Positions 1 to 64,000 of a stretch of 64,000 bases of DNA are shown one piece after another. The notes below the pieces were generated by a model that was not told where the DNA came from, did no database searches, and was given only the letters and a program-made list of their open reading frames with translations. The first letter of the stretch is position 1, and each line of letters opens with the position of its first letter. The stretch spans positions 1 to 64,000 of the forward strand of contig JAJYOU010000014.1 of assembly GCA_021795965.1 (NCBI GenBank). The letters run 5' to 3'. The position numbers and the translations under genes were made by a program. Origin of the DNA: Chloroflexota bacterium. Lineage in GTDB: Bacteria; Chloroflexota; Anaerolineae; Anaerolineales; Villigracilaceae.

Positions 1-162
1 TCTGCTCTATGATTCTTTTTTTAAGTCAGTGTAGAGTGTGTAGGGTTATGTATACATAGCCCTTAATGTTAATGTACAGCAAGCCCCTTAAGCGAAACTT
101 CCGGCAAAGGGGTCACGACCCTGCACACCCTACACCTTTGCCGGATCCAGGGTTTCGTATAG
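1..162. repeat. Direct repeat copy 1 flanking the Type III R-M system; contains an internal 18-bp-arm imperfect inverted repeat (arms 29-46 and 118-135)
   Basis: Near-identical to 5354-5514 from 'tctgctcta.gattctttttttaag' to 'cctttgccggatcca.ggtttcg.atag'. Left arm gtgtagagtgtgtagggt; right arm reverse complement gtgtagggtgtgcagggt. Copy may extend left of the window. Confidence 0.85.
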
Positions 163-188
163 ATGTGTAATTACACGCTTTGCGTTTT

Positions 189-3100
189 TTATATCCTGCC
201 CATAATATTTAATAAACTCTGATAACTATCCACATCGTGATACCTCACCTCATTCGTGGATAGTTCATTAAAAAGTTTTTTGGCACAGGCGATTTTAGCC
301 TGCTCTACCGGGCGGAGTTCCATGCTGTCCATTGAGCCCTTGGTTTCAGCGATGAAATAGATATGTTTGACGGTGCCTTTATTGAAGGCTATTGCCCAGT
401 CGGGGGAGTAATTGCCCACCGGGGTTGGGATATCGAAATCATCAGGCAATTTGGCATAAACACAGACTTCGGTGGCTACGTCGAGATCCTGCGCAAAACG
501 GCGCTCCACACTTTGCTCGGCTGTTCCATCCGTAAAAACAAAATCCTGGACATTTTTTCTGGCTCGATAGGCTTTGCTGAAATCCACATTAATTTTCTGC
601 GCGGTAAAAATTGCGCTGTCATATTTCTGATCAAGCTGGTTGTATGAAATGTGTTCCACGATCATGGTGGCTTTCTCATCATTGATCAGCTTGATGGCTT
701 TTGTGATGAATTCTTCCGGGTTTACTCTAAACAAAGCAAAAGTACCCCAATTTAACCCTGAAAGTATTGCTGCAACGGTTCTGCGGGTGAGCGCTGTGCC
801 TTCTGCGATTTTACCGAGCAGGTCGTATTTTATCTGGCTGACTTCGGCATTTTGAAGCGTGTTGGTGGATGCTTCTCCTATTTTAAAACTTTCGCCACGC
901 GCCAGGGCATTTTCATCCATATCACGAGTTTGCTGTCCACGGGTCACGGTGTATTGCAGTCTAGCCACATTCATCTTATCGTTGATGTGTTTGATGGCTT
1001 TGCCAATCAACTCTGCACTGTCGAAATCCACCGTGTAGGCAACCTTGTTATTAATGTAATTCCAGAGAGTCTGAAATTCCTTTTTATAGAAATTATCATT
1101 GAGCGGATTTTCTTTGATCGTGCTCCGGTTCCCATCCGTCACCATCTGTTGCAGGACACGCTCATCGAAGACACTCTGTATCAGAGAATGGATGCCTTCC
1201 GCGAGTGGTGCGAGATTCTCAGGTAGCTTTGCCAGGGAATTATTTTGTTGGTCAGCGCGGTAGGTATCGGTGACATTATCGCTGTCATCGGTATAGTCAT
1301 TCTTGACAAGATAGCGATAAATTTCGTGAGCCAGCTGTGGATTGATGACAACGGGCTGTTCGTTGACCAGGATGGTCTTGCCAATAAAATACTCCGCTGT
1401 TGCTTTGGAGGGTCGATCATACAGTTCTTCTTTGATTTTCTTTTGCAGTTCAGATACAAAATTTTTGTAGCTTTCGCTGGCGATGACCGTCAGCATGTTG
1501 ATTTGGTGCACGGCAGCGCCGCAGTATTCAACGTCCATGCGGTCGCCATGTTGATTGACTGCCAGGCGCAGACCACGACCAACCTCCTGTCGTTTCTGAG
1601 TGGAGCTGTCGCTGTGCTTGAGCGTGCAAATCTGGAATACATTCGGGTTATCCCAGCCTTCACGCAGGGCGGAATGCGAGAAGATGAAACGGACGGGTTC
1701 GTCAAAACCAAGCAGCCGTTTCTTGTTTTTCAAGATCAGGTCATACGCCGAAACGTCATCACTTTCATCGCTGCCGCGTCTGGTTTCACTGTCTACCTTG
1801 CGCCCTTTTTTATCAATGCTGAAATACCCGGCATGGGTCTGCGAAACCTTGATGCCTTGCAGATACTTCACATAGGGGGTTTTCTCCAGGGTGACATACT
1901 GGTTCAGCACATCAATATATTCACTCTCAAAAATATCGCCGTATTCTGAATTGATCTCATTGCCCGCTTCATCATACTTGCGGTATTTCGCCACTTCGTC
2001 AATAAAGAACAGCGAGAGGGTTTTTATGCCAAGCTCAAACAGGCGCTGCTCTTTTTCAAAATGGGAGAGGATCGTTTCGCGGATTTGAATGCGGCGCATA
2101 TCTTTTTCTGAAACATCCCCCACGATCAGACCGCGCTCCAGAATCATGCCATTGGTAAAGGTGACTGTGTTGCGCAGTGGATCGATGTCACTGATGTGAT
2201 AGCCGCGGTACTGCTCCATATGATTGGAAATGGCGTACAGGTCATCATCCACATTAAGGTTGCGCATTTCGCGGTTAATGGATTTGTTGTATTTGATTTC
2301 CAGTTCCAGCCTTGCGATGGGTGGTTTGGTGGATGAGACTAGAATATTTTCCAGGTACAGGTATTGATCTGTACCGCGAAAATTTTTAATATCAAACCCT
2401 TTGACCTCAATTTTTTTGACCAGGCGTTTGTTGTAGGCGTCCAGCGCATCCAAAACATGCACAAGGTTGTGATGTTGCGCGTGCGTGGCGGAATAATTCA
2501 GACAGAAGAGCGGGTTGAAGTTTTTCAGGCTTTCCTGGGTGGCTTCGCCGCCCATCTTCTGCGGTTCATCCAGGATCAGGATTGGCTGATTGGCTTTGAT
2601 GACATCGATCGGGCGGCGGGAGCCAAAAGCATCCAGGCGGTCGTAAATCCGGCGGTTATCCGCACCGCGCGCATTGAAAGCCTGGATGTTGATGATCATG
2701 ACGTTGATCCCGGCGCTGGAGCTGAAGTTATCCAGTTCGGTCAGGTTCTTACTGTTGTATATAAAGAAGCGCACTTTTTTGCCGTAGTACTCCATGAAAT
2801 GTTCCTGCGTATACTCGAAGGAAGTTTTAACGCCTTCACGGATGGCGATCGAGGGTACGACAATGATGAACTTGCTCCAGCCGTATTGTTTGTTCAGCTC
2901 AAAAATGGTCTTGATGTAGACATAAGTCTTCCCGGTGCCGGTTTCCATTTCAACATCCAGGCTGCAGCGCCCCAGGTGTTTCACCAGGGAAGAAGATTGC
3001 TTGATGTTGTTGCGTGCCTGCATATTGCGAATATTTTCCAGCAATTCAGTATCGCTGAGTGTGACGGAGGTATTTTTGAAACCTACTTCAATATCTTCAT

Positions 3101-3287
3101 CCTCCACTTCTTGAGTAGTGAAGAAGTTGATCTGGATTGGCTGCTGTGGTGCCGTCGGGATGCCCAGGTCGCGTGTGTAACCCACCCGCTCGGTGAAGGG
3201 CTGACCGGCGAAAATATTGACCACACTCTGAACCGCCTCGGTCTGGAAGGGTTGAATCTTGAATTGAAAATTCATCTCATGATTCAT
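189..3287 (-). CDS. res: Type III restriction endonuclease, Res subunit (DEAD/DEAH-type helicase/nuclease)
   Basis: 1032 aa ORF; Walker A-like VEMETGTGKTYVYIKTIFEL, DEPQKMGG motif II, SHSALREGWDNPNVFQICTL and QEVGRGLRL helicase motifs; directly downstream of mod. Confidence 0.95.
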   Translation of the reverse strand: MNHEMNFQFKIQPFQTEAVQSVVNIFAGQPFTERVGYTRDLGIPTAPQQPIQINFFTTQEVEDEDIEVGFKNTSVTLSDTELLENIRNMQARNNIKQSSSLVKHLGRCSLDVEMETGTGKTYVYIKTIFELNKQYGWSKFIIVVPSIAIREGVKTSFEYTQEHFMEYYGKKVRFFIYNSKNLTELDNFSSSAGINVMIINIQAFNARGADNRRIYDRLDAFGSRRPIDVIKANQPILILDEPQKMGGEATQESLKNFNPLFCLNYSATHAQHHNLVHVLDALDAYNKRLVKKIEVKGFDIKNFRGTDQYLYLENILVSSTKPPIARLELEIKYNKSINREMRNLNVDDDLYAISNHMEQYRGYHISDIDPLRNTVTFTNGMILERGLIVGDVSEKDMRRIQIRETILSHFEKEQRLFELGIKTLSLFFIDEVAKYRKYDEAGNEINSEYGDIFESEYIDVLNQYVTLEKTPYVKYLQGIKVSQTHAGYFSIDKKGRKVDSETRRGSDESDDVSAYDLILKNKKRLLGFDEPVRFIFSHSALREGWDNPNVFQICTLKHSDSSTQKRQEVGRGLRLAVNQHGDRMDVEYCGAAVHQINMLTVIASESYKNFVSELQKKIKEELYDRPSKATAEYFIGKTILVNEQPVVINPQLAHEIYRYLVKNDYTDDSDNVTDTYRADQQNNSLAKLPENLAPLAEGIHSLIQSVFDERVLQQMVTDGNRSTIKENPLNDNFYKKEFQTLWNYINNKVAYTVDFDSAELIGKAIKHINDKMNVARLQYTVTRGQQTRDMDENALARGESFKIGEASTNTLQNAEVSQIKYDLLGKIAEGTALTRRTVAAILSGLNWGTFALFRVNPEEFITKAIKLINDEKATMIVEHISYNQLDQKYDSAIFTAQKINVDFSKAYRARKNVQDFVFTDGTAEQSVERRFAQDLDVATEVCVYAKLPDDFDIPTPVGNYSPDWAIAFNKGTVKHIYFIAETKGSMDSMELRPVEQAKIACAKKLFNELSTNEVRYHDVDSYQSLLNIMGRI

Positions 3288-5210
3288 TTAGAGCACCTTA
3301 CGAACTGTCGTTGGGCTGTAAGTGGCGAAGATCTGGTCAAAATTGGTGGCGACGCTGTCGCTGGCGATGCCGCTGTCACGGAAGATGGCGTAATAGGGTT
3401 TGCGCTTTGCAATCTCGGTCACCACATCACTGGTAACGTTGCTATCAAAGCAAGCCAGCAAATAGCCTTCCGCCACATCGAAGACCGTTTTGCCCCCAAC
3501 CCTGGTCTCTTTGATTTTCGCTGAAAGCAGGATACCCAAATCGAGCATGACCTGGAAGAGCAGGTCTTCGGCGCTGCGATCCGGCTTGATGTTATCAGCC
3601 AGCGAACTCAGGAAATCCTTCTGGTATTCACCCGGGGTGTAATAGACATCCCGCATGTTGGTGCTGTCGATTTTGAGCACGCGGAAACCGGTATCAAGGT
3701 TTTTTGCCAACAGCCCTGCATCGCTTTTTATCTTCTTTCCCGCGCGCCGGATGCGCTCCTTACCGATATCGCAGATATTTTTAAAACCAGCTTTGTAAGC
3801 TTCAGATTGTTCATCAGTGACCTCTGGCAACTGTACCATTACAAATTTACGTCCTCCAGCATCTTCTGAATTTAGCTGCATAACAGCATCAGCAGTTGTT
3901 GCAGAACCGGAGAAAAAGTCAAGAACTATATCATTGTTTGAAGTTGATGTACTAATAAGCTGCTTTATTAAAGCTGATGATTTAGGAGATTGAAATACTT
4001 TACCCTTTGATTCAAAAAAAGTGTTTAATTCCTTTTGGCCTTTTTCCGTGTAGAACTCTTTGTCCAAGAAAATCGTTTTTAACATTTTGTCTGCGCCATC
4101 AGCATAACTCTTGCGATATATTTTCCATTGCCCCTTAATTTTTTTCCCACAGACCAAATCGACATCTTTAATTAGTTTATTTTCATCCCACGTCCAACAA
4201 CCTTCAAATCCATCTTCCCATATTGGAAATATTTTAGTTAAACCTTCTTTATCTTTGTTCAGTTGAATTTCCCCAACAAAGTTCACAAAAATCGGATAGA
4301 AAAGATTTGGTCGATTAAATTTACCAAATTCACGATGTGTATTCCTAAGTTCAAGCAATCTGTACTTACCATTTTCATCTTGTTCTGGATATTCATCAAT
4401 AATTTGATCATCTTTTTTTAAAATTGAGAAAGATCCTTTGGGGAGCTTTGTTTTACTAAAAACCAATATGAACTCATGATTTGTTGCAAAGTATTTATCT
4501 TGAGAGCGTCCTTTCGGATTACATAGCAAAGTAATTATTGCAACAAAATTATCTTCTCCAAAAACCTCGTTACCCAATTTAAATAAATTTTCAACCTCAC
4601 TGTTGTCTATACTTATAAATATTACCCCATCTTCAGTGAGTAAATCTTTTGCCAATTTAAGGCGCGGATAGATCATGTTTAACCAATCGGTATGAAATCT
4701 TCCGTTGCTTTCCAAGTTTGGTACCAACCGGCCACCGCTTTCGTCAAATTGGCCGCTGCCTGGCATATAATCATCTTCGCTTTGTGAAAAATCATCTTCA
4801 TAGACAAAATCGTTGCCGGTATTGTAGGGTGGGTCGATGTAGATCATCTTGACCTTGCCCAGGTAGGTTTCCTGCAGCAGCTTGAGCGCATCCAGGTTGT
4901 CGCCTTCAATATACAGGTTTTCAGTACTGTCAAAATCGAGGCTCTCTTCACGGCTGGGGCGCAGGGTTTTGGCAATCGGGGCATTCGCCAGCAAAATGGA
5001 TTTGCGCTTGTCGGGCCAGGTAAACTGGTAGCGTTCCGCCGGGCCATCCACAACCACCTCTGAAAGTTCCTGCTTGAGAATGTCAAAGTCAATCGCCTGG
5101 GTGACCTTGCCATCTTTGATCGTTTCAGTCAGGGCATTCGGGAAGAGGGCTGCGATCTGCGCGATGTGTTCTTTTATGTTGTCCCGCGAGTGCATTTTCA
5201 GTTTATCCAT
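3288..5210 (-). CDS. mod: Type III R-M system site-specific DNA-adenine methyltransferase, Mod subunit
   Basis: 640 aa; DPPYNTGNDFVYEDDF (motif IV) and LDFFSGSATTADAVMQLN (motif I) in the beta-class order; stop abuts the res start. Confidence 0.95.
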   Translation of the reverse strand: MDKLKMHSRDNIKEHIAQIAALFPNALTETIKDGKVTQAIDFDILKQELSEVVVDGPAERYQFTWPDKRKSILLANAPIAKTLRPSREESLDFDSTENLYIEGDNLDALKLLQETYLGKVKMIYIDPPYNTGNDFVYEDDFSQSEDDYMPGSGQFDESGGRLVPNLESNGRFHTDWLNMIYPRLKLAKDLLTEDGVIFISIDNSEVENLFKLGNEVFGEDNFVAIITLLCNPKGRSQDKYFATNHEFILVFSKTKLPKGSFSILKKDDQIIDEYPEQDENGKYRLLELRNTHREFGKFNRPNLFYPIFVNFVGEIQLNKDKEGLTKIFPIWEDGFEGCWTWDENKLIKDVDLVCGKKIKGQWKIYRKSYADGADKMLKTIFLDKEFYTEKGQKELNTFFESKGKVFQSPKSSALIKQLISTSTSNNDIVLDFFSGSATTADAVMQLNSEDAGGRKFVMVQLPEVTDEQSEAYKAGFKNICDIGKERIRRAGKKIKSDAGLLAKNLDTGFRVLKIDSTNMRDVYYTPGEYQKDFLSSLADNIKPDRSAEDLLFQVMLDLGILLSAKIKETRVGGKTVFDVAEGYLLACFDSNVTSDVVTEIAKRKPYYAIFRDSGIASDSVATNFDQIFATYSPTTVRKVL

Positions 5211-5353
5211 CGTTTTATCCTTGTTGATTGTTTGACCACGTGTAAAGCAAAGCTTGCCAGAATAATGCTTGGTTCAACCCTCATCTCCAGCCTGGGGCAA
5301 TCTGCCCTCCGCATTTCGCCCCATCTGCGTTGAAAATGCAGAGTCTTTAAAAG

Positions 5354-5514
5354 TCTGCTCTAAGATTCTTTTTTTAAGTTAGTGTATAGTGTGTATGGTT
5401 GTGTATGGTTTGCCCTATTGTTAATGTACAGCAAGCCCCTTAAGGGAAACTCCTGGAAAAGGGTACACAACCCTACACACCATACACCTTTGCCGGATCC
5501 ATGGTTTCGCATAG
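5354..5514. repeat. Direct repeat copy 2 flanking the Type III R-M system; internal inverted repeat arms 5382-5399 and 5470-5487
   Basis: Aligned by eye with 1-162; left arm gtgtatagtgtgtatggt, right arm reverse complement gtgtatggtgtgtagggt. Confidence 0.85.
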
Positions 5515-5576
5515 CCGAATTTAGCCCCAATCCCATCATGCAATTACAGTTTTCCGACCCCAGAACCAGGTCCTCC

Positions 5577-7157
5577 CTACAAATCATTCCCGGAATAAGA
5601 CTGGTTGAAGGATTTATTCACCAGCGGGAAATCAGGCACAATGTTTTTGAGCAGGGCAAACGAGAGGGCGGGCCAGTTGGCGAAAGACGGGTCCTTGACT
5701 TTGACTCGATATAGTTTACCACTTTCATCCAGCATGACCCAGTGCAGAATCGCGCCGCGCCAGCCTTCGACCATGCCAAATGCGGGCTGCCAGGCGGGCA
5801 GCTTCCCGAGGGGCGCAGTCAAATTTCCAGCCGGCAGCTGCGCCAGCGCTTGTTTGATCATACCCACGGATTCACGTACTTCGTCGACGCGGATTTGAGC
5901 CCTGGCGCGCACATCCCCGGACTGGGATGCAGCCACTTTGAACTGCAGCCGGGGGTAGGCGGCGAAGGGGTGATCGCGGCGCACATCCAGGTCAATGCCC
6001 GAAGCGCGCGCCACGTACCCGAGCACGCCGTGATCGATGGCGGTCTTGTTCGTCAGGTAACCCGCGCCATCCAGGCGGTCGGTCAGCATGCTGTTCTCGA
6101 GGCTGATCTCGACAATCTCGTTGAAATCAGCCAGGACGTCCTCCAGCTCGGCGGCGAGATTTAACCCAGGGGGAAAATCGCAGCCAACCCCGCCGGGCAC
6201 AATTCCGCCGCGCAGCAGGCGGCTGCCCGTCAGGCGTTTATTCAAGCGCAGCAGCCGCTCGCGGATGCGAAAGCAGTGCGACTGCGCCGCGGCGAAACCT
6301 GTGTCGTTGCAGATCGCGCCAAAATCAGCGATGTGATTATAGAGGCGTTCCATTTCCAGCAGGATGACCCGCAGGTACTTGGCGCGGTCCGGGATTTCGC
6401 AGCCTGCCAGCGATTCAAGCGCCTGGCAGTAAGCCATGGCATGACCGGTGGTGCTGTCGCCGGAAATACGCTCGGCGAGTTCCACGCCATCGGCAGGGTC
6501 GCGACCTTCAAACAGTTTTTCCGTGCCTTTGTGGGTGAAATAGAGCCGGATTTTCAAATCAATGACCGTCTCGCCGACCACACTGAAGCGGAAATGCCCG
6601 GGTTCGATCACGCCTGCGTGCACGGGACCCACTGGAATTTCGTAGACGCCCTCGCCGCCCACTGCCAGGAATTCAAATGGACGACCGTTATCGCTCAAGT
6701 TTTCAGGCGGGACGGAATCCTTGCGCAGCGGAAAATAGTCTGCAGGCCAGAAGGCGTGACTCACCAGCGGGCGGGTATCCGGGTGGTCCATGGCTTCGAT
6801 GCCGAATTGATCGTGGATCTCGCGCTCGAAACGTGAGGCGGGATAATAAAAGGTTGCCATCGAATCGAGCAGGGGGTCAGCCTGCGAAAGATGCCGGGTG
6901 GCATGGGCGTACCAATTCTCGTGGTCATTGACGAAGAGATAGTGAATCTCGTAGAAGCCCTGAGCGGCGCGGCGGTCGTTGGCGACCATCAGCCGCAGCT
7001 CAGCCTTGAAGTCAGCCTGGAGTAGCTTTGCCAGTGGAAGCGCGTCGCCGCGCGAGATTTGAAAATGCAGTTCATTCCCACGGATGACGTGGAGTTCGCT
7101 GATGCGTTCGTGAAAGTTTTCAGCCAGTGCGGTTTGGAGTTGGGTAAAATCTGTCAT
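5577..7157 (-). CDS. Hydrogenase-like large subunit (NuoC-NuoD/HyfG-like fusion) lacking NiFe cysteine ligands; Ehr-type complex
   Basis: NuoC-like N-terminus (FEREIHDQFGIEAMDHPDTRPL), NuoD/HyfG-like core (GPVHAGVIEPGHFRF, ERISGDSTTGHAMAYCQALE). CxxC replaced by ISGDSTTG; C-terminal DPSFANWP instead of DPCxxC. Start taken at internal Met (MTDFTQLQ). Confidence 0.88.
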   Translation of the reverse strand: MTDFTQLQTALAENFHERISELHVIRGNELHFQISRGDALPLAKLLQADFKAELRLMVANDRRAAQGFYEIHYLFVNDHENWYAHATRHLSQADPLLDSMATFYYPASRFEREIHDQFGIEAMDHPDTRPLVSHAFWPADYFPLRKDSVPPENLSDNGRPFEFLAVGGEGVYEIPVGPVHAGVIEPGHFRFSVVGETVIDLKIRLYFTHKGTEKLFEGRDPADGVELAERISGDSTTGHAMAYCQALESLAGCEIPDRAKYLRVILLEMERLYNHIADFGAICNDTGFAAAQSHCFRIRERLLRLNKRLTGSRLLRGGIVPGGVGCDFPPGLNLAAELEDVLADFNEIVEISLENSMLTDRLDGAGYLTNKTAIDHGVLGYVARASGIDLDVRRDHPFAAYPRLQFKVAASQSGDVRARAQIRVDEVRESVGMIKQALAQLPAGNLTAPLGKLPAWQPAFGMVEGWRGAILHWVMLDESGKLYRVKVKDPSFANWPALSFALLKNIVPDFPLVNKSFNQSYSGNDL

Positions 7158-7170
7158 GGCAGGGGTTCCA

Positions 7171-8685
7171 TTAAGGTTTTGCAAGGATGGCAACGCTTTG
7201 TTTGAGGAGGGTCGCCAAAGGGGCAGGCAGAGTCAAGCCAAGCGTGACCAGCACCGCGACGTTGACCAGCAGTAAAGCGATGCGCCACGAGAAGCGTTCG
7301 GTTGGGCGTTCCATGTTGATGTCATCTGCGGCGGGCGTGCCGTATAACATCTTATTGAGGTGGATGATGAACGAAACAAAGACCACCGCCAGCAGCAGCA
7401 GCGCCGTGCCCATCAGCCAGGGATGATTGAGCGCGAAACCGGCGCGGAAGAGGGTGAACTCTGTGATGAAGATGCCGCCCGGCGGCAGGGCGATCAGCGT
7501 CATCACGCCGAAAGCAAACAAGCCACCCGTCCACGGCATGGTTTTCAGCAAGCCGCGCGTCCTTTCGATCAAGGGCGACCTGTACTTGTGTTCGATGTTA
7601 TCCACCAGGAAAAACATCAGTGATTTGGCTGCCGTGTGATTGACGAGGTGCAGCAGCGCGGCGAAAGTTCCGAGCGGACCCAGCGCGAAGCCCAGGCACA
7701 TCAGACCCGTGTGTTCAATGCTCGAATAGGCGAACATGCGTTTGTAGTCAGTTGCCAGCACGATGCTGAAAGCTGCGATCACGAGCGAGAGCAGACCAAG
7801 CGCCAGGAATAAATTATCGGTGTAGCCCCTGCCAAGGGTCGCATCTGCAACCGCCTTCCAGCGCAGCAGGGCATACATCGCCACCGCGAAGAGTGCTGAC
7901 GACATGAGCGCGGTCAGCGGGGCAGGCGATTCGCCGTAGGCGTCGGGTTTCCAGGTGTGCATCGGCGCGATACCTGCCTTGGTCCCATAGCCGATCAGCA
8001 GGAAGACAAACGCCAGCCGCATCACTTCGGGATGCAGCACGCGGGCGGTTGCGAGAAGGACAGGCCAGTTGAGCGCGTTTTCCGCGCGCCCTGAGAGGGT
8101 GAAGAAATCGAAGTATCCCAGCACCGTGCCAACGAAAGCCAGGGAAATCCCCACCGAGCAGATCAGGATGTATTTCCACGAGGCTTCGATGGAGGCTTTG
8201 TTGAGTTTGAGCGGGATGATGAAGGCTGAAAAGACGGTGGTGGCTTCGATGGCGATCCACATCACCCCGACGTTATTCGCGGAGACTGCCACCAGCATGG
8301 CGGCGATGAACAGGTTGGTGAAGATGTGATAACGGCGCAGCTGCCTGGGACTGTAAGCCAGTTCGCCCCAGTGCGGATTGGTCACCTGGCGTCCAAGCCC
8401 CGGGCTGAGAAAAAGCGCCAGGGTTGCGACCCCTGTCACGCAGAGCATCAGCAGGGCTGAGAGGCTGTCGGCACGCAGAACCTGGTCAAGGTTGACATAT
8501 TTGAGCACGATGCCCCAAATTGGAGTCTGTCCGTGGATCACCTGCGCAGCGATTGCGAATGCCGCGCCAAGAGATACCAGTGACAACCATGCACCAATCC
8601 AGCCGACAATGGCGCGATACGGTCGGACGAGAGTCGCGATCAGCGCGGCGAGCAGGGAGGGAAAAATCAGCAGGAAAAATATCAT
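7171..8685 (-). CDS. HyfF/NuoN-like proton-translocating membrane subunit
   Basis: 504 aa hydrophobic; LLIGYGTKAGIAPMHTWKPDAYGESPAPLTALMS and YSSIEHTGLMCLGFALG antiporter-like signatures. Confidence 0.9.
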   Translation of the reverse strand: MIFFLLIFPSLLAALIATLVRPYRAIVGWIGAWLSLVSLGAAFAIAAQVIHGQTPIWGIVLKYVNLDQVLRADSLSALLMLCVTGVATLALFLSPGLGRQVTNPHWGELAYSPRQLRRYHIFTNLFIAAMLVAVSANNVGVMWIAIEATTVFSAFIIPLKLNKASIEASWKYILICSVGISLAFVGTVLGYFDFFTLSGRAENALNWPVLLATARVLHPEVMRLAFVFLLIGYGTKAGIAPMHTWKPDAYGESPAPLTALMSSALFAVAMYALLRWKAVADATLGRGYTDNLFLALGLLSLVIAAFSIVLATDYKRMFAYSSIEHTGLMCLGFALGPLGTFAALLHLVNHTAAKSLMFFLVDNIEHKYRSPLIERTRGLLKTMPWTGGLFAFGVMTLIALPPGGIFITEFTLFRAGFALNHPWLMGTALLLLAVVFVSFIIHLNKMLYGTPAADDINMERPTERFSWRIALLLVNVAVLVTLGLTLPAPLATLLKQSVAILAKP

Positions 8686-8697
8686 GGGTGCATCTCT

Positions 8698-9357
8698 TTA
8701 GTGTTTGAGTTCGTTCATCTGGTCCACTTCAATGGATTCGAAGGTGGTCTGAATATGATAGACAAAAACCTGCATGACCAGGAAGCCCAGCAGAACATCC
8801 AGGAAGACGCCCAGTTCAACGATGATCGGAGTGCCGTAAGTCCCGAGCAGTGCCAGCAGGGCAATCCCGTTTTCCATCACCAGGAAACCGACGATTTGAG
8901 AGATGGCTTTTTTGCGGGTGACGAGCACGAATAACCCGACGAAAATCAGTCCCATTGCCAGCGGTATTCCGCTGCGAGTTGGCAGGTCGCTGATCAGCAC
9001 CAGCGGACGGGTGATGACATAAGCCAAAAGCACCAGCATGCCCGATAAAATCAGCGACGAAGCAACATTCACGTAAGGCTGCAGCTCACGGTGATCGCCA
9101 AAACGTTTTTCCATGCGCTCCAGGTAGTGGGGAATAACCACTGCCTTCAGGATGAACAGGAAAAGAGCCACAGCATATAACTCATGGTCATTGCTGAAGG
9201 TACCCGTGATCAGCAGCATCACTGAAAGCACAACGGACTGCCAGCGAAAGGCATCGATGTAAGCGTGCAGACTTTTGCGCCAGAGCAGGATGATCCCAAA
9301 AAGCAGGACAATGCTGGAGCCGAGGGTGGAGAGTTGAGAGAAGAGCGGATCGTTCAT
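8698..9357 (-). CDS. HyfE-like (NuoK-related) membrane subunit
   Basis: 219 aa hydrophobic; FLVMENGIALLALLGTYGTPIIVELGVFLDVLLGFLVM as in HyfE; position in operon. Confidence 0.85.
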   Translation of the reverse strand: MNDPLFSQLSTLGSSIVLLFGIILLWRKSLHAYIDAFRWQSVVLSVMLLITGTFSNDHELYAVALFLFILKAVVIPHYLERMEKRFGDHRELQPYVNVASSLILSGMLVLLAYVITRPLVLISDLPTRSGIPLAMGLIFVGLFVLVTRKKAISQIVGFLVMENGIALLALLGTYGTPIIVELGVFLDVLLGFLVMQVFVYHIQTTFESIEVDQMNELKH

Positions 9358-9364
9358 GGTTGCC

Positions 9365-10306
9365 CTATTTCAATAAAAATGAAGATGTGACCGCCAGCAA
9401 TGCCAGCACAAAGGACATGCCCAGCAGTTCGGGCACGCGGAAGAGGCGCAGTTTGGCGATGCGTGTTTCGACGACTGCGACGATCAGCCCCAGGAGGACT
9501 AATTTAAGAATCAGCGTCAGGACTGCGACTGCCAGCGCGACGGGGGTGAGCGTGGCTGCCAAACCCCAGGGGATGAAGAGGTTCGCCAGCAGCGTGAAGA
9601 AGATGACCAGTTTCAGCCAGGATGCCCATTCGATCAGCGCCAGGTAGCGACCTGAATATTCGAGGATCATGGCTTCGTGGATCATGGTCAATTCCAGGTG
9701 GGTGGAAGGATTATCCACGGGCAGGCGCCCGGTCTCAGCCAGCGAGACGATAAAGAGCGCGGCAAAAGCCATCAGGTGACCCGGGCTGATGGCGACGCCT
9801 GGATTTGCCAAGGTGGCAGTCACAATGCGCCCGAGATTGGTCGAGCCGGCGCCGAGCGCCAACCCGAAGATGGCAAGCGCAATTGTCGGCTCAGAGAGCG
9901 CCGCGACGGTCATTTCGCGGCTCGAACCCATCCCGCCGAAAGCAGTGCCGGGGTCCAGCCCAGCCAGCGCCAGGAAGAAAGTTCCCAGCAGGAGCAGGTA
10001 GACCACCACCAGTAAATCACCCACGTTATCAAAGGGCAGCGGCGCAGCCAGCAGCGGAATCAGGAAAGTCACCGCCAGCGCGCTGGTAAAGACAATATAG
10101 GGCGCCACCCGAAACAGCCAGGATGCGTTGTTCGACATGACCACTTCTTTGCCAAATAATTTTCTGAGTTCAAAGTAAGGCAGCCAGACCGGTGCGCCGC
10201 GCCGGTTTTGCAGGCGGGCTTTCAGCCAGCGCACAAAACCAACCAGCCCCGGTGCGAGCAGCAGCGCCAGCAGCGCCTGTCCAATTTCCAGGAGATAAGC
10301 ATTCAT
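9365..10306 (-). CDS. HyfC/NuoH-like membrane subunit
   Basis: 313 aa; AFGGMGSSREMTVAALSEPTIALAIFGLAL and GRLPVDNPSTHLELTMIHEAMILEYSG typical of HyfC/HycD. Confidence 0.92.
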   Translation of the reverse strand: MNAYLLEIGQALLALLLAPGLVGFVRWLKARLQNRRGAPVWLPYFELRKLFGKEVVMSNNASWLFRVAPYIVFTSALAVTFLIPLLAAPLPFDNVGDLLVVVYLLLLGTFFLALAGLDPGTAFGGMGSSREMTVAALSEPTIALAIFGLALGAGSTNLGRIVTATLANPGVAISPGHLMAFAALFIVSLAETGRLPVDNPSTHLELTMIHEAMILEYSGRYLALIEWASWLKLVIFFTLLANLFIPWGLAATLTPVALAVAVLTLILKLVLLGLIVAVVETRIAKLRLFRVPELLGMSFVLALLAVTSSFLLK

Positions 10307-10319
10307 GCAAAAGTCTCCA

Positions 10320-12350
10320 TTAAAACCATCTTGCAGCCAAAAGTAAAATGATCAAAATGATGATGATGTAAGCCAGGTAGAGATAAAGCGAGCCCGCCTG
10401 CAATTTGCGCACCTGGCGCGCAGTGAAACGAATCAAGCGCAGGATGGGATCGTAAAGCCAGCGCTCAAAGAGGGGCGTGATTTCGCTCCTGTATTCGATC
10501 GACTGGACGAAGTATTTTGAGTCGGGGTGGAAATCAATCGTCACATCCCTGGACGGGCGATAAAGTTCGGCGAAGATGCGCCGCAGGGGTTCGGCAAACG
10601 AGGTGGCGGTATATTCCATGCGCGCGGTTTGTCCCACCCGTCCACAGCCCCAGGTGTCGCCGCGGCGCAGCTGCCAGTTGACGCGCAGAAGCCGCATGAT
10701 GAGCGGGGTCAGCCCGAGCAGGATCAGCAGACCGAGAAATACCAGCGGCGAGGACATTTGTCCAAAAGCGCCGGGTGTTTGCAGATGGAGATTAAACGTG
10801 AACGCGGCGCGCGTATCGGGCAGACCGCCCAACCCGGTTATCACTCCGCCGATCAGGCGGACAACCGCGAAGGGAGCCAGTCCCAGCCCGATGCAAGCCA
10901 GCGCCAGGATGCCCATGCCAACCTGCATCGAGAGCGGCGACTCGTGGGCGTGTTCGGCAGCCTCTGAACGCGGCAGCGCGAGAAACGTGATGCCAAAAGC
11001 TTTGACGAAACATGCCGCTGCCAGCCCGCTGGTCAGCGCCAGCATGCCGACTGCGACCGGCATCAGCAGGGCAACTTCAGGCACGGGCAGGTTGAATCCG
11101 CCCAGCAGGGATTGGAAAACGAGCCACTCGGAGGCAAATCCATTCAGCGGCGGCAGGGCGGAGATGGCGGCGGAGCCAATCAGGAAGAAGAGCGCCGTCC
11201 AGGGCATATTCTTGATCAAGCCGCCCAGTTCTTCCATGTTGCGCGTGTGCGTGGCATGCAAAACCGAACCCGCCCCCAGGAACAAGAGGCTTTTGAAACT
11301 GGCATGGTTAATCGTGTGATACAGTCCGCCGATGAAGCCGAGTGCGGCAAGAGTCATCATGCCGTAAGTGTGGAAAATCATGCCTGCGCCGATGCCGATC
11401 AGAATAATGCCGATATTCTCGACCGAGTGATACGCCAGCAGGCGTTTCAGATCATGTTCCATGAGCGCATACAGGACGCCCAGCAGCGCCGAGACCGAGC
11501 CCACCCCGAGGATGATCCCTCCCCACCAGACCGGTCCACCACCGAGCAAATCCAGCGCGACGCGCAGAATGCCATAGATGCCCATCTTGATCATGACCCC
11601 CGACATCAGCGCGGAGACATGGCTCGGTGCGGCGGGATGCGCCATCGGCAGCCAGATGTGGAGCGGCACGATGCCCGCTTTCGAGCCGAAGCCGAGAAAT
11701 GTCAGCAGGAATACCAGGCTGCGGCTGGCAGCGGAAAGCGAAGCGGCAGAGGTACGCAAATCGGAGAACGCGCCTGAGCCGCCGTTCATCAGGACGATGA
11801 ATCCGCCCATCAGCAGCGCCAGCCCGATATGCGTCATCGCCAGGTACCAGATGCCCGCGCGAACCGTGCCGGCTTCCCTGGATTCGGTCATGACCAGGAA
11901 ATACGAAGTGAGCGACATGCCTTCCCACATCAACAGAAAGGTCAGGACGTTATCTGCAAAGGTGACCAGGCTCATCGTCAGCAGGAACAGGTTGAGCGCC
12001 AGACCCAGCAGGCGCAGGGAGGCGCTGCCGTCCTCGTAGACTTCCGAGTAACCCGCGCCGTAAATTGAGGAGGGAATCGCGCCCAGGCCGATGATTATTA
12101 AAAAGAATGCGCCGAGCGGGTCAAGCCGCAAAGCCAGTCCGCCCGCCAGGGGTAAAAGGTCCGGGACGGAGAGCGTGAACGGCGTGCCTGAAAGGATGAC
12201 GTTGGCAGCGAGTGCGAATCCCGCGCCAGCGCCTATCACTGCCCCCAGCGCCACCAGTCCTCGCCCGAGGCTGCCGCGTCCGCCTGAGAGAGCGACCAGC
12301 GCTCCGAGGCAGTAGGCTGAAACCATGATGAGAAAGAGAGTTTGCATCAT
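10320..12350 (-). CDS. HyfB/NuoL-like proton-translocating membrane subunit
   Basis: 676 aa; FGSKAGIVPLHIWLPMAHPAAPSHVSALMSGVMIKMGIYGILRV signature. Confidence 0.92.
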   Translation of the reverse strand: MMQTLFLIMVSAYCLGALVALSGGRGSLGRGLVALGAVIGAGAGFALAANVILSGTPFTLSVPDLLPLAGGLALRLDPLGAFFLIIIGLGAIPSSIYGAGYSEVYEDGSASLRLLGLALNLFLLTMSLVTFADNVLTFLLMWEGMSLTSYFLVMTESREAGTVRAGIWYLAMTHIGLALLMGGFIVLMNGGSGAFSDLRTSAASLSAASRSLVFLLTFLGFGSKAGIVPLHIWLPMAHPAAPSHVSALMSGVMIKMGIYGILRVALDLLGGGPVWWGGIILGVGSVSALLGVLYALMEHDLKRLLAYHSVENIGIILIGIGAGMIFHTYGMMTLAALGFIGGLYHTINHASFKSLLFLGAGSVLHATHTRNMEELGGLIKNMPWTALFFLIGSAAISALPPLNGFASEWLVFQSLLGGFNLPVPEVALLMPVAVGMLALTSGLAAACFVKAFGITFLALPRSEAAEHAHESPLSMQVGMGILALACIGLGLAPFAVVRLIGGVITGLGGLPDTRAAFTFNLHLQTPGAFGQMSSPLVFLGLLILLGLTPLIMRLLRVNWQLRRGDTWGCGRVGQTARMEYTATSFAEPLRRIFAELYRPSRDVTIDFHPDSKYFVQSIEYRSEITPLFERWLYDPILRLIRFTARQVRKLQAGSLYLYLAYIIIILIILLLAARWF

Positions 12351-12359
12351 AAAATAAGG

Positions 12360-12878
12360 TTACTTCCTGGGCATGCGGTCGAGGGCGGCTAAAATCCCGC
12401 GCAGAATATCGGCGGGTTCGGGCGGACAGCCCGGGACGAAGACATCCACCGGCACGAATTTGTCCACGCTGCCGGCGACGGCATAACTTCCTTTAAAGAC
12501 TCCGCAGGTTTTGGCGCAGTCTCCCACCGCCACCACCAGTTTCGGCGCGGGCGTGGCTTCGTAGGTTTTGCGGAGCGGGATTTCCATGTTGCGCGTGACC
12601 GGACCCGTGACGAGCAGCAGATCTGCATGGCGCGGCGACGCGACAAAATGAATCCCGAAACGTTCGCTATCGTAGACCGGGCTGGTGAGACCCGTGATTT
12701 CAATCTCGCAGCCGTTGCATGAACCCGCATCCACATCGCGGATGGCGAGAGCGCGTCCGAGCAGGTGTTTGGTCTTCTGATCCACCGCGTGCACCAGTTG
12801 GATGATCTCGTCATCATCTGGTCCGAGAGTTTCGGTGACCAAGCCGGTTTTGAAGATTTTTTGAAAGAGAGCGGGCAT
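12360..12878 (-). CDS. NuoB/HyfI-like small subunit ([4Fe-4S] N2-type cluster)
   Basis: 172 aa; CNGCEIEITGL, VGDCAKTCGVF, VFVPGCPPEPADIL cysteine ligands. Confidence 0.92.
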   Translation of the reverse strand: MPALFQKIFKTGLVTETLGPDDDEIIQLVHAVDQKTKHLLGRALAIRDVDAGSCNGCEIEITGLTSPVYDSERFGIHFVASPRHADLLLVTGPVTRNMEIPLRKTYEATPAPKLVVAVGDCAKTCGVFKGSYAVAGSVDKFVPVDVFVPGCPPEPADILRGILAALDRMPRK

Positions 12879-12901
12879 AAGTGAGTTCCTTGTAAAAAGT
12901 A

Positions 12902-12920
12902 AAAGCCCTGAAAGGGCTTT
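12902..12920 (-). terminator. Possible terminator/attenuator hairpin between arsR and the Ehr-like operon
   Basis: aaagccctgaaagggcttt perfect hairpin; on the minus strand followed by ttactttttac. Short and weak U-tract. Confidence 0.4.
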
Positions 12921-13033
12921 GGGAATTCCGACGGGGTTAGCTGACGGGTTCGGGTTCCAAAAGTGACCCTACCGGGGTTGACCCGGATTCACCCCAAGTT
13001 GACTGGGTTCCCCGCGTTGGCAGACTTAAGAAT

Positions 13034-13408
13034 TTAGTTGTGATCCATGAATGCTGCATGCTTTGAATGATTGTCTTGCGCGTTTTCCTCTTCCATCAAT
13101 TCGAGGGTCGAGCGGTTATCGATCAGGTGATTGGTAAATATCCGCCGGGCAACATCCAGCAATTCCAAAATTTCAGGGTCGCGAACGCGATAATAGACCG
13201 TCGTTCCAGCTTTGCGGCTCTCGACGATGTTCTTGTGACGCAAAACGGACAAGTGCTGCGATACGCTCGACGATTCAATCCCGAGCTGATCCTGGAGCTG
13301 GGTCACGCTCAATTCATCCGTCCCGAGCATTTCCAATATTTTGATGCGTGCCGGGTGGGCTAATGCCTTGAAAAATTCAGCTTTAAAATTTCGCAGTGGA
13401 TCCTGCAT
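13034..13408 (-). CDS. ArsR-family winged-helix transcriptional regulator (no cysteines)
   Basis: 124 aa; FFKALAHPARIKILEMLGTDELSVTQLQDQLGIESSSVSQHLSVLRHKNIVESRKAGTTVYYRV; no Cys residues. Confidence 0.93.
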   Translation of the reverse strand: MQDPLRNFKAEFFKALAHPARIKILEMLGTDELSVTQLQDQLGIESSSVSQHLSVLRHKNIVESRKAGTTVYYRVRDPEILELLDVARRIFTNHLIDNRSTLELMEEENAQDNHSKHAAFMDHN

Positions 13409-13441
13409 GCAGACAAGCCCTCGGGGAATATGAATATCTTG

Positions 13442-13492
13442 AAATCTTTGAATATTTGCAGCTGATTATAATCAAAGATTTGCATACGTCAA
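13442..13492 (-). promoter_or_regulatory. sigma70-like promoter for arsR with overlapping 10-bp inverted repeat (candidate operator)
   Basis: Minus strand TTGACG (13492-13487), 16-nt spacer, TATAAT (13470-13465). Inverted repeat aaatctttga (13442-13451) / tcaaagattt (13472-13481), one arm in the spacer. Confidence 0.65.
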
Positions 13493-13534
13493 GAGAAAAT
13501 CCTGCCCGCATGTGGGGAAAACGATGACGATCAC

Positions 13535-13735
13535 TTATTCCGCTTTGCCAGGCCAATTCATGCCGTAGCGTTCTTTGCCCACATCCACCGTTTCACCCAA
13601 GGTCAGCTTGAGGCGGTCAAAGTCAATCTTGCCATCTTCGGTGCGGGCTTCCGGGAAGAGGTTGAGCAATTCTTGCCGCTTTTCATCGGTCAGGTCCATT
13701 GAGCGTAGGTCAAGTTTTTCGGGTTGGTCGGGCAT
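13535..13735 (-). pseudogene. Truncated Type III Mod N-terminal fragment (66 aa)
   Basis: LLNLFPEARTEDGKIDFDRLKLTLGETVDVGKERYGMNWPGKAE, the N-terminal region of Mod proteins, ending before any methyltransferase motif; compare the intact Mod N-terminus here (AALFPNAL...IDFDILKQELSE...RYQFTWPDKRK). Confidence 0.65.
13601..13734. repeat. Imperfect direct repeat copy A (mod N-terminal coding) flanking the Abi_2 gene
   Basis: Aligns with 15098-15230 (gaggcgg.caaagtcaatcttgcc.tcttc.gt.c.ggcttccgggaagag ... ttcgggttggt.gggca). Confidence 0.8.
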
Positions 13736-13848
13736 GAAGTTCTCCTAAGAAAATCACCACTATCCACAAGAAAGGCACGAAGAAAGAAAAGCTTTCCTAC
13801 TTTGTTTTTGTGGACGGTGAAATTCATCGTCTATTTTGATGTTAATAG

Positions 13849-14760
13849 TTACTTCCAGATCGGGCAGTTTTTCCAATCGGTTGGAAATCCCATTGAATAC
13901 AATGGAATATCTGGATAGGCTTGTAGCAACATTTCTAGGCGGTTTTGCCAGTCGCCTTGTGGATCAATGAAACCCAACAAGTATCGCAGCAGCGCTAACA
14001 CTGCATAAACTCTGCGGTTATCCATACCTTGGGGTATATAAAACTCCGGATGATGTTTTGTATCTGGAATAAAGGGTCGAATCGGTAGTTCCCGGTTCCA
14101 TAAGCGCCCGTGATGTGCGCAGACATTGCGGATGTAATTAATTGTCTTTAACCAAGACAGCAGAACCGGTGGATAAAGATCAAAAGCGCGCGCCAATTGT
14201 TTTTGCTCTGTTCGATCTAAGTGGCGAAACAAGGTAAACAACTGGCCAAATGTCATGACTTCCACTGCCATCCATAGAGGTAGACGCGGTTCACTGGTAT
14301 ATTTCCCCTGAAATCGCGCTACGAATTCCTCGCTGCTACGTCTGACTGCTTCATCCACTTCGTACATCAATTGGGAAAAATCGCTCTGTGTGAACCCTAA
14401 CTGGTAAGTATTGATGTCACAATATCCAAAAGGACCATATAAAAGCGTACATTGTTCTACCATTCTTGTGCGTAGAATTGCCACTTCAACGTATTCTACG
14501 GCGTCCATAATGAGAAGACGCAGTTGCCGGTCAAATATGTAACGCCTCCAAACCATATCAAACGTTGTACCAGCTGCAAAACGTTCACTTCCTGTGGTCG
14601 GATCAAACTGCTTAAACGGATACCAGTAAGCACTTAGTCGGTAATAATTTACCACACTCAGGTGGCTGACAAGTGTTTTTTTATCTACGTTAAGGAGACC
14701 ACGGTCTAACAATCTTTGAGCTTGCTGTTCAAATGAAAGAGCTGGTTTTGTATAATGCAT
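13849..14760 (-). CDS. Abi-like protein (Abi_2 / AbiD-AbiF family), candidate abortive-infection gene
   Basis: 303 aa; LSFEQQAQRLLDRGLLNVDKKTLVSHLSVVNYYRLSAYWYPFK, IFDRQLRLLIMDAVEYVEVAILRTRMVE, INYIRNVCAHHGRLWNRELPI typical of Abi_2. Confidence 0.9.
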   Translation of the reverse strand: MHYTKPALSFEQQAQRLLDRGLLNVDKKTLVSHLSVVNYYRLSAYWYPFKQFDPTTGSERFAAGTTFDMVWRRYIFDRQLRLLIMDAVEYVEVAILRTRMVEQCTLLYGPFGYCDINTYQLGFTQSDFSQLMYEVDEAVRRSSEEFVARFQGKYTSEPRLPLWMAVEVMTFGQLFTLFRHLDRTEQKQLARAFDLYPPVLLSWLKTINYIRNVCAHHGRLWNRELPIRPFIPDTKHHPEFYIPQGMDNRRVYAVLALLRYLLGFIDPQGDWQNRLEMLLQAYPDIPLYSMGFPTDWKNCPIWK

Positions 14761-14772
14761 ATCTCCCCCTGA

Positions 14773-15195
14773 TTAAATGAAAACCTGCCATATTTGAGCT
14801 TGCCTTATTAGGGTAGAGGCTTGGCAGGTATACTGTAAATGTATTATAACTCTTATATATATATTGTCAATACTGTGGATTATCCATTTAGGGAATTGAA
14901 GGATCATATTATTCTTCACTATTATAAATAGATTTCTATTTTCTGTGTGTTGATCCAACCTATGGCTTATTTCATCCCGCAAAGCATCTTTTTGCCGATC
15001 CAATTCCCGGATATCCTCATCATAATTATGCCAAGCTGTATCATGTTTGGTTTCCGACTTTCGCAGTTCTCTCTGACGTTCCAGATTCTCAGGCAAAGCC
15101 ATCCTGAGGCGGGCAAAGTCAATCTTGCCGTCTTCCGTACAGGCTTCCGGGAAGAGGATTAACAGTTCCTGTTTCTTTCCTTCGGTCAAATCCAT
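14773..15195 (-). pseudogene. Degraded or chimeric mod N-terminal fragment fused to an unrelated coiled-coil-like tail
   Basis: MDLTEGKKQELLILFPEACTEDGKIDFARLRMAL matches 13535-13735. Upstream in frame: TTG in place of ATG and an in-frame TAA (LPNQPE*FDLSSMD vs MPDQPEKLDLRSMD). Tail (LERQRELRKSETKHDTAWHNYDEDIRELDRQKDALRDEISHRL) differs. Confidence 0.6.
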
Positions 15196-15230
15196 GGAGC
15201 TTAAGTCAAATTATTCGGGTTGGTTGGGCA
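15098..15230. repeat. Imperfect direct repeat copy B (degraded mod N-terminal)
   Basis: Aligned by eye with 13601-13734. Confidence 0.8.
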
Positions 15231-15242
15231 AAGTCTCAATTC

Positions 15243-15308
15243 TTGTGTCTCACTTGTGAGAGACAAAATAGATTGTGTCTCACATTTAGCGATATGTGAG
15301 ACACAAAA
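15243..15308. repeat. Tandem palindromes built from TTGTGTCTCAC half-sites
   Basis: ttgtgtctcac-t-tgtgagagacaaaa followed by the 13-bp perfect inverted repeat ttgtgtctcacat (15273-15285) / atgtgagacacaa (15294-15306). Confidence 0.8.
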
Positions 15309-15443
15309 TCAAACGATTTTCCTCGCACTCGTAAAATGTGGATCCGAAGTTGTTTTTTTGGGTCATTCGGTGTTCCAGGACAGAGATCAGATCATCCTTT
15401 GTCTGCCGGACGACCCTGTTCAGCCCGCTTATTGCGCCAGGAA

Positions 15444-15941
15444 TCACTCAACCTTGATAAATTTTTCCGCGGGGGTGTTGCAAACCGGGCAGTTGCCCTC
15501 GAACTTGCCGGCGTGGGTGTAGCCGCAGATCGGGCAGACATAAAATTCCTGCACCGGAGTGTTGGGATCCATATGCTCGAGTGCGTAGCGATAAAGCGCT
15601 TCGTGCACTTTTTCCACTTCATAAGCCCAGTTTAAGCTCGTCCTGGCTTTCTTATCGCCTTCGGCTTCTGCATCTTTAATCATGGGGGGATACATGGTGA
15701 CCACTTCGTAATTCTCGCCGGCGATGGCGGTTTTAAGATTTTCCAGGGTTGATTTGACCCCACCCAGCGCTTTTAAGTGATTTTGAGCATGGATGGATTC
15801 GGCTTCCGCGGCAGCGCGAAAAAGCCTGGCGATTTGAGCGTAGCCTTCCTGATCAGCTTTTTTGGCAAAAGCGGTGTACTTGCGGCTGGCTTGTGATTCG
15901 CCGGCAAACGCATCTTCAAGATTTTTGCTGGTTTTCGACAT
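15444..15941 (-). CDS. Rubrerythrin
   Basis: 165 aa; FAGESQASRKYTAFA, EAESIHAQNHL, ExxH motifs, C-terminal rubredoxin CPICGYTH...CPVCNTP. Confidence 0.96.
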   Translation of the reverse strand: MSKTSKNLEDAFAGESQASRKYTAFAKKADQEGYAQIARLFRAAAEAESIHAQNHLKALGGVKSTLENLKTAIAGENYEVVTMYPPMIKDAEAEGDKKARTSLNWAYEVEKVHEALYRYALEHMDPNTPVQEFYVCPICGYTHAGKFEGNCPVCNTPAEKFIKVE

Positions 15942-16391
15942 GCTATTCTCCTTGAGTTCCGATCTGATTTAAGCAGGTTTCGCGTCATCAATTCCAAAAT
16001 ATTCTGTCCATGCCCTGGCTGACCTGATTGCTTGTCCCGGCTGAAACATGACGGCGGGGGTGTGGACGAAATCCTGCAGCCTGATTCTATTTTACATCAG
16101 AAGATGCGCATTCAGGCTTGGTTCTGAGAAGCAAGGCGTCCCTTCATTTAATACATTTGATAGAGGCTGAACCTGACCCGCTGGAGGTGCTCTGAAAGCC
16201 AGGGTCGCCAGAATTCCAGCAGATCGCCGCTTTCATAACGCAGCAATGAAATAAGCGCCTGGCTTGTGGTTGGGAATCCTGCCATGTCAGGAAATTCCTT
16301 ACAAATTACTTTCTTTTATCATTGAAAAACCTGCCAAGTGCCACTGTACAAACGTCTCGAAACTCGTTAAAGTAAAATCAGCCTGGAGAAA

Positions 16392-17318
16392 ATGATGAAG
16401 CGAATACGATTTTTGTTTATTTTTGTTTTTCTGATCTCTGCCTGCTCACAAATCAACAACGCCACGCCCGTCCCTGTCATTGATTTGACCAATCTCCAAC
16501 CACTTCCAACAGCCGTCGATACGAATGTTAAACCGCTGCGGGTTGCGATTGCGGCAGTTTTTTCGCCGCAGGGATCCGCCGAGAGTTATGCCCCCCTGCT
16601 GGAATATCTCAGCACCAAACTCGGTCGCCCGGTTGAACGCGTCCAGCGCAGAACCTACGCCGAGGTCAATGATCTGTTGCGCACCGGTGACGTGGACCTG
16701 GCTTTTGTCTGCACCAGTTCATACCTGCTGGGGCATGCACAGTTTGGGCTGGAGCTGCTGGTAGTGCCGCAGGTGCATGGCAAAACAACCTACCATGCCG
16801 ATATTATCGTGGCAACCAAAAGCCCTGCCAAAGAATTCGCTGACTTGAAAGGCAAAATCTTTACCTTTACTGATCCGACCTCGTTCACCGGGCGCGTTTA
16901 CCCCACCTACCTGCTGCAAAAAATGGGCACTTCCCCCGAATCATTTTTCAGCCAGACTTTTTTTTCTTACAGTCACGATAAAGCCATCTATGCGGTCGCA
17001 GAAGGTCAGGCGGATGCAGCCTCGGTGGACAGCATGGTCTACGATTTTGCGCTCAAACGCGACCCCTCCCTGGCGGATCGCATCCGCATCATCCACATTT
17101 CGCCTGCTTTTGGTATTCCGCCGGTGGTGGTCAGCCCATCCATCCGCCCAGAATTGCGGACCGCCTTGACCGATATCCTGCTGGGCATGAACCTCGATCC
17201 AGCAGGTTTGATCGCCCTGCATGCACTCGATTACGACCGTTTTATCGCAAGCAGCGATGACAAATACCAGAGCGCGAAGGAAGTTGAATCGTCTGTAAAC
17301 TTGAGCAGCAATCCATGA
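16392..17318 (+). CDS. PhnD-like periplasmic substrate-binding lipoprotein, likely sensor input for the adjacent two-component system
   Basis: 308 aa; lipobox LISACS; LRVAIAAVFSPQGSAESYAPLLEYLSTKLGRPVERVQRRTYAEVNDLLRTGDVDLAFVCTSSYLLG typical of PhnD-like proteins. Confidence 0.88.
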   Translation: MMKRIRFLFIFVFLISACSQINNATPVPVIDLTNLQPLPTAVDTNVKPLRVAIAAVFSPQGSAESYAPLLEYLSTKLGRPVERVQRRTYAEVNDLLRTGDVDLAFVCTSSYLLGHAQFGLELLVVPQVHGKTTYHADIIVATKSPAKEFADLKGKIFTFTDPTSFTGRVYPTYLLQKMGTSPESFFSQTFFSYSHDKAIYAVAEGQADAASVDSMVYDFALKRDPSLADRIRIIHISPAFGIPPVVVSPSIRPELRTALTDILLGMNLDPAGLIALHALDYDRFIASSDDKYQSAKEVESSVNLSSNP

Positions 17319-18778
17319 TGAAACCCGTGATTGAGGAATTGCTTAACCGGATCTGGATGATCATTGGTGCGGTGAGTATACGCATCAAAATCATGGGGAT
17401 TGTGATCATTGGCACACTCCTGCTCAGTGTCACATTAGCGCTGCAGATGCGCGCCTCGGTCACCAACCTGATGGAACAGCAGTTGGAAAGCCGGGGGGTT
17501 TCCATCACCCGTGACCTGGCGGCGCGCGCCACGGATGACATCCTGGTGAACGACCTTTTCGCATTGCGCCAGCTCCTGCTCGAAACTCGGACGAACAACC
17601 CGGATGTCATTTATGCCTTTGTCATCGATCCCAAGGGGAATATACTCGCGCATACTTTTGGGGAAGGTTTCCCCTACGGGCTGGCAAATGTAAATCCGGT
17701 CGCCGGCGACCAGCATCACCAGACGTTTTTGTATTCAGATGGTCAGGACATGGTTTGGGATATCGCCGTGCCTATCTTCAATGGGCGCGCCGGAACCGCG
17801 CGGGTTGGGCTTACTGGTTCGGTCATCACCAGGAATGTCTTAATGCTGACTTCGCAGGTGCTGCTGACCACGGTCGTGGCATTGGCAATCGGATTAATTG
17901 CGGCTGCCCTGCTGGTTTATGTAATTTCGCGCCCGATTTCCGAACTTGTGACAGCCACCCGCAGCGTTGCAACAGGGGATTTCACACCGCGCATTCGCAG
18001 TTGGGCGAACGATGAAATTGGAGAACTTTCCGAAGCTTTCAACGCCATGACCGCTGAACTTGCCCGTTCAGATGAAATCCGGTCTGAGCGGGAAGATTTA
18101 CGGCGCCAACTGCTTGAAGGGGTCATCTCGACGCAGGAGAATGAACGCCGCCGGATTTCACGCGAACTGCACGACAGCACCGCTCAAAACTTGACCTCGC
18201 TCATCGTTGGTCTCAAGAATATGGATACCATTTGTGACAGTCCCATAATACACGCCCAGGCGCAGGATTTACGCAACATCACCGGGCGGGTGCTTGACGA
18301 TGTCCACAACATCGCGTTTCAACTGCATCCCACCGCTCTGGATGACCTGGGTTTGCCCGCAGCGATTGAGCGGCTGGTGCACGAATGGCAGAAACGCCAC
18401 CAGATCTCGGCAGATTCCGTGGTTCACCTCGGCGACCAAAGACTGCCGGAAAATATTGAAACTGCACTCTACCGCATCATCCAGGAAGCCCTGACGAATG
18501 TCGCCAAACATGCTGACGCACATAACGTTTCGGTGCTGGTGGAGCGCCGCGAGAACGAGGTGGTGGCGGTGGTGGAGGATGACGGCAAGGGCATGCAGCC
18601 CACCAATTTGTCGCGCGGCAGGCTCGGGGTGGCGGGGATGCGCGAACGGGCAGAACTCCTGGGCGGGAAAATGACGATCGAATCGACGCCAGGCGCCGGG
18701 ATGAGTTTGTTCTTCCAAATTCCGATCCCGCAATTGGAAGGAGGGAATCTTGAAAACCCGAATCCTGCTGGCGGATGA
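17315..18778 (+). CDS. Sensor histidine kinase (HAMP + HisKA_3 + HATPase_c, NarX-like)
   Basis: 487 aa; two TM regions, HAMP (SRPISELVTATRSVATGDFTPRI), RRRISRELHDSTAQNLTSLIVGLKNM, GRLGVAGMRERAELLGGKM; overlaps the upstream stop. Confidence 0.93.
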   Translation: MMKPVIEELLNRIWMIIGAVSIRIKIMGIVIIGTLLLSVTLALQMRASVTNLMEQQLESRGVSITRDLAARATDDILVNDLFALRQLLLETRTNNPDVIYAFVIDPKGNILAHTFGEGFPYGLANVNPVAGDQHHQTFLYSDGQDMVWDIAVPIFNGRAGTARVGLTGSVITRNVLMLTSQVLLTTVVALAIGLIAAALLVYVISRPISELVTATRSVATGDFTPRIRSWANDEIGELSEAFNAMTAELARSDEIRSEREDLRRQLLEGVISTQENERRRISRELHDSTAQNLTSLIVGLKNMDTICDSPIIHAQAQDLRNITGRVLDDVHNIAFQLHPTALDDLGLPAAIERLVHEWQKRHQISADSVVHLGDQRLPENIETALYRIIQEALTNVAKHADAHNVSVLVERRENEVVAVVEDDGKGMQPTNLSRGRLGVAGMRERAELLGGKMTIESTPGAGMSLFFQIPIPQLEGGNLENPNPAGG

Positions 18779-19403
18779 CCATGCCGTCTTACGGGCTGGC
18801 TTGCGCCTTTTGCTTGAAAATCAACCCGGTTTGGAAGTGGTGGGGGAGGCTTCTTCGGGGTTGGAAGCGCTTGATCTCGCGCCAAAATTGAATCCAGACC
18901 TGATCCTGCTGGATATCTCGATGCCGGGGCTGGGCGGGCTGGATGCCCTGCCGCTGCTGAGAAAAACCGTTCCAGCGGCCAGGTTGCTGATTTTGACCAT
19001 GCATGATGATCCGCACTATTTGCGGCGGGCGCTCAAGCAGGGGGCAAGCGGGTACATGCTTAAAAAAGCTGCTGACCAGGAATTGCTGGCGGCGATTCGG
19101 GCAGTCCTGCGCGGTGAGGTTTACGTGCACACCTCGATGACCCGCGTCCTGCTGGATGATATGCTAACAGACACGCCTGCCCCGCTCGAGGATGCCTGGG
19201 AAACCTTGAGTGAACGCGAACAAACCGTCCTCAAGCAGGTGGTGCTGGGGTATACCGGGGCGGAAATCGGCGAACAATTGAACCTGAGCATCAAGACCGT
19301 GGATACCTACCGCATGCGCGGCATGGAAAAACTTGGTTTACTCAACCGGGCGGCGTTGGTACGCTATGCATTGAAAAAGGGTTTGTTTCCGACCGACCTG
19401 TAA
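18750..19403 (+). CDS. LuxR/NarL-family response regulator
   Basis: 217 aa; receiver LLADDHAVLRAGLR, D-acceptor LILLDISMPGL, HTH LSEREQTVLKQVVLGYTGAEIGEQLNLSIKTVDTYRMRGMEKLGL. Confidence 0.95.
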   Translation: MKTRILLADDHAVLRAGLRLLLENQPGLEVVGEASSGLEALDLAPKLNPDLILLDISMPGLGGLDALPLLRKTVPAARLLILTMHDDPHYLRRALKQGASGYMLKKAADQELLAAIRAVLRGEVYVHTSMTRVLLDDMLTDTPAPLEDAWETLSEREQTVLKQVVLGYTGAEIGEQLNLSIKTVDTYRMRGMEKLGLLNRAALVRYALKKGLFPTDL

Positions 19404-19435
19404 GATTAAAAAATTGCTTCAAAAACCAGCAGAAG

Positions 19436-19461
19436 CAGCGGGCATGGTTGCCCGCTGTTTT
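19436..19461 (+). terminator. Rho-independent terminator after the response regulator
   Basis: cagcgggca-tggt-tgcccgctg-tttt. Confidence 0.8.
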
Positions 19462-19741
19462 GATTCAAGTCGAAGGTTTGGATTCCTCTGTCAAACCTCG
19501 TCGCTTCACGCTGGGGGGGAAAATGATATGGTGATCATTTCTGAATATTTTGCCTTCCCCGTTATAAAAAAGATCACAATCCCGAACGTCATTTGTCATT
19601 TATTTGTAAGGATTTTCTTGACACGCGATCAAAAAATGTAGGGCATTTCCCGCTATTGCAGCGCGGGTCAAACGGATAAAGTAAGACTAACGGAATTATC
19701 GGATCTTATTCCGAACCCAATTTATTAAAAGGAGAAGCGCA

Positions 19742-20587
19742 ATGACAAAAGAAGCATCTTTGTTGGATAAGTATGCTTCCGAGGCTTTCGCCGGGTTGGT
19801 TTCACCGGTTCTGGATGACTTGAATATTTCACTCGCTCCAGACGATGATCTGACGAAAGAGGACGCCCTGGTCCGCATGACCGCGGAATTGAAGCGCGCC
19901 CTGGAAAAACCCGCCTCGGAACGGCGTTGGGTGATGGTGATTGACTTGCGCAAATGCGTGGGATGTACTTCCTGCACCGTGGCATGCATCGCCGAAAACA
20001 AATTGCCGCCGGGAGTGGTTTACCGCCCGGTCACGATCGAGGAAATTGGTACTTATCCCAACGTGAGCATGAAATTCCTGCCACGCCCATGTTTTCAATG
20101 CGACAATCCACCCTGCACTGAAGTCTGTCCAGTGACCGCCACCTATAAAAATGAGGAAGGCATCGTTGTGATCGATTATGACAAGTGCATTGGCTGCCGC
20201 TCCTGCCTGAATGCATGTCCTTACGGCGCCCGTACCTTTGATTATGGCATGACGTACACCCAGGCTACACCCGATGGTTTCGATTTCATCCTCGGGCAAT
20301 CGAAGGCTGATGATTACGAGCTGATGGCAAATTCGGAATATGGTGAAAACCGTGTTCGCAAGGGACACGTCTCCCCGGTGGGCAATGCACGAAAGTGTCA
20401 CTTCTGCCTGCACCGCATCAAAGACGGCATGTTGCCAGCCTGTACCTCCACCTGCATCGGTCGCGCCACTTATTTTGGTGATGCCAATGACTCAACTTCC
20501 ATGGTGGCAGAACTCATCAACAAGCCCAACGCGATTCGGCTCAAGGAAGAACTGGGCACTGAACCGCGGGTCTATTACATTGTCTAG
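19742..20587 (+). CDS. 4Fe-4S electron-transfer subunit of molybdopterin oxidoreductase (TtrB/PsrB-like)
   Basis: 281 aa; four Cys clusters ([50 protein letters not shown]...CTSTC). Confidence 0.93.
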
Positions 20588-20596
20588 GAGGCTGAG

Positions 20597-21727
20597 ATGA
20601 ATAAAAAGATTGCCTACGTTTTAGGTATGATCACCCTCATAATTGGTCTCTGGGGATTTTATGATCGCTTTGCTTTTGGACATGAAAACGCTGCGTATGG
20701 TTCATATGTATCCTGGGGGCTGTGGGTGGCGTTGTATTTCCTCTTTGGCGGGATTGCGGTTGGATGCTTCATCTGGGCCAGCCTCGACCTCCTCTTTGAG
20801 GTTCCCGCTCTAAAAGGAACCGGTCGCATTGCCCTCTGGGCGGCACTGGTCGACCTGGGAGTGGGGTTGTTGGCGATTGGTCTTGATCTCGGTCATTTCG
20901 AACGCTTTTACAAAGCTTTTACAAATCCCAACTGGACATCCGGCGTGATTGAAGATGTCTGGGGGTACACCATCTTTGGAATTTTGACGGTGTTGGCCCT
21001 GATCTTTTCCATTAATCAGAACAAATCGGTCGCGTTAAAAGTTGTCATGATCCTTGGCTTGATTACCGCTATTTTTGCCGCGGCTGCGCCTGGCAAGATG
21101 CTGGGGATGGACGCTTCGCGCATGTTCTGGCATTCCTCTTTGCTGCCCGTCCAGTTTATTTTCCTGGCATTGACGAATGGCGCTGCAATGCTGCTGGTCA
21201 TCCGCGGTTTCTTCGTCTCACCGGCTGAAAATGAAAAACCCTTCTCCATTCTGAGCATAAGCCTGGTCGGTTTGCTGGCTTTTAATCTTTATTTTGTCTA
21301 TCTTTTCTTCTCGCAGGGGCTTTCAGGCAGAATACCTGATATTGTCCAGCCGGTTAATGCGATATTGAATGGGCAGTACAGCCTGCTCTTCTGGGGCGTC
21401 CAAATTGTGCTTGGCGCCATCCTGCCCATCATCATCCTCACTCAACGCAAGTTGGCGGGGAGCGGAGCCCTGGTCGGGCTGATGGGTCTGTTGGTGCTGC
21501 TTGGCAATGCTGTCGCCCGCTACCTGATCGTCGTTCCCGCTCAGCAAGTGGAATTTCTGCCAAATCTTTCGACCGCATTCTCCGGGCGCGGACTGAACCT
21601 GGCATACATGCCAAGTGCGACTGAATGGGCAGTGGCATCTGGTCTACTGGGCGTGGTCATTCTCGGCATGCTGGTGGGAGCTGATTTCATCCTGCCGCTC
21701 GTTTCGAAATCTCATAAGGAGGCCTAA
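20597..21727 (+). CDS. NrfD/PsrC/TtrC-like integral membrane quinol-interacting subunit
   Basis: 376 aa polytopic; YVSWGLWVALYFLFGGIAVGCFIWAS; position between B and A subunits. Confidence 0.88.
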   Translation: MNKKIAYVLGMITLIIGLWGFYDRFAFGHENAAYGSYVSWGLWVALYFLFGGIAVGCFIWASLDLLFEVPALKGTGRIALWAALVDLGVGLLAIGLDLGHFERFYKAFTNPNWTSGVIEDVWGYTIFGILTVLALIFSINQNKSVALKVVMILGLITAIFAAAAPGKMLGMDASRMFWHSSLLPVQFIFLALTNGAAMLLVIRGFFVSPAENEKPFSILSISLVGLLAFNLYFVYLFFSQGLSGRIPDIVQPVNAILNGQYSLLFWGVQIVLGAILPIIILTQRKLAGSGALVGLMGLLVLLGNAVARYLIVVPAQQVEFLPNLSTAFSGRGLNLAYMPSATEWAVASGLLGVVILGMLVGADFILPLVSKSHKEA

Positions 21728-21728
21728 C

Positions 21729-24700
21729 ATGACGGAGCCTACTTCCAAAAAACAAGAAATTTCCCGCCGTGATTTTCTCAAAATTTCCGGTGTCACGGGT
21801 GCGACCGCTGCACTGCTGGGGAATATGCACGAGGTATTTGCCAAAACCCAAAATACACTGGCTGCATCCGGGGAAGGCAGTTACTTCCAGGCCAGCCCGG
21901 AAAGTATCATCTACGGCGAGTGCCTGCAGTGCAACACGCAGTGTACCGTCAAAGGCAAAATTCAGGATGGTGTTTTGGTGAAGGTGGATGGCAACCCCTA
22001 CAGCCCGAACAACATGATGACCCCGCTGGCGTATGACACTCCTCTCAAGGAATCCGCGCTGGTCGATGGCAAGCTCTGTCCCAAGGGACAGGCCATGGTC
22101 CAGACGCAGTATGACCCGTACCGCATCGTCAAGGTTTTGAAGCGCACCGGCAAACGCGGCGAAAACAAGTGGCAGGTCATTCCATTCGATCAAGCCATCA
22201 ATGAAATTGTCAACGGCGGGAAGCTCTTTGCGGATGCCGGCGAAGACCGCGTGGTGCCAGGTTTCAAGGATGTGCTGGCAACCAAGGATGCCAAGGTAAT
22301 TTCCGGTTTGAGCGCGGATGCTGCGGCTGTGACAGGCGGCAAGATGAAATTGGATGAATTCAAGACCAAGCACGCCGCCGAACTTGACCTGTTGATTGAT
22401 CCTGAGCACCCAGACCTGGGTGTCAGGAACAACCAGTTTGTCTTCCAGGCTGGACGTATCGAGCCGGGGCGCAACAACTTTGCCCAACGCTTTACGCTTA
22501 ACTCTTTCGGATCAAAGAACTGGTACGATCACACGACCATTTGCGAGCAATCCCATCACATCGGCTACACCTACGCAACCGCGCAGTATTCAGGCGGCAA
22601 ATGGGCGACTGGACCGAATCACATGAAGCCCGATACGATCAATTCCGAGTTCGTGATCTTTTGGGGCACCAGTCCTTTTGAAGCTAACTTCGGACCAACC
22701 ATCATGAGCGAAGCCGTGACCAAAGCCGTGGTTGAACATGGTCTCAAGTATGCGGTTGTGGATCCGCGCATGTCAAAGACCGCCGCCAAAGGTTGGTGGG
22801 TACCGGTTCAGCAAGGCGGCGACCTGCCGCTGGCACTGGCGTTGATCCGCTGGATTTTTGAGAACCAGCGCTACGATACCAAATTCCTTTCCTCTGCCAA
22901 CAAGGCAGCCGCACTGGCTGCAGGTGAAAAATCCTGGACGAACGCCACCTGGCTGGTCAAGCTGGATGACAAGGGTCACGCGGGAACTTTCCTGCACGGT
23001 TCTGATCTGAAGCTGGTTGAGAAAAAAGATGAAACATCTGCGGATGGCAAAACGGTCACGACGACCTGGGTTACCCCCGACGGCGTCGTTTTCAAGATTG
23101 ATCCTTTTGTTGCATTGACCGCAGGCAGCCCCGTATTGGTTGACCCGGCAGACGATAAAAACTCCGTCACTGGCGACCTGCTGGTGAAGACGGCGGTGCA
23201 GGGAATCAACGTCGAAAGCAGCCTGCAATTACTCCTGGATGAAGCCTCTGCACAGTCGATGGAAGATTGGGCAAAACTGGCTGGCGTGGATTTAAGCACC
23301 ATCACCCGCCTGGCTGATGAATATACCTCCCACGGCAAGAAAGCCGGCGTCGAGTTCTATCGCGGTGCGGTTCAACACACCAACGGTTATTACACCGCTC
23401 AAGCACTGGTTGCGCTCAACATCCTGATTGGAAATATTGACTGGAAGGGTGGTTTGAGCAAGGGCGGCGGTGGTTGGAATGCCATTGGGAATGCGGATAA
23501 GCCCTTCGACCTTGGTGCAGATCATCCCGGCAAGCTTGGTGCATTTGGCATCAAGGTGACCCGCGAAGGTGATACGTATCAGAAAACAACTCTCTTCACG
23601 GATTATCCTGCGAAACGACCGTTCTATCCTTACACCAGCAACGTCTACCAGGAAATCATCCCTGCCGCTTACGCGCAGTACCCGTACCCGGTCAAAATCT
23701 TGTGGCTGCACATGGGCACACCTGGTCTTGCAGCTCCTGCCGGCACTGAACAAATCAAAATGTTGCAGGATACTGATAAGTTCCCGCTCTTCATCGCGGA
23801 TGATATCGTCATTGCTGAAACTTCGATGTACGCCGATTACCTCTTCCCTGACCTGACATTTGTCGAACGCTGGGCTTTCACCAGCGCACCTCCGCCTGAA
23901 CCGATCAAGAATATCCGTGTGCGCCAGCCAATGACTGCGCCAGTGCCAGAGATTGTCAAAGTGGACGGCGAAGAAATGCCAATTTCAATGGAAGCCATCA
24001 TGATCGCCATTGGCAAAGCGCTTAATTTGCCGGGTATTGGCAAGGGTGGATTCGACAAGCACGGCGACCTCAACCGTCCTGAAGATTACTACCTTCGCGG
24101 TGTTGCCAATATCGCCTTTGGCGACAAGAAAGATGCTGCAGACGCTGTAAAGGATGCGGACGACGCCGAAATGGAAATTTTCCGCAAGGCGCGCGCTCAC
24201 CTGCCCAAAGCCGTTTTTGACGAGCAAAAATGGGTGGCTATCGTTGGTGAATCACTCTGGCGAAAAGTCGTCTATGTGCTTAACCGGGGTGGACGTTTCG
24301 ACTCGCCCGCGAACAGCTATTCGGGTGCATTCCAGGCTCATCCCTTCGCTTCTCTCATGAACATCTTTGTCGAACCGATCGGCAGCGGAATAAATAGCAT
24401 TACCGGCAAACCTTTTAGCGGCGTCCCGCACTATGAACCCGCCCAAAACAGCACCGGCGTGCCTGTGAATAACAAGGACTACCCATTCTCGGTCGTCACT
24501 TACAAGGAGGTCGTTGGCTGTCAAACTCGCACCATCAGTAATTATTGGACGCAGGGCGGCACGGGCATCGTTCCGACCAACCATGTGCTCATCAATCCCG
24601 TGGATGCCAAACCGCTTGGATTGAAAGACGGCGATGTTGTGAAACTAACATCGAGTACCAATCCGAATGGAACATTCGACCTGGGGAACGGTCATGTGGA

Positions 24701-24965
24701 AACTGTAAAGGGTCAGGTCAAAATGACGCAAACAGCCCGCCCAGGTTCCGTTATGGTTTCGTTCCACTTTGGTCACTGGGCATACGGCGCGCGCGATGTG
24801 GTCATCAACGGTCAAACCGTCAAAGGGGACCCGCGCCGCAACGTTGGAGTTTGCTCGAACCCCGTCCTTTTGCTCGATGAAGGCACGAAAACCACCTGCC
24901 TGACCGATCCAATCGGTGGCAGCGCCAGCTTCTATGATTCGAAAGTGAAACTAGTCAAGCTCTAG
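21729..24965 (+). CDS. Molybdopterin-dependent oxidoreductase catalytic subunit (TtrA-like; tetrathionate or related oxyanion reductase)
   Basis: ~1078 aa from ATG 21729; Tat signal SRRDFLKISG, CLQCNTQC...LCPKGQ 4Fe-4S motif, TICEQSHH near the expected Mo ligand. ORF-track start 21615 lies inside the upstream gene. Confidence 0.85.
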   Translation: MTEPTSKKQEISRRDFLKISGVTGATAALLGNMHEVFAKTQNTLAASGEGSYFQASPESIIYGECLQCNTQCTVKGKIQDGVLVKVDGNPYSPNNMMTPLAYDTPLKESALVDGKLCPKGQAMVQTQYDPYRIVKVLKRTGKRGENKWQVIPFDQAINEIVNGGKLFADAGEDRVVPGFKDVLATKDAKVISGLSADAAAVTGGKMKLDEFKTKHAAELDLLIDPEHPDLGVRNNQFVFQAGRIEPGRNNFAQRFTLNSFGSKNWYDHTTICEQSHHIGYTYATAQYSGGKWATGPNHMKPDTINSEFVIFWGTSPFEANFGPTIMSEAVTKAVVEHGLKYAVVDPRMSKTAAKGWWVPVQQGGDLPLALALIRWIFENQRYDTKFLSSANKAAALAAGEKSWTNATWLVKLDDKGHAGTFLHGSDLKLVEKKDETSADGKTVTTTWVTPDGVVFKIDPFVALTAGSPVLVDPADDKNSVTGDLLVKTAVQGINVESSLQLLLDEASAQSMEDWAKLAGVDLSTITRLADEYTSHGKKAGVEFYRGAVQHTNGYYTAQALVALNILIGNIDWKGGLSKGGGGWNAIGNADKPFDLGADHPGKLGAFGIKVTREGDTYQKTTLFTDYPAKRPFYPYTSNVYQEIIPAAYAQYPYPVKILWLHMGTPGLAAPAGTEQIKMLQDTDKFPLFIADDIVIAETSMYADYLFPDLTFVERWAFTSAPPPEPIKNIRVRQPMTAPVPEIVKVDGEEMPISMEAIMIAIGKALNLPGIGKGGFDKHGDLNRPEDYYLRGVANIAFGDKKDAADAVKDADDAEMEIFRKARAHLPKAVFDEQKWVAIVGESLWRKVVYVLNRGGRFDSPANSYSGAFQAHPFASLMNIFVEPIGSGINSITGKPFSGVPHYEPAQNSTGVPVNNKDYPFSVVTYKEVVGCQTRTISNYWTQGGTGIVPTNHVLINPVDAKPLGLKDGDVVKLTSSTNPNGTFDLGNGHVETVKGQVKMTQTARPGSVMVSFHFGHWAYGARDVVINGQTVKGDPRRNVGVCSNPVLLLDEGTKTTCLTDPIGGSASFYDSKVKLVKL

Positions 24966-25032
24966 AATGAATTTTCAGACCCCGTCCCATTTCTTTCGGG
25001 AGATGGGACGGGAATGAAAAATTGGAGATATC

Positions 25033-25185
25033 ATGTTTGGACTTGGAGTTCCTGAATTACTGATCTTAATGGTCATCATCATCATTCTCTTTGGTGCCGG
25101 TCGCATTGGAAAAATTGCCGGCGAGCTTGGATCTGGTATTCGAGCATTCAAAGAAGGCATAAACGAAGATAAGCAAGATAATTAG
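25033..25185 (+). CDS. tatA: Sec-independent protein translocase TatA
   Basis: 50 aa MFGLGVPELLILMVIIIILFGAGRIGKIAGELGSGIRAFKEGINEDKQDN; FG-(x)-GR hinge and amphipathic helix. Too short for the ORF track. Confidence 0.92.
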   Translation: MFGLGVPELLILMVIIIILFGAGRIGKIAGELGSGIRAFKEGINEDKQDN

Positions 25186-25235
25186 TGACTTCCATCACTA
25201 TCTCATGGTCGAAAACGTGATATATTAAATTAATT

Positions 25236-25360
25236 CTCCGAAGCCTGTCTGCCTAAACAAAATTGCATGGCGCACAGGACAGTAACACAAAATAACTTTT
25301 GTGTTACCAGGTAAAAGTGGAAACGCTTTTGCTCCCCGTACTTGGAAAGGAGACCAGGCT
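25236..25360 (+). ncRNA. Molybdenum cofactor (Moco) riboswitch
   Basis: Conserved core ...AAAAGTGGAAACGCTTTTGCTCCCCGTACTTGGAAAGGAGACCAGGCT resembles the remembered E. coli moaA leader (CTTCGCCTCCCGTATCTGGAAAGGTGTACATGGCT); terminal helix agcctg/caggct; upstream of Mo-metabolism genes. Confidence 0.85.
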
Positions 25361-25373
25361 CAAGTTTTCTACG

Positions 25374-25407
25374 AGGCTGTCTCTTTCCATGAGACAGCCT
25401 TTTTTTT
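25374..25407 (+). terminator. Intrinsic terminator directly downstream of the Moco riboswitch (expression platform)
   Basis: aggctgtctc-tttccat-gagacagcct-ttttttt; perfect 10-bp stem plus U-tract. Confidence 0.92.
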
Positions 25408-25496
25408 GCGTTGCGGTTTCTCCCGTGGAGGAAACCCAACAGTAAGTTTAAAACTGCTTCAATTTCAGTTCGCAGCGACATGAAGTGGAGAACGAA

Positions 25497-26117
25497 ATGA
25501 ACATCCAATACCTGCTCGAAAAAGCATCCCAAGACCACTCGCACATTTGTCCGCGTCAAATCCTTGGCGTTCGTCTCGGATTGGCTGGCATGCACGCCCT
25601 TGGTTTTGATGAACCGCCAGCCAAGAAACGCCTGCTGGTCATCACTGAAACAGATGGTTGTTTTACAGATGGACTCTCCGCCTCGACGGGCTGCAGCGTT
25701 GGGCACCGCACCCTGCGCGTGGAGGACTACGGTAAAACAGCCGCGGTTTTTGTGGATACGGTTACGGGTCAGGCGCTGAGAGTTTCCCCTTTGGCAGATA
25801 TCCGGCAGAAAGCTTTAGTCTACTCGCCGCACGAAACACGTCATTACTTCGCTCAGATGCAGTCTTACCAGGTCATGCCAGAAAACGAGATGTTTGCGGT
25901 GACGCCCGTAGCCCTCAACTTTTCCATCTCTGCCCTTATTTCGCGGGCTGGCATCCGGGTTGACTGCGATGTTTGCGGAGAAGAGATCATGAACGAGCGT
26001 GAGGTTAAACTCAACGGGCAGACCCTTTGCCGTGCCTGCGCCGGCGGCGGGTATTACCTCGTCGATGAACATAATTTTATTATTCCAAGCAGCATCCAGC
26101 ATGAAATTGCAGGTTGA
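25497..26117 (+). CDS. FmdE-like protein (formylmethanofuran dehydrogenase subunit E family) with C-terminal zinc finger
   Basis: DHSHICPRQILGVRLGLAGMHALG, ETDGCFTDGLSASTGCSVGHRTLRVEDYGKTAAVFVD, CDVCGEEI...CRACAGGGYY. RBS ggag upstream of ATG 25497. Confidence 0.88.
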   Translation: MNIQYLLEKASQDHSHICPRQILGVRLGLAGMHALGFDEPPAKKRLLVITETDGCFTDGLSASTGCSVGHRTLRVEDYGKTAAVFVDTVTGQALRVSPLADIRQKALVYSPHETRHYFAQMQSYQVMPENEMFAVTPVALNFSISALISRAGIRVDCDVCGEEIMNEREVKLNGQTLCRACAGGGYYLVDEHNFIIPSSIQHEIAG

Positions 26118-26140
26118 ATCCCGATTGCAAATAAATTTTA

Positions 26141-27370
26141 ATGTTTCAGGATACACGAAAGCAAAAAATGCAAAAACAACTTACTGGTAACCCGTTTACT
26201 TTTTCGCTGGCTGAATTTTCAGGATCCCTTGGTGATTTGGGCGTGATGCTGCCGCTCATCCTGGCGCTCATCTCCCTGAATGGCATGGATGCCACGGCTG
26301 TTTTTGTCGGGATTGGGCTGGCTTATTTACTGGTGGCATTGGTTTATCGCTTGCCCATCCCGGTCCAGCCGCTCAAGTCAGTTTCCGCCCTTGCCCTGGC
26401 GCTGGGTCTATCCCCGGTCGTCATCATCACCGGTGCCATCTGGAATGCGGTCACATTCCTGGGTCTCGGGCTGGTGGGACATGAACAGTGGATCCAAAAA
26501 GCTTTCCCCAAACCGGTGGTGCGCGGCATTCAACTTGGCCTGGCATGGCTCTTGATCAATTCTGCCTGGACTTTGATCAACAAAACTCCCAACACCTGGC
26601 AGGGAGGTTTGACTCTTTTTAATGGCGTCCAGGCTATTTCCTGGGTCTGGATTTTAGTGAGTGGGGCAGTCATTTTCCTGCTGGTTTTCCTCTCCTGGCG
26701 GCGTGATTTTGCAGCCCTGGGAGTTGTTGCTTTTGGGATTGGCATTTCCTCCTACCACCTTGGACTGCCACCGATTGGCTTGCATTTCACGTTGCCAAAA
26801 ATTCTGCCGCTCATCCCAACCTGGGGGCAGCTCTGGCAGGGCTTGATCCTGCTCGCCATTCCACAAATCCCGCTCAGCCTGGGAAACTCGATCTACGCTA
26901 CAGCCGATGCGGCGCGGGAATACTTCGGTGAGAAAGCCAGCCACGTCACCGAGCGTAAACTGATGTTGACCATGGGCGCGACGGATGCCATGACCGCTTT
27001 GATTGGCGGGGTTCCGCTCTGTCACGGCTGCGGCGGGCTGACGGCGCATTATCGCCTGGGCGCCCGCAGCGGCGGTGCTCCGCTCATGCTGGGTGGTATT
27101 TTCCTTTTCCTGGGGTTATTTGGCGGCGATGCGAGTTTAAACCTCTTCCGGCTGATCCCGTTCCCCGTGCTGGGGGTCTTACTGATGTATGTCGGTTTCC
27201 AGCATATGCTCCTGGCGCGTGATCTGCGCGGCTGGCAAGCCTGGCTGAGCGCCATTCTGGTGCTTGTCCTTTCGATCTGGTCAGGCAACCTGGCGATCGG
27301 TTTCATCAGCGCGGCTGGTTTCTATCATGCCTGGAACTGGCTGGTTCCCCGTATTTCAAACAATGGCTAA
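26141..27370 (+). CDS. MOT1-family molybdate/sulfate transporter-like protein
   Basis: 409 aa polytopic; FSLAEFSGSLGDLGVMLPLILAL, PIPVQPLKSVSALAL, GGVPLCHGCGGLTAHYRLGARSGGAPLMLG. ATG 26168 is an alternative start. Confidence 0.88.
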   Translation: MFQDTRKQKMQKQLTGNPFTFSLAEFSGSLGDLGVMLPLILALISLNGMDATAVFVGIGLAYLLVALVYRLPIPVQPLKSVSALALALGLSPVVIITGAIWNAVTFLGLGLVGHEQWIQKAFPKPVVRGIQLGLAWLLINSAWTLINKTPNTWQGGLTLFNGVQAISWVWILVSGAVIFLLVFLSWRRDFAALGVVAFGIGISSYHLGLPPIGLHFTLPKILPLIPTWGQLWQGLILLAIPQIPLSLGNSIYATADAAREYFGEKASHVTERKLMLTMGATDAMTALIGGVPLCHGCGGLTAHYRLGARSGGAPLMLGGIFLFLGLFGGDASLNLFRLIPFPVLGVLLMYVGFQHMLLARDLRGWQAWLSAILVLVLSIWSGNLAIGFISAAGFYHAWNWLVPRISNNG

Positions 27371-28172
27371 AATACGCATTCTGGTCCGCGGCAGCGGCGA
27401 TATTGGATCGGCGGTTGCCTGCCAGCTTTTTCGGGCAGGCTACGCAGTGGTGATCCACGATATTGCAGAGCCGGTGGCTACCCGCCGCAAAATGGCGTTC
27501 ACTGATGCTATTTTTGATGGAAGCGCCAGGCTGGAAAATGTGGAAGCCCGCCTGGTTGAGAAAGTCTCATTGTTGGATGGTTTGCTGGCAGTTCGTGAGA
27601 TCATCCCGCTCACGATCCTAAATTTCCGGGAACTTCTCCAGGCGATGCAGCCTCAAGTGCTGGTGGATGCCCGCATGCGAAAACACTCCCAGCCTGAGAA
27701 CCAGCGCCAGCTGGCTGCGCTCACGATCGGGTTGGGACCCAATTTTATCGCCGGTCAAAGCGTTGACCTTGCCGTTGAAACCACCTGGGGCGATACCCTT
27801 GGGAATATCATCCGCGAGGGATCAACCAGCCCTTTGGCTGGTGAACCCAACCCGATTGGAGGGCACACCCGCGACCGGTACGTCTATGCACCCTGCGCCG
27901 GGGTCTTTCATACCTCCCATCAGATTGGCGACATCGTCAGCCAGGGAGAAGAAATTGCCCGGATCAACGAAACACGCCTGGCGGCACCCCTGGGCGGCGT
28001 CATTCGCGGTCTGACCCACGACAGCGTGCCGGTCGAAGTTAATACCAAGGTCATCGAAATTGACCCCCGCCTCGAAAATCCACAAATTTCGGGCATTCTC
28101 GCACGCCAGGCGCGCATTGCCAGGGGCGTCTTGCTCGCCATTCAAGCCTGGGAACAAAATCCTGGCAATTGA
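27363..28172 (+). CDS. YqeB/EF2563-like selenium-dependent molybdenum hydroxylase maturation protein
   Basis: RILVRGSGDIGSAVACQLFRAGYAVVIHD, VDARMRKHSQPENQRQLAALTIGLGPNFIAGQSVDLAVETTWGDTLGNII; start overlaps the preceding stop (ATGGCTAA). Confidence 0.85.
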   Translation: MAKIRILVRGSGDIGSAVACQLFRAGYAVVIHDIAEPVATRRKMAFTDAIFDGSARLENVEARLVEKVSLLDGLLAVREIIPLTILNFRELLQAMQPQVLVDARMRKHSQPENQRQLAALTIGLGPNFIAGQSVDLAVETTWGDTLGNIIREGSTSPLAGEPNPIGGHTRDRYVYAPCAGVFHTSHQIGDIVSQGEEIARINETRLAAPLGGVIRGLTHDSVPVEVNTKVIEIDPRLENPQISGILARQARIARGVLLAIQAWEQNPGN

Positions 28173-28529
28173 AGCGCCGGGCAGCAATGATCAAGACAGA
28201 ACGTCAACAGACCCCAATAATCCACCTCACTCAACCTCACCTGCTTTGGAAAGTTTCAGGTTCCAGGCGCAGGCTTGACCCAAGAGGAGCGAATTCCTTC
28301 CAATTTTTTACTTCCCAGGTTTACGATTCCTGGATGAGAATGTATACTATGCCAAGTGCGTGCTTGCCTGGGCGAACATTTGATTGGTTCGACCGGATGA
28401 ACATCGCCGAAATTTGAATTGAACCCCCAGATTAGCGTGGTAATCTGAAGAAATAAATCAGGTAAAAGAACGGATGTGCCCCATCCGTAAAAATATTTAT
28501 TAAAAAAAGATTGCATCCTGGAGAAAATT

Positions 28530-29618
28530 ATGAGCGAGTCAAAAAGTAAATTGCTGCAAACCGTAACGACCAGCCCGACGGATTATTGGAATGATAGTTG
28601 TTCCATTCAAGAGCTGACCTATGCACTCGGGCATGGCGCAGTTGGAGCCACAACAAACCCAACCATTGTGGTAAATGTTCTAAAAAAAGAAATGCATCTC
28701 TGGAACAAGCGTATCGATCAAATTATCGAGGAAAATCCCACCTTTTCTGAATCTGAAGTTACCTGGCAACTGATCGAAGAAATGGCAGTGAGCGGCGCTG
28801 CCTTGCTCAAACCTGTTTATGAGCGTGAAAAAGGGATGAAAGGCCGCATTTCAATCCAGACCAACCCGACTTTTTATCGGAATGCCGAGGCAATCACCAG
28901 GCAATCCGTCCATTTTGACCAGCTTGCACCGAATATGCAGATTAAAATACCCGCCACCAAAGCCGGGATCAGTGCGATCGAAGAAGTGACGTACCTGGGA
29001 GCGTCGATCAATGCAACAGTCAGCTTCACGGTTCCCCAGGCAATTGCGGTTGCTGAAGCAGTTGAACGCGGACTTAACCGCCGCCAGGCAGAAGGCAAGT
29101 CGATTGCAGGAATGTCGCCAGTCTGTACGATCATGATTGGGCGGACGGATGATTGGATGAAAGCGGTCACCAAGCGGGATGGAATTGAAATCGATCCTTC
29201 CCTGCTGGATTGGGCCGGGATCGCCTCGATGAAGCAGGCATATCGAATTTATAACGAGCGAGGCTATCGCACACGCCTTTTGACTGCGGCTTACCGGCAT
29301 CTTGGACATTGGTCCGAACTGATCGGAGGGGACCTGGTTTTAACCATCCCTTACGAATGGCAGCTTAAAATTAACGCGAGTGAGATTGAAGTGAAACAAC
29401 GCATGGCGGTTCCGGTGGATCCGAAGATCATTGCCGCAATGCTCGACAAAATTCCCGATTTTCGCATGGCTTACGAACCTGATGGAATGAGCGTGGATCA
29501 ATTCGACTCTTACGGTGCAACCGTGCGCACCCTGCGTGGGTTTATGGGTTCCTATCATGAGCTGCAGGGAATCATACGGGAATTCATGCTACCTGACCCG
29601 GATGTAAAACACAGCTAG
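28530..29618 (+). CDS. Transaldolase family protein
   Basis: 362 aa; GAVGATTNPTIV, GRISIQTNPTFYRN, MQIKIPATKAGISAIEEVTYLGASINATVSFTVPQAIAVAEAVERGL. Confidence 0.9.
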   Translation: MSESKSKLLQTVTTSPTDYWNDSCSIQELTYALGHGAVGATTNPTIVVNVLKKEMHLWNKRIDQIIEENPTFSESEVTWQLIEEMAVSGAALLKPVYEREKGMKGRISIQTNPTFYRNAEAITRQSVHFDQLAPNMQIKIPATKAGISAIEEVTYLGASINATVSFTVPQAIAVAEAVERGLNRRQAEGKSIAGMSPVCTIMIGRTDDWMKAVTKRDGIEIDPSLLDWAGIASMKQAYRIYNERGYRTRLLTAAYRHLGHWSELIGGDLVLTIPYEWQLKINASEIEVKQRMAVPVDPKIIAAMLDKIPDFRMAYEPDGMSVDQFDSYGATVRTLRGFMGSYHELQGIIREFMLPDPDVKHS

Positions 29619-29782
29619 CAATCATCGTCTGGCGATAAAGGCTGCCTGATTCCGACCATGGGATTCCTGCGAAATCCGGATTGCTCCGGGTGCAGATATT
29701 GCCAGGTTTTCTACTATAGTTTTTAAGCGGCAGTTCTTCCTTTTTCAACCCCCCCCTCAAAAAATTAATCATCAACAAGACC

Positions 29783-29819
29783 AAGCTTCCCTGAAGTTCT
29801 CGCTTCAGGGAAGCTTTTA
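29783..29819 (+). terminator. Rho-independent terminator (bidirectional-looking hairpin)
   Basis: aagcttccctgaag-ttctcg-cttcagggaagctt-ttat; perfect 14-bp stem. Confidence 0.75.
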
Positions 29820-30218
29820 TTTTGAGACTCTCGGAATTTTAGCATATTGATGATCCAGGGCACTTTCCAGCAAGCAACTTTCAGCTTGAAACCTGGACCA
29901 GGTTAGGTTATTTGCGAAGCAAGCAGGGTCATCAGAAAAATCAATTCCCTGCATATTAACAATAACAGGGCAGCAGCAAAATACCGGGTTCGCCGCATTC
30001 GGTCGCGGGGAACAACAAGTGGTGGATCGGGCCGCTGGAAGAGATAACCCCGGTCAACGCTGGATCAGGATAACGGCTGACGATCAAGCCAAACCCGTGA
30101 CGAGCTTTGATTGGGATGAAACCTGGTTGATTAAATTTGATGATTTCTTCGTAGAAAAAATGTCAAATCCACCGGGACGGGTGGCGGGAATTGGGTAGAC
30201 GAATTTTGAAATTGATTA

Positions 30219-30324
30219 TTGACACGTGTAGATTTTTGTTGTATTATAACTTTCAGAGATCATTCAGCCGGTAGTTTATTAGAATTCGAAATTATTTTTT
30301 TTGTTTAAAATCTACACGTGTAGA
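30219..30324 (+). promoter_or_regulatory. sigma70-like promoter with candidate LacI-family operators
   Basis: TTGACA (30219-30224), 17-nt spacer, TATTAT (30242-30247); gacacgtgtaga overlaps -35/spacer; perfect palindrome TCTACACGTGTAGA at 30311-30324. Confidence 0.75.
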
Positions 30325-30365
30325 TAGAAGCCCCGCAGGTTTGTCAATCCTATATCCAATTAATA

Positions 30366-31223
30366 ATGGGAGAATTTATGATGATAGGCTCTGCTTTTCC
30401 CGGCAATTCAGATCTGACTGAGATTGCCCGAAACGTAAGGATTAATATCATCCGCTCGGTCCATCACGCTAAAGGTGGGCATTTGGGGGGGCCGTTTTCA
30501 GCAGTAGAACTCTTGGTAAGCCTGTATTTTCATGAATTACGGATCGATCCCCAAAACCCGTCCTGGGAAGAGCGCGACCGGTTTATCCTCTCCAAGGGTC
30601 ACTCAGCCATCGGTCTTTATGCCGTCATGGCAGAGCGCGGCTTTTTCCCAAAAGAAGAATTGATGACCTTTGATGCGATCGATTCGCGCCTCCAGGGTCA
30701 CCCGGATATGACGAAAACGCCGGGAATTGATATGTCAAGTGGATCCTTGGGTCAGGGGCTCTCAGCAGGGATTGGCATTGCTCTCGGCGCGCGAATGCTT
30801 GGAAAAGATTGTCGCACCTACGTCATGATTGGGGATGGAGAAGCGCAGGAAGGACAAATTTGGGAAGCAGCTTTCATCGCCAGCCGATACAAATTGGATA
30901 ATCTCGTCGCAATTTTGGATAACAACAAGGTGCAGCAATTTGGCTGGCAATATCCCATGCCTTTGCCACCCATCGATCATCCTGCCCAAAAGTTTGAAGC
31001 ATTCGGTTGGAATGTGATTGAAATTAATGGGCACGATTTCAAGGAAATCCTGGATGCTTTTGCGGCGGCGAAAAAGGTAAAAGGAAAACCAACCATCATT
31101 ATTGCCAATACGATCAAAGGCAAGGGCATCTCGTTCGCTGAAGGCAAGTATCAATGGCATGCCCGGGTTCCAAATGACGAGGAACTCGCTCAAGCCCTGG
31201 TCGAATTGGAAAAAGCTGGCTAA
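30366..31223 (+). CDS. Transketolase, N-terminal (TPP-binding) subunit
   Basis: 285 aa; HHAKGGHLGGPFSAVELLVSLYF, GDGEAQEGQIWEAA...ILDNNK TPP motif. Confidence 0.94.
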   Translation: MGEFMMIGSAFPGNSDLTEIARNVRINIIRSVHHAKGGHLGGPFSAVELLVSLYFHELRIDPQNPSWEERDRFILSKGHSAIGLYAVMAERGFFPKEELMTFDAIDSRLQGHPDMTKTPGIDMSSGSLGQGLSAGIGIALGARMLGKDCRTYVMIGDGEAQEGQIWEAAFIASRYKLDNLVAILDNNKVQQFGWQYPMPLPPIDHPAQKFEAFGWNVIEINGHDFKEILDAFAAAKKVKGKPTIIIANTIKGKGISFAEGKYQWHARVPNDEELAQALVELEKAG

Positions 31224-31248
31224 AAAAATTAACCCAAAAGGATAAGAC

Positions 31249-32193
31249 ATGGAAAAAGTTCTGGCTCAACGCGATGTCTTTGGTGAAACTCTGGTGGAAT
31301 TAGCCCACCAGGATCCGCGGATTGTCTGCCTGGATGGCGATCTTTCGACTTCGACCCGAGCCGATCTCATGTTCGAAGCCTATCCTGAGCGATTTCTGCA
31401 GATGGGTATTGCCGAACAAAACATGTTTGGGGTTGCCGCCGGCATTGCCACGATGGGATTTATCCCATTTATCAGCACATTTGCGGTTTTTGCAGCCAAA
31501 CGGGCTTTGGACCAGATTCGGATTGTGATTGCCCAGCCTGGTTTGAACGTGAAATTTATCGGTGCTTACAGTGGAATCCTGACCGGGAAAACCGGGAAAA
31601 CTCATCAAGCGATGGAAGATCTAACCGTATTTCGTGCCATGCCGAATGTCGTCAGCATTGCCCCGATCGATGGCGTTGAAGTGAGGGCGGCAATGCGGGC
31701 AATGGTTGCCTACAACGGGCCGGTTTACCTGCGCCTGACACGCGACCCAATGCCAATCATCATGGCTGAAAATTACGAATTCAAGATTGGCAAGGCAATT
31801 GTTTTGCGCGAAGGTCACGATATCAGCCTGATCGGCACCGGCGAACAAACTCAGCGCTGTCTGGAAGCAGCAAAACTGTTGGCTGAAGAAGGCGTTCAAG
31901 CGTATGTCCTGCATGTTCCCACTTTAAAACCCCTCGATAACGAAGCAATTGTGAAGGCCGCCTCCGCCACCGGGCTGGTGGTGACCGCTGAAGATCACAG
32001 CATTTTGGGTGGGCTGGGCGGCGCAGTTGCAGAAGTTTTGGGAGAAGAATACCCGGTTCGGATGAAGCGTGTAGGGGTCAAGGACACCTTCGGAGAATCT
32101 GCTCCCAATGGTCCATTGCTGGAAAAATACGGGCTGACCCCACGCCACATCGTCGAAGCAGCTCACACGTTGCTGAATTATCGGAAATCCTGA
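31249..32193 (+). CDS. Transketolase, C-terminal (pyrimidine-binding) subunit
   Basis: 314 aa; RFLQMGIAEQNMFGVAAGIA, THQAMEDLTVFRAMPN, VTAEDHSILGGLGGAVAEVL. Confidence 0.94.
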   Translation: MEKVLAQRDVFGETLVELAHQDPRIVCLDGDLSTSTRADLMFEAYPERFLQMGIAEQNMFGVAAGIATMGFIPFISTFAVFAAKRALDQIRIVIAQPGLNVKFIGAYSGILTGKTGKTHQAMEDLTVFRAMPNVVSIAPIDGVEVRAAMRAMVAYNGPVYLRLTRDPMPIIMAENYEFKIGKAIVLREGHDISLIGTGEQTQRCLEAAKLLAEEGVQAYVLHVPTLKPLDNEAIVKAASATGLVVTAEDHSILGGLGGAVAEVLGEEYPVRMKRVGVKDTFGESAPNGPLLEKYGLTPRHIVEAAHTLLNYRKS

Positions 32194-32224
32194 TTGAGCT
32201 TTTATTTTTAAGATTAGGTCAAGC

Positions 32225-33073
32225 ATGACTCAACCACCAAGTTCCATCCAACCCTGTTTTCACACCTTCGCTTACGGTTCATTCTCTCGCTGGGCGCCAT
32301 GTTACCCGTTGGAAGAAACCATTTCCCGGCTGGCTCAGATTGGATATCCCGCGATTGAGATCGGTGCTGCTCGACCGCATGCCTGGCCCTGGGATTTGGA
32401 CCAGGCAGATCGCGCCAAAATCCGAACATTGCTGCATGAAAAAAACATGACAGCTGCTTCCATTTGTCCAATCAGCCATAATTACAATTTAGCCAGCGCT
32501 ATTTCACACGAACGTCTTGACGCAGTGGCTTACTACCAGGAATGTGTCAAGCTCGCTGCTGATTTTCACGCCCCACTGGTGATCGTTGTCCCCGGATGGA
32601 GTATGTTCGGGACGGAGTACGCGCAAGCCTGGGATTGGAGCCGGGACGGAATTGCGGAAATTGCCAAATTGGCAGATCAATTGGGGGTCATGCTGGCAGT
32701 TGAACCGATCACCAAGGCGATGGTCAACCTGGTGAACACTACCCATCAAGGTTTGGAATTAATCAAAGAAATAAACAACCCCGCAGTCAGGTTAATCCTG
32801 GATACGGCTCATATGATGATGGAAAAAGAAAGCCCGATTGATGCGGTCCTGGAAGCACGCGGATACCTGGTACATGTCCATGCTGAGGATTCAGATGGGC
32901 GCTCAATGAGCCGCCGTCCTCCAGGGAAAGGCGATTTCAACTGGATCGGGTTTGTTAGAACTTTGCGGGAAATTGGTTACCAGGGATATTTATCGGCAGA
33001 AATTTTTGGCTCGGACCCTGATAAATCAGCCAGCGACAGCCTGCTCGGATTGCAGCAACTTCTCACAAAATAA
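32225..33073 (+). CDS. Sugar phosphate isomerase/epimerase (xylose-isomerase-like TIM barrel)
   Basis: 282 aa; IGYPAIEIGAARPHAW, VEPITKAMVNLVNTTHQGLELIKEINNPAVRLILDTAHMMMEKES, YQGYLSAEIFG. Confidence 0.9.
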   Translation: MTQPPSSIQPCFHTFAYGSFSRWAPCYPLEETISRLAQIGYPAIEIGAARPHAWPWDLDQADRAKIRTLLHEKNMTAASICPISHNYNLASAISHERLDAVAYYQECVKLAADFHAPLVIVVPGWSMFGTEYAQAWDWSRDGIAEIAKLADQLGVMLAVEPITKAMVNLVNTTHQGLELIKEINNPAVRLILDTAHMMMEKESPIDAVLEARGYLVHVHAEDSDGRSMSRRPPGKGDFNWIGFVRTLREIGYQGYLSAEIFGSDPDKSASDSLLGLQQLLTK

Positions 33074-33096
33074 ATTTCCAACAAGTAAAAAAAGAG

Positions 33097-34002
33097 TTGT
33101 TCATGGAGGAAGAAGATATGCAGAGTAAATTAGTATCTGTGCAGGACGCGACCAAAACAATTCAATCAGGCTCCAAATTGACCATTGGTGGAAACACCAT
33201 CCGACGCCATCCATTGGCGCTGGTGAGAGAAATTATCCGCCAGGGAATCAAAGACCTGACCCTATATGTGTGGGTGGCTGGGATTGATGTGGATATGCTG
33301 GTTGGTGCTGGTTGTGTCCGGCGGGTTGAAGCCGCCTATGTGGGCATGGGACCTCTCGGGCTGGCATCCAACGTCCGGAGAGCCATCCAGGAAGGCAGAA
33401 TTGAATATGAAGATTTTAGCGAATCGTCCATGCTGGCTCGACTTCGAGCTGCAGGGATGGGACTGCCTTTCCTGCCAACGAAAGTATTAATGGGGACAAG
33501 CCTGGCAGATCACGCAAGCCATGCCAAGCCGATCATCTGCCCATTTACTGGCGAACAACTTTACGCTGTCTCGGCTGCAAAAGCAGATGTCGCAATCATG
33601 CACGGCTATTACGGTGATCAATATGGGAATATCCAGTGGCCACTCCTGCGGGATTCCGATGATATCGACACGGTGATTGCCAAATCTGCCGATCGCGTCA
33701 TTGTTTCAGTCGAACAAATTATTAATCCTCAAGCAGTGCTGACAAACTCAACCATGACCTATATCCCCCACAACTGGGTTTCCGCAGTGGTGGAAACACC
33801 TTTTGGTGCGCATCCCGGATCATGCGATGGTATTTACGATCCAGATATGAAACACCTTGAAATTTATTCTGAAGCCGCAAAATCTGACCTCACGTTTAAG
33901 AAATATTTGGATGAGTACGTCTTCGGATCCGCCGAAGAATTCGATTATCTTGAAAAAGCGGCTGGCTTGGCGCAATTACTCTCTCTACGGGTGAACCGTT
34001 AG
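33097..34002 (+). CDS. CoA-transferase family I, alpha-like subunit (pair 1)
   Basis: 301 aa; GSKLTIGGNTIRRHPLALVREIIRQGIKDLTLYVWVAGIDVDMLVGAGCVRRVE; start may be internal (MQSKLVSVQ). Confidence 0.88.
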   Translation: MFMEEEDMQSKLVSVQDATKTIQSGSKLTIGGNTIRRHPLALVREIIRQGIKDLTLYVWVAGIDVDMLVGAGCVRRVEAAYVGMGPLGLASNVRRAIQEGRIEYEDFSESSMLARLRAAGMGLPFLPTKVLMGTSLADHASHAKPIICPFTGEQLYAVSAAKADVAIMHGYYGDQYGNIQWPLLRDSDDIDTVIAKSADRVIVSVEQIINPQAVLTNSTMTYIPHNWVSAVVETPFGAHPGSCDGIYDPDMKHLEIYSEAAKSDLTFKKYLDEYVFGSAEEFDYLEKAAGLAQLLSLRVNR

Positions 34003-34023
34003 GTTTAGGGAAGGGACATCAAC

Positions 34024-34821
34024 ATGACTGAATATACACTCAACGAACTGATGGCGGTGAATGTTGCACACCAGCTGCGTGATAACGAAATGGGTTTTAT
34101 TGGAGTTGGAACTGGAGGGCGCGCTTTTACAATGGCTGTTGGGCTCCCGATTGTTGCAGCACGGCTGGCGCAGCTCACCCATGCTCCAAATTTTACCGTT
34201 CAAATTGGCACCATCATCAGTCCAGATTTAAAGAAAATTCCGCGGGAATTCACTCAAAGCACCCTCACCTCCTGGCCGACCGCGGCGCGAATTCGAGCTG
34301 ATGATAACCTGGATATGTTTGTCAAGGGCAAGGTGGATGTGGGTTTTATTTCAGGCGCGCAGATCGATCAATATGGCAACCTGAATATCACAGCGATTGG
34401 GAATTATATCAAACCTAAAGTCAGGCTGGTAGGCTGCCTTGCCCTGCCGGAGCACCAGGCTTTCGCCCAACGGACATTCATCATCACGGATCAAAATAGC
34501 CGCACATTTATTGAAAAAGTTGATTTCGTAACCGGTGTGGGTTGGAATGTGAACGGGAAGACCCGCAAGGATTTAAATTTACCGGGGGGCGGTCCCACCT
34601 TCGTTTTTACAGACCTGGCTATTTTTGATTTCAACGCAGAAGGGCACCGGATGCAGGTGGCTTCAATTCATCCCGGTGTAACGCCCAGCGAAGTTCAGGA
34701 AAAAACGGGCTTTCCCCTGGAGTTCCCCAAGAATATTCCAGTGACAACAGTACCAACCGCCGAGGAAATTCGCCTCATTCACGATGAGATCGACCCAGAG
34801 AACATTTTACTTAAATACTAA
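34024..34821 (+). CDS. CoA-transferase family I, beta-like subunit (pair 1), apparently lacking the catalytic Glu
   Basis: 265 aa; IGVGTGGRAFTMAVGLPIVAARLAQLTHAPNFTVQIGTIISPDLKKIP, no E(S/N)G at the position where pair 2 has IYESGLID. Confidence 0.85.
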   Translation: MTEYTLNELMAVNVAHQLRDNEMGFIGVGTGGRAFTMAVGLPIVAARLAQLTHAPNFTVQIGTIISPDLKKIPREFTQSTLTSWPTAARIRADDNLDMFVKGKVDVGFISGAQIDQYGNLNITAIGNYIKPKVRLVGCLALPEHQAFAQRTFIITDQNSRTFIEKVDFVTGVGWNVNGKTRKDLNLPGGGPTFVFTDLAIFDFNAEGHRMQVASIHPGVTPSEVQEKTGFPLEFPKNIPVTTVPTAEEIRLIHDEIDPENILLKY

Positions 34822-34842
34822 TCCTGAATTAAAAGGTCACTC

Positions 34843-35745
34843 ATGTTAAATTCACGAATTCTATCTTTAGAAGAAGCAGCAGCCAGCATCCCGGATAAAT
34901 CTGTAATTACCATGGGCGGTTTTGGAGTTTTTCTCCAACCCATGGCAATGGTTCGTGAAATGATTCGTCAGGGGAAGAAGGATATCAGCCTGTTATCAGT
35001 GGGAGAAGCTTATGCAGGCGATCTCCTGATTGGAGGAGGCTGTGTCAAACGGATCGCACTTTCATCCTTCGGGTTTGAAGCGGTCACCGGACGCGCCCGC
35101 AATTTTTGCAAAGCTGTAGAACAAGGCAAGGTTGAAGTAGAAGATTACAGTCATTTCTCAATGGCATCCCGGCTGATGGCTGGGGCAATGGGGCTTCCTT
35201 TTGCAGCAGTAAATTCTCTGCGGGGTTCCGATTTGCTCGAAAAGATCGTCTATGAGAAGAAATTTGAAAAAATGAAAAGTCCATTTTCAGGAGAGGAAGT
35301 CATCCTGCTTCCATCCGCCAATCCTGAAATTGCCATTATCCAGGCACAGCGGGCAGATTCTGAAGGGAATATCCAGGTTTTTGGTCCGACCATTAGTATT
35401 GAGCAGCAGGCAAAAGCATCCAAACGAGTGATCGCAATTGTTGAAGAGATCGTTCCCCGTTCCACCATTCAATCCACCCCGAGCGCAACGCTCCTTCCTT
35501 CCTTATTTGTAGATACGCTGGTTGTGCTGCCTTACAGCGCCCATCCAATGTCATCTTATGGATATTATGACTACGACCTGGAGCATATCTATACCTATAC
35601 TAATGCGTCCAAGACTCCTGAAACCTGGAAAAAATATTTGGATGAATATGTGTATGGTCCGAGTGACCACTTTGACTACCTTAAACGTATCGGCGGTCTG
35701 AGAAAAATCATGAAGTTGCGTGCTGACCCTTTGTTGGGATATTAA
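34843..35745 (+). CDS. CoA-transferase family I, alpha-like subunit (pair 2)
   Basis: 300 aa; paralogous to 33097-34002 (KKYLDEYVYGPSDHFDYL vs KKYLDEYVFGSAEEFDYL). Confidence 0.9.
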   Translation: MLNSRILSLEEAAASIPDKSVITMGGFGVFLQPMAMVREMIRQGKKDISLLSVGEAYAGDLLIGGGCVKRIALSSFGFEAVTGRARNFCKAVEQGKVEVEDYSHFSMASRLMAGAMGLPFAAVNSLRGSDLLEKIVYEKKFEKMKSPFSGEEVILLPSANPEIAIIQAQRADSEGNIQVFGPTISIEQQAKASKRVIAIVEEIVPRSTIQSTPSATLLPSLFVDTLVVLPYSAHPMSSYGYYDYDLEHIYTYTNASKTPETWKKYLDEYVYGPSDHFDYLKRIGGLRKIMKLRADPLLGY

Positions 35746-35761
35746 GGATGGAGCAAAGACG

Positions 35762-36538
35762 ATGACATCACAAACACCATTCTACACTTATGACGAAATC
35801 ATGCTTTGTGTGGCTTCAGCACAAATCCTCGACCGGGAAGTTGCCCTGATCGGAACCGGTTTACCAATGTTGGCAGCAACCCTGGCGAAGCATACTCATG
35901 CAGCCAACGCGGTCATGATTTACGAATCCGGATTGATTGATACGAATCCAATCGAGGTGCCGGTCAGTGTCGCTGATCCGAGGATTATGTTTGGCACCAC
36001 TACTTTTGCCAGTCTCTACTCAACCCTGGGGCTGCTCCAGCGGGGTGTGATTGATGTTGGATTCCTGGGCGGGGCAGAGGTGGATCAATTTGGAAACATG
36101 AATGCCACTGCCGTCGGCGATTACACCCATCCCACCTTACGCTTGCCTGGCAGCGGTGGTGCGAATGATATCGCCAGTTTGGCTAACCGGGTCATCATTT
36201 TGATGAAACATGAGAAGCGCCGCTTCCCCATTAAGGTAAGCTACAACACCAGTCCAGGGTTCTTAAATGGAGGTAACTCCCGCAAGGAAGCTGGTCTCAA
36301 AGGCGGTGGTCCCAGCAAGCTAATCAGTGACCTGGCAGTGATGGATTTTGAACCTGGAAGTCACCGGATGAGAGTGCGTTCCATTCATCCGGGCATCACC
36401 CGCGAGCAAATCCAGGATTCGACCGGGTTTGATCTGCTCTGGGCAGAAGATTTGAATGTCACAACTGCCCCCACAAAAATTCAACTTGAAATCATTCACC
36501 AATTGGATCCCAAAGGGATCTTCCTTAAGAACAATTAA
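35762..36538 (+). CDS. CoA-transferase family I, beta-like subunit (pair 2) with ESG motif
   Basis: IGTGLPMLAATLAKHTHAANAVMIYESGLIDTNP; start at internal ATG after the preceding stop. Confidence 0.9.
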   Translation: MTSQTPFYTYDEIMLCVASAQILDREVALIGTGLPMLAATLAKHTHAANAVMIYESGLIDTNPIEVPVSVADPRIMFGTTTFASLYSTLGLLQRGVIDVGFLGGAEVDQFGNMNATAVGDYTHPTLRLPGSGGANDIASLANRVIILMKHEKRRFPIKVSYNTSPGFLNGGNSRKEAGLKGGGPSKLISDLAVMDFEPGSHRMRVRSIHPGITREQIQDSTGFDLLWAEDLNVTTAPTKIQLEIIHQLDPKGIFLKNN

Positions 36539-36555
36539 CAGGCTCCAGAGGCTAA

Positions 36556-37692
36556 ATGTACATTTTATCTGACGCACATCGAGAACTTCGTGACCATACC
36601 CGGTTTTTGGTCGAAACCTATATTGAACCCAGGGCAAATGAGATCGACAGAAGCGGTGAATATCCACACGATGTAATCAAGGCATTGGCGCAGGAAGGGA
36701 TTCTAGCCCTTCCCATTCCAAAAGAATACGGTGGAGATTACCGGGATATTCTTTCCTGGTTCATTGTCATGGAAGAAGTCGGAAGGGCGTGCGGGACTAC
36801 CGCGAACATCCTTGCGAGCCATTCGCTCTGCGCGTATGTGATTGAAATTTCCGGTACCGAGGAACAAAAACATCGATTCCTGCCAGATCTTGCCTCCGGA
36901 AAGATGATTGGTGCGATGGCAATGACCGAATTAAATGCTGGTACTGATTCAGGAGCGATTGAAAGTTCGGGCATCCATCGCGAGGATGGAAAATGGGTTC
37001 TGAACGGCAGGAAAGTGATGATCGCGAGCGCCGGTGAAGCGGACCGGTACATCATCATGATCAAGACGGATCCCAGCAAGGGTACCCGCGGAATTAGCGC
37101 ATTCCTGGTTGATAAAGGAACCCCAGGCTTGTCCTTTGGAGCGCGGTACGAAACAACCGGTTTACGCGGTTTATCGGTCGGAGAGGTCGTGCTGGAAAAC
37201 TGTGTAGTCCCCGGGGATCGCCTGATCGGTGCTGAAGGAGGTGGTTTCAAAACCATCATGAAATCTCTGGATCGCACCCGCCCAGCTGTAGGCGCAATGG
37301 CAGTCGGTCTGGCTCAAAAGGCGATGGAATTGGCGATTGTACGGGCAAAAGAACGGCAGCAGTTTGGCTTGCCCCTGGCAGACCAGCAAATGGTTCAAGC
37401 GAAGCTGGCAGATATGGCATGCCAGGTGGATGCTGCCCGTTTACTGGTATATCACGCCGCAGCCCAGCGCGATTCAGGTGTTGAGCGCTTCACGCGTGAA
37501 TCAGCCCAGGCGAAACTTTTCGCTTCAGACGCAGCCATCTCAATTGCATCTGAGGCTTTGCAAATCTTTGGTGGATGGGGTTATATGCGCCAATATCCTG
37601 TTGAGAGGTTGTGGCGCGATGCCCGTGCTCTGCAGCTTGCAGATGGGTCGAATGAAATATTGCGAGTGGTGATTGCCCGATCGTTACTCTAA
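36556..37692 (+). CDS. Acyl-CoA dehydrogenase
   Basis: 378 aa; GAMAMTELNAGTDSGAIESSGIHREDGKWVLNGRKVMIASA; RQQFGLPLADQQMVQAKLADM; QIFGGWGYMRQYPVERLWRDARALQLADGSNEILR. Confidence 0.95.
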   Translation: MYILSDAHRELRDHTRFLVETYIEPRANEIDRSGEYPHDVIKALAQEGILALPIPKEYGGDYRDILSWFIVMEEVGRACGTTANILASHSLCAYVIEISGTEEQKHRFLPDLASGKMIGAMAMTELNAGTDSGAIESSGIHREDGKWVLNGRKVMIASAGEADRYIIMIKTDPSKGTRGISAFLVDKGTPGLSFGARYETTGLRGLSVGEVVLENCVVPGDRLIGAEGGGFKTIMKSLDRTRPAVGAMAVGLAQKAMELAIVRAKERQQFGLPLADQQMVQAKLADMACQVDAARLLVYHAAAQRDSGVERFTRESAQAKLFASDAAISIASEALQIFGGWGYMRQYPVERLWRDARALQLADGSNEILRVVIARSLL

Positions 37693-37714
37693 TGATTAAT
37701 ACGAGGAGAATGAA

Positions 37715-38059
37715 ATGACAAAAAACGTAATACGAATCCGTGATGGGATAGATTATCGGGGAATTGGCGCTTTAGTCAAACGCCTGGTTCACCCACGAAC
37801 TACAGGATCTCAGAATCTGGGAGTTTCAATCGTTTATATGGCTCCCGGTGATGAAATCGTGGTTCACAACCATTCATACGAGGAGGCTTACTTTATTCTC
37901 GAGGGGGAAGGCGTTATGACCCTTGGAGATGAGGAGATCCAGCTGGAAAAAAATCTTTCAATTTATGTCTCCCCGAATACTCTTCATGGGCAGAAAAATA
38001 CGGGCGATACCATGCTCGTCATATTATGCTCCCTCACCCCACCTCCAAATGTCTGGTAA
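37715..38059 (+). CDS. Small cupin-domain protein
   Basis: 114 aa; VVHNHSYEEAYFILEGEGVMTLGDEEIQLEKNLSIYVSPNTLHGQKNTGD. Confidence 0.9.
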   Translation: MTKNVIRIRDGIDYRGIGALVKRLVHPRTTGSQNLGVSIVYMAPGDEIVVHNHSYEEAYFILEGEGVMTLGDEEIQLEKNLSIYVSPNTLHGQKNTGDTMLVILCSLTPPPNVW

Positions 38060-38095
38060 ACAACCTCTCGAATGCTGTGAATTAGGAGAAAAAGC

Positions 38096-38902
38096 ATGAA
38101 TTTAAGAAAAAGTTATTCTCCATCAACAGGACTGACAGAAGTCGTTGCAAACTCAGACGGCTTAAAAAGTTTGAGGATGAGTGTTTTGCGCCTGGCTCCG
38201 GGCGACGTATTTAAAGGAAAGACCAGTGGTGAAGAAGCAGCCTTCGTTCTCCTGAGCGGAATCTGCACGGTCATTTGTGGCTCCAAGACCTTTCAGAATA
38301 TCGGAGGACGGCGCGAAGTATTTGATGGACCTGGTTTTACGGTGTATTTGCCGGCTGAAAGCGAATATGAGGTGACAGCTCAGACTTGGATGGAAGCAGC
38401 ATTGGGATTCACACCTGCCAAACAGGCTGGGGAAGCCCTTCTCATCCGCCCTGAGAACGTGGTTTTGAGTTCGCGCGGCACCCGAAATTGGCGCAGGGAT
38501 ATCTGGGATGTGATTGCGCCCGATTTTCCCAGCCAGCATTTGATTGTGGTTGAAGTGATCACCCCCCCCGGCAACTGGTCCAGCGTCCCGCCCCATAAAC
38601 ACGAGGAGGATAATTTACCCACAGAGATTTATCAGGAGGAAATATATTTTTACAGGTTAAAGCCTTCGCAAGGATTTGCAATGCAGAGGATTTATACAGA
38701 CGATGGCTCCCTGGATGAAGCAGTTGTTGCTAAAAATAATGACGCTGTTATTGTTCCCAAAGGTTACCATCCGGTAGCGGTTGCCCCGGGTTATGTTTGC
38801 TATTATCTAAATTTCTTATCCGGCAAACTAAAAGGGATGGCACCCAAGGATGACCCTCAACATACATGGCTCAAGTCTTTTGAGGCGATCGACAGGGAAT
38901 GA
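38096..38902 (+). CDS. iolB: IolB-like 5-deoxy-glucuronate isomerase
   Basis: 268 aa; LSGICTV...VYLPAESEYEV; RNWRRDIWDVIAPDFPSQHLIVVEVITPPGNWSSVPPHKHEEDNLPTEIYQEEIYFYRLKPSQGFAMQRIYTDD. Confidence 0.93.
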   Translation: MNLRKSYSPSTGLTEVVANSDGLKSLRMSVLRLAPGDVFKGKTSGEEAAFVLLSGICTVICGSKTFQNIGGRREVFDGPGFTVYLPAESEYEVTAQTWMEAALGFTPAKQAGEALLIRPENVVLSSRGTRNWRRDIWDVIAPDFPSQHLIVVEVITPPGNWSSVPPHKHEEDNLPTEIYQEEIYFYRLKPSQGFAMQRIYTDDGSLDEAVVAKNNDAVIVPKGYHPVAVAPGYVCYYLNFLSGKLKGMAPKDDPQHTWLKSFEAIDRE

Positions 38903-38936
38903 ATATAACGATTCCGGGTTCAGGAAGGAAACTTAA

Positions 38937-40439
38937 ATGACAGACGAAACCTTACTGCTCGAAATGAAAGGGATTAACAAATTTTTTCCGGGTGTGCATG
39001 CTGTTCAAAATGTTGATTTCGAACTCCGAGAAGGTGAAATTCATGCCCTGGTTGGAGAAAATGGGGCAGGCAAATCCACCTTGATGAAAGTGCTTGCGGG
39101 AGTTCACCTTCCTGAATCTGGCGAGATTTGGATCCATGGAGCGCAGATCAACGTGGATTCTCCTGCAACGGCTCTCAACGCTGGCATCGCGATGGTTCAA
39201 CAGGAATTGAAACTAGCCAATGCCTTAACCGTGGCTGAAAATATATTTTTAGGGCATTACCCTAAGAATCGTTACGGCCTGGTGGACTGGAAAATATTGG
39301 AACAAAATGCTGTTGGAGCATTGGCAAATCTCAATATCACGATGGATGTAAAACGCCTGGTTTCCAACCTCTCCGTGGCAGAAATGCAGCTGGTGGAAAT
39401 TGCGAAGGCGTTGATCAAGGACGCAAAGATCATCATCATGGATGAGCCTTCAGCGGTCCTGACGCCCCATGAATTAAATCAATTATATAAAACCTTGCGG
39501 GAACAACGGGCACGGGGTGTTTCAATTATTTACATTTCCCACCGCCTTGAAGAAATATTTGAATTGGCTGACCGGGTTACGATTATGAAGGATGGCTCCA
39601 AAGTGATCGACCTTGATGTCGCCTCCACCAACAAATTTGAGATTGTCAAGCTCATGGTGGGTCGTGAACTTGGCAAGAATTACCCTTCACGAACCAACAA
39701 GGTTGGTGAGCCGGTTCTCGAACTCAGGAATGTTACCAGCAAACCAAGGGTTCAAAATGTAAGTTTTACGCTGCATCGAGGCGAGATTCTTGGACTGGCG
39801 GGTTTGATCGGCGCGGGCAGGTCAGACCTGGCGAATGTCATTTTTGGCGTCGATCCACTTGAAGGCGGAGAAATCCTTATTCGTGGAGAAACGGTCAAAA
39901 CGGCTTCGCCCCAGGATGCGATGCGCAAGGGCTTGGGATACGTCACTGAAGATCGCAGACGGACCGGTTTATTCGGAATCATGACGGTTAGAGAAAACAT
40001 CACAATCACTAACCTCAAGAAATGTACCCGGGCTGGTTTTCTCAACCTCAAGCGCGAATATGAAATTGTTAAAGATTTAATAAAACGACTGCGAATTGTG
40101 ACTCCTACGTCTGATCAAATCGTCCAAAATCTGAGCGGTGGAAATCAACAGCGGGTTCTCCTATCCAAATGGATTAACACGGATTCGGAAATTTTTATCA
40201 TCGACGAACCGACCAGGGGAATTGATGTTGGCTCAAAGGAAGAATTTTATTTCCTGATGAATGATTTGGTCGCCAATGGGGCTGCGATTTTGATGATCTC
40301 CTCAGAATTACCCGAAATTCTTGGCATGAGTGACAGGATTCTGGTCATGAATCATGGTTACCTGACCGGGGAATTTGATATTAGCGAAGCCACTGAAGTG
40401 AAAATTATGGAATGTGCTGCTCTGGAGATGAAAAAATGA
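38937..40439 (+). CDS. Sugar ABC transporter ATP-binding protein (RbsA-like, two NBDs)
   Basis: 500 aa; GENGAGKSTLMKVLAGVH, LSVAEMQLVEIAKAL, NLSGGNQQRVLLSKW, DEPTRGIDVGSKEEFY. Confidence 0.95.
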   Translation: MTDETLLLEMKGINKFFPGVHAVQNVDFELREGEIHALVGENGAGKSTLMKVLAGVHLPESGEIWIHGAQINVDSPATALNAGIAMVQQELKLANALTVAENIFLGHYPKNRYGLVDWKILEQNAVGALANLNITMDVKRLVSNLSVAEMQLVEIAKALIKDAKIIIMDEPSAVLTPHELNQLYKTLREQRARGVSIIYISHRLEEIFELADRVTIMKDGSKVIDLDVASTNKFEIVKLMVGRELGKNYPSRTNKVGEPVLELRNVTSKPRVQNVSFTLHRGEILGLAGLIGAGRSDLANVIFGVDPLEGGEILIRGETVKTASPQDAMRKGLGYVTEDRRRTGLFGIMTVRENITITNLKKCTRAGFLNLKREYEIVKDLIKRLRIVTPTSDQIVQNLSGGNQQRVLLSKWINTDSEIFIIDEPTRGIDVGSKEEFYFLMNDLVANGAAILMISSELPEILGMSDRILVMNHGYLTGEFDISEATEVKIMECAALEMKK

Positions 40440-41419
40440 AACCAACTGAAACCGAAGTGATTGAATCCCAACAGAGTGCGATTAAATCCTATGGCGTGAA
40501 CGCGCTTAAGATAATCTCTCGTTTTCGTGTCGTTGTTGTTTTCCTGATATTGGTAATCACGAGTTCCCTGCTCTCCGAAAATTTCTTCACGATTGGGAAC
40601 ATCACCAATGTGCTTCGTCAAGCAAGCTTTAACGGCTTGCTGGCGATTGGTCTGACATTCGTCATTTTGACCGCGGGCATTGATCTTTCAGTTGGCTCTG
40701 CTCTTGGTCTCGCGACCATGGTGGCTGGATTGTTGTCTCACCAAAACCCAATCATTCTGATTGGAGCCGCGGTTTTAGCGGGTGCATTGATGGGGTTAAT
40801 CAACGGGGTGACGATCGCCAAGCTCCATATCGAACCCTTTGTGGTAACCCTGGCAACCCTCTCAATCGGTCGTGGTATCGCACTTCTTTTGACAGGCGGT
40901 TACCTGGTTGTGGGAACGACGGCTTTTGTTAGATGGCTTGGCACAGGTTTTGTTTTAGGCGTACCCGTCCCGGTGATCGTAATGGCGATCGGATTTTTTA
41001 TCGCCTATATTGTCCTGCGCTACACACCTTATGGACGCCGAATGTATGCCGTGGGAGCAAACCAGGAAGCTGCCCGCCTGGCTGGTATTGATGTCGATCT
41101 GCATAAAATCTCAGCGTATGTCATCGCAGGAGTGGTGGCTGCCATGGCAGGTGTGATCCTGGTTGGGCGACTCGGTGTATCAGATCCTTTGGCTGGCACA
41201 GGGCTTGAACTGGACGCGATCGCAGCTACAGTCATTGGCGGTACAACGTTTGAAGGTGGCAAGGGCGGAATTGCTGGAACAATTATTGGTGTACTCATCC
41301 TGGCAATGGTCAATAACATCATGAACTTGTTAGGATTTTCTCCTTACGCACAGCAGGTTGCAAAAGGTTTGGTTCTGGCAGCTGCTGTAATTATGAATGA
41401 GTACAAGCGTCGAAGATAA
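40436..41419 (+). CDS. Sugar ABC transporter permease (RbsC-like)
   Basis: Polytopic; LTFVILTAGIDLSVGSALGLATM, YAVGANQEAARLAGI, GTGLELDAIAATVIGGTTFEGGKGGIAGTIIGVLIL; ATGA overlap with the NBD gene. Confidence 0.95.
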   Translation: MKPTETEVIESQQSAIKSYGVNALKIISRFRVVVVFLILVITSSLLSENFFTIGNITNVLRQASFNGLLAIGLTFVILTAGIDLSVGSALGLATMVAGLLSHQNPIILIGAAVLAGALMGLINGVTIAKLHIEPFVVTLATLSIGRGIALLLTGGYLVVGTTAFVRWLGTGFVLGVPVPVIVMAIGFFIAYIVLRYTPYGRRMYAVGANQEAARLAGIDVDLHKISAYVIAGVVAAMAGVILVGRLGVSDPLAGTGLELDAIAATVIGGTTFEGGKGGIAGTIIGVLILAMVNNIMNLLGFSPYAQQVAKGLVLAAAVIMNEYKRRR

Positions 41420-41550
41420 TTTAGGAGGATACCAAAAATTTTAATTTTCAGGAGGTGAACGGGAAGAATATGTTTCTGAGACATGTTAGAGATAGCTTTG
41501 TAAATTAATACCTATCCTTGATTTTGTTTGAACATTTGTTGGAGGAAAAG

Positions 41551-42660
41551 ATGAGAAAGAAATGGTTTTTTGTACTAACTGCCTTGGTAATTCTGACCAG
41601 TGTAATTGCAGCTTGCTCACCTGCTGCAACCCAAGCCCCAGCTGCCCCCGCTGCGACTGCAGCTCCTGCGGCGACTGAAGCTGTCGCGGCAACTGCCGCA
41701 CCCGCTGCGACTACTGCTCCCGCGGCTGTTCAAATTCCGGCAGGATGTCCTGCCACTCAAATGACAACCGCTGATGGCAAGCCATGGAGTGATATCACCA
41801 TTGGTTTTTCCGAAGGTGCTGTCGATGGCGTCTGGCGTGTGAAACAGGTTGAATGGTTAAAAGCTGCAGTTGAAGCTTGCGGAGCTAAATTTATTACGAC
41901 TGATGCACAAGGATCCGGCGCTAAGAACCTTTCCGATGTTGAAGATTTGATCTCCAAGGGTGTCAATCTGCTCGTGATCTCTACTTACTTCGCTGACGAA
42001 GTTGTCCCTGGGATCCAGGAAGCCAATGCAAAGGGAATTCCTGTCGTGGTATTAAGCTCCGATCTTGGTCAGGGTGCTGACTATAAGACTTTCATCACCG
42101 TCAACAACCTTGATATTGCACATAATGCTGGCAACTGGGTTCTCGATCATTTCAAAGATGCCGATAAGATTGATATCGTTGAGTTGATCGGTCGTGAAGG
42201 TTCAGTCGCCGCCAAGCAGCGTACTGAGGGATTCCATGCCATTTTGGACAACAATCCCAAGGTTCATTGGGTTGCGAATGTAACCGCCCATTACATGCGC
42301 GCTGAAGCTGTTACAGTCATGGAAGATATTCTCAAAGCCAACCCGGATAAGGGCAGTATCGATGTTGTTTATGCTGCCAATGATGAAATGGCTTTGGGCG
42401 CTGTGATCGCTTTGAAAGAAGCCGGACGCTTGAGTGAAGTCAAAGTTATGGGTATTGATGGCATTCTTTGTGAAGATTACGATGCGATCAAGGCTGGAGA
42501 AATTGCAGTCTCTTACTTCTACCCGAACTTTGCTGATGAGGGTGCTGCCGCTGCGTTTGCGATCCTCGAAGGCAAGCCTGTTGAGAAAAAGGTGATCGGT
42601 CAAACAGTTGCAATCGATTTGAGCAACGTTGACAAATATTACCCAAGATGCGCTAAGTAA
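41551..42660 (+). CDS. Sugar ABC transporter substrate-binding lipoprotein (RbsB-like) with Ala/Pro-rich linker
   Basis: Lipobox VIAACS, linker AAPAATAAPAATEAVAATAAPAATTAPAA, periplasmic-binding fold (IGFSEGAVDGVWRVKQVEWLKAAVEACGAKFI, AANDEMALGAVIALKEAG). Confidence 0.92.
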   Translation: MRKKWFFVLTALVILTSVIAACSPAATQAPAAPAATAAPAATEAVAATAAPAATTAPAAVQIPAGCPATQMTTADGKPWSDITIGFSEGAVDGVWRVKQVEWLKAAVEACGAKFITTDAQGSGAKNLSDVEDLISKGVNLLVISTYFADEVVPGIQEANAKGIPVVVLSSDLGQGADYKTFITVNNLDIAHNAGNWVLDHFKDADKIDIVELIGREGSVAAKQRTEGFHAILDNNPKVHWVANVTAHYMRAEAVTVMEDILKANPDKGSIDVVYAANDEMALGAVIALKEAGRLSEVKVMGIDGILCEDYDAIKAGEIAVSYFYPNFADEGAAAAFAILEGKPVEKKVIGQTVAIDLSNVDKYYPRCAK

Positions 42661-42763
42661 TTCCTGGCAAGTGTAAGAATTCTCCTCGAAAGTAAGAGGG
42701 AAATGAAAATTTCCCTCTTACCCGAGGGGCAAGACCTGAAAATAAACGGATATCGGAGAAACG

Positions 42764-44185
42764 ATGAAACCATCTGCCCTGTTATTGACTTTTGCGGAAC
42801 CACGAAAAGATTTTTACCAGGCCCGCTTAAACGAAGTGATTTTCGATCGTACGAAAGCCATGGAAATCCTTGGAAATGATCTCAATTTAATTACTCCTGA
42901 TCCAATCCGGTTTCCATCACAGGCAGATGAAATCATTGCTTCAATCAACCCGTCATCCATTCATGCCATCATTTTGCAGATTCCAATTTGGACTGAAGCC
43001 AGCCTGGTCATGCCAGCAGTCCTTCAGTTAAAAAAACCTGTTTTATTACTGGGCAATGACCGGTCTTTCAAAACCTCCAGCTTGGTGGGAATGCTTGCTG
43101 CTGGCGGCGCACTCGACCAGGTTGGCTTCAGGCATAAGCGCTTGATGGGAAACCTGGACGATCCAAAAATTAAAAAACAGATTATTTCCTTTATGCGGGC
43201 AGCATACGCCCAGCAAACTTTACGCGGGCAGCGTTTTGGTCTTTTTGGCGGGCGAAGCCTGGGAATGGTGACTGCTACGGCAGATCCTTCCCAGTGGCTG
43301 CGCGAATTCGGTGTGGACATTGTACATGTCGACCAGTCCATGATCGTATTTAAAGCCGAAGCAATGGAAAAATCACGAGTTGAAAAACACATGCACTGGC
43401 TGGTCTCCCAGGTTGGTGCAGTTGAAACCAACCAAACCAATTTTACAAATCATCACCTCGAAAAACAAATTCGAAGCTACCTTGCCATCAAGGATATTGT
43501 TGCTGATAGAAACCTTGACTTTATCGGTGTGAAATGCCAGGAGGAAATGGCAAATTATTTCTGTCTGCAGTGCATTGGGCAAGCGATCATCGGAGATCCT
43601 TATGACGCAGATGGACCCAAAAACCCGATCGCATCCGCATGTGAGGCAGATATGGATGGTGCCCTCACAATGCAGATCTTAAAACTGTTATCAGACGGTT
43701 TGCCGACTAACTTGATGGATCTTCGTTATTTCGATGAGGAGAAGCAGGAATTCATCATGGCAAACTGCGGCTCCATTCCAACCAGTTTTTCAAGATATCA
43801 CGGACAACAAACCGATAATTTGAAAGAAGTGCATTTGATGCCCCACATATATGGAGAGGCAGGCGGAGGTACGACCCAATTTGTTACCGCAGCAGGGCGA
43901 GGAACATTGTCGCGGTTGATGCGAAGGAATGGTCAATATTGGATGGCAATCCTGGCAGGACAATTTGTCGACCATCCCCGGGAAGACCTGCGGAAATCTG
44001 TTTATAACTGGCCGCACGCCTTCTTTTCTTCCAAATTCTCTTATCCAAAATTTCTCTCCCTGTATGGTTCGAATCACATACATGGAGTTCAAGCGGATGT
44101 TTCTACCGAAATGCTTGAATTCTGCCAACTTCAAGGACTGCCGCTTGAGGATTTTGGGTCCATAACGGGATCAAACCAGGAATAA
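42764..44185 (+). CDS. L-fucose/L-arabinose isomerase-like protein
   Basis: 473 aa; GRSLGMVTATADPSQWLREFGVDIVHVDQ, DFIGVKCQEEMANYFCLQCIGQAII, ACEADMDGALTMQILKLLS. Confidence 0.85.
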   Translation: MKPSALLLTFAEPRKDFYQARLNEVIFDRTKAMEILGNDLNLITPDPIRFPSQADEIIASINPSSIHAIILQIPIWTEASLVMPAVLQLKKPVLLLGNDRSFKTSSLVGMLAAGGALDQVGFRHKRLMGNLDDPKIKKQIISFMRAAYAQQTLRGQRFGLFGGRSLGMVTATADPSQWLREFGVDIVHVDQSMIVFKAEAMEKSRVEKHMHWLVSQVGAVETNQTNFTNHHLEKQIRSYLAIKDIVADRNLDFIGVKCQEEMANYFCLQCIGQAIIGDPYDADGPKNPIASACEADMDGALTMQILKLLSDGLPTNLMDLRYFDEEKQEFIMANCGSIPTSFSRYHGQQTDNLKEVHLMPHIYGEAGGGTTQFVTAAGRGTLSRLMRRNGQYWMAILAGQFVDHPREDLRKSVYNWPHAFFSSKFSYPKFLSLYGSNHIHGVQADVSTEMLEFCQLQGLPLEDFGSITGSNQE

Positions 44186-44220
44186 ACCTTTTCAAGAATA
44201 CGAATTAAAGGATAACGCTC

Positions 44221-45060
44221 ATGAAGGTTGTGATTACAGGTGGAAGCGGCAGGCTTGGCAAAGACTTATTTAACGTATTTGAACGAGATCATACGGTATC
44301 AGCACCATCCCGCAAGGAATTGGAAATCACCTCTTTTGAACAGGTGAACCAGTATTTTGATGCTGTTCAGCCGGAAATATTAATTCACTCCGCTGCAATG
44401 GCGGATGCCGACGTTTGCCAACTGGATCCTGCTAAAGCATTTTGGGTCAATACCATGGCAACCCAGAATTTGGCACTTGCCTGTCAAAAGCATCGCACCA
44501 CGATGGTTTTTATCAGCACGGATTATGTTTTTGACGGAACTTCCGGGACACCCTATACGGAATTTGATCTTCCCAACCCCATTAATGTTTATGGAAAAAC
44601 AAAACTTGCAGCAGAAAAATTTATCGAACAATCTGTTGAAAAAAACTTCATCATTCGAACCGCGTGGTTGTTTGGTGCTTATGCTCCTAACTTTTTATCC
44701 AGCGTGCTGGATGCTGCACGAACCGGGCAACCCATGCGGGCTGCTTTCGATCAGAGCGGCTCCCCAACAAGTACAATCGATCTATCAGAAGCGATATTAG
44801 AACTTGTCAACACGCCATTTTACGGAATTTATAACATTGTCAACCGGGGCGGTTTAACCTGGTATGAATATGCCCGGCTAATATTAACCATTGCCCGCAC
44901 CGATGCCATGATCGAACCGATTCGGAAGGAACAACGTGGTCCAGCCCCACGACCGGGGAATACCATCCTGAATCCGCTCAGTCTCGACCTGCGTGGGATA
45001 TACAATATGCCTGAAATCTCGGATGCAATCAGCCGCTGTGTGTATTCGCTGCGCAAGTAA
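44221..45060 (+). CDS. NAD(P)-dependent RmlD-like (dTDP-4-dehydrorhamnose reductase family) protein
   Basis: 279 aa; VVITGGSGRLGKDLFNVF, HSAAMADADVCQLDPAKAFWVN, FISTDYVFDGTSGTPYTEFDLPNPINVYGKTKLAAE. Confidence 0.88.
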   Translation: MKVVITGGSGRLGKDLFNVFERDHTVSAPSRKELEITSFEQVNQYFDAVQPEILIHSAAMADADVCQLDPAKAFWVNTMATQNLALACQKHRTTMVFISTDYVFDGTSGTPYTEFDLPNPINVYGKTKLAAEKFIEQSVEKNFIIRTAWLFGAYAPNFLSSVLDAARTGQPMRAAFDQSGSPTSTIDLSEAILELVNTPFYGIYNIVNRGGLTWYEYARLILTIARTDAMIEPIRKEQRGPAPRPGNTILNPLSLDLRGIYNMPEISDAISRCVYSLRK

Positions 45061-45287
45061 GGGTCGAAAGTACTTCCTTCCAGAATGGTTGGGACGAAAA
45101 TAAATCTGAGCATTGAATCTTAAGCTTGAAGCCCATGGAATTGGGCAATAGAGTTTGTGCACCTTTTGAATTGGGCTTGGCGCTCCATAAAACCATGAGG
45201 ATACGCCGAAATTCCGGAAAAGAGCAGCGTGAGTTAATCCACTTTTCCAGGGGTTGCCCAAAAAATGAATAAAAGGAAAAAGATTGC

Positions 45288-46469
45288 ATGGAATTCGTAG
45301 AAAAAATTAAAGGAAAATACTGGCTGGTTGCCATTATCTTTTTGTTCTGGGCTTCTTTATACATGTATGTTCCCATTCTGCCTGTATATGCTGCCTCCCT
45401 TAAAAACAGCGTGTTAGGGACTGCCGGGCTGATCGTCTCTATGTATGGGCTGACCCAATTTTTACTGCGAATTCCCCTGGGAATCACCTCAGATAAATTA
45501 AATAATCGGAAATTATTTGTAATGCTCGGACTTGCCCTCTCCCTGGTGGCAGCGATTGGCATGGGGTTCAGCAGCTCCATTCTCGGGGTCGCCGCTTATA
45601 GGGGCGTCAGTGGTATTGCAGCTGCAACTTGGGTCATCATATCGGTTTTATTCGCCACTCATTTCTCCCAGGGTTCAATTGTAAAAGCGACCGGGATTGC
45701 AGTGTTTATTTCAGTTTTTGCCCAGCTTTTTTCTTCCCTGGCAGGTGGATTTGTCGCCGATTACTTTGGATATCTTGCACCTTTCATTGGAGCTGCCATA
45801 CTGGCAGGGATTGGCTTGCTCTGCCTGCCTTTTTTTAACGAAAAAGAACCCTCCCAAAAGATCAACCCGGCTCAAGAAAATTCAAAATTTAACCTGGGCT
45901 GGTACCTGGTATTGATCTCGCTGGCAGCAGCAGTCGGACAATTTATCATGTACGCAACAACCTACGGCTACATACCCATTCTTGCCAAGCAAATGGGGGC
46001 TAGCAGCGCTCAATTGGGTTGGTTGGCAGCAATTATGCAATTAGCATACATGATTGCCGCTTTTGGTGTGGGAATTTTCGTTTCACCGCGTTATGAAAAA
46101 ATGATGGCTGTCATCGGGATTGGGCTGATCGGTATCGCTTCTTTTTGGGTATTACAAAATCAAACTGTGAACGATCTTTTCCTCAACCGATTTATATACG
46201 GCATTGGTCATGGTTTATCTTACCCGGTATTGATGGGACTTGCGATCAAACCGGTTGCCAACCATTACCGGGTGACGGCGATGGGCATCTTCCAGGCGAT
46301 CTATGCCTTCGGCATGTTCGCTGGACCCGCAATCAGCGGCTGGATCGTCGGGCGAGCGGGCTTATCCGTGGTTTTTTCAACCTGTGGATGGATTGCCATC
46401 GCCTCGATCCCAATCATGTTATTAGCCTATGCCTTACCGGTTGAAATAATATCCCCAGCCGTCAGCTAG
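45288..46469 (+). CDS. MFS transporter
   Basis: 393 aa, 12-TM-like; RIPLGITSDKLNNRKLFVMLG. Confidence 0.9.
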   Translation: MEFVEKIKGKYWLVAIIFLFWASLYMYVPILPVYAASLKNSVLGTAGLIVSMYGLTQFLLRIPLGITSDKLNNRKLFVMLGLALSLVAAIGMGFSSSILGVAAYRGVSGIAAATWVIISVLFATHFSQGSIVKATGIAVFISVFAQLFSSLAGGFVADYFGYLAPFIGAAILAGIGLLCLPFFNEKEPSQKINPAQENSKFNLGWYLVLISLAAAVGQFIMYATTYGYIPILAKQMGASSAQLGWLAAIMQLAYMIAAFGVGIFVSPRYEKMMAVIGIGLIGIASFWVLQNQTVNDLFLNRFIYGIGHGLSYPVLMGLAIKPVANHYRVTAMGIFQAIYAFGMFAGPAISGWIVGRAGLSVVFSTCGWIAIASIPIMLLAYALPVEIISPAVS

Positions 46470-46598
46470 TTCCGGCTTGTCGAAACCATCAGGACATTAA
46501 TTTCCGAATGTGTCCGTCCAATCTGAAAATTAGTTGTAGTATAAAAGTAACAAAACAGGAAATTGCGATAATATTTTTCTTGGAGGAGGAAATAAAAA

Positions 46599-47660
46599 AT
46601 GGTGGGAAAAACCTTGACTAGAAATGACGTCGCTCGTAAGGCGGGAGTATCACCTGCAACCGTTTCATATATTATCAACGATGGTCCACGTCATGTTGCA
46701 GATTCAACCCGGGAAAAAGTCCTTCAGGCAATCAAGGAATTGGGCTACCAGCCCAACGCCGTGGCTCGCAGTCTGCGGATGCAAAAATCAAATATCATCG
46801 GGCTGATCATTCCAGATAATAAAAATACCTTTTTTGCAGAAGTGGCTTTGGGTGTCGAACAGGTTGCTTTTGAAAATAATTTCAATGTGATCATGTGCCA
46901 TTCTGCTTACAAACAGGAAAGGGAAATGGCATACGTCGATATGCTGATTTCACATCAGGTTGCAGGTGTGATCTGGATTCCATGCAGCCAGGATGTCAGG
47001 GCTGCGCAGGAATTAAAAAGATTTCATAAGCCCTTCGTATTGGTTGACCGTGTCATTTCAAATGTTAATTCACCCTCCATCGTGGTGGATAATTTTCAGG
47101 CTGGATTTCAAGTCACTCAACATCTCGTCAGCCTCGGGCACCAAAAAATTGGATATATCGATCGCTCAGTGGATATGAGCAACAACATGGATCGTTTGAG
47201 GGGTTATCGGGCTGCATTGGAAGAAGCCAACGTTAAATTTGATCCTAACCTGGTCACACGCGGAGGATTTCGGCACGAAGACGGATACGCGGCTTGCAAA
47301 AGGCTGCTATCTATTCAAGATCCACCCACCGCAATTATTGCCTACAACGATATGAATGCCATTGGTGTGATGGATGCTGCCCACGAACTGGGCTTGAGAG
47401 TTCCTCAAGATCTATCCGTGGCTGGAATTGATAATTTAGCTTTTTCAAAATACTCTTTTCCGCCATTAACTACGGTCGATATTCCGAAATTTGAAATGGG
47501 AATAGCGAGCACAAAATTGCTGATTGAATTAATTAAAGGGGACTCACAAAGCGAACAAATCATCACTTGTTGTACGGTACATTTGAAAGTTAGATCCTCC
47601 ACTTCCGTCCCATCCACAACTCCAATCAGGTTGATTAAATCTCTCATAGAAATGGAATAA
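46599..47660 (+). CDS. LacI-family transcriptional regulator
   Basis: 353 aa; LTRNDVARKAGVSPATVSYIINDGPRHVADSTREKVLQAIKELGYQPNAVARSLRMQKSNIIGLIIPD. Confidence 0.97.
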   Translation: MVGKTLTRNDVARKAGVSPATVSYIINDGPRHVADSTREKVLQAIKELGYQPNAVARSLRMQKSNIIGLIIPDNKNTFFAEVALGVEQVAFENNFNVIMCHSAYKQEREMAYVDMLISHQVAGVIWIPCSQDVRAAQELKRFHKPFVLVDRVISNVNSPSIVVDNFQAGFQVTQHLVSLGHQKIGYIDRSVDMSNNMDRLRGYRAALEEANVKFDPNLVTRGGFRHEDGYAACKRLLSIQDPPTAIIAYNDMNAIGVMDAAHELGLRVPQDLSVAGIDNLAFSKYSFPPLTTVDIPKFEMGIASTKLLIELIKGDSQSEQIITCCTVHLKVRSSTSVPSTTPIRLIKSLIEME

Positions 47661-47664
47661 AGCC

Positions 47665-48513
47665 TTGGCAACAAAATTAAGTATTAACGAAAAACCAATC
47701 CTGACAAGCCTGGCGATTTCATACCAGCCAACGGTTTTTAGCGCGGTCCTCTTTCCTGGGAAACTGGAGGACGGCCTTAAAGCGGCTGCTGCCAACCGGT
47801 TTAATGCCGTTGAAATCAGTTTGCGTGACCCTGATTCCGTGGATCTTGACTGGATCGCCCGGAAGCTTGACGAATATCACCTGCAGTTTTCTGCCATTGC
47901 CACGGGTCAATCTTATCTCCACGATCAACTCTCATTTTTTACGAGCAGCCCTGGTGTGGCGAAGAGTGCGGTTAAGCGGGTTCAAAGGTTTATTGAATTT
48001 GCCGAAAGATTTGGGGCGAATGTGATCATCGGGGGTATCCGCGGAAAACTATCCGGTAATGTGGAGGAACATCAGGATCAACGGAGTGTAGGGATTAAAT
48101 CAATCCAGCAATGTGCCAATTTTGCTTTGGACCATGGCGTCACGCTGCTGCTGGAGCCGATCAATCGCTATGAAACCAACCTGGTAAATTCTGCGGCAGA
48201 TGGACTGGAAATGCTGGCTGAAATCAATTTTCCAAACGTCAAATTGTTGATGGACACATTCCATATGAATATCGAAGAAAGGGATATTCAAGCCTCGATT
48301 GAACGGGTTGGTGAACACCTGGGTTACGTTCACTTTGCAGACAGCAACCGCTGGGCACCGGGACAGGGTCACATCCGTTTTCACGAAATTTTGACATCTC
48401 TTCGAAAAATTAATTACCAGGGGTATATCTCTGCCGAAATACTGCCTCTTCCCGATCATCAAACCGCGGCAAAATTTGCCGGGGATTACCTTGCTCAACT
48501 TTTGACAGCTTAG
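47665..48513 (+). CDS. Sugar phosphate isomerase/epimerase (IolE/IolI/IolH-like TIM barrel)
   Basis: 282 aa; LLLEPINRYETNLVNSAADGLEMLAEINFPNVKLLMDTFHMNIEERDIQASIERVGEHLGYVHFADSNRWAPGQGHIRF. Confidence 0.88.
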   Translation: MATKLSINEKPILTSLAISYQPTVFSAVLFPGKLEDGLKAAAANRFNAVEISLRDPDSVDLDWIARKLDEYHLQFSAIATGQSYLHDQLSFFTSSPGVAKSAVKRVQRFIEFAERFGANVIIGGIRGKLSGNVEEHQDQRSVGIKSIQQCANFALDHGVTLLLEPINRYETNLVNSAADGLEMLAEINFPNVKLLMDTFHMNIEERDIQASIERVGEHLGYVHFADSNRWAPGQGHIRFHEILTSLRKINYQGYISAEILPLPDHQTAAKFAGDYLAQLLTA

Positions 48514-48568
48514 TATCGCCTGTAGTGGCACTTGATTTACCCTTACCTTAGATGGAGATTGAAGCACT

Positions 48569-49585
48569 ATGAAGGAAAAATGGAAATACGACCTGATTAC
48601 GATGGGCAGATCCTGCATTGATTTGTATTCAAATGATTTCGGAGCTCCATTCATCAATATCACAAATTTTGCAGCTTACGTTGGTGGTTCACCGACGAAT
48701 ATTGCCGTCGGTTCAAATCGACTGGGGTTAAAAACTGCACTCTTAACCGCCATCGGGAATGACCCGGTGGGAGATTTTATTCTTAACTTTTTGGAAAAGG
48801 AAGGTGTGGAGACCAAATTCATTCCACGCAAACCCGGCTCCCGCTCAAGCGCCGCATTATTGGGAATTGAACCCCCCGATCGATTCCCCCTGGTTTACTA
48901 TCGCGACAATGCCGCGGACATTCAAATTACGATTGATGACGTGCTGTTAACTCCAATTGAAAATGCCCAGGTCTTTGAAGTTTCAGGAACCGGCTTGAGC
49001 AAAGAACCAGCGCGGAGCGCAACCATGTTTGCCTGCGAACTGGCGCATGCTGCTGGCTGTACAGTGGTGATTGACTTGGATTTCCGGGCAGATCAATGGA
49101 ATGATGTGCGGGCATTTGGAGTCTCAATTCGGGCGCTGTTGCCCCTGGTCGACATCGCCATCGGAACCGAGGAAGAAATTAAAGCTGCCATGTTGATGGA
49201 TGTTTCGAGTGTATCCACCGGCTATTCGCAGATTTCTGCTCCCACCGTCACGGGAAACCTGGAAGCAGCAATTTCAAGCATTCTTAAGCGGGGACCCAAG
49301 ACGGTGGTGGTCAAAAGTGGAGCGCAGGGAGCGACGGTCTACCATTCAGATGGAAAACCATTGCATGTCCCGGGTTTTCCGGTTGAAGTTTTAAACGTAT
49401 TGGGGGCAGGGGATGCCTTTGCCAGCGGTTTTATTTATGGAATTGTGCACAAGTGGGACTGGTACCAGGCGACCCGCATGGGTAATGCCTGCGGCGCGAT
49501 TGTGGTCACGCGCCATGGATGCGCCAATTTCATGGGCTATGAAAAAGAGGTCCTGGAATTTATTGAAAATAATGGAGGCTGGTAA
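48569..49585 (+). CDS. iolC: PfkB-family carbohydrate kinase, IolC-like (5-dehydro-2-deoxygluconokinase)
   Basis: 338 aa; DLITMGRSCIDLYSNDFGAPFINITNFAAYVGGSPTNIAVGSNRLGLKTALLTAIGNDPVG; NVLGAGDAFASGFIYG. Confidence 0.9.
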   Translation: MKEKWKYDLITMGRSCIDLYSNDFGAPFINITNFAAYVGGSPTNIAVGSNRLGLKTALLTAIGNDPVGDFILNFLEKEGVETKFIPRKPGSRSSAALLGIEPPDRFPLVYYRDNAADIQITIDDVLLTPIENAQVFEVSGTGLSKEPARSATMFACELAHAAGCTVVIDLDFRADQWNDVRAFGVSIRALLPLVDIAIGTEEEIKAAMLMDVSSVSTGYSQISAPTVTGNLEAAISSILKRGPKTVVVKSGAQGATVYHSDGKPLHVPGFPVEVLNVLGAGDAFASGFIYGIVHKWDWYQATRMGNACGAIVVTRHGCANFMGYEKEVLEFIENNGGW

Positions 49586-49929
49586 TCCTTGAAAATTTCT
49601 GCCGTTTGTGCGGGTTGTCAGCAAATGCATCAATCCAGCTGCATGACTGCAGCCGGCATTAATCAAGGGTTTTGTCTCATCTAAAATAAAATTCCCAACT
49701 TCATTTCAGTTCCACGCAACTGTTTCTGAATGAAATGTATAAGGGATCAATGGGTCACCCTGCCCATTAACTCGAGTGTGGACTTTGTATAAATAAATCA
49801 TATTCCAGGGAAACACCCTTACGTCTTGCCAGGGCAGAAATAATCCTGGGTAACGTTGAATTCTTGTGTGTGGAATATTTCACCATCAACCGGATCAAGT
49901 TCTTGATCAATGAAAGAGATAATAAATTT

Positions 49930-50910
49930 ATGGAACCTATCAACATCGGGAAGATGCGCAATCTGCAATCCTGTGCGACAAATGAAGGAATATTCACCAT
50001 CTTGGCTGCAGATCACCGGGATGCCTTGAAAGCGCTTCTTCATCCTGGCGCACCAGAAATGACATCAACCGGGGAGATGGTGGATCTGAAATTAGCCATC
50101 TGTTCCACCCTGGCGCCTGTCGCAACAGCCGTCTTGCTGGACCCTATTTTCAGCGCCCCGCAAGCCATCGCAACTGGTAAGATCCCTAATGGAATTGGAT
50201 TGCTGGTGGGTCTGGAAGAACAGGGTTATCTTGGGGATCCATTCAACCGCCATACAACCCTCATCGATGGCTGGAGCGTGGAAAAAGTTAATCGCATGGG
50301 TGCCAATGGTGTCAAAATGTTATTGTTCTACCATCCCCATGCCGGGTCTGCAACTAAAAAACAAGAGATTTTGGTCAGGTCCATCGTGGCAGAATGCCAG
50401 AAATATCAAATTCCATTCTTCCTCGAACCGATTTCTTATTCTTTGTGGTCTGAAATCAAAAAAGATTCAGCTGAATTTGCGATTCTGAGACCTCAAATGA
50501 TCATCGATGCGGCGCAGCGTTTAAGCGAGACCGGCATCGATATTCTCAAGATTGAATTCCCTGTAACTGCGAAATTTGAACAGGATCGCGGGGTTTGGTC
50601 CAAAGCATGTAAAACATTGAATGATGTCTGCCGCGTACCGTGGGTGCTCTTATCGGCTGGCGAGCCCTATGATATTTTCAAGGAACAGGTCAGGATCGCC
50701 TGTGATCAAGGCTGTTCCGGGTTTGTGGTTGGTCGCGCGGTCTGGCAGGAAGCAGTAAACCTGGAGGGACAGGAGCGGATGGAGTTTTTGAAAAATGTAG
50801 CCCTCCCTCGACTGAGTGAACTGAGTCAAATTGCGAAAGAACATGGTTCAGCATGGTTCTCCCGTTATCCCACCAGCCCGGTCGACGAGGAGTGGTATAA
50901 AACTTTTTAA
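49930..50910 (+). CDS. Class I aldolase, LacD/tagatose-1,6-bisphosphate aldolase-like
   Basis: GIFTILAADHRDALKALLHP, DGWSVEKVNRMGANGVKMLLFYHP, FFLEPISYSLW, DILKIEFPV; start chosen at ATG 49930. Confidence 0.85.
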   Translation: MEPINIGKMRNLQSCATNEGIFTILAADHRDALKALLHPGAPEMTSTGEMVDLKLAICSTLAPVATAVLLDPIFSAPQAIATGKIPNGIGLLVGLEEQGYLGDPFNRHTTLIDGWSVEKVNRMGANGVKMLLFYHPHAGSATKKQEILVRSIVAECQKYQIPFFLEPISYSLWSEIKKDSAEFAILRPQMIIDAAQRLSETGIDILKIEFPVTAKFEQDRGVWSKACKTLNDVCRVPWVLLSAGEPYDIFKEQVRIACDQGCSGFVVGRAVWQEAVNLEGQERMEFLKNVALPRLSELSQIAKEHGSAWFSRYPTSPVDEEWYKTF

Positions 50911-50914
50911 CCAG

Positions 50915-50938
50915 ATCGAGAGATCGAGAGATCGAGAA
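50915..50938. repeat. Short tandem repeat, (atcgagag)x3
   Basis: atcgagagatcgagagatcgagaa directly after the aldolase stop codon. Confidence 0.85.
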
Positions 50939-51106
50939 ATGATGTTATTGAAAATAACCAAATATTATTGATTCATGCTTGAAATTTTTGGAACTGCCTG
51001 ATTTTTTACTGAAATTCAGGATGACACTGATGCCAATATTCTTGAACTGCTGGTAATTTCCTCTTCAATCAAATCACCAAAGAAATTCACTTTCATCCCA
51101 AATAGG

Positions 51107-51868
51107 TCAAGCCAGCCCGCCGCCATCCACCACGAGGGCGGCGCCGGTGACGTAACTTGCCGCGTCGCTGGCGAGAAATAGCACGGACTGCGCAATTTCC
51201 AACGGCTGGGCAAAACGCTGCAGCGGTCGTTCAGCCGACTCTGCCATGAATTTGGACTCTGGTTCGCCCAACTGTTTGGCTTCATTGCGCAGCATGGGGG
51301 TGTCTGTGTCACCGGGGCAAATGGAATTGACCCGGATGTTTTTCGGTCCATGATCGATCGCCATGGCCCTGGTCATATTGGTCACCGCACCTTTCGAGGC
51401 GCAGTAAGAGACCGCGTTCCCGCCGCCTTTCAGACCCCAGCCCGAGCTGGTGTTGATGATCGAGCCTCCGCCTGCCGCTTCCATGTGAGGGATTGCGTAT
51501 TTACTCATCAGGAAAATCGACTTGACATTGACCGCCATGACCCGCTCCCATTCTTCCTCGGTCGTGCCAAGCACGTCCGCCCGGCGGATGATCCCCGCAT
51601 TGTTGAACAGGATATTCAGACTGCCAAACTTTGCCACGGTTTTTTCAACCGCGGCGCGGCAGTCGCTCGCACTGGTGACATCACAGCGGATGAAGAGTGC
51701 CATGCCGCCGTTCGATTCAATTTCTGCAGTGGCAGCCTGACCCTGCTCCTGGTTGATATCCACAAGCGCGACGGCTGCACCTTCCTGCGCAAAAAGTAGG
51801 GCGGTTGCGCGTCCAATGCCAGATGCTGCGCCGGTGACGAGGGCGACTTTGTTTGCCAAGGCTTTCAT
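51107..51868 (-). CDS. SDR-family NAD(P)-dependent oxidoreductase
   Basis: 253 aa; VALVTGAASGIGRATALLFAQEGA, NNAGIIRRADV, YCASKGAVTNMTRAMAIDHGPKNIRVNSICPGDTDTPM. Confidence 0.95.
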   Translation of the reverse strand: MKALANKVALVTGAASGIGRATALLFAQEGAAVALVDINQEQGQAATAEIESNGGMALFIRCDVTSASDCRAAVEKTVAKFGSLNILFNNAGIIRRADVLGTTEEEWERVMAVNVKSIFLMSKYAIPHMEAAGGGSIINTSSGWGLKGGGNAVSYCASKGAVTNMTRAMAIDHGPKNIRVNSICPGDTDTPMLRNEAKQLGEPESKFMAESAERPLQRFAQPLEIAQSVLFLASDAASYVTGAALVVDGGGLA

Positions 51869-51949
51869 AATCTCTCCTTCAATTGGATAATAAATTTCAT
51901 GGTTTCTCTCAAGCTCGTGTTTTGAAATCTGATCTCGAATGGCAGAGTC

Positions 51950-53062
51950 TCAGGCACTGACCCGGTAGATGACCTTCTCATGATACCCGCTGATGACCGG
52001 CATGTAACCTGCCAGGATTCCATCCAGCCCGGCATCTCCGCTGTCCACCAGGAATGGCTCGCCTGCCAACGCGTTCAATTTCTCCATCAGGCTGATCAGG
52101 ATGATGTTTTCACGTCCCACTTTTCGCAGGACATTTGGGCTGATCTGCTGGTTGCCGCGCCCAAAAATAAAACCCTGGCCTCCAACCGGAGAGACAACGA
52201 TTTTGGCGGGCTGGTCAGCAATCAGGTCGAGCAGCTTTGCTTCGCCGGCATCGAGGGCTATGACCCTCTCGCCTTCGTAAACGTCCACGCCGACCAGGGT
52301 TTTTGGAACCCCCAGGCGGTCTGCGATGGCGCGGGTGGTGGTTCCAGGTCCCAAAATGGTGAGCCATCCGGGCTGCATGGACTCAATCACATCCGCCGCG
52401 ATGGCATCCATTTGGGCGAATTCCCTGCCAGGCGAGGGGGCTTTTTTATTCTGAACTTTGTGGCTCAGGATCGGGACGTTGAGAAACCCGTATAACTTCG
52501 TGATGATGGTTCCTGCGCGATAGCTCTCTTCATCCAGATCAATCACTTCTGATTCACGCAGTTCCAGCCTTTTGCCGTGAATAAAGCTGGCTGCAATTTC
52601 TCCCGCTGCGCGCGGGTGTGTGGCAAAAACTGCCGAATGAATCTTGACCCCGGCTGGGATCCCTAAAACTGGCACCCGGGTTCCCACTGCCGTGAAAATA
52701 TCCCGGGCAGTTCCATCTCCACCGGCAAAGAGCAGTAAATCGATCGAATCATCCAGCATCTCTCGCGCTGCCTGGCGGGTATCTTCAGCGCTGGTGAGAC
52801 CTGAAGACTGGGGTCCGATCACGGTTGGTTTAAATCCATGCTGCCGGGCTGCGGTTTCACCCATCAACCCCGCGGCTGTCACCAGCTCAAACAGGTTTTT
52901 CACAGGAAAAAGAGTTTCGAGAGTCACGCCAGCCCTCAAATGACTGAGAGTTTGCGCCCCGAGCGCCAGTGCTTTTTGCTGGGTCTCAAGACCATCGCTG
53001 CCTTTAAGTCCGACCCGACCGCCAATGCCGGCGATGGGGTTGATGATCAAACCAATGCGCAT
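51950..53062 (-). CDS. ATP-NAD/AcoX-like kinase family protein
   Basis: 370 aa; IGLIINPIAGIGGRVGLKGSDG, LLLFAGGDGTARDIFTAVGTRVPVLGIPAGVKIHSAVFA. Confidence 0.9.
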   Translation of the reverse strand: MRIGLIINPIAGIGGRVGLKGSDGLETQQKALALGAQTLSHLRAGVTLETLFPVKNLFELVTAAGLMGETAARQHGFKPTVIGPQSSGLTSAEDTRQAAREMLDDSIDLLLFAGGDGTARDIFTAVGTRVPVLGIPAGVKIHSAVFATHPRAAGEIAASFIHGKRLELRESEVIDLDEESYRAGTIITKLYGFLNVPILSHKVQNKKAPSPGREFAQMDAIAADVIESMQPGWLTILGPGTTTRAIADRLGVPKTLVGVDVYEGERVIALDAGEAKLLDLIADQPAKIVVSPVGGQGFIFGRGNQQISPNVLRKVGRENIILISLMEKLNALAGEPFLVDSGDAGLDGILAGYMPVISGYHEKVIYRVSA

Positions 53063-53147
53063 GGGTAATCTTTTCCAGGTAAGTTGAGAGGATCAGGCAA
53101 AGGGGTTGGTGAGCCGAATTTTTTCCAGCCCCTTGCCTGGTCCAGGA

Positions 53148-54704
53148 TCATTTCGTTTTTCGCTTGTACGCCCGCCAGGTGACAGCCCATTCCTCAGGAT
53201 TGTCAAAGGGTTCGTGGTTTGCCTGGTGCACGGTGCTGTTATGCGGAGCGCTGTGGATGATTTCAGGATCAGTGTAAGCTTCATGAGCCACTTGTTTCAG
53301 GATGGCAACATACTCATCCAGGTCAGCCTGTGAATAGGATTCAGTGGGTTCGAGGGTCATGGGTTCGGGGACAACGTACGGGTGGTGACTGGTCCAAAAA
53401 TGGGTGCCGAAATCAGCCACCCGGGTTTCCATCTCTTCGGAATGAACGCCAGTCTCCCGGTACATTTCCTCCCAGCTGTAACGAACCTGTTCGATGCGGT
53501 GCCTGCCTTTTGAATAAGGCATGCTGACGCCGTGAATCTCGAGGACTTTTTTCAGCAGGTAATTGTTATTCAAGACTGCGATCTCAGCCACTTCCTTCAA
53601 ACCATCTGCGCCAAGGGACATGATCCAGGCATAGGCTTTCAGAATATTCTGGGCAACGCCGTACCATGGACGGGTTTTCCCAACGCTTTGCGGGAGGTTA
53701 AATTCCAACCGGTAGCGCTCTCCATCGAATTCAATCGTTGGCGTGGGCAGGAAGGGCACAAGCGCCGGCGCCACTCCGCAGGCGCCTGCCGCGGGTCCTC
53801 CGCTGCCATGCGGCGTGGAAAAAGTTTTGTGCAGGTTAAAATGACACAGGTCAAAACCGGCATCGCGTGCGCGGGTGATTCCCAGGATCCCATTCGCGTT
53901 CGCCTGGTCATAAACGCACAATCCGCCAACTGCATGCACCGTTTTTACAAAATCCTGGATACGATCATTAAAAATTCCCGTGTCTTCCGGGTTGGTGATA
54001 AAGAGCGCCGCGGTCCGCTCGGAAACTGCTGCCTTGAGCGCTTCCAGGTCCGGGTAACCATCGGCATCCGGGTAAAGGGTGATGACTTTATATCCAGCCG
54101 TTTTTGCGCAGGCTGCGTTGGAAGGATGAGAGAAAATCGTGGTGATGACTTCATCGCGCTGCTTGCCTTCCCCCCGGCTCTCGTGATAAGCCCGCACCAT
54201 CGCCACGTTCGCATAAATTGCCGCTGAGCCCGCTCCCGGCTGCAGGCTGAAGCGCTCCATGCCCGAAATTTCCTTGAGGAACTGCTCCAGCTTCCACATG
54301 ATTTCCAGCATGCCCTGCACGGTTGATTCGTCCTGGAGGGGGTGTAAATCTGCCATTTTTGGCGAACGTGCCAGCTGGTCATTGACCTTTGGGCTGTACT
54401 TCATCGTGCAGGTGCCCTGCCCGATATCGATGTTGAGATCCACCCCCAGATTTTCCTGGGATAACCTGGCATAATGGCGTAAAACATGCAGTTGAGCCAT
54501 CTCCGGCAGAACTGGCAGATTCTTTCTTTTGAGGCTTACAGGAAGATGGCTGGAGACATCGCCCACTTCAAGCTCAATCGCTTCTTCCACTTCAGGCAGA
54601 AGGACGCCGCGCGCACCGGGCTGACTCAGTTCAAAAATCACGGGTTCATCCCAGCTTGCCTGGTGGAAACGCCTGGGGCTGGGTTTGGGGGCAACTGCTT
54701 TCAT
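53148..54704 (-). CDS. gcvPB: Glycine dehydrogenase (decarboxylating) subunit 2
   Basis: 518 aa; MFRLQPGAGS-like SLQPGAGSAAIYANVAMVRAYHESRGEGKQRDEVI, DLCHFNLHKTFSTPHGSGGPAAG PLP-lysine motif. Confidence 0.96.
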   Translation of the reverse strand: MKAVAPKPSPRRFHQASWDEPVIFELSQPGARGVLLPEVEEAIELEVGDVSSHLPVSLKRKNLPVLPEMAQLHVLRHYARLSQENLGVDLNIDIGQGTCTMKYSPKVNDQLARSPKMADLHPLQDESTVQGMLEIMWKLEQFLKEISGMERFSLQPGAGSAAIYANVAMVRAYHESRGEGKQRDEVITTIFSHPSNAACAKTAGYKVITLYPDADGYPDLEALKAAVSERTAALFITNPEDTGIFNDRIQDFVKTVHAVGGLCVYDQANANGILGITRARDAGFDLCHFNLHKTFSTPHGSGGPAAGACGVAPALVPFLPTPTIEFDGERYRLEFNLPQSVGKTRPWYGVAQNILKAYAWIMSLGADGLKEVAEIAVLNNNYLLKKVLEIHGVSMPYSKGRHRIEQVRYSWEEMYRETGVHSEEMETRVADFGTHFWTSHHPYVVPEPMTLEPTESYSQADLDEYVAILKQVAHEAYTDPEIIHSAPHNSTVHQANHEPFDNPEEWAVTWRAYKRKTK

Positions 54705-56098
54705 TTCAACACCTCCTGCAAGCTTGCTGCCAGGCGGTCAATATCTGCCTGGCTGTGGATTTCGGTCACTGCGAATAAGGCGCACTGTCCAAGCTCAGGA
54801 AATTCGCCGCTGAGGTCTTTGCCGCCGAAGATCCCTTTTTCCAGTAATTTGGATTGGATATATTTGACCGTTTTACCGCTCTCATTAAAATCAACCACAA
54901 ATTCCCTGAAATGAATCCCGTCAAAACGGATCTTCAATCCCGGGATCTTTTTTAGTTTGCGAACGGCATATTCGGTCCTTTGCAGGATCCTTTCCCCAAT
55001 TTCGAGCATGCCCTGCGGACCCATCAATGCCAGGTAAACCCCCGCGGTGATGCCCCAGAGCGCTGAAGCCGTGCCGACCCATTCCTTGCCCTCTTCGCGG
55101 AGTGCGAAAGAGGTGCGCTCATAAGCCACATCTCCAAAGCCGTATTCGCCTTCCACCTTCGTCGAGGTGACTCCAAAGAGACGGGAGGGGAATTCCAGCA
55201 CGAATTTGGGATCGTCCCTGGTCGCGATAAAACCGCCGTGCCCGCCGCCGTATAACATGTGAATTCCGAGCGATTGGATATCGCCGCAGGCGATATCTGC
55301 GCCGTACTCCACGGGTGGATTGATCACCCCGAGTGAGATCGGCTCAACGGCAACCACGCACAGCGCCCCGTTTTCATGCGCAATCTGGGCAATCTCCGCC
55401 GCCTGGATTTCCAAAAATCCCGGGTAAGCCGGGTTTTCAAAAAATACCGCCGCGGTTTGACCAGAGATTTTTGCCTTTAAATCCGCCAGGTTCATCAAAC
55501 CCGTTTCAGGTGCATATTCCAGCATGCCAATCTCAAGCTGCGCCTGGACATAATCCCTAATTTTTGAAAGCTTGTCTGCGCTGATCGTGCCGCAGAGCAA
55601 AACTTTGGAGCGTCCGGTAATCCGACCAGCCATAAGCAGGGCAGTCGCGGCAGCCTGGAAACCATCATAGTTGGGTACGTTGACCACATCCATATTGAGC
55701 AGTTCACCCATCATGGACTCATACTCGAATAAAGCCTGGAAACGCCCGTGATCTTCGTACGGATCGCCGGCGTAAGCGGTCAGGAATTCTCCGCGCGAAT
55801 TGATTTCATCGCAGACCGCCGGCACATGGTGCTGGTAGCAGCCCGCACCCAGGAAGCTCAGCATTTCACGAGTGCTGGTGTTTTTTGCCAGGATGCCCTC
55901 GATGTGCCGGACCAGCCCTGCCTCCGAGAGGATCGGTTCGGGCAGGTTGAGTTTGCCCCTGAAGCGAATACTTTCAGGGATATCGGCGTAGAGCTCCTCG
56001 ACACTCTGAACTTTGATTGCTTTCAGCATGGCTTCCCTGGCAGCTGGCACCGAGTTGGGGATGTAGGGATAAACAGTGGGTTTAGCTTGTTTTGCCAT
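54701..56098 (-). CDS. gcvPA: Glycine dehydrogenase (decarboxylating) subunit 1
   Basis: YIPNSVPAAREAMLKAIKVQSVEELYADIPESIRF, SFLGAGCYQHHVPAVCDEINSRGEFLTAYAGDPYEDHGRFQALFEYESMMGELLNMDVVN; 4-nt overlap with gcvPB. Confidence 0.96.
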   Translation of the reverse strand: MAKQAKPTVYPYIPNSVPAAREAMLKAIKVQSVEELYADIPESIRFRGKLNLPEPILSEAGLVRHIEGILAKNTSTREMLSFLGAGCYQHHVPAVCDEINSRGEFLTAYAGDPYEDHGRFQALFEYESMMGELLNMDVVNVPNYDGFQAAATALLMAGRITGRSKVLLCGTISADKLSKIRDYVQAQLEIGMLEYAPETGLMNLADLKAKISGQTAAVFFENPAYPGFLEIQAAEIAQIAHENGALCVVAVEPISLGVINPPVEYGADIACGDIQSLGIHMLYGGGHGGFIATRDDPKFVLEFPSRLFGVTSTKVEGEYGFGDVAYERTSFALREEGKEWVGTASALWGITAGVYLALMGPQGMLEIGERILQRTEYAVRKLKKIPGLKIRFDGIHFREFVVDFNESGKTVKYIQSKLLEKGIFGGKDLSGEFPELGQCALFAVTEIHSQADIDRLAASLQEVLK

Positions 56099-56240
56099 CA
56101 ATAACTCCTTAAAAAAATTATCCAAAACGAGCGAACGAAGTCGGGGTGGGTGACCCCTGGCAATGGACGAAATTCTCGACCCTTTTCAGGGTTGAAATTG
56201 ACACCATCTCCAGGAAAATTGTTTTTGGTTCGTGATATGT

Positions 56241-56256
56241 TTATAATATATTATAA
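56241..56256. promoter_or_regulatory. 16-bp perfect AT palindrome between divergent gcvPA and gntR (candidate operator/promoter element)
   Basis: ttataatatattataa; lies between gene starts at 56098 (-) and 56355 (+). Confidence 0.45.
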
Positions 56257-56354
56257 AACAACCCGGGCACTTGTCAATCAATCAGGTATATTCTTAATTG
56301 GTTTTAACGGGTTACAATTAAAATATCAAACTTTCGACTGGACAGCTATTTTCC

Positions 56355-56990
56355 ATGACTCAGCAACCCACCAAAAAAATCCACGTATATGAATTGCTCA
56401 AGCAGGCAATCATCTCAGGCGAGATCAAACCCGGCGAGATTTTAAATGAAGCCAATATCGCCCGAAAATACGAGATTGGGAAAACTCCCACCCGCGAAGC
56501 CCTGCTGCTTTTGTCGCATGAAAATCTGCTGGATTCAATGCCCCGCCTGGGTTACGTGGTCTCACGCCTGACCACGCGCGACCTGCTGGAAATTTATTCC
56601 CTGCGCATTCTGCTGGAATCGGAAGCAGCTGGCCTGGCAGCCGAGCGCATTTCACCTGAAGAGCTGGCTGGATTGCTGGAAAATAATCGCCTGGAAGCCG
56701 AACTTTTTAAAGGCGATCATTCCAGCGCCTCTTCCAACCAGGCTTACCGGTTAAATCATCAATTCCACGGAGCAATTGCCAGGATTTCAGGAAATTCCCG
56801 CCTTGAAAAGATGATCGGTGATTTGATCGATGACCTTGAGCGGGCATTATCCTTCGACCCCTACATCGCCGACCCTGCCCAGCATGTTGAAATTATCAAT
56901 AGTTTAAAGGCGCACGATAAAATCAGGGCACAGGATGCCATGAAAGCTCACCTCAACGAGACCCGCCTGCGCATCCTGAAATTATTCTAA
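56355..56990 (+). CDS. GntR-family transcriptional regulator (FCD domain)
   Basis: 211 aa; YELLKQAIISGEIKPGEILNEANIARKYEIGKTPTREALLLLSHENLLDSMPRLGYVV; FCD-like helical C-terminus. Confidence 0.94.
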   Translation: MTQQPTKKIHVYELLKQAIISGEIKPGEILNEANIARKYEIGKTPTREALLLLSHENLLDSMPRLGYVVSRLTTRDLLEIYSLRILLESEAAGLAAERISPEELAGLLENNRLEAELFKGDHSSASSNQAYRLNHQFHGAIARISGNSRLEKMIGDLIDDLERALSFDPYIADPAQHVEIINSLKAHDKIRAQDAMKAHLNETRLRILKLF

Positions 56991-57151
56991 AGGTAACCGG
57001 GTGCTCTCTGGAAAAAATTCCCTTAACCAAGTGGATTCAATCGAAAGCAAAATTGAATCCAGGCAGATCGTTTGATCATTCGTCGCGGAAAATGAAATTG
57101 AATTTCTTTGCTTCCGAAATCAAGGATGTTGAGAAGAAAATGGAGAAATAA

Positions 57152-58540
57152 ATGGAGACAAAATATTCTGTGGGGCTGATCGGCCTGGGTGTGATGGGGC
57201 GGAGCCTGGCGCAAAATTTTGCCCGCAACGGGTATACGCCGATTGGATTCGATCTTTATCCGAAGCTTCCAGAAAATTTTAATGTGCGCGTGGCTGCCTC
57301 GGTCAAAGAATTGACCGGTGCTTTGAGCACCCCGCGCATCTTATTAATGATGGTGCCTGCAGGCGACCCTGTGGATGCAGCCATCAGCACGATGAAACCT
57401 TATCTCCAGCCGGGGGATGTCATTATCGATGGCGGAAATTCCTTCTTTTTGGATACCGAACGCCGCTCCCGCGAACTTGCGAAGGATGGATTGCTTTACA
57501 TTGGCATGGGAGTTTCCGGCGGCGAAAGCGGTGCCCTCTGGGGACCAAGCCTGATGCCAGGGGGAGCGATGGAAGCCTGGCCGCTCGTCAAGGATATGCT
57601 GGTGGCGATCTCCGCGAAAACCGAAAACGGTGAAGCCTGTGTCGGATGGATGGGTCCGGGCGGTGCCGGTCATTATGTCAAAATGGTTCACAACGGCATT
57701 GAATACGGCGATATGCAGTTGATCGCCGAAATTTACGACCTGCTCCATCGCGGCGCGGGTCTGTCGAACCAGGAACTTTCCAAAATATTTTCAGATTGGA
57801 ATACACGCGAATTAAACTCTTACCTTATCGAAATAACCGCAGCCATCCTCTCCCGGCTGGATCCTGAAACTGGTCACTCACTGGTGGATCTCATCCTGGA
57901 CGAAGCTGCCCAAAAAGGAACCGGGAAATGGACCTCGCAAAACTCTTATGACCTGGGCGTTGCCATTCCGACCATCAACTCCGCGGTGGAAAGCCGCATC
58001 CTTTCCTCGTTGAAGGACGAACGCTCTCAGGCTGCCAAAGTGCTGGGCGGATACAGCCGCTTCAAGGGCGATGTCGAGGAACTTGTTTCTGCGGCGGAAC
58101 AGGCTTTATATGCCAGTAAAATCACATCCTATGCCCAGGGCATGCAGCTGCTTAAGGCTGCTTCCAAAGAATATGGCTGGGATGTCAACCTGGCTGAAAT
58201 TGTGCGCGTCTGGCGGGCTGGCTGCATCATTCGAGCTTCACTCCTGAGCGATATCACGGAGGCTTTCAGGTCCAACCCTGATCTTCCCAACCTGCTGCTG
58301 GATGAAACGTTCAGTTCCCTGGTACTTTCGCGCCAGACCGGCTGGCGCAAAGTGGTCCAGACTGCGATCAGCCTGGGCATCCCCATGCTCGCCAACGGAG
58401 CCTCCCTGGCTTATTTTGATGCCTACCGCTCCGCGGTTCTGCCGGCGAATCTGACCCAGGCTCAGCGCGATTATTTTGGTGCGCACACTTACCGCCGAAT
58501 TGATAAAGAAGGCGTATTCCACACACAATGGGAAAAGTAA
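57152..58540 (+). CDS. gnd: 6-phosphogluconate dehydrogenase, decarboxylating
   Basis: 462 aa; GLIGLGVMGRSLAQNFARNGY, IDGGNSFFLDTERRSREL, GMGVSGGESGALWGPSLMPGG, GPGGAGHYVKMVHNGIEYGDMQLIAE. Confidence 0.97.
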   Translation: METKYSVGLIGLGVMGRSLAQNFARNGYTPIGFDLYPKLPENFNVRVAASVKELTGALSTPRILLMMVPAGDPVDAAISTMKPYLQPGDVIIDGGNSFFLDTERRSRELAKDGLLYIGMGVSGGESGALWGPSLMPGGAMEAWPLVKDMLVAISAKTENGEACVGWMGPGGAGHYVKMVHNGIEYGDMQLIAEIYDLLHRGAGLSNQELSKIFSDWNTRELNSYLIEITAAILSRLDPETGHSLVDLILDEAAQKGTGKWTSQNSYDLGVAIPTINSAVESRILSSLKDERSQAAKVLGGYSRFKGDVEELVSAAEQALYASKITSYAQGMQLLKAASKEYGWDVNLAEIVRVWRAGCIIRASLLSDITEAFRSNPDLPNLLLDETFSSLVLSRQTGWRKVVQTAISLGIPMLANGASLAYFDAYRSAVLPANLTQAQRDYFGAHTYRRIDKEGVFHTQWEK

Positions 58541-58564
58541 GTTTTATTTTTAGGAGGTTTTGCA

Positions 58565-61471
58565 ATGAACTCACCAGTGGATAAGACCATTAAATCCAGT
58601 CAATCTCAAGCCGCCATCCCCTGGCATCAAATCGCAGTGGAAGAGGTTTTCTCAAGGTTGGAAACCAGCCTCCAGGGGCTCTCATCCGAGGAAGCTGCCC
58701 AGCGCCTGATTCAATACGGACCGAACGAACTCAAGGAAAAACCGCGCCCGTCTTTTTTTCAGCTGGTTTTGGATCAATTAAAAGATTTTATCGTCATGCT
58801 CCTGATCGTCGCTTCGATCGTCTCGGCTTTTCTGGGAGACTGGGTCGAGGCGGGCGCCATCATGTTGATCGTCGTCTTAAACGCCATCCTGGGAGTTGTC
58901 CAGGAAAGCCGTGCCGAGGAGGCGCTGGCTGCCTTGAAGAAAATGGCAGCTCCTGAAGCCCAGGTTTTGCGGGATGAACACCGCGTGGGCATCCCAGCCA
59001 GCCAGCTCGTCCCGGGCGACGTGGTTTTCCTCGAAGCTGGCAACTATATCCCCGCAGATTTGCGCCTGGCTGAGACAGTCAACCTGCGCATCGAAGAAGC
59101 TGCCCTGACTGGAGAATCGATCCCGGTTCAAAAAAATTCTGATTTCACCTCCAGCAGCGCTTCACTGGGCGACCAGAAAAATTCGGCTTTCATGGGAACC
59201 GTCGTTTCCTATGGTCGCGGACGCGGCATCGTGGTCAGCACGGGCATGAAGACCCAGCTTGGCTCGATTGCCGATATGCTCCAAATGGTTGAATCCGAAG
59301 AAACTCCGCTGCAGGTACGCCTCGACCAACTGGGAAAAACCCTGGGGATCGGCGCTTTGGTGATCTGCGGCCTGGTTTTTTTGCTGGGCATCTTTCGTAC
59401 GGGGCTATTAACAGAAGGATTTGGTCCACACACCACCAGCGACCTGGTGGATACCTTTATGATAGCCGTCAGCTTGGCAATTGCCGCTGTTCCTGAAGGT
59501 TTGGCAGCGGTGGTAACCATCAGCCTGGCGCTGGGAATGCGCGAAATGGTTCGGCGACATGCCCTGATCCGCAAACTGGTCTCCGTCGAGACGCTTGGCT
59601 CAGCCACGGTGATTTGCTCTGACAAGACCGGTACACTCACCCAAAATGTGATGACGGTCACCAGGCTCTGGGTGGACGGCAAACTGATCCAGGTCAGCGG
59701 GAGCGGCTACGCCCCGGTCGGCGAATTTCTCATCGATGGGAAAAAGGTGGACCTTGCTGCAAATCCTGGCATCGAATCCACGCTTTGGGTTGCGGCACTC
59801 AATAATGATGCACATCTCGAACACCTGGACGAGAATGGAATTACTTCCTACCGCATCATTGGCGATCCCACCGAGGGAGCGATGCTGGTGGCGGCTGCCA
59901 AAGCCGGGCTGGTTCTGGATGATCTGAGCGATGCTTACCCTCGTCAGAAAGAAATACCATTTGATTCTGCCCGCAAGCGCATGGTCACAATCCACGCCAT
60001 TAAAAATATCCGGGACGAGGGTCCCTCACCTTTTCATGATGATAGTTCCCTGAACTGGGATGCCATCACCATCAAGGGCGCTCCCGATGAAGTCCTGCGG
60101 CTTTGCACGAAGTACCAGACCATGGATGACCAGGTCAGGGAACTGGATGAAGCCACCCGCCAGAGTATTTTGACTGCCAATGACAGCCTGACCCGTGAAG
60201 CCTTGCGTGTGCTGGGGTTTGCTTACCGGGTCATTCCCCGGGTTGAAGAGGGATTCACGCATACGGATGTGGAAAAAGAGCTCATTTTCGTTGGACTGAT
60301 GGGAATGATTGATCCCGCCCGGGCTGAAGTGACGCCTGCCCTGCTTAAAGCCCGCCAGGCGGGCATCCGGACGATCATGATTACCGGGGACTATCCGAAC
60401 ACTGCCCGGGCAATCGCCGAAAGTATTGGGTTGCTGCGACCCGGGCACAAGGTCATGACCGGGGTGGAGCTGAACGAACTGGATGATGAAGCCATGGTGC
60501 GCGAAGTTCAAGTCACCGATGTCTTCGCGCGGGTTTCACCCGAGCATAAAATGCGGATTGTGGATGCCCTGCGGGCGAACGATGAAGTTGTCGCCATGAC
60601 GGGGGATGGGGTGAATGATGCTCCTGCCATCAAGCGCGCCGATATCGGCATCTCGATGGGGATCACGGGTACGGATGTTGCCAAGGAAACGGCTGACATG
60701 GTGCTGACGGACGATAATTACGCCAGCATCGTGGCTGCCGTGGAGCAGGGTCGGGTCATTTATTCGAATATCCGGAAATTTGTTTTCTTCCTGCTCTCCT
60801 CCAACGTTGCGGAAATCATGATCATCTTTTTGGCGACCCTCGCCGGGCTGCCGACGCCGCTGACAGCCATCCAGTTGCTCTGGTTAAACCTGCTGACGGA
60901 TGGTGCGCCTGCCCTGGCGCTGGCAATGGAAAAGGGCGACCCCGATGTGATGGAGAACAAACCCCGCCCCAAATACGAATCCATCATCACGGGTTCAATG
61001 CAGCTCGGGATTGTCATCCAGACAGTTGTCCAAACTACCGCCACTCTCTCGGCTTTTATGATTGGTTTATACTGGCATTTGAGCAGTCAGATCCCGGCTG
61101 GTGTGAACGCTTTCTTTTATTTGTTGAATTACAATTGGAAAGGCTTGGATGTCCAATCCGCCGAAACGATGGCTTTTGTGACTTTATCACTCTGCGAGCT
61201 GTTCCGCGCCTACACGGTCCGGTCCGAACGGGTTTCCATTTTTCGAGTGGGTGTTTTTTCCAACCGGTACATGCAGTACGCCGTCGGGCTATCCATTGCC
61301 TTGATGCTGGTGGTGATTTTAGTGCCTTTCTTCCAGCCGATATTTAACACCCATACCATGTCTCCGCGGGAATGGGTAACAGTGGTCAGCCTGGCATTGT
61401 TGCCAGCCATCACGGAAGAATTAACCAAACTTTATTTGCGCACAAAAAACAAAACTGTGGCAGTGAATTAA
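58565..61471 (+). CDS. P-type cation-transporting ATPase (Ca2+-type, P2A-like)
   Basis: 968 aa; EEAALTGESIPVQK, ICSDKTGTLTQN phosphorylation site, VVAMTGDGVNDAPAIKRADIGISMGITGTDVAKETADMVLTDDNYASIV. Confidence 0.97.
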   Translation: MNSPVDKTIKSSQSQAAIPWHQIAVEEVFSRLETSLQGLSSEEAAQRLIQYGPNELKEKPRPSFFQLVLDQLKDFIVMLLIVASIVSAFLGDWVEAGAIMLIVVLNAILGVVQESRAEEALAALKKMAAPEAQVLRDEHRVGIPASQLVPGDVVFLEAGNYIPADLRLAETVNLRIEEAALTGESIPVQKNSDFTSSSASLGDQKNSAFMGTVVSYGRGRGIVVSTGMKTQLGSIADMLQMVESEETPLQVRLDQLGKTLGIGALVICGLVFLLGIFRTGLLTEGFGPHTTSDLVDTFMIAVSLAIAAVPEGLAAVVTISLALGMREMVRRHALIRKLVSVETLGSATVICSDKTGTLTQNVMTVTRLWVDGKLIQVSGSGYAPVGEFLIDGKKVDLAANPGIESTLWVAALNNDAHLEHLDENGITSYRIIGDPTEGAMLVAAAKAGLVLDDLSDAYPRQKEIPFDSARKRMVTIHAIKNIRDEGPSPFHDDSSLNWDAITIKGAPDEVLRLCTKYQTMDDQVRELDEATRQSILTANDSLTREALRVLGFAYRVIPRVEEGFTHTDVEKELIFVGLMGMIDPARAEVTPALLKARQAGIRTIMITGDYPNTARAIAESIGLLRPGHKVMTGVELNELDDEAMVREVQVTDVFARVSPEHKMRIVDALRANDEVVAMTGDGVNDAPAIKRADIGISMGITGTDVAKETADMVLTDDNYASIVAAVEQGRVIYSNIRKFVFFLLSSNVAEIMIIFLATLAGLPTPLTAIQLLWLNLLTDGAPALALAMEKGDPDVMENKPRPKYESIITGSMQLGIVIQTVVQTTATLSAFMIGLYWHLSSQIPAGVNAFFYLLNYNWKGLDVQSAETMAFVTLSLCELFRAYTVRSERVSIFRVGVFSNRYMQYAVGLSIALMLVVILVPFFQPIFNTHTMSPREWVTVVSLALLPAITEELTKLYLRTKNKTVAVN

Positions 61472-61486
61472 TCAAACGAGGACATC

Positions 61487-63496
61487 ATGTCTGAAAATAA
61501 ACGAATTCAGGAACTTTGTATTAATACCATTCGCTTCCTGGCTGCCGATGCTGTCGAGCAGGCGAAATCAGGTCATCCTGGCTTGCCCATGGGAGCTGCC
61601 CCGATGGCTTACGTCCTGTGGACGAAACACCTTCGCCATAATCCCGCCAACCCCGCCTGGCCTGACCGCGACCGTTTTATTCTCTCAGGTGGGCACGGCT
61701 CCATGCTGCTCTATGCCTTGCTGCACCTGACAGGTTATAACCTGCCGCTGGATGAACTCAAGCGCTTCAGACAGTGGGGCAGCCTCACTCCGGGTCACCC
61801 TGAATATGGGCTCACTCCCGGGGTGGAAACAACCACCGGACCCCTCGGACAGGGTTTTGGGAACGGCGTCGGGATGGCGATGGCTGAATCGCACCTGGCA
61901 AAGGTTTTCAATCGTCCCGGTTTTGAGTTGGTTAATCATTTTATTTATGCGATTGTCACCGATGGTGACTTGATGGAAGGGGTTTCCTCGGAAGCTGCCT
62001 CCCTGGCTGGCACGCTCAAACTGGGCAGGCTGATCTATCTTTATGATGATAACCATATCTCCATCGAAGGTTCGACGAATGTCGCCTTCACGGAAGATCG
62101 CGGCAAACGCTTCGAGGCTTACGGTTGGCATGTTCAGAAAGTGGCAGACGGTTTGGACGTGGATGCGATTGACCGCGCCATTCAGCTTGCCAAACTGGAC
62201 CCGCGTCCCTCCATCATCATGGTCCGGAATATCATCGGCTATGGGCTGCCCACCCGGGCTGGCACCGCCAAGGCTCACGGCGAACCGCCCGGAGATGCAG
62301 AACTTGCCGGCGCAAAGGAAAAGCTGGGTTGGCCAGTTGAACCGCGCTTCTTAATTCCTGACGAAGCCCTGGATCACTTCCGGCAGGCTCTCGCCCGCGG
62401 GGCAGAGTGGGAGAAGGACTGGCAGGGGCTTCTAAAAAGCTACGGTTCCGAATACCCTGAATTGGCTGCGGAACTCAAGCGTCGTTTTGCCGGGCAGTTA
62501 CCTGAAAAATGGGAATCAGATCTGCCAGAATTTCCAGCGGATGAGAAAGGCATGGCGACCCGCGCCTCCTCGGGCAAGGTCTTGAATGCCCTGGCGGCAA
62601 AATTACCGGAGTTAATGGGCGGCTCAGCCGACCTGGCTCCCTCCACGAATACCTGGTTGAATGATTTTCCTGCTTTTTCGCCGGAAACACCTGAAGGGCG
62701 CAACTTCCATTTCGGTGTGCGCGAGCACGGCATGGGTTCCATGGTCAATGGCATGTTTTACCATGGCGGGGTGATTCCCTTTGGAGCGACCTTCATGGTT
62801 TTTTCGGATTACATGCGCCCTACCCTGCGCATCTCTGCCCTTTCACACCTGGGTTCGATCTGGGTCTACACCCATGACAGCATCGGGGTCGGAGAAGACG
62901 GTCCCACGCACCAACCGGTGGAGCAGCTGGCTGCCCTGCGCTCCATTCCAAACATGCTTGCGCTGCGCCCGGCAGACGCTAACGAAGTACGCGAAGCCTG
63001 GAAGGTCGCCATCCAAAACCGGCATCGTCCCACCAGCCTGGTCCTCACCCGCCAGAATCTACCCACCCTCGATCGCTCCATTTATGCAGCCGCAGAAGGT
63101 CTGCGTCGTGGGGCTTATGTGCTGGCAGATCTCGGAAAGGGTCAGCCGCAGGTCATCCTGATGGCGAGCGGCTCTGAGGTCAGTTTGATCGTGGCGGCAG
63201 GAAAAAAGCTGGCAGAGGAAGGACTTGCCCTGCGCCTGGTTTCCTTCCCCAGTTGGGAACTCTTCGCGGAACAGGACCAGGCTTACCGTGATTCGGTGCT
63301 GCTTCCCGCCCTGGAACAACGCCTGGCAGTCGAAGCCGGGATCACGATGGGCTGGCAGCGCTGGGTTGGCTCAAAGGGTCGCATCCTGGGGCTGGACCAC
63401 TTCGGAGCTTCCGCCCCGGCGAGTGAAATCTTTGAACACTTCGGTTTCACAGTCGAAAATATTGAAAAAATTGTGCATGAAATGCTTGGAAAGTAG
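61487..63496 (+). CDS. tkt: Transketolase (full length)
   Basis: 669 aa; [33 protein letters not shown]-like [67 protein letters not shown]. Confidence 0.97.
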
Positions 63497-63502
63497 GAAA
63501 AA

Positions 63503-64000
63503 ATGAACACAACTCAAGAATTATTGGCTGCAGGACAATCGGTCTGGTACGATAACATCCAGCGAAGTCTTTTGAAGAACGGTGAAATGGCTGGGATGAT
63601 TGCGAGGGGCGAGATTTACGGCGTCACGTCCAACCCATCGATTTTTATGCATGCAATCACAAAATCGCCAGATTACGATGCGAGTCTTTTACCCCTGGTC
63701 GGTTCAAAATTAAGCGATGAGGAAATATTTTTCAAACTGGCGATCGCGGATATCCAGGCGGCAGCCGATCTTTTCCAGCCGCTTTACCAGGCTGGCCGCG
63801 GCAGTGATGGTTATGTCAGCCTTGAAGTGAGCCCTTACCTGGCGAATGATACGGAGGCGACGATTCTGCAGGCTGAAAAGCTTTGGAAAACTGTCAACCG
63901 TCCGAACCTGATGATCAAGATCCCTGCCACGAAAGCCGGCATTCCCGCCATTGTTAAAGCCATCGCAGCCGGGATCAACGTTAACGTCACCCTGATTTTC
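63503..64000 (+). CDS. tal: Transaldolase (5' part; runs off the window; fusion to Pgi not excluded)
   Basis: MNTTQELLAAGQSVWYDNIQRSLLKNGEMAGMIARGEIYGVTSNPSIFMHAITKSPDYDASL...DGYVSLEVSPYLANDTEATI...PNLMIKIPATKAGIPAIVKAIAAGINVNVTLIF; not in the ORF track. Confidence 0.93.
   Translation, partial: MNTTQELLAAGQSVWYDNIQRSLLKNGEMAGMIARGEIYGVTSNPSIFMHAITKSPDYDASLLPLVGSKLSDEEIFFKLAIADIQAAADLFQPLYQAGRGSDGYVSLEVSPYLANDTEATILQAEKLWKTVNRPNLMIKIPATKAGIPAIVKAIAAGINVNVTLIF

Follow-up and report, generated by a model that had tools for sequence, protein, structure and literature searches.

A Chloroflexota locus joining an ArrX-type sensor to a TtrA-lineage molybdoenzyme, with a probable role in arsenate respiration

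Genes and features of the locus

The window, a stretch of 64,000 nucleotides from a Chloroflexota genome, carries six genes on the + strand between positions 16,392 and 24,965, called here X, S, R, B, C, and A in that order. Gene and domain calls bear out the order given in the initial annotation, namely a PhnD-like lipoprotein, a kinase, and a LuxR-type regulator followed by B, C, and A. The interval given there omits other parts of the module: a tatA gene, a Moco riboswitch, downstream molybdenum genes, and two operator-like palindromes, one of which lies 5′ of position 16,392. The features are as follows.

16284–16304, no strand: operator-like palindrome before X, ATGTCAGGAAATTCCTTACAA, 1 mismatch
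16392–17318, + strand: X, ArrX/AioX-type periplasmic binding lipoprotein, 308 aa
17315–18778, + strand: S, membrane histidine kinase with sCache_3_2, HAMP, HisKA_3, and HATPase_c domains, 487 aa
18750–19403, + strand: R, LuxR-type response regulator with receiver and GerE/LuxR domains, 217 aa, TTG start
19604–19624, no strand: operator-like palindrome before B, TTGTAAGGATTTTCTTGACAC, 2 mismatches
19742–20587, + strand: B, iron-sulfur subunit, 281 aa, four Cys groups, 4Fe-4S domains
20597–21727, + strand: C, NrfD-type quinol-interacting membrane subunit, 376 aa
21729–24965, + strand: A, Tat-exported molybdopterin catalytic subunit of the TtrA/SrdA/alternative-Arr lineage, 1078 aa
25033–25185, + strand: TatA-type translocase subunit, 50 aa; homologs adjoin the enzyme in relatives
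25224–25368, + strand: Moco/tungsten riboswitch RF01055, 67.2 bits against a gathering score of 36
25485–26117, + strand: FmdE-family protein with a zinc finger, the module's commonest neighbor
26141–27370, + strand: MOT1-family molybdate transporter
27264–28172, + strand: putative EF2563-type gene (molybdenum hydroxylase accessory), a sequence reading with no Pfam match

As had been proposed, the input domain stands apart from the kinase as a PhnD-like lipoprotein, and the genes of the two are coupled; they overlap by 4 nt (ATGA), and most relatives have the same overlap. The TTG start of R (18,750) falls within the 3′ end of S. The start of A is most likely the ATG at 21,729, and the longest open reading frame opens at a GTG at 21,615. 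The same six genes occur in dozens of Chloroflexota loci, so the arrangement is not due to chance. The putative EF2563-type gene, whose listed open reading frame start overlaps the MOT1 gene, is kept near the module in eight relatives.

Clustering ranks FmdE first among the neighbors, in 39 of 88 loci; next come TauE-like permeases, ArsR-family regulators, Acr3-like transporters, MoaA, and a MobA-like gene, several of them named from their sequence. A Moco riboswitch is present, one each, in nine of the ten relatives examined (loci L039, L040, L075, L080, L085, L089, L093, L096, and L111), and none was found in the tenth, L074. These riboswitches lie near FmdE, including at one ArrA locus and at one locus with the third enzyme type described below. 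The literature searched, which covered few subscription papers, yielded no paper that links FmdE to a molybdenum riboswitch.

The sensor protein

X has a lipobox (LISAC, Cys18) and matches the Phosphonate-bd domain with an E value of 1.6e-66. Its nearest solved relatives by sequence are ArrX of Chrysiogenes arsenatis (E 1.2e-56) and then AioX (E 8e-34), with PtxB and PhnD ranking well below these. The top structural matches to its AlphaFold model (pLDDT 88.9) are all ArrX (TM 0.94 on target), followed by AioX. The AioX pocket residues Tyr88, Cys106, Tyr131, Ser161, Ser163, His192, and Asp210 (PMC5908839) correspond to Y89, C107, Y134, S164, T166, H195, and D213 of X; T166 is Ser in AioX, and the other six are conserved. 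Of the 95 related X proteins, every one has the same pocket Tyr, Cys, Tyr, Ser, His, and Asp, and the seventh position is Ser or Thr. PhnD has no equivalent of Cys107, and the TtrS of an E. coli plasmid (L071) is without most of the arsenic-pocket residues. By its pocket, its fold, and the string it forms with kinase, regulator, and molybdoenzyme genes, X is a sensor of the ArrX/AioX type. The proposal that X and S represent a "split TtrS" is rejected on the pocket, the model scores, and the nearest structures, and the TtrS/TtrR identity fails with it: X scores 21 bits against the TtrS model (cut-off 750) and R 62 bits against that of TtrR (cut-off 290).

A small tree of X proteins separates the Chloroflexota proteins and ArrX from AioX and ArxX (support 99/100). 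The two sides also differ after the pocket His (SHD on the ArrX side, HR on the other), in an AFxC versus AWxC motif, and by a one-residue deletion in the signaling loop, which is lacking on the X/ArrX side. Because X falls on the ArrX side, its position in the tree favors arsenate over arsenite as the probable ligand. ArrX was found to bind arsenate and, weakly, phosphate, in trials that also included selenate, sulphate, tetrathionate, and thiosulphate; the same study cautions that the ligand is not fixed by pocket residues alone (PMC5908839). Taken on its sequence features, X is very likely a sensor of the arsenic-oxyanion type.

Three-component arsenic sensors of this kind have been described as ArrXSR, AioXSR, and ArxXSR (PMC5908839). 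The window's genes resemble ArrXSR of C. arsenatis in that a separate ArrX-type binding protein, a kinase, and a regulator lie in one string beside a molybdoenzyme, and X shares its pocket residues, fold, and tree position with ArrX. Unlike all three described systems, the window switch is paired with a TtrA-lineage BCA enzyme rather than with ArrAB, AioBA, or Arx, and its host belongs to Chloroflexota, a phylum absent from the published arrXSR list (PMC5908839). In addition, X is lipid-anchored, and R is of LuxR type, whereas the Arx and Aio loci examined have sigma-54 regulators. The PhnD-like input domain is a likeness to TtrS, but in TtrS it is fused to the kinase and has no arsenic pocket; in the window it is a separate lipoprotein, and the kinase has its own sCache domain.

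The BCA enzyme, its relatives, and the operator

In the A protein a Tat signal is combined with a 4Fe-4S domain and molybdopterin domains. It scores 470.5 bits against the TtrA model NF011567 (cut-off 1750) and 122 bits against the ArrA model NF041714 (cut-off 1600). A tree that covered TtrA, ArrA, Phs, and Chloroflexota enzymes, made by a quick method and with long branches flagged, places it in a TtrA-containing lineage apart from ArrA and Phs (SH-aLRT 100); within this lineage the TtrA proteins form one branch, and the window A and the other Chloroflexota enzymes form a separate radiation. The earlier description of A as TtrA-like thus holds for its lineage, which is that of TtrA and not of ArrA or Phs, and for the BCA gene order, but true TtrA identity is ruled out by the model cut-off and by a position outside the TtrA branch. 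TtrA, SrdA, and the alternative arsenate reductase constitute one lineage (PMC7331816; PMC10100899), and by its sequence A is a member of it, being neither TtrA proper nor canonical ArrA; within the TtrA/SrdA lineage, sequence cannot separate substrates. The likely Mo ligand is Cys272, in HTTICEQSHHI, which is aligned and invariant. Two subtypes occur at this site, CExSHH (as in the window) and CQGSL. A Tat signal on B has been regarded as a Ttr trait (PMC2500031). None is seen on the window B, and a simple pattern finds one in 21 of 73 related B proteins, so the signal is mixed in the Chloroflexota enzyme radiation and of little use as a Ttr-clade marker. Elsewhere in the window's genome no canonical ArrA reaches the cut-off, the only match being one of 234 bits on C33.

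Comparison with known enzymes gives partial likenesses. TtrRS-TtrBCA (Salmonella, and the E. coli plasmid copy in L071) shares the BCA order, the subunit composition, and the broad enzyme lineage, but the window's A, R, and X each score under the cut-off of the corresponding Ttr model, and the Mo-site motif is CEQSHH in the window and CGLAYR in Ttr. SrdBCA and the alternative (archaeal) arsenate reductase, compared by description only, share the lineage and the Cys ligand (PMC7331816; PMC10100899), and SrdBCA shares the BCA order as taken from its name. Canonical ArrAB differs in having the order AB instead of BCA, and the window A, at 1078 aa, falls far below the ArrA cut-off. An enzyme on the Citrobacter arsenatis plasmid NZ_CP037863 (L070) has the BCA order, CExSHH at the Mo ligand, and an A protein 35% identical to the window's; unlike the window, it has no XSR genes in view, and in the tree its A, a long branch, groups closer to TtrA.

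The enzyme was found in 36 of 400 genomes of the phylum, and XSR adjoining BCA recurs in several Chloroflexota classes, apparently including Chloroflexus aurantiacus (bearer genome G118). The best 80 matches in a sensor scan of genome contigs were nearly all from Chloroflexota, and no Firmicutes relative was among the plasmid matches listed. Sensor and enzyme genes are, judged by their identities, shuffled relative to each other among loci: in L074 and L075 the X, S, and R proteins are 77–84% identical to the window's, yet A is only 52% and 43% identical, and in L039 A is 74% identical and X only 55%. Closely related XSR genes also adjoin other enzymes. In L089 and L119 these are of ArrA type, with full-length matches to NF041714 (1283 and 1306 bits, under the 1600 cut-off), and in L080, L081, L099, and L127 they are of a third, unnamed molybdoenzyme type (861 aa). 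The commonest of the three sensor-linked types is the TtrA-lineage BCA. The sister group of the window-sensor clade in the X tree consists of the two ArrA-linked sensors (SH-aLRT 87), and the joint clade has 99/96 support in a careful tree; a single sensor clade thus serves enzymes of three types. Most simply, the three types, one of them of ArrA type, would share a substrate.

The gap between R and B contains conserved blocks when the window, L074, and L075 are compared, and block comparison with counting gave the consensus palindrome TTGTMRGG-N4/5-CCYKACAA. An earlier consensus, TGTCAGGNNTTTTCCCGCTA, had mixed two elements and was replaced by this palindrome. It is present 5′ of B with at most three mismatches in 41 of 57 sensor-bearing loci (32 with at most two, eight perfect), although the consensus was derived from the same promoters on which it was counted and the three-mismatch matches may be chance. 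None of 14 sensor-less loci has it 5′ of the enzyme operon. Among 290 shuffled promoters none had it with at most two mismatches and 11 with at most three, and other flanking promoters had it in 4 of 453 cases (at most two mismatches). The palindrome also precedes the ArrA genes of L089 (two mismatches) and L119 (three) and the third-type enzyme genes of L099 (none), L081 (two), and L080 (three); it was not found before that of L127. In L083, L085, and L102, where no enzyme is seen near the sensor, it precedes the FmdE operon. Exactly two palindromes with at most two mismatches lie in the window, before X and before B. A genome-wide scan at two mismatches gave a count equal to the control background and so cannot be used to define a regulon; the evidence is the position of the palindrome, not the bare match. 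That XSR controls BCA is highly probable.

Arsenic genes lie near a minority of the loci. In L040, among the nearest relatives (enzyme 72% identical), acr3 and an arsR-like gene are directly 5′ of BCA, and acr3 lies within about 10 kb of the enzyme in 3 of the 16 genomes that have both (chance figure 0.1, a rough estimate from genome sizes). On the C. arsenatis plasmid, arsRDABC adjoins the BCA enzyme, which is distant from the window's but has the Mo-site motif in common with it. The window locus has no acr3 close by, and none was found in its own genome, which is 62% complete. Tetrathionate-linked genes were not recognized among the neighbors.

Probable substrate and function

The genes and their families, the pocket residues, the conservation of the operator, and the gene linkage are read directly from the DNA; the mechanism proposed here builds on them. 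X, on the outer face of the membrane, would bind an arsenic oxyanion, most likely arsenate, and the loaded protein would signal to the sCache domain of S through a predicted X-S contact. S would phosphorylate R, and R dimers would presumably bind TTGTMRGG-N4/5-CCYKACAA before BCA and before X, switching the enzyme on. BCA would act as an exported quinol:oxyanion oxidoreductase in which C oxidizes quinol, B passes electrons through its four iron-sulfur clusters, and A reduces the putative substrate at a Cys-ligated Mo-bisPGD site. The downstream tatA may serve export, and the Moco riboswitch, FmdE, and molybdate genes may serve cofactor supply. Since the dedicated sensor is of arsenate type, the substrate of BCA is most likely arsenate, a reading that we consider probable though well short of certain, and A would then be an alternative respiratory arsenate reductase of the TtrA/SrdA lineage. 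That an ArrXSR-type switch detecting arsenate turns on such a reductase is somewhat better than an even prospect. The points in favor of arsenate are the ArrX kinship, the XSR-BCA linkage, the ArrA swap, the operator, the arsenic genes, and a lineage that includes an alternative arsenate reductase; the points against it include the tetrathionate and selenate reductases of this lineage, the sub-cut-off scores of the ArrA-type matches in L089 and L119, the lack of an acr3 match in the window's incomplete genome, and the restriction of nearby arsenic genes to a minority of loci.

Arsenate was among the substrates named in the initial annotation and is now favored; tetrathionate, named first there, is unlikely. 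A tetrathionate or thiosulfate reductase under a split TtrRS-like switch would account for the resemblance of A, B, and C to TtrA, TtrB, and NrfD and for the Ttr-like BCA order, but A falls well short of the TtrA cut-off and does not branch with TtrA, X hardly matches TtrS and keeps an arsenic pocket absent from it, and tetrathionate-linked genes were not recognized nearby, which together make this reading very improbable. Selenate (by an SrdA-like enzyme) or antimonate reduction, with the ligand of an ArrX-type sensor correspondingly shifted, is a minor but real prospect: SrdA of Bacillus selenatarsenatis is in the same enzyme lineage, where sequence does not separate substrates. Against it, the ligands reported when selenate was tried with ArrX were arsenate and, weakly, phosphate (PMC5908839), and the same sensor clade serves ArrA-type enzymes.

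The enzyme might instead run in reverse, passing electrons from arsenite to quinone, and X would then sense arsenite like AioX and ArxX. Arx enzymes share the XSR plan (on Azoarcus and Sulfuricella plasmids) and acr3 is nearby in some loci, but X groups with ArrX and away from AioX/ArxX, R is not one of the sigma-54 dependent regulators of the Arx and Aio loci examined, and the enzyme lineage's known members act as reductases, so that this direction seems improbable. The chance is slimmer still that X senses phosphate or phosphite and that its location beside the enzyme reflects phosphate-starvation control and not the enzyme's substrate. X does belong to the same superfamily as PhnD and PtxB, and ArrX has a weak affinity for phosphate, but Cys107, the grouping with ArrX, and a linkage and operator conserved across three molybdoenzyme types speak against it.

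Extended to the phylum, the arsenate reading becomes more tentative, with the odds slightly against it: one arsenate switch and one operator may have been joined to at least three molybdoenzyme types in Chloroflexota, the TtrA-lineage BCA may be an overlooked phylum-wide arsenate reductase, that of the model phototroph Chloroflexus aurantiacus included, and its relatives without a sensor may be the orphan molybdoenzymes of organohalide respirers similar to Dehalococcoides. No paper on this module in Chloroflexota was found in the literature searched (few subscription papers covered). The question is directly testable, since the cultivable C. aurantiacus apparently has the module. The sensor and operator offer a means of assigning substrates inside the TtrA/SrdA lineage, where sequence alone fails. 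Surveys of arsenate respiration based on arrA would overlook this enzyme or label it a tetrathionate reductase, and, should arsenate prove to be its substrate, a route releasing arsenic in a mobile form, arsenite, would be added to a large phylum that is common in groundwater and sediments.

Regulatory elements and neighbouring genes in the window

A Moco riboswitch lies near an FmdE-family gene in the window (25224-25368), and the same arrangement recurs at nine relative loci (L039, L040, L075, L080, L085, L089, L093, L096 and L111); the pairing is found alongside all three enzyme types that occur with the XSR sensor-kinase-regulator triad. In the library searched, no paper mentioned FmdE, molybdenum and a riboswitch jointly. 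Two other features were noted:
12912-13042, minus strand, c-di-AMP riboswitch (79.5 bits)
13849-14760, minus strand, Abi_2-family gene for an abortive-infection-like protein (E 9.6e-52)
The former lies upstream of a minus-strand run of NADH-quinone-oxidoreductase-type genes, and the latter is located shortly upstream of the XSR-BCA module.

BCA enzymes without the sensor triad and on plasmids

CQGSL-type BCA genes without XSR are present at L055, L067, L051 and L052 in Dehalococcoides-like genomes (G007, G048, G090 and G030), each of which has 19-28 reductive dehalogenase matches. Dehalococcoides-like genomes also gave two acr3-like genes, each with one stop codon within:
G007:C1:1157632-1158687
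G020:C1:956061-957116

A BCA molybdoenzyme is also encoded on a Citrobacter arsenatis plasmid, flanked by arsRDABC and more arsenic genes:
L070:7004-12399
Near-identical copies of this enzyme are carried by C. freundii, Salmonella, E. coli and Enterobacter plasmids. Arsenate respiration without ArrA is attributed to Citrobacter strain TSA-1 in a cited paper, and may be linked to this plasmid enzyme.

A third molybdoenzyme type and tandem triads

Four XSR-adjacent genes encode the third molybdoenzyme type:
L080:8198-10783
L081:9603-12188
L099:2276-4864
L127:10890-13475
These proteins are 861-862 amino acids long with CWIGKQDCG at the N-terminal end, and their top curated model is PhsA at about 237 bits, far under its cut-off of 694. 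Three further loci (L101, L149 and L153) each have two tandem XSR triads, the second sensor being about 42% identical to that of the window; such tandem triads possibly correspond to two ligands.
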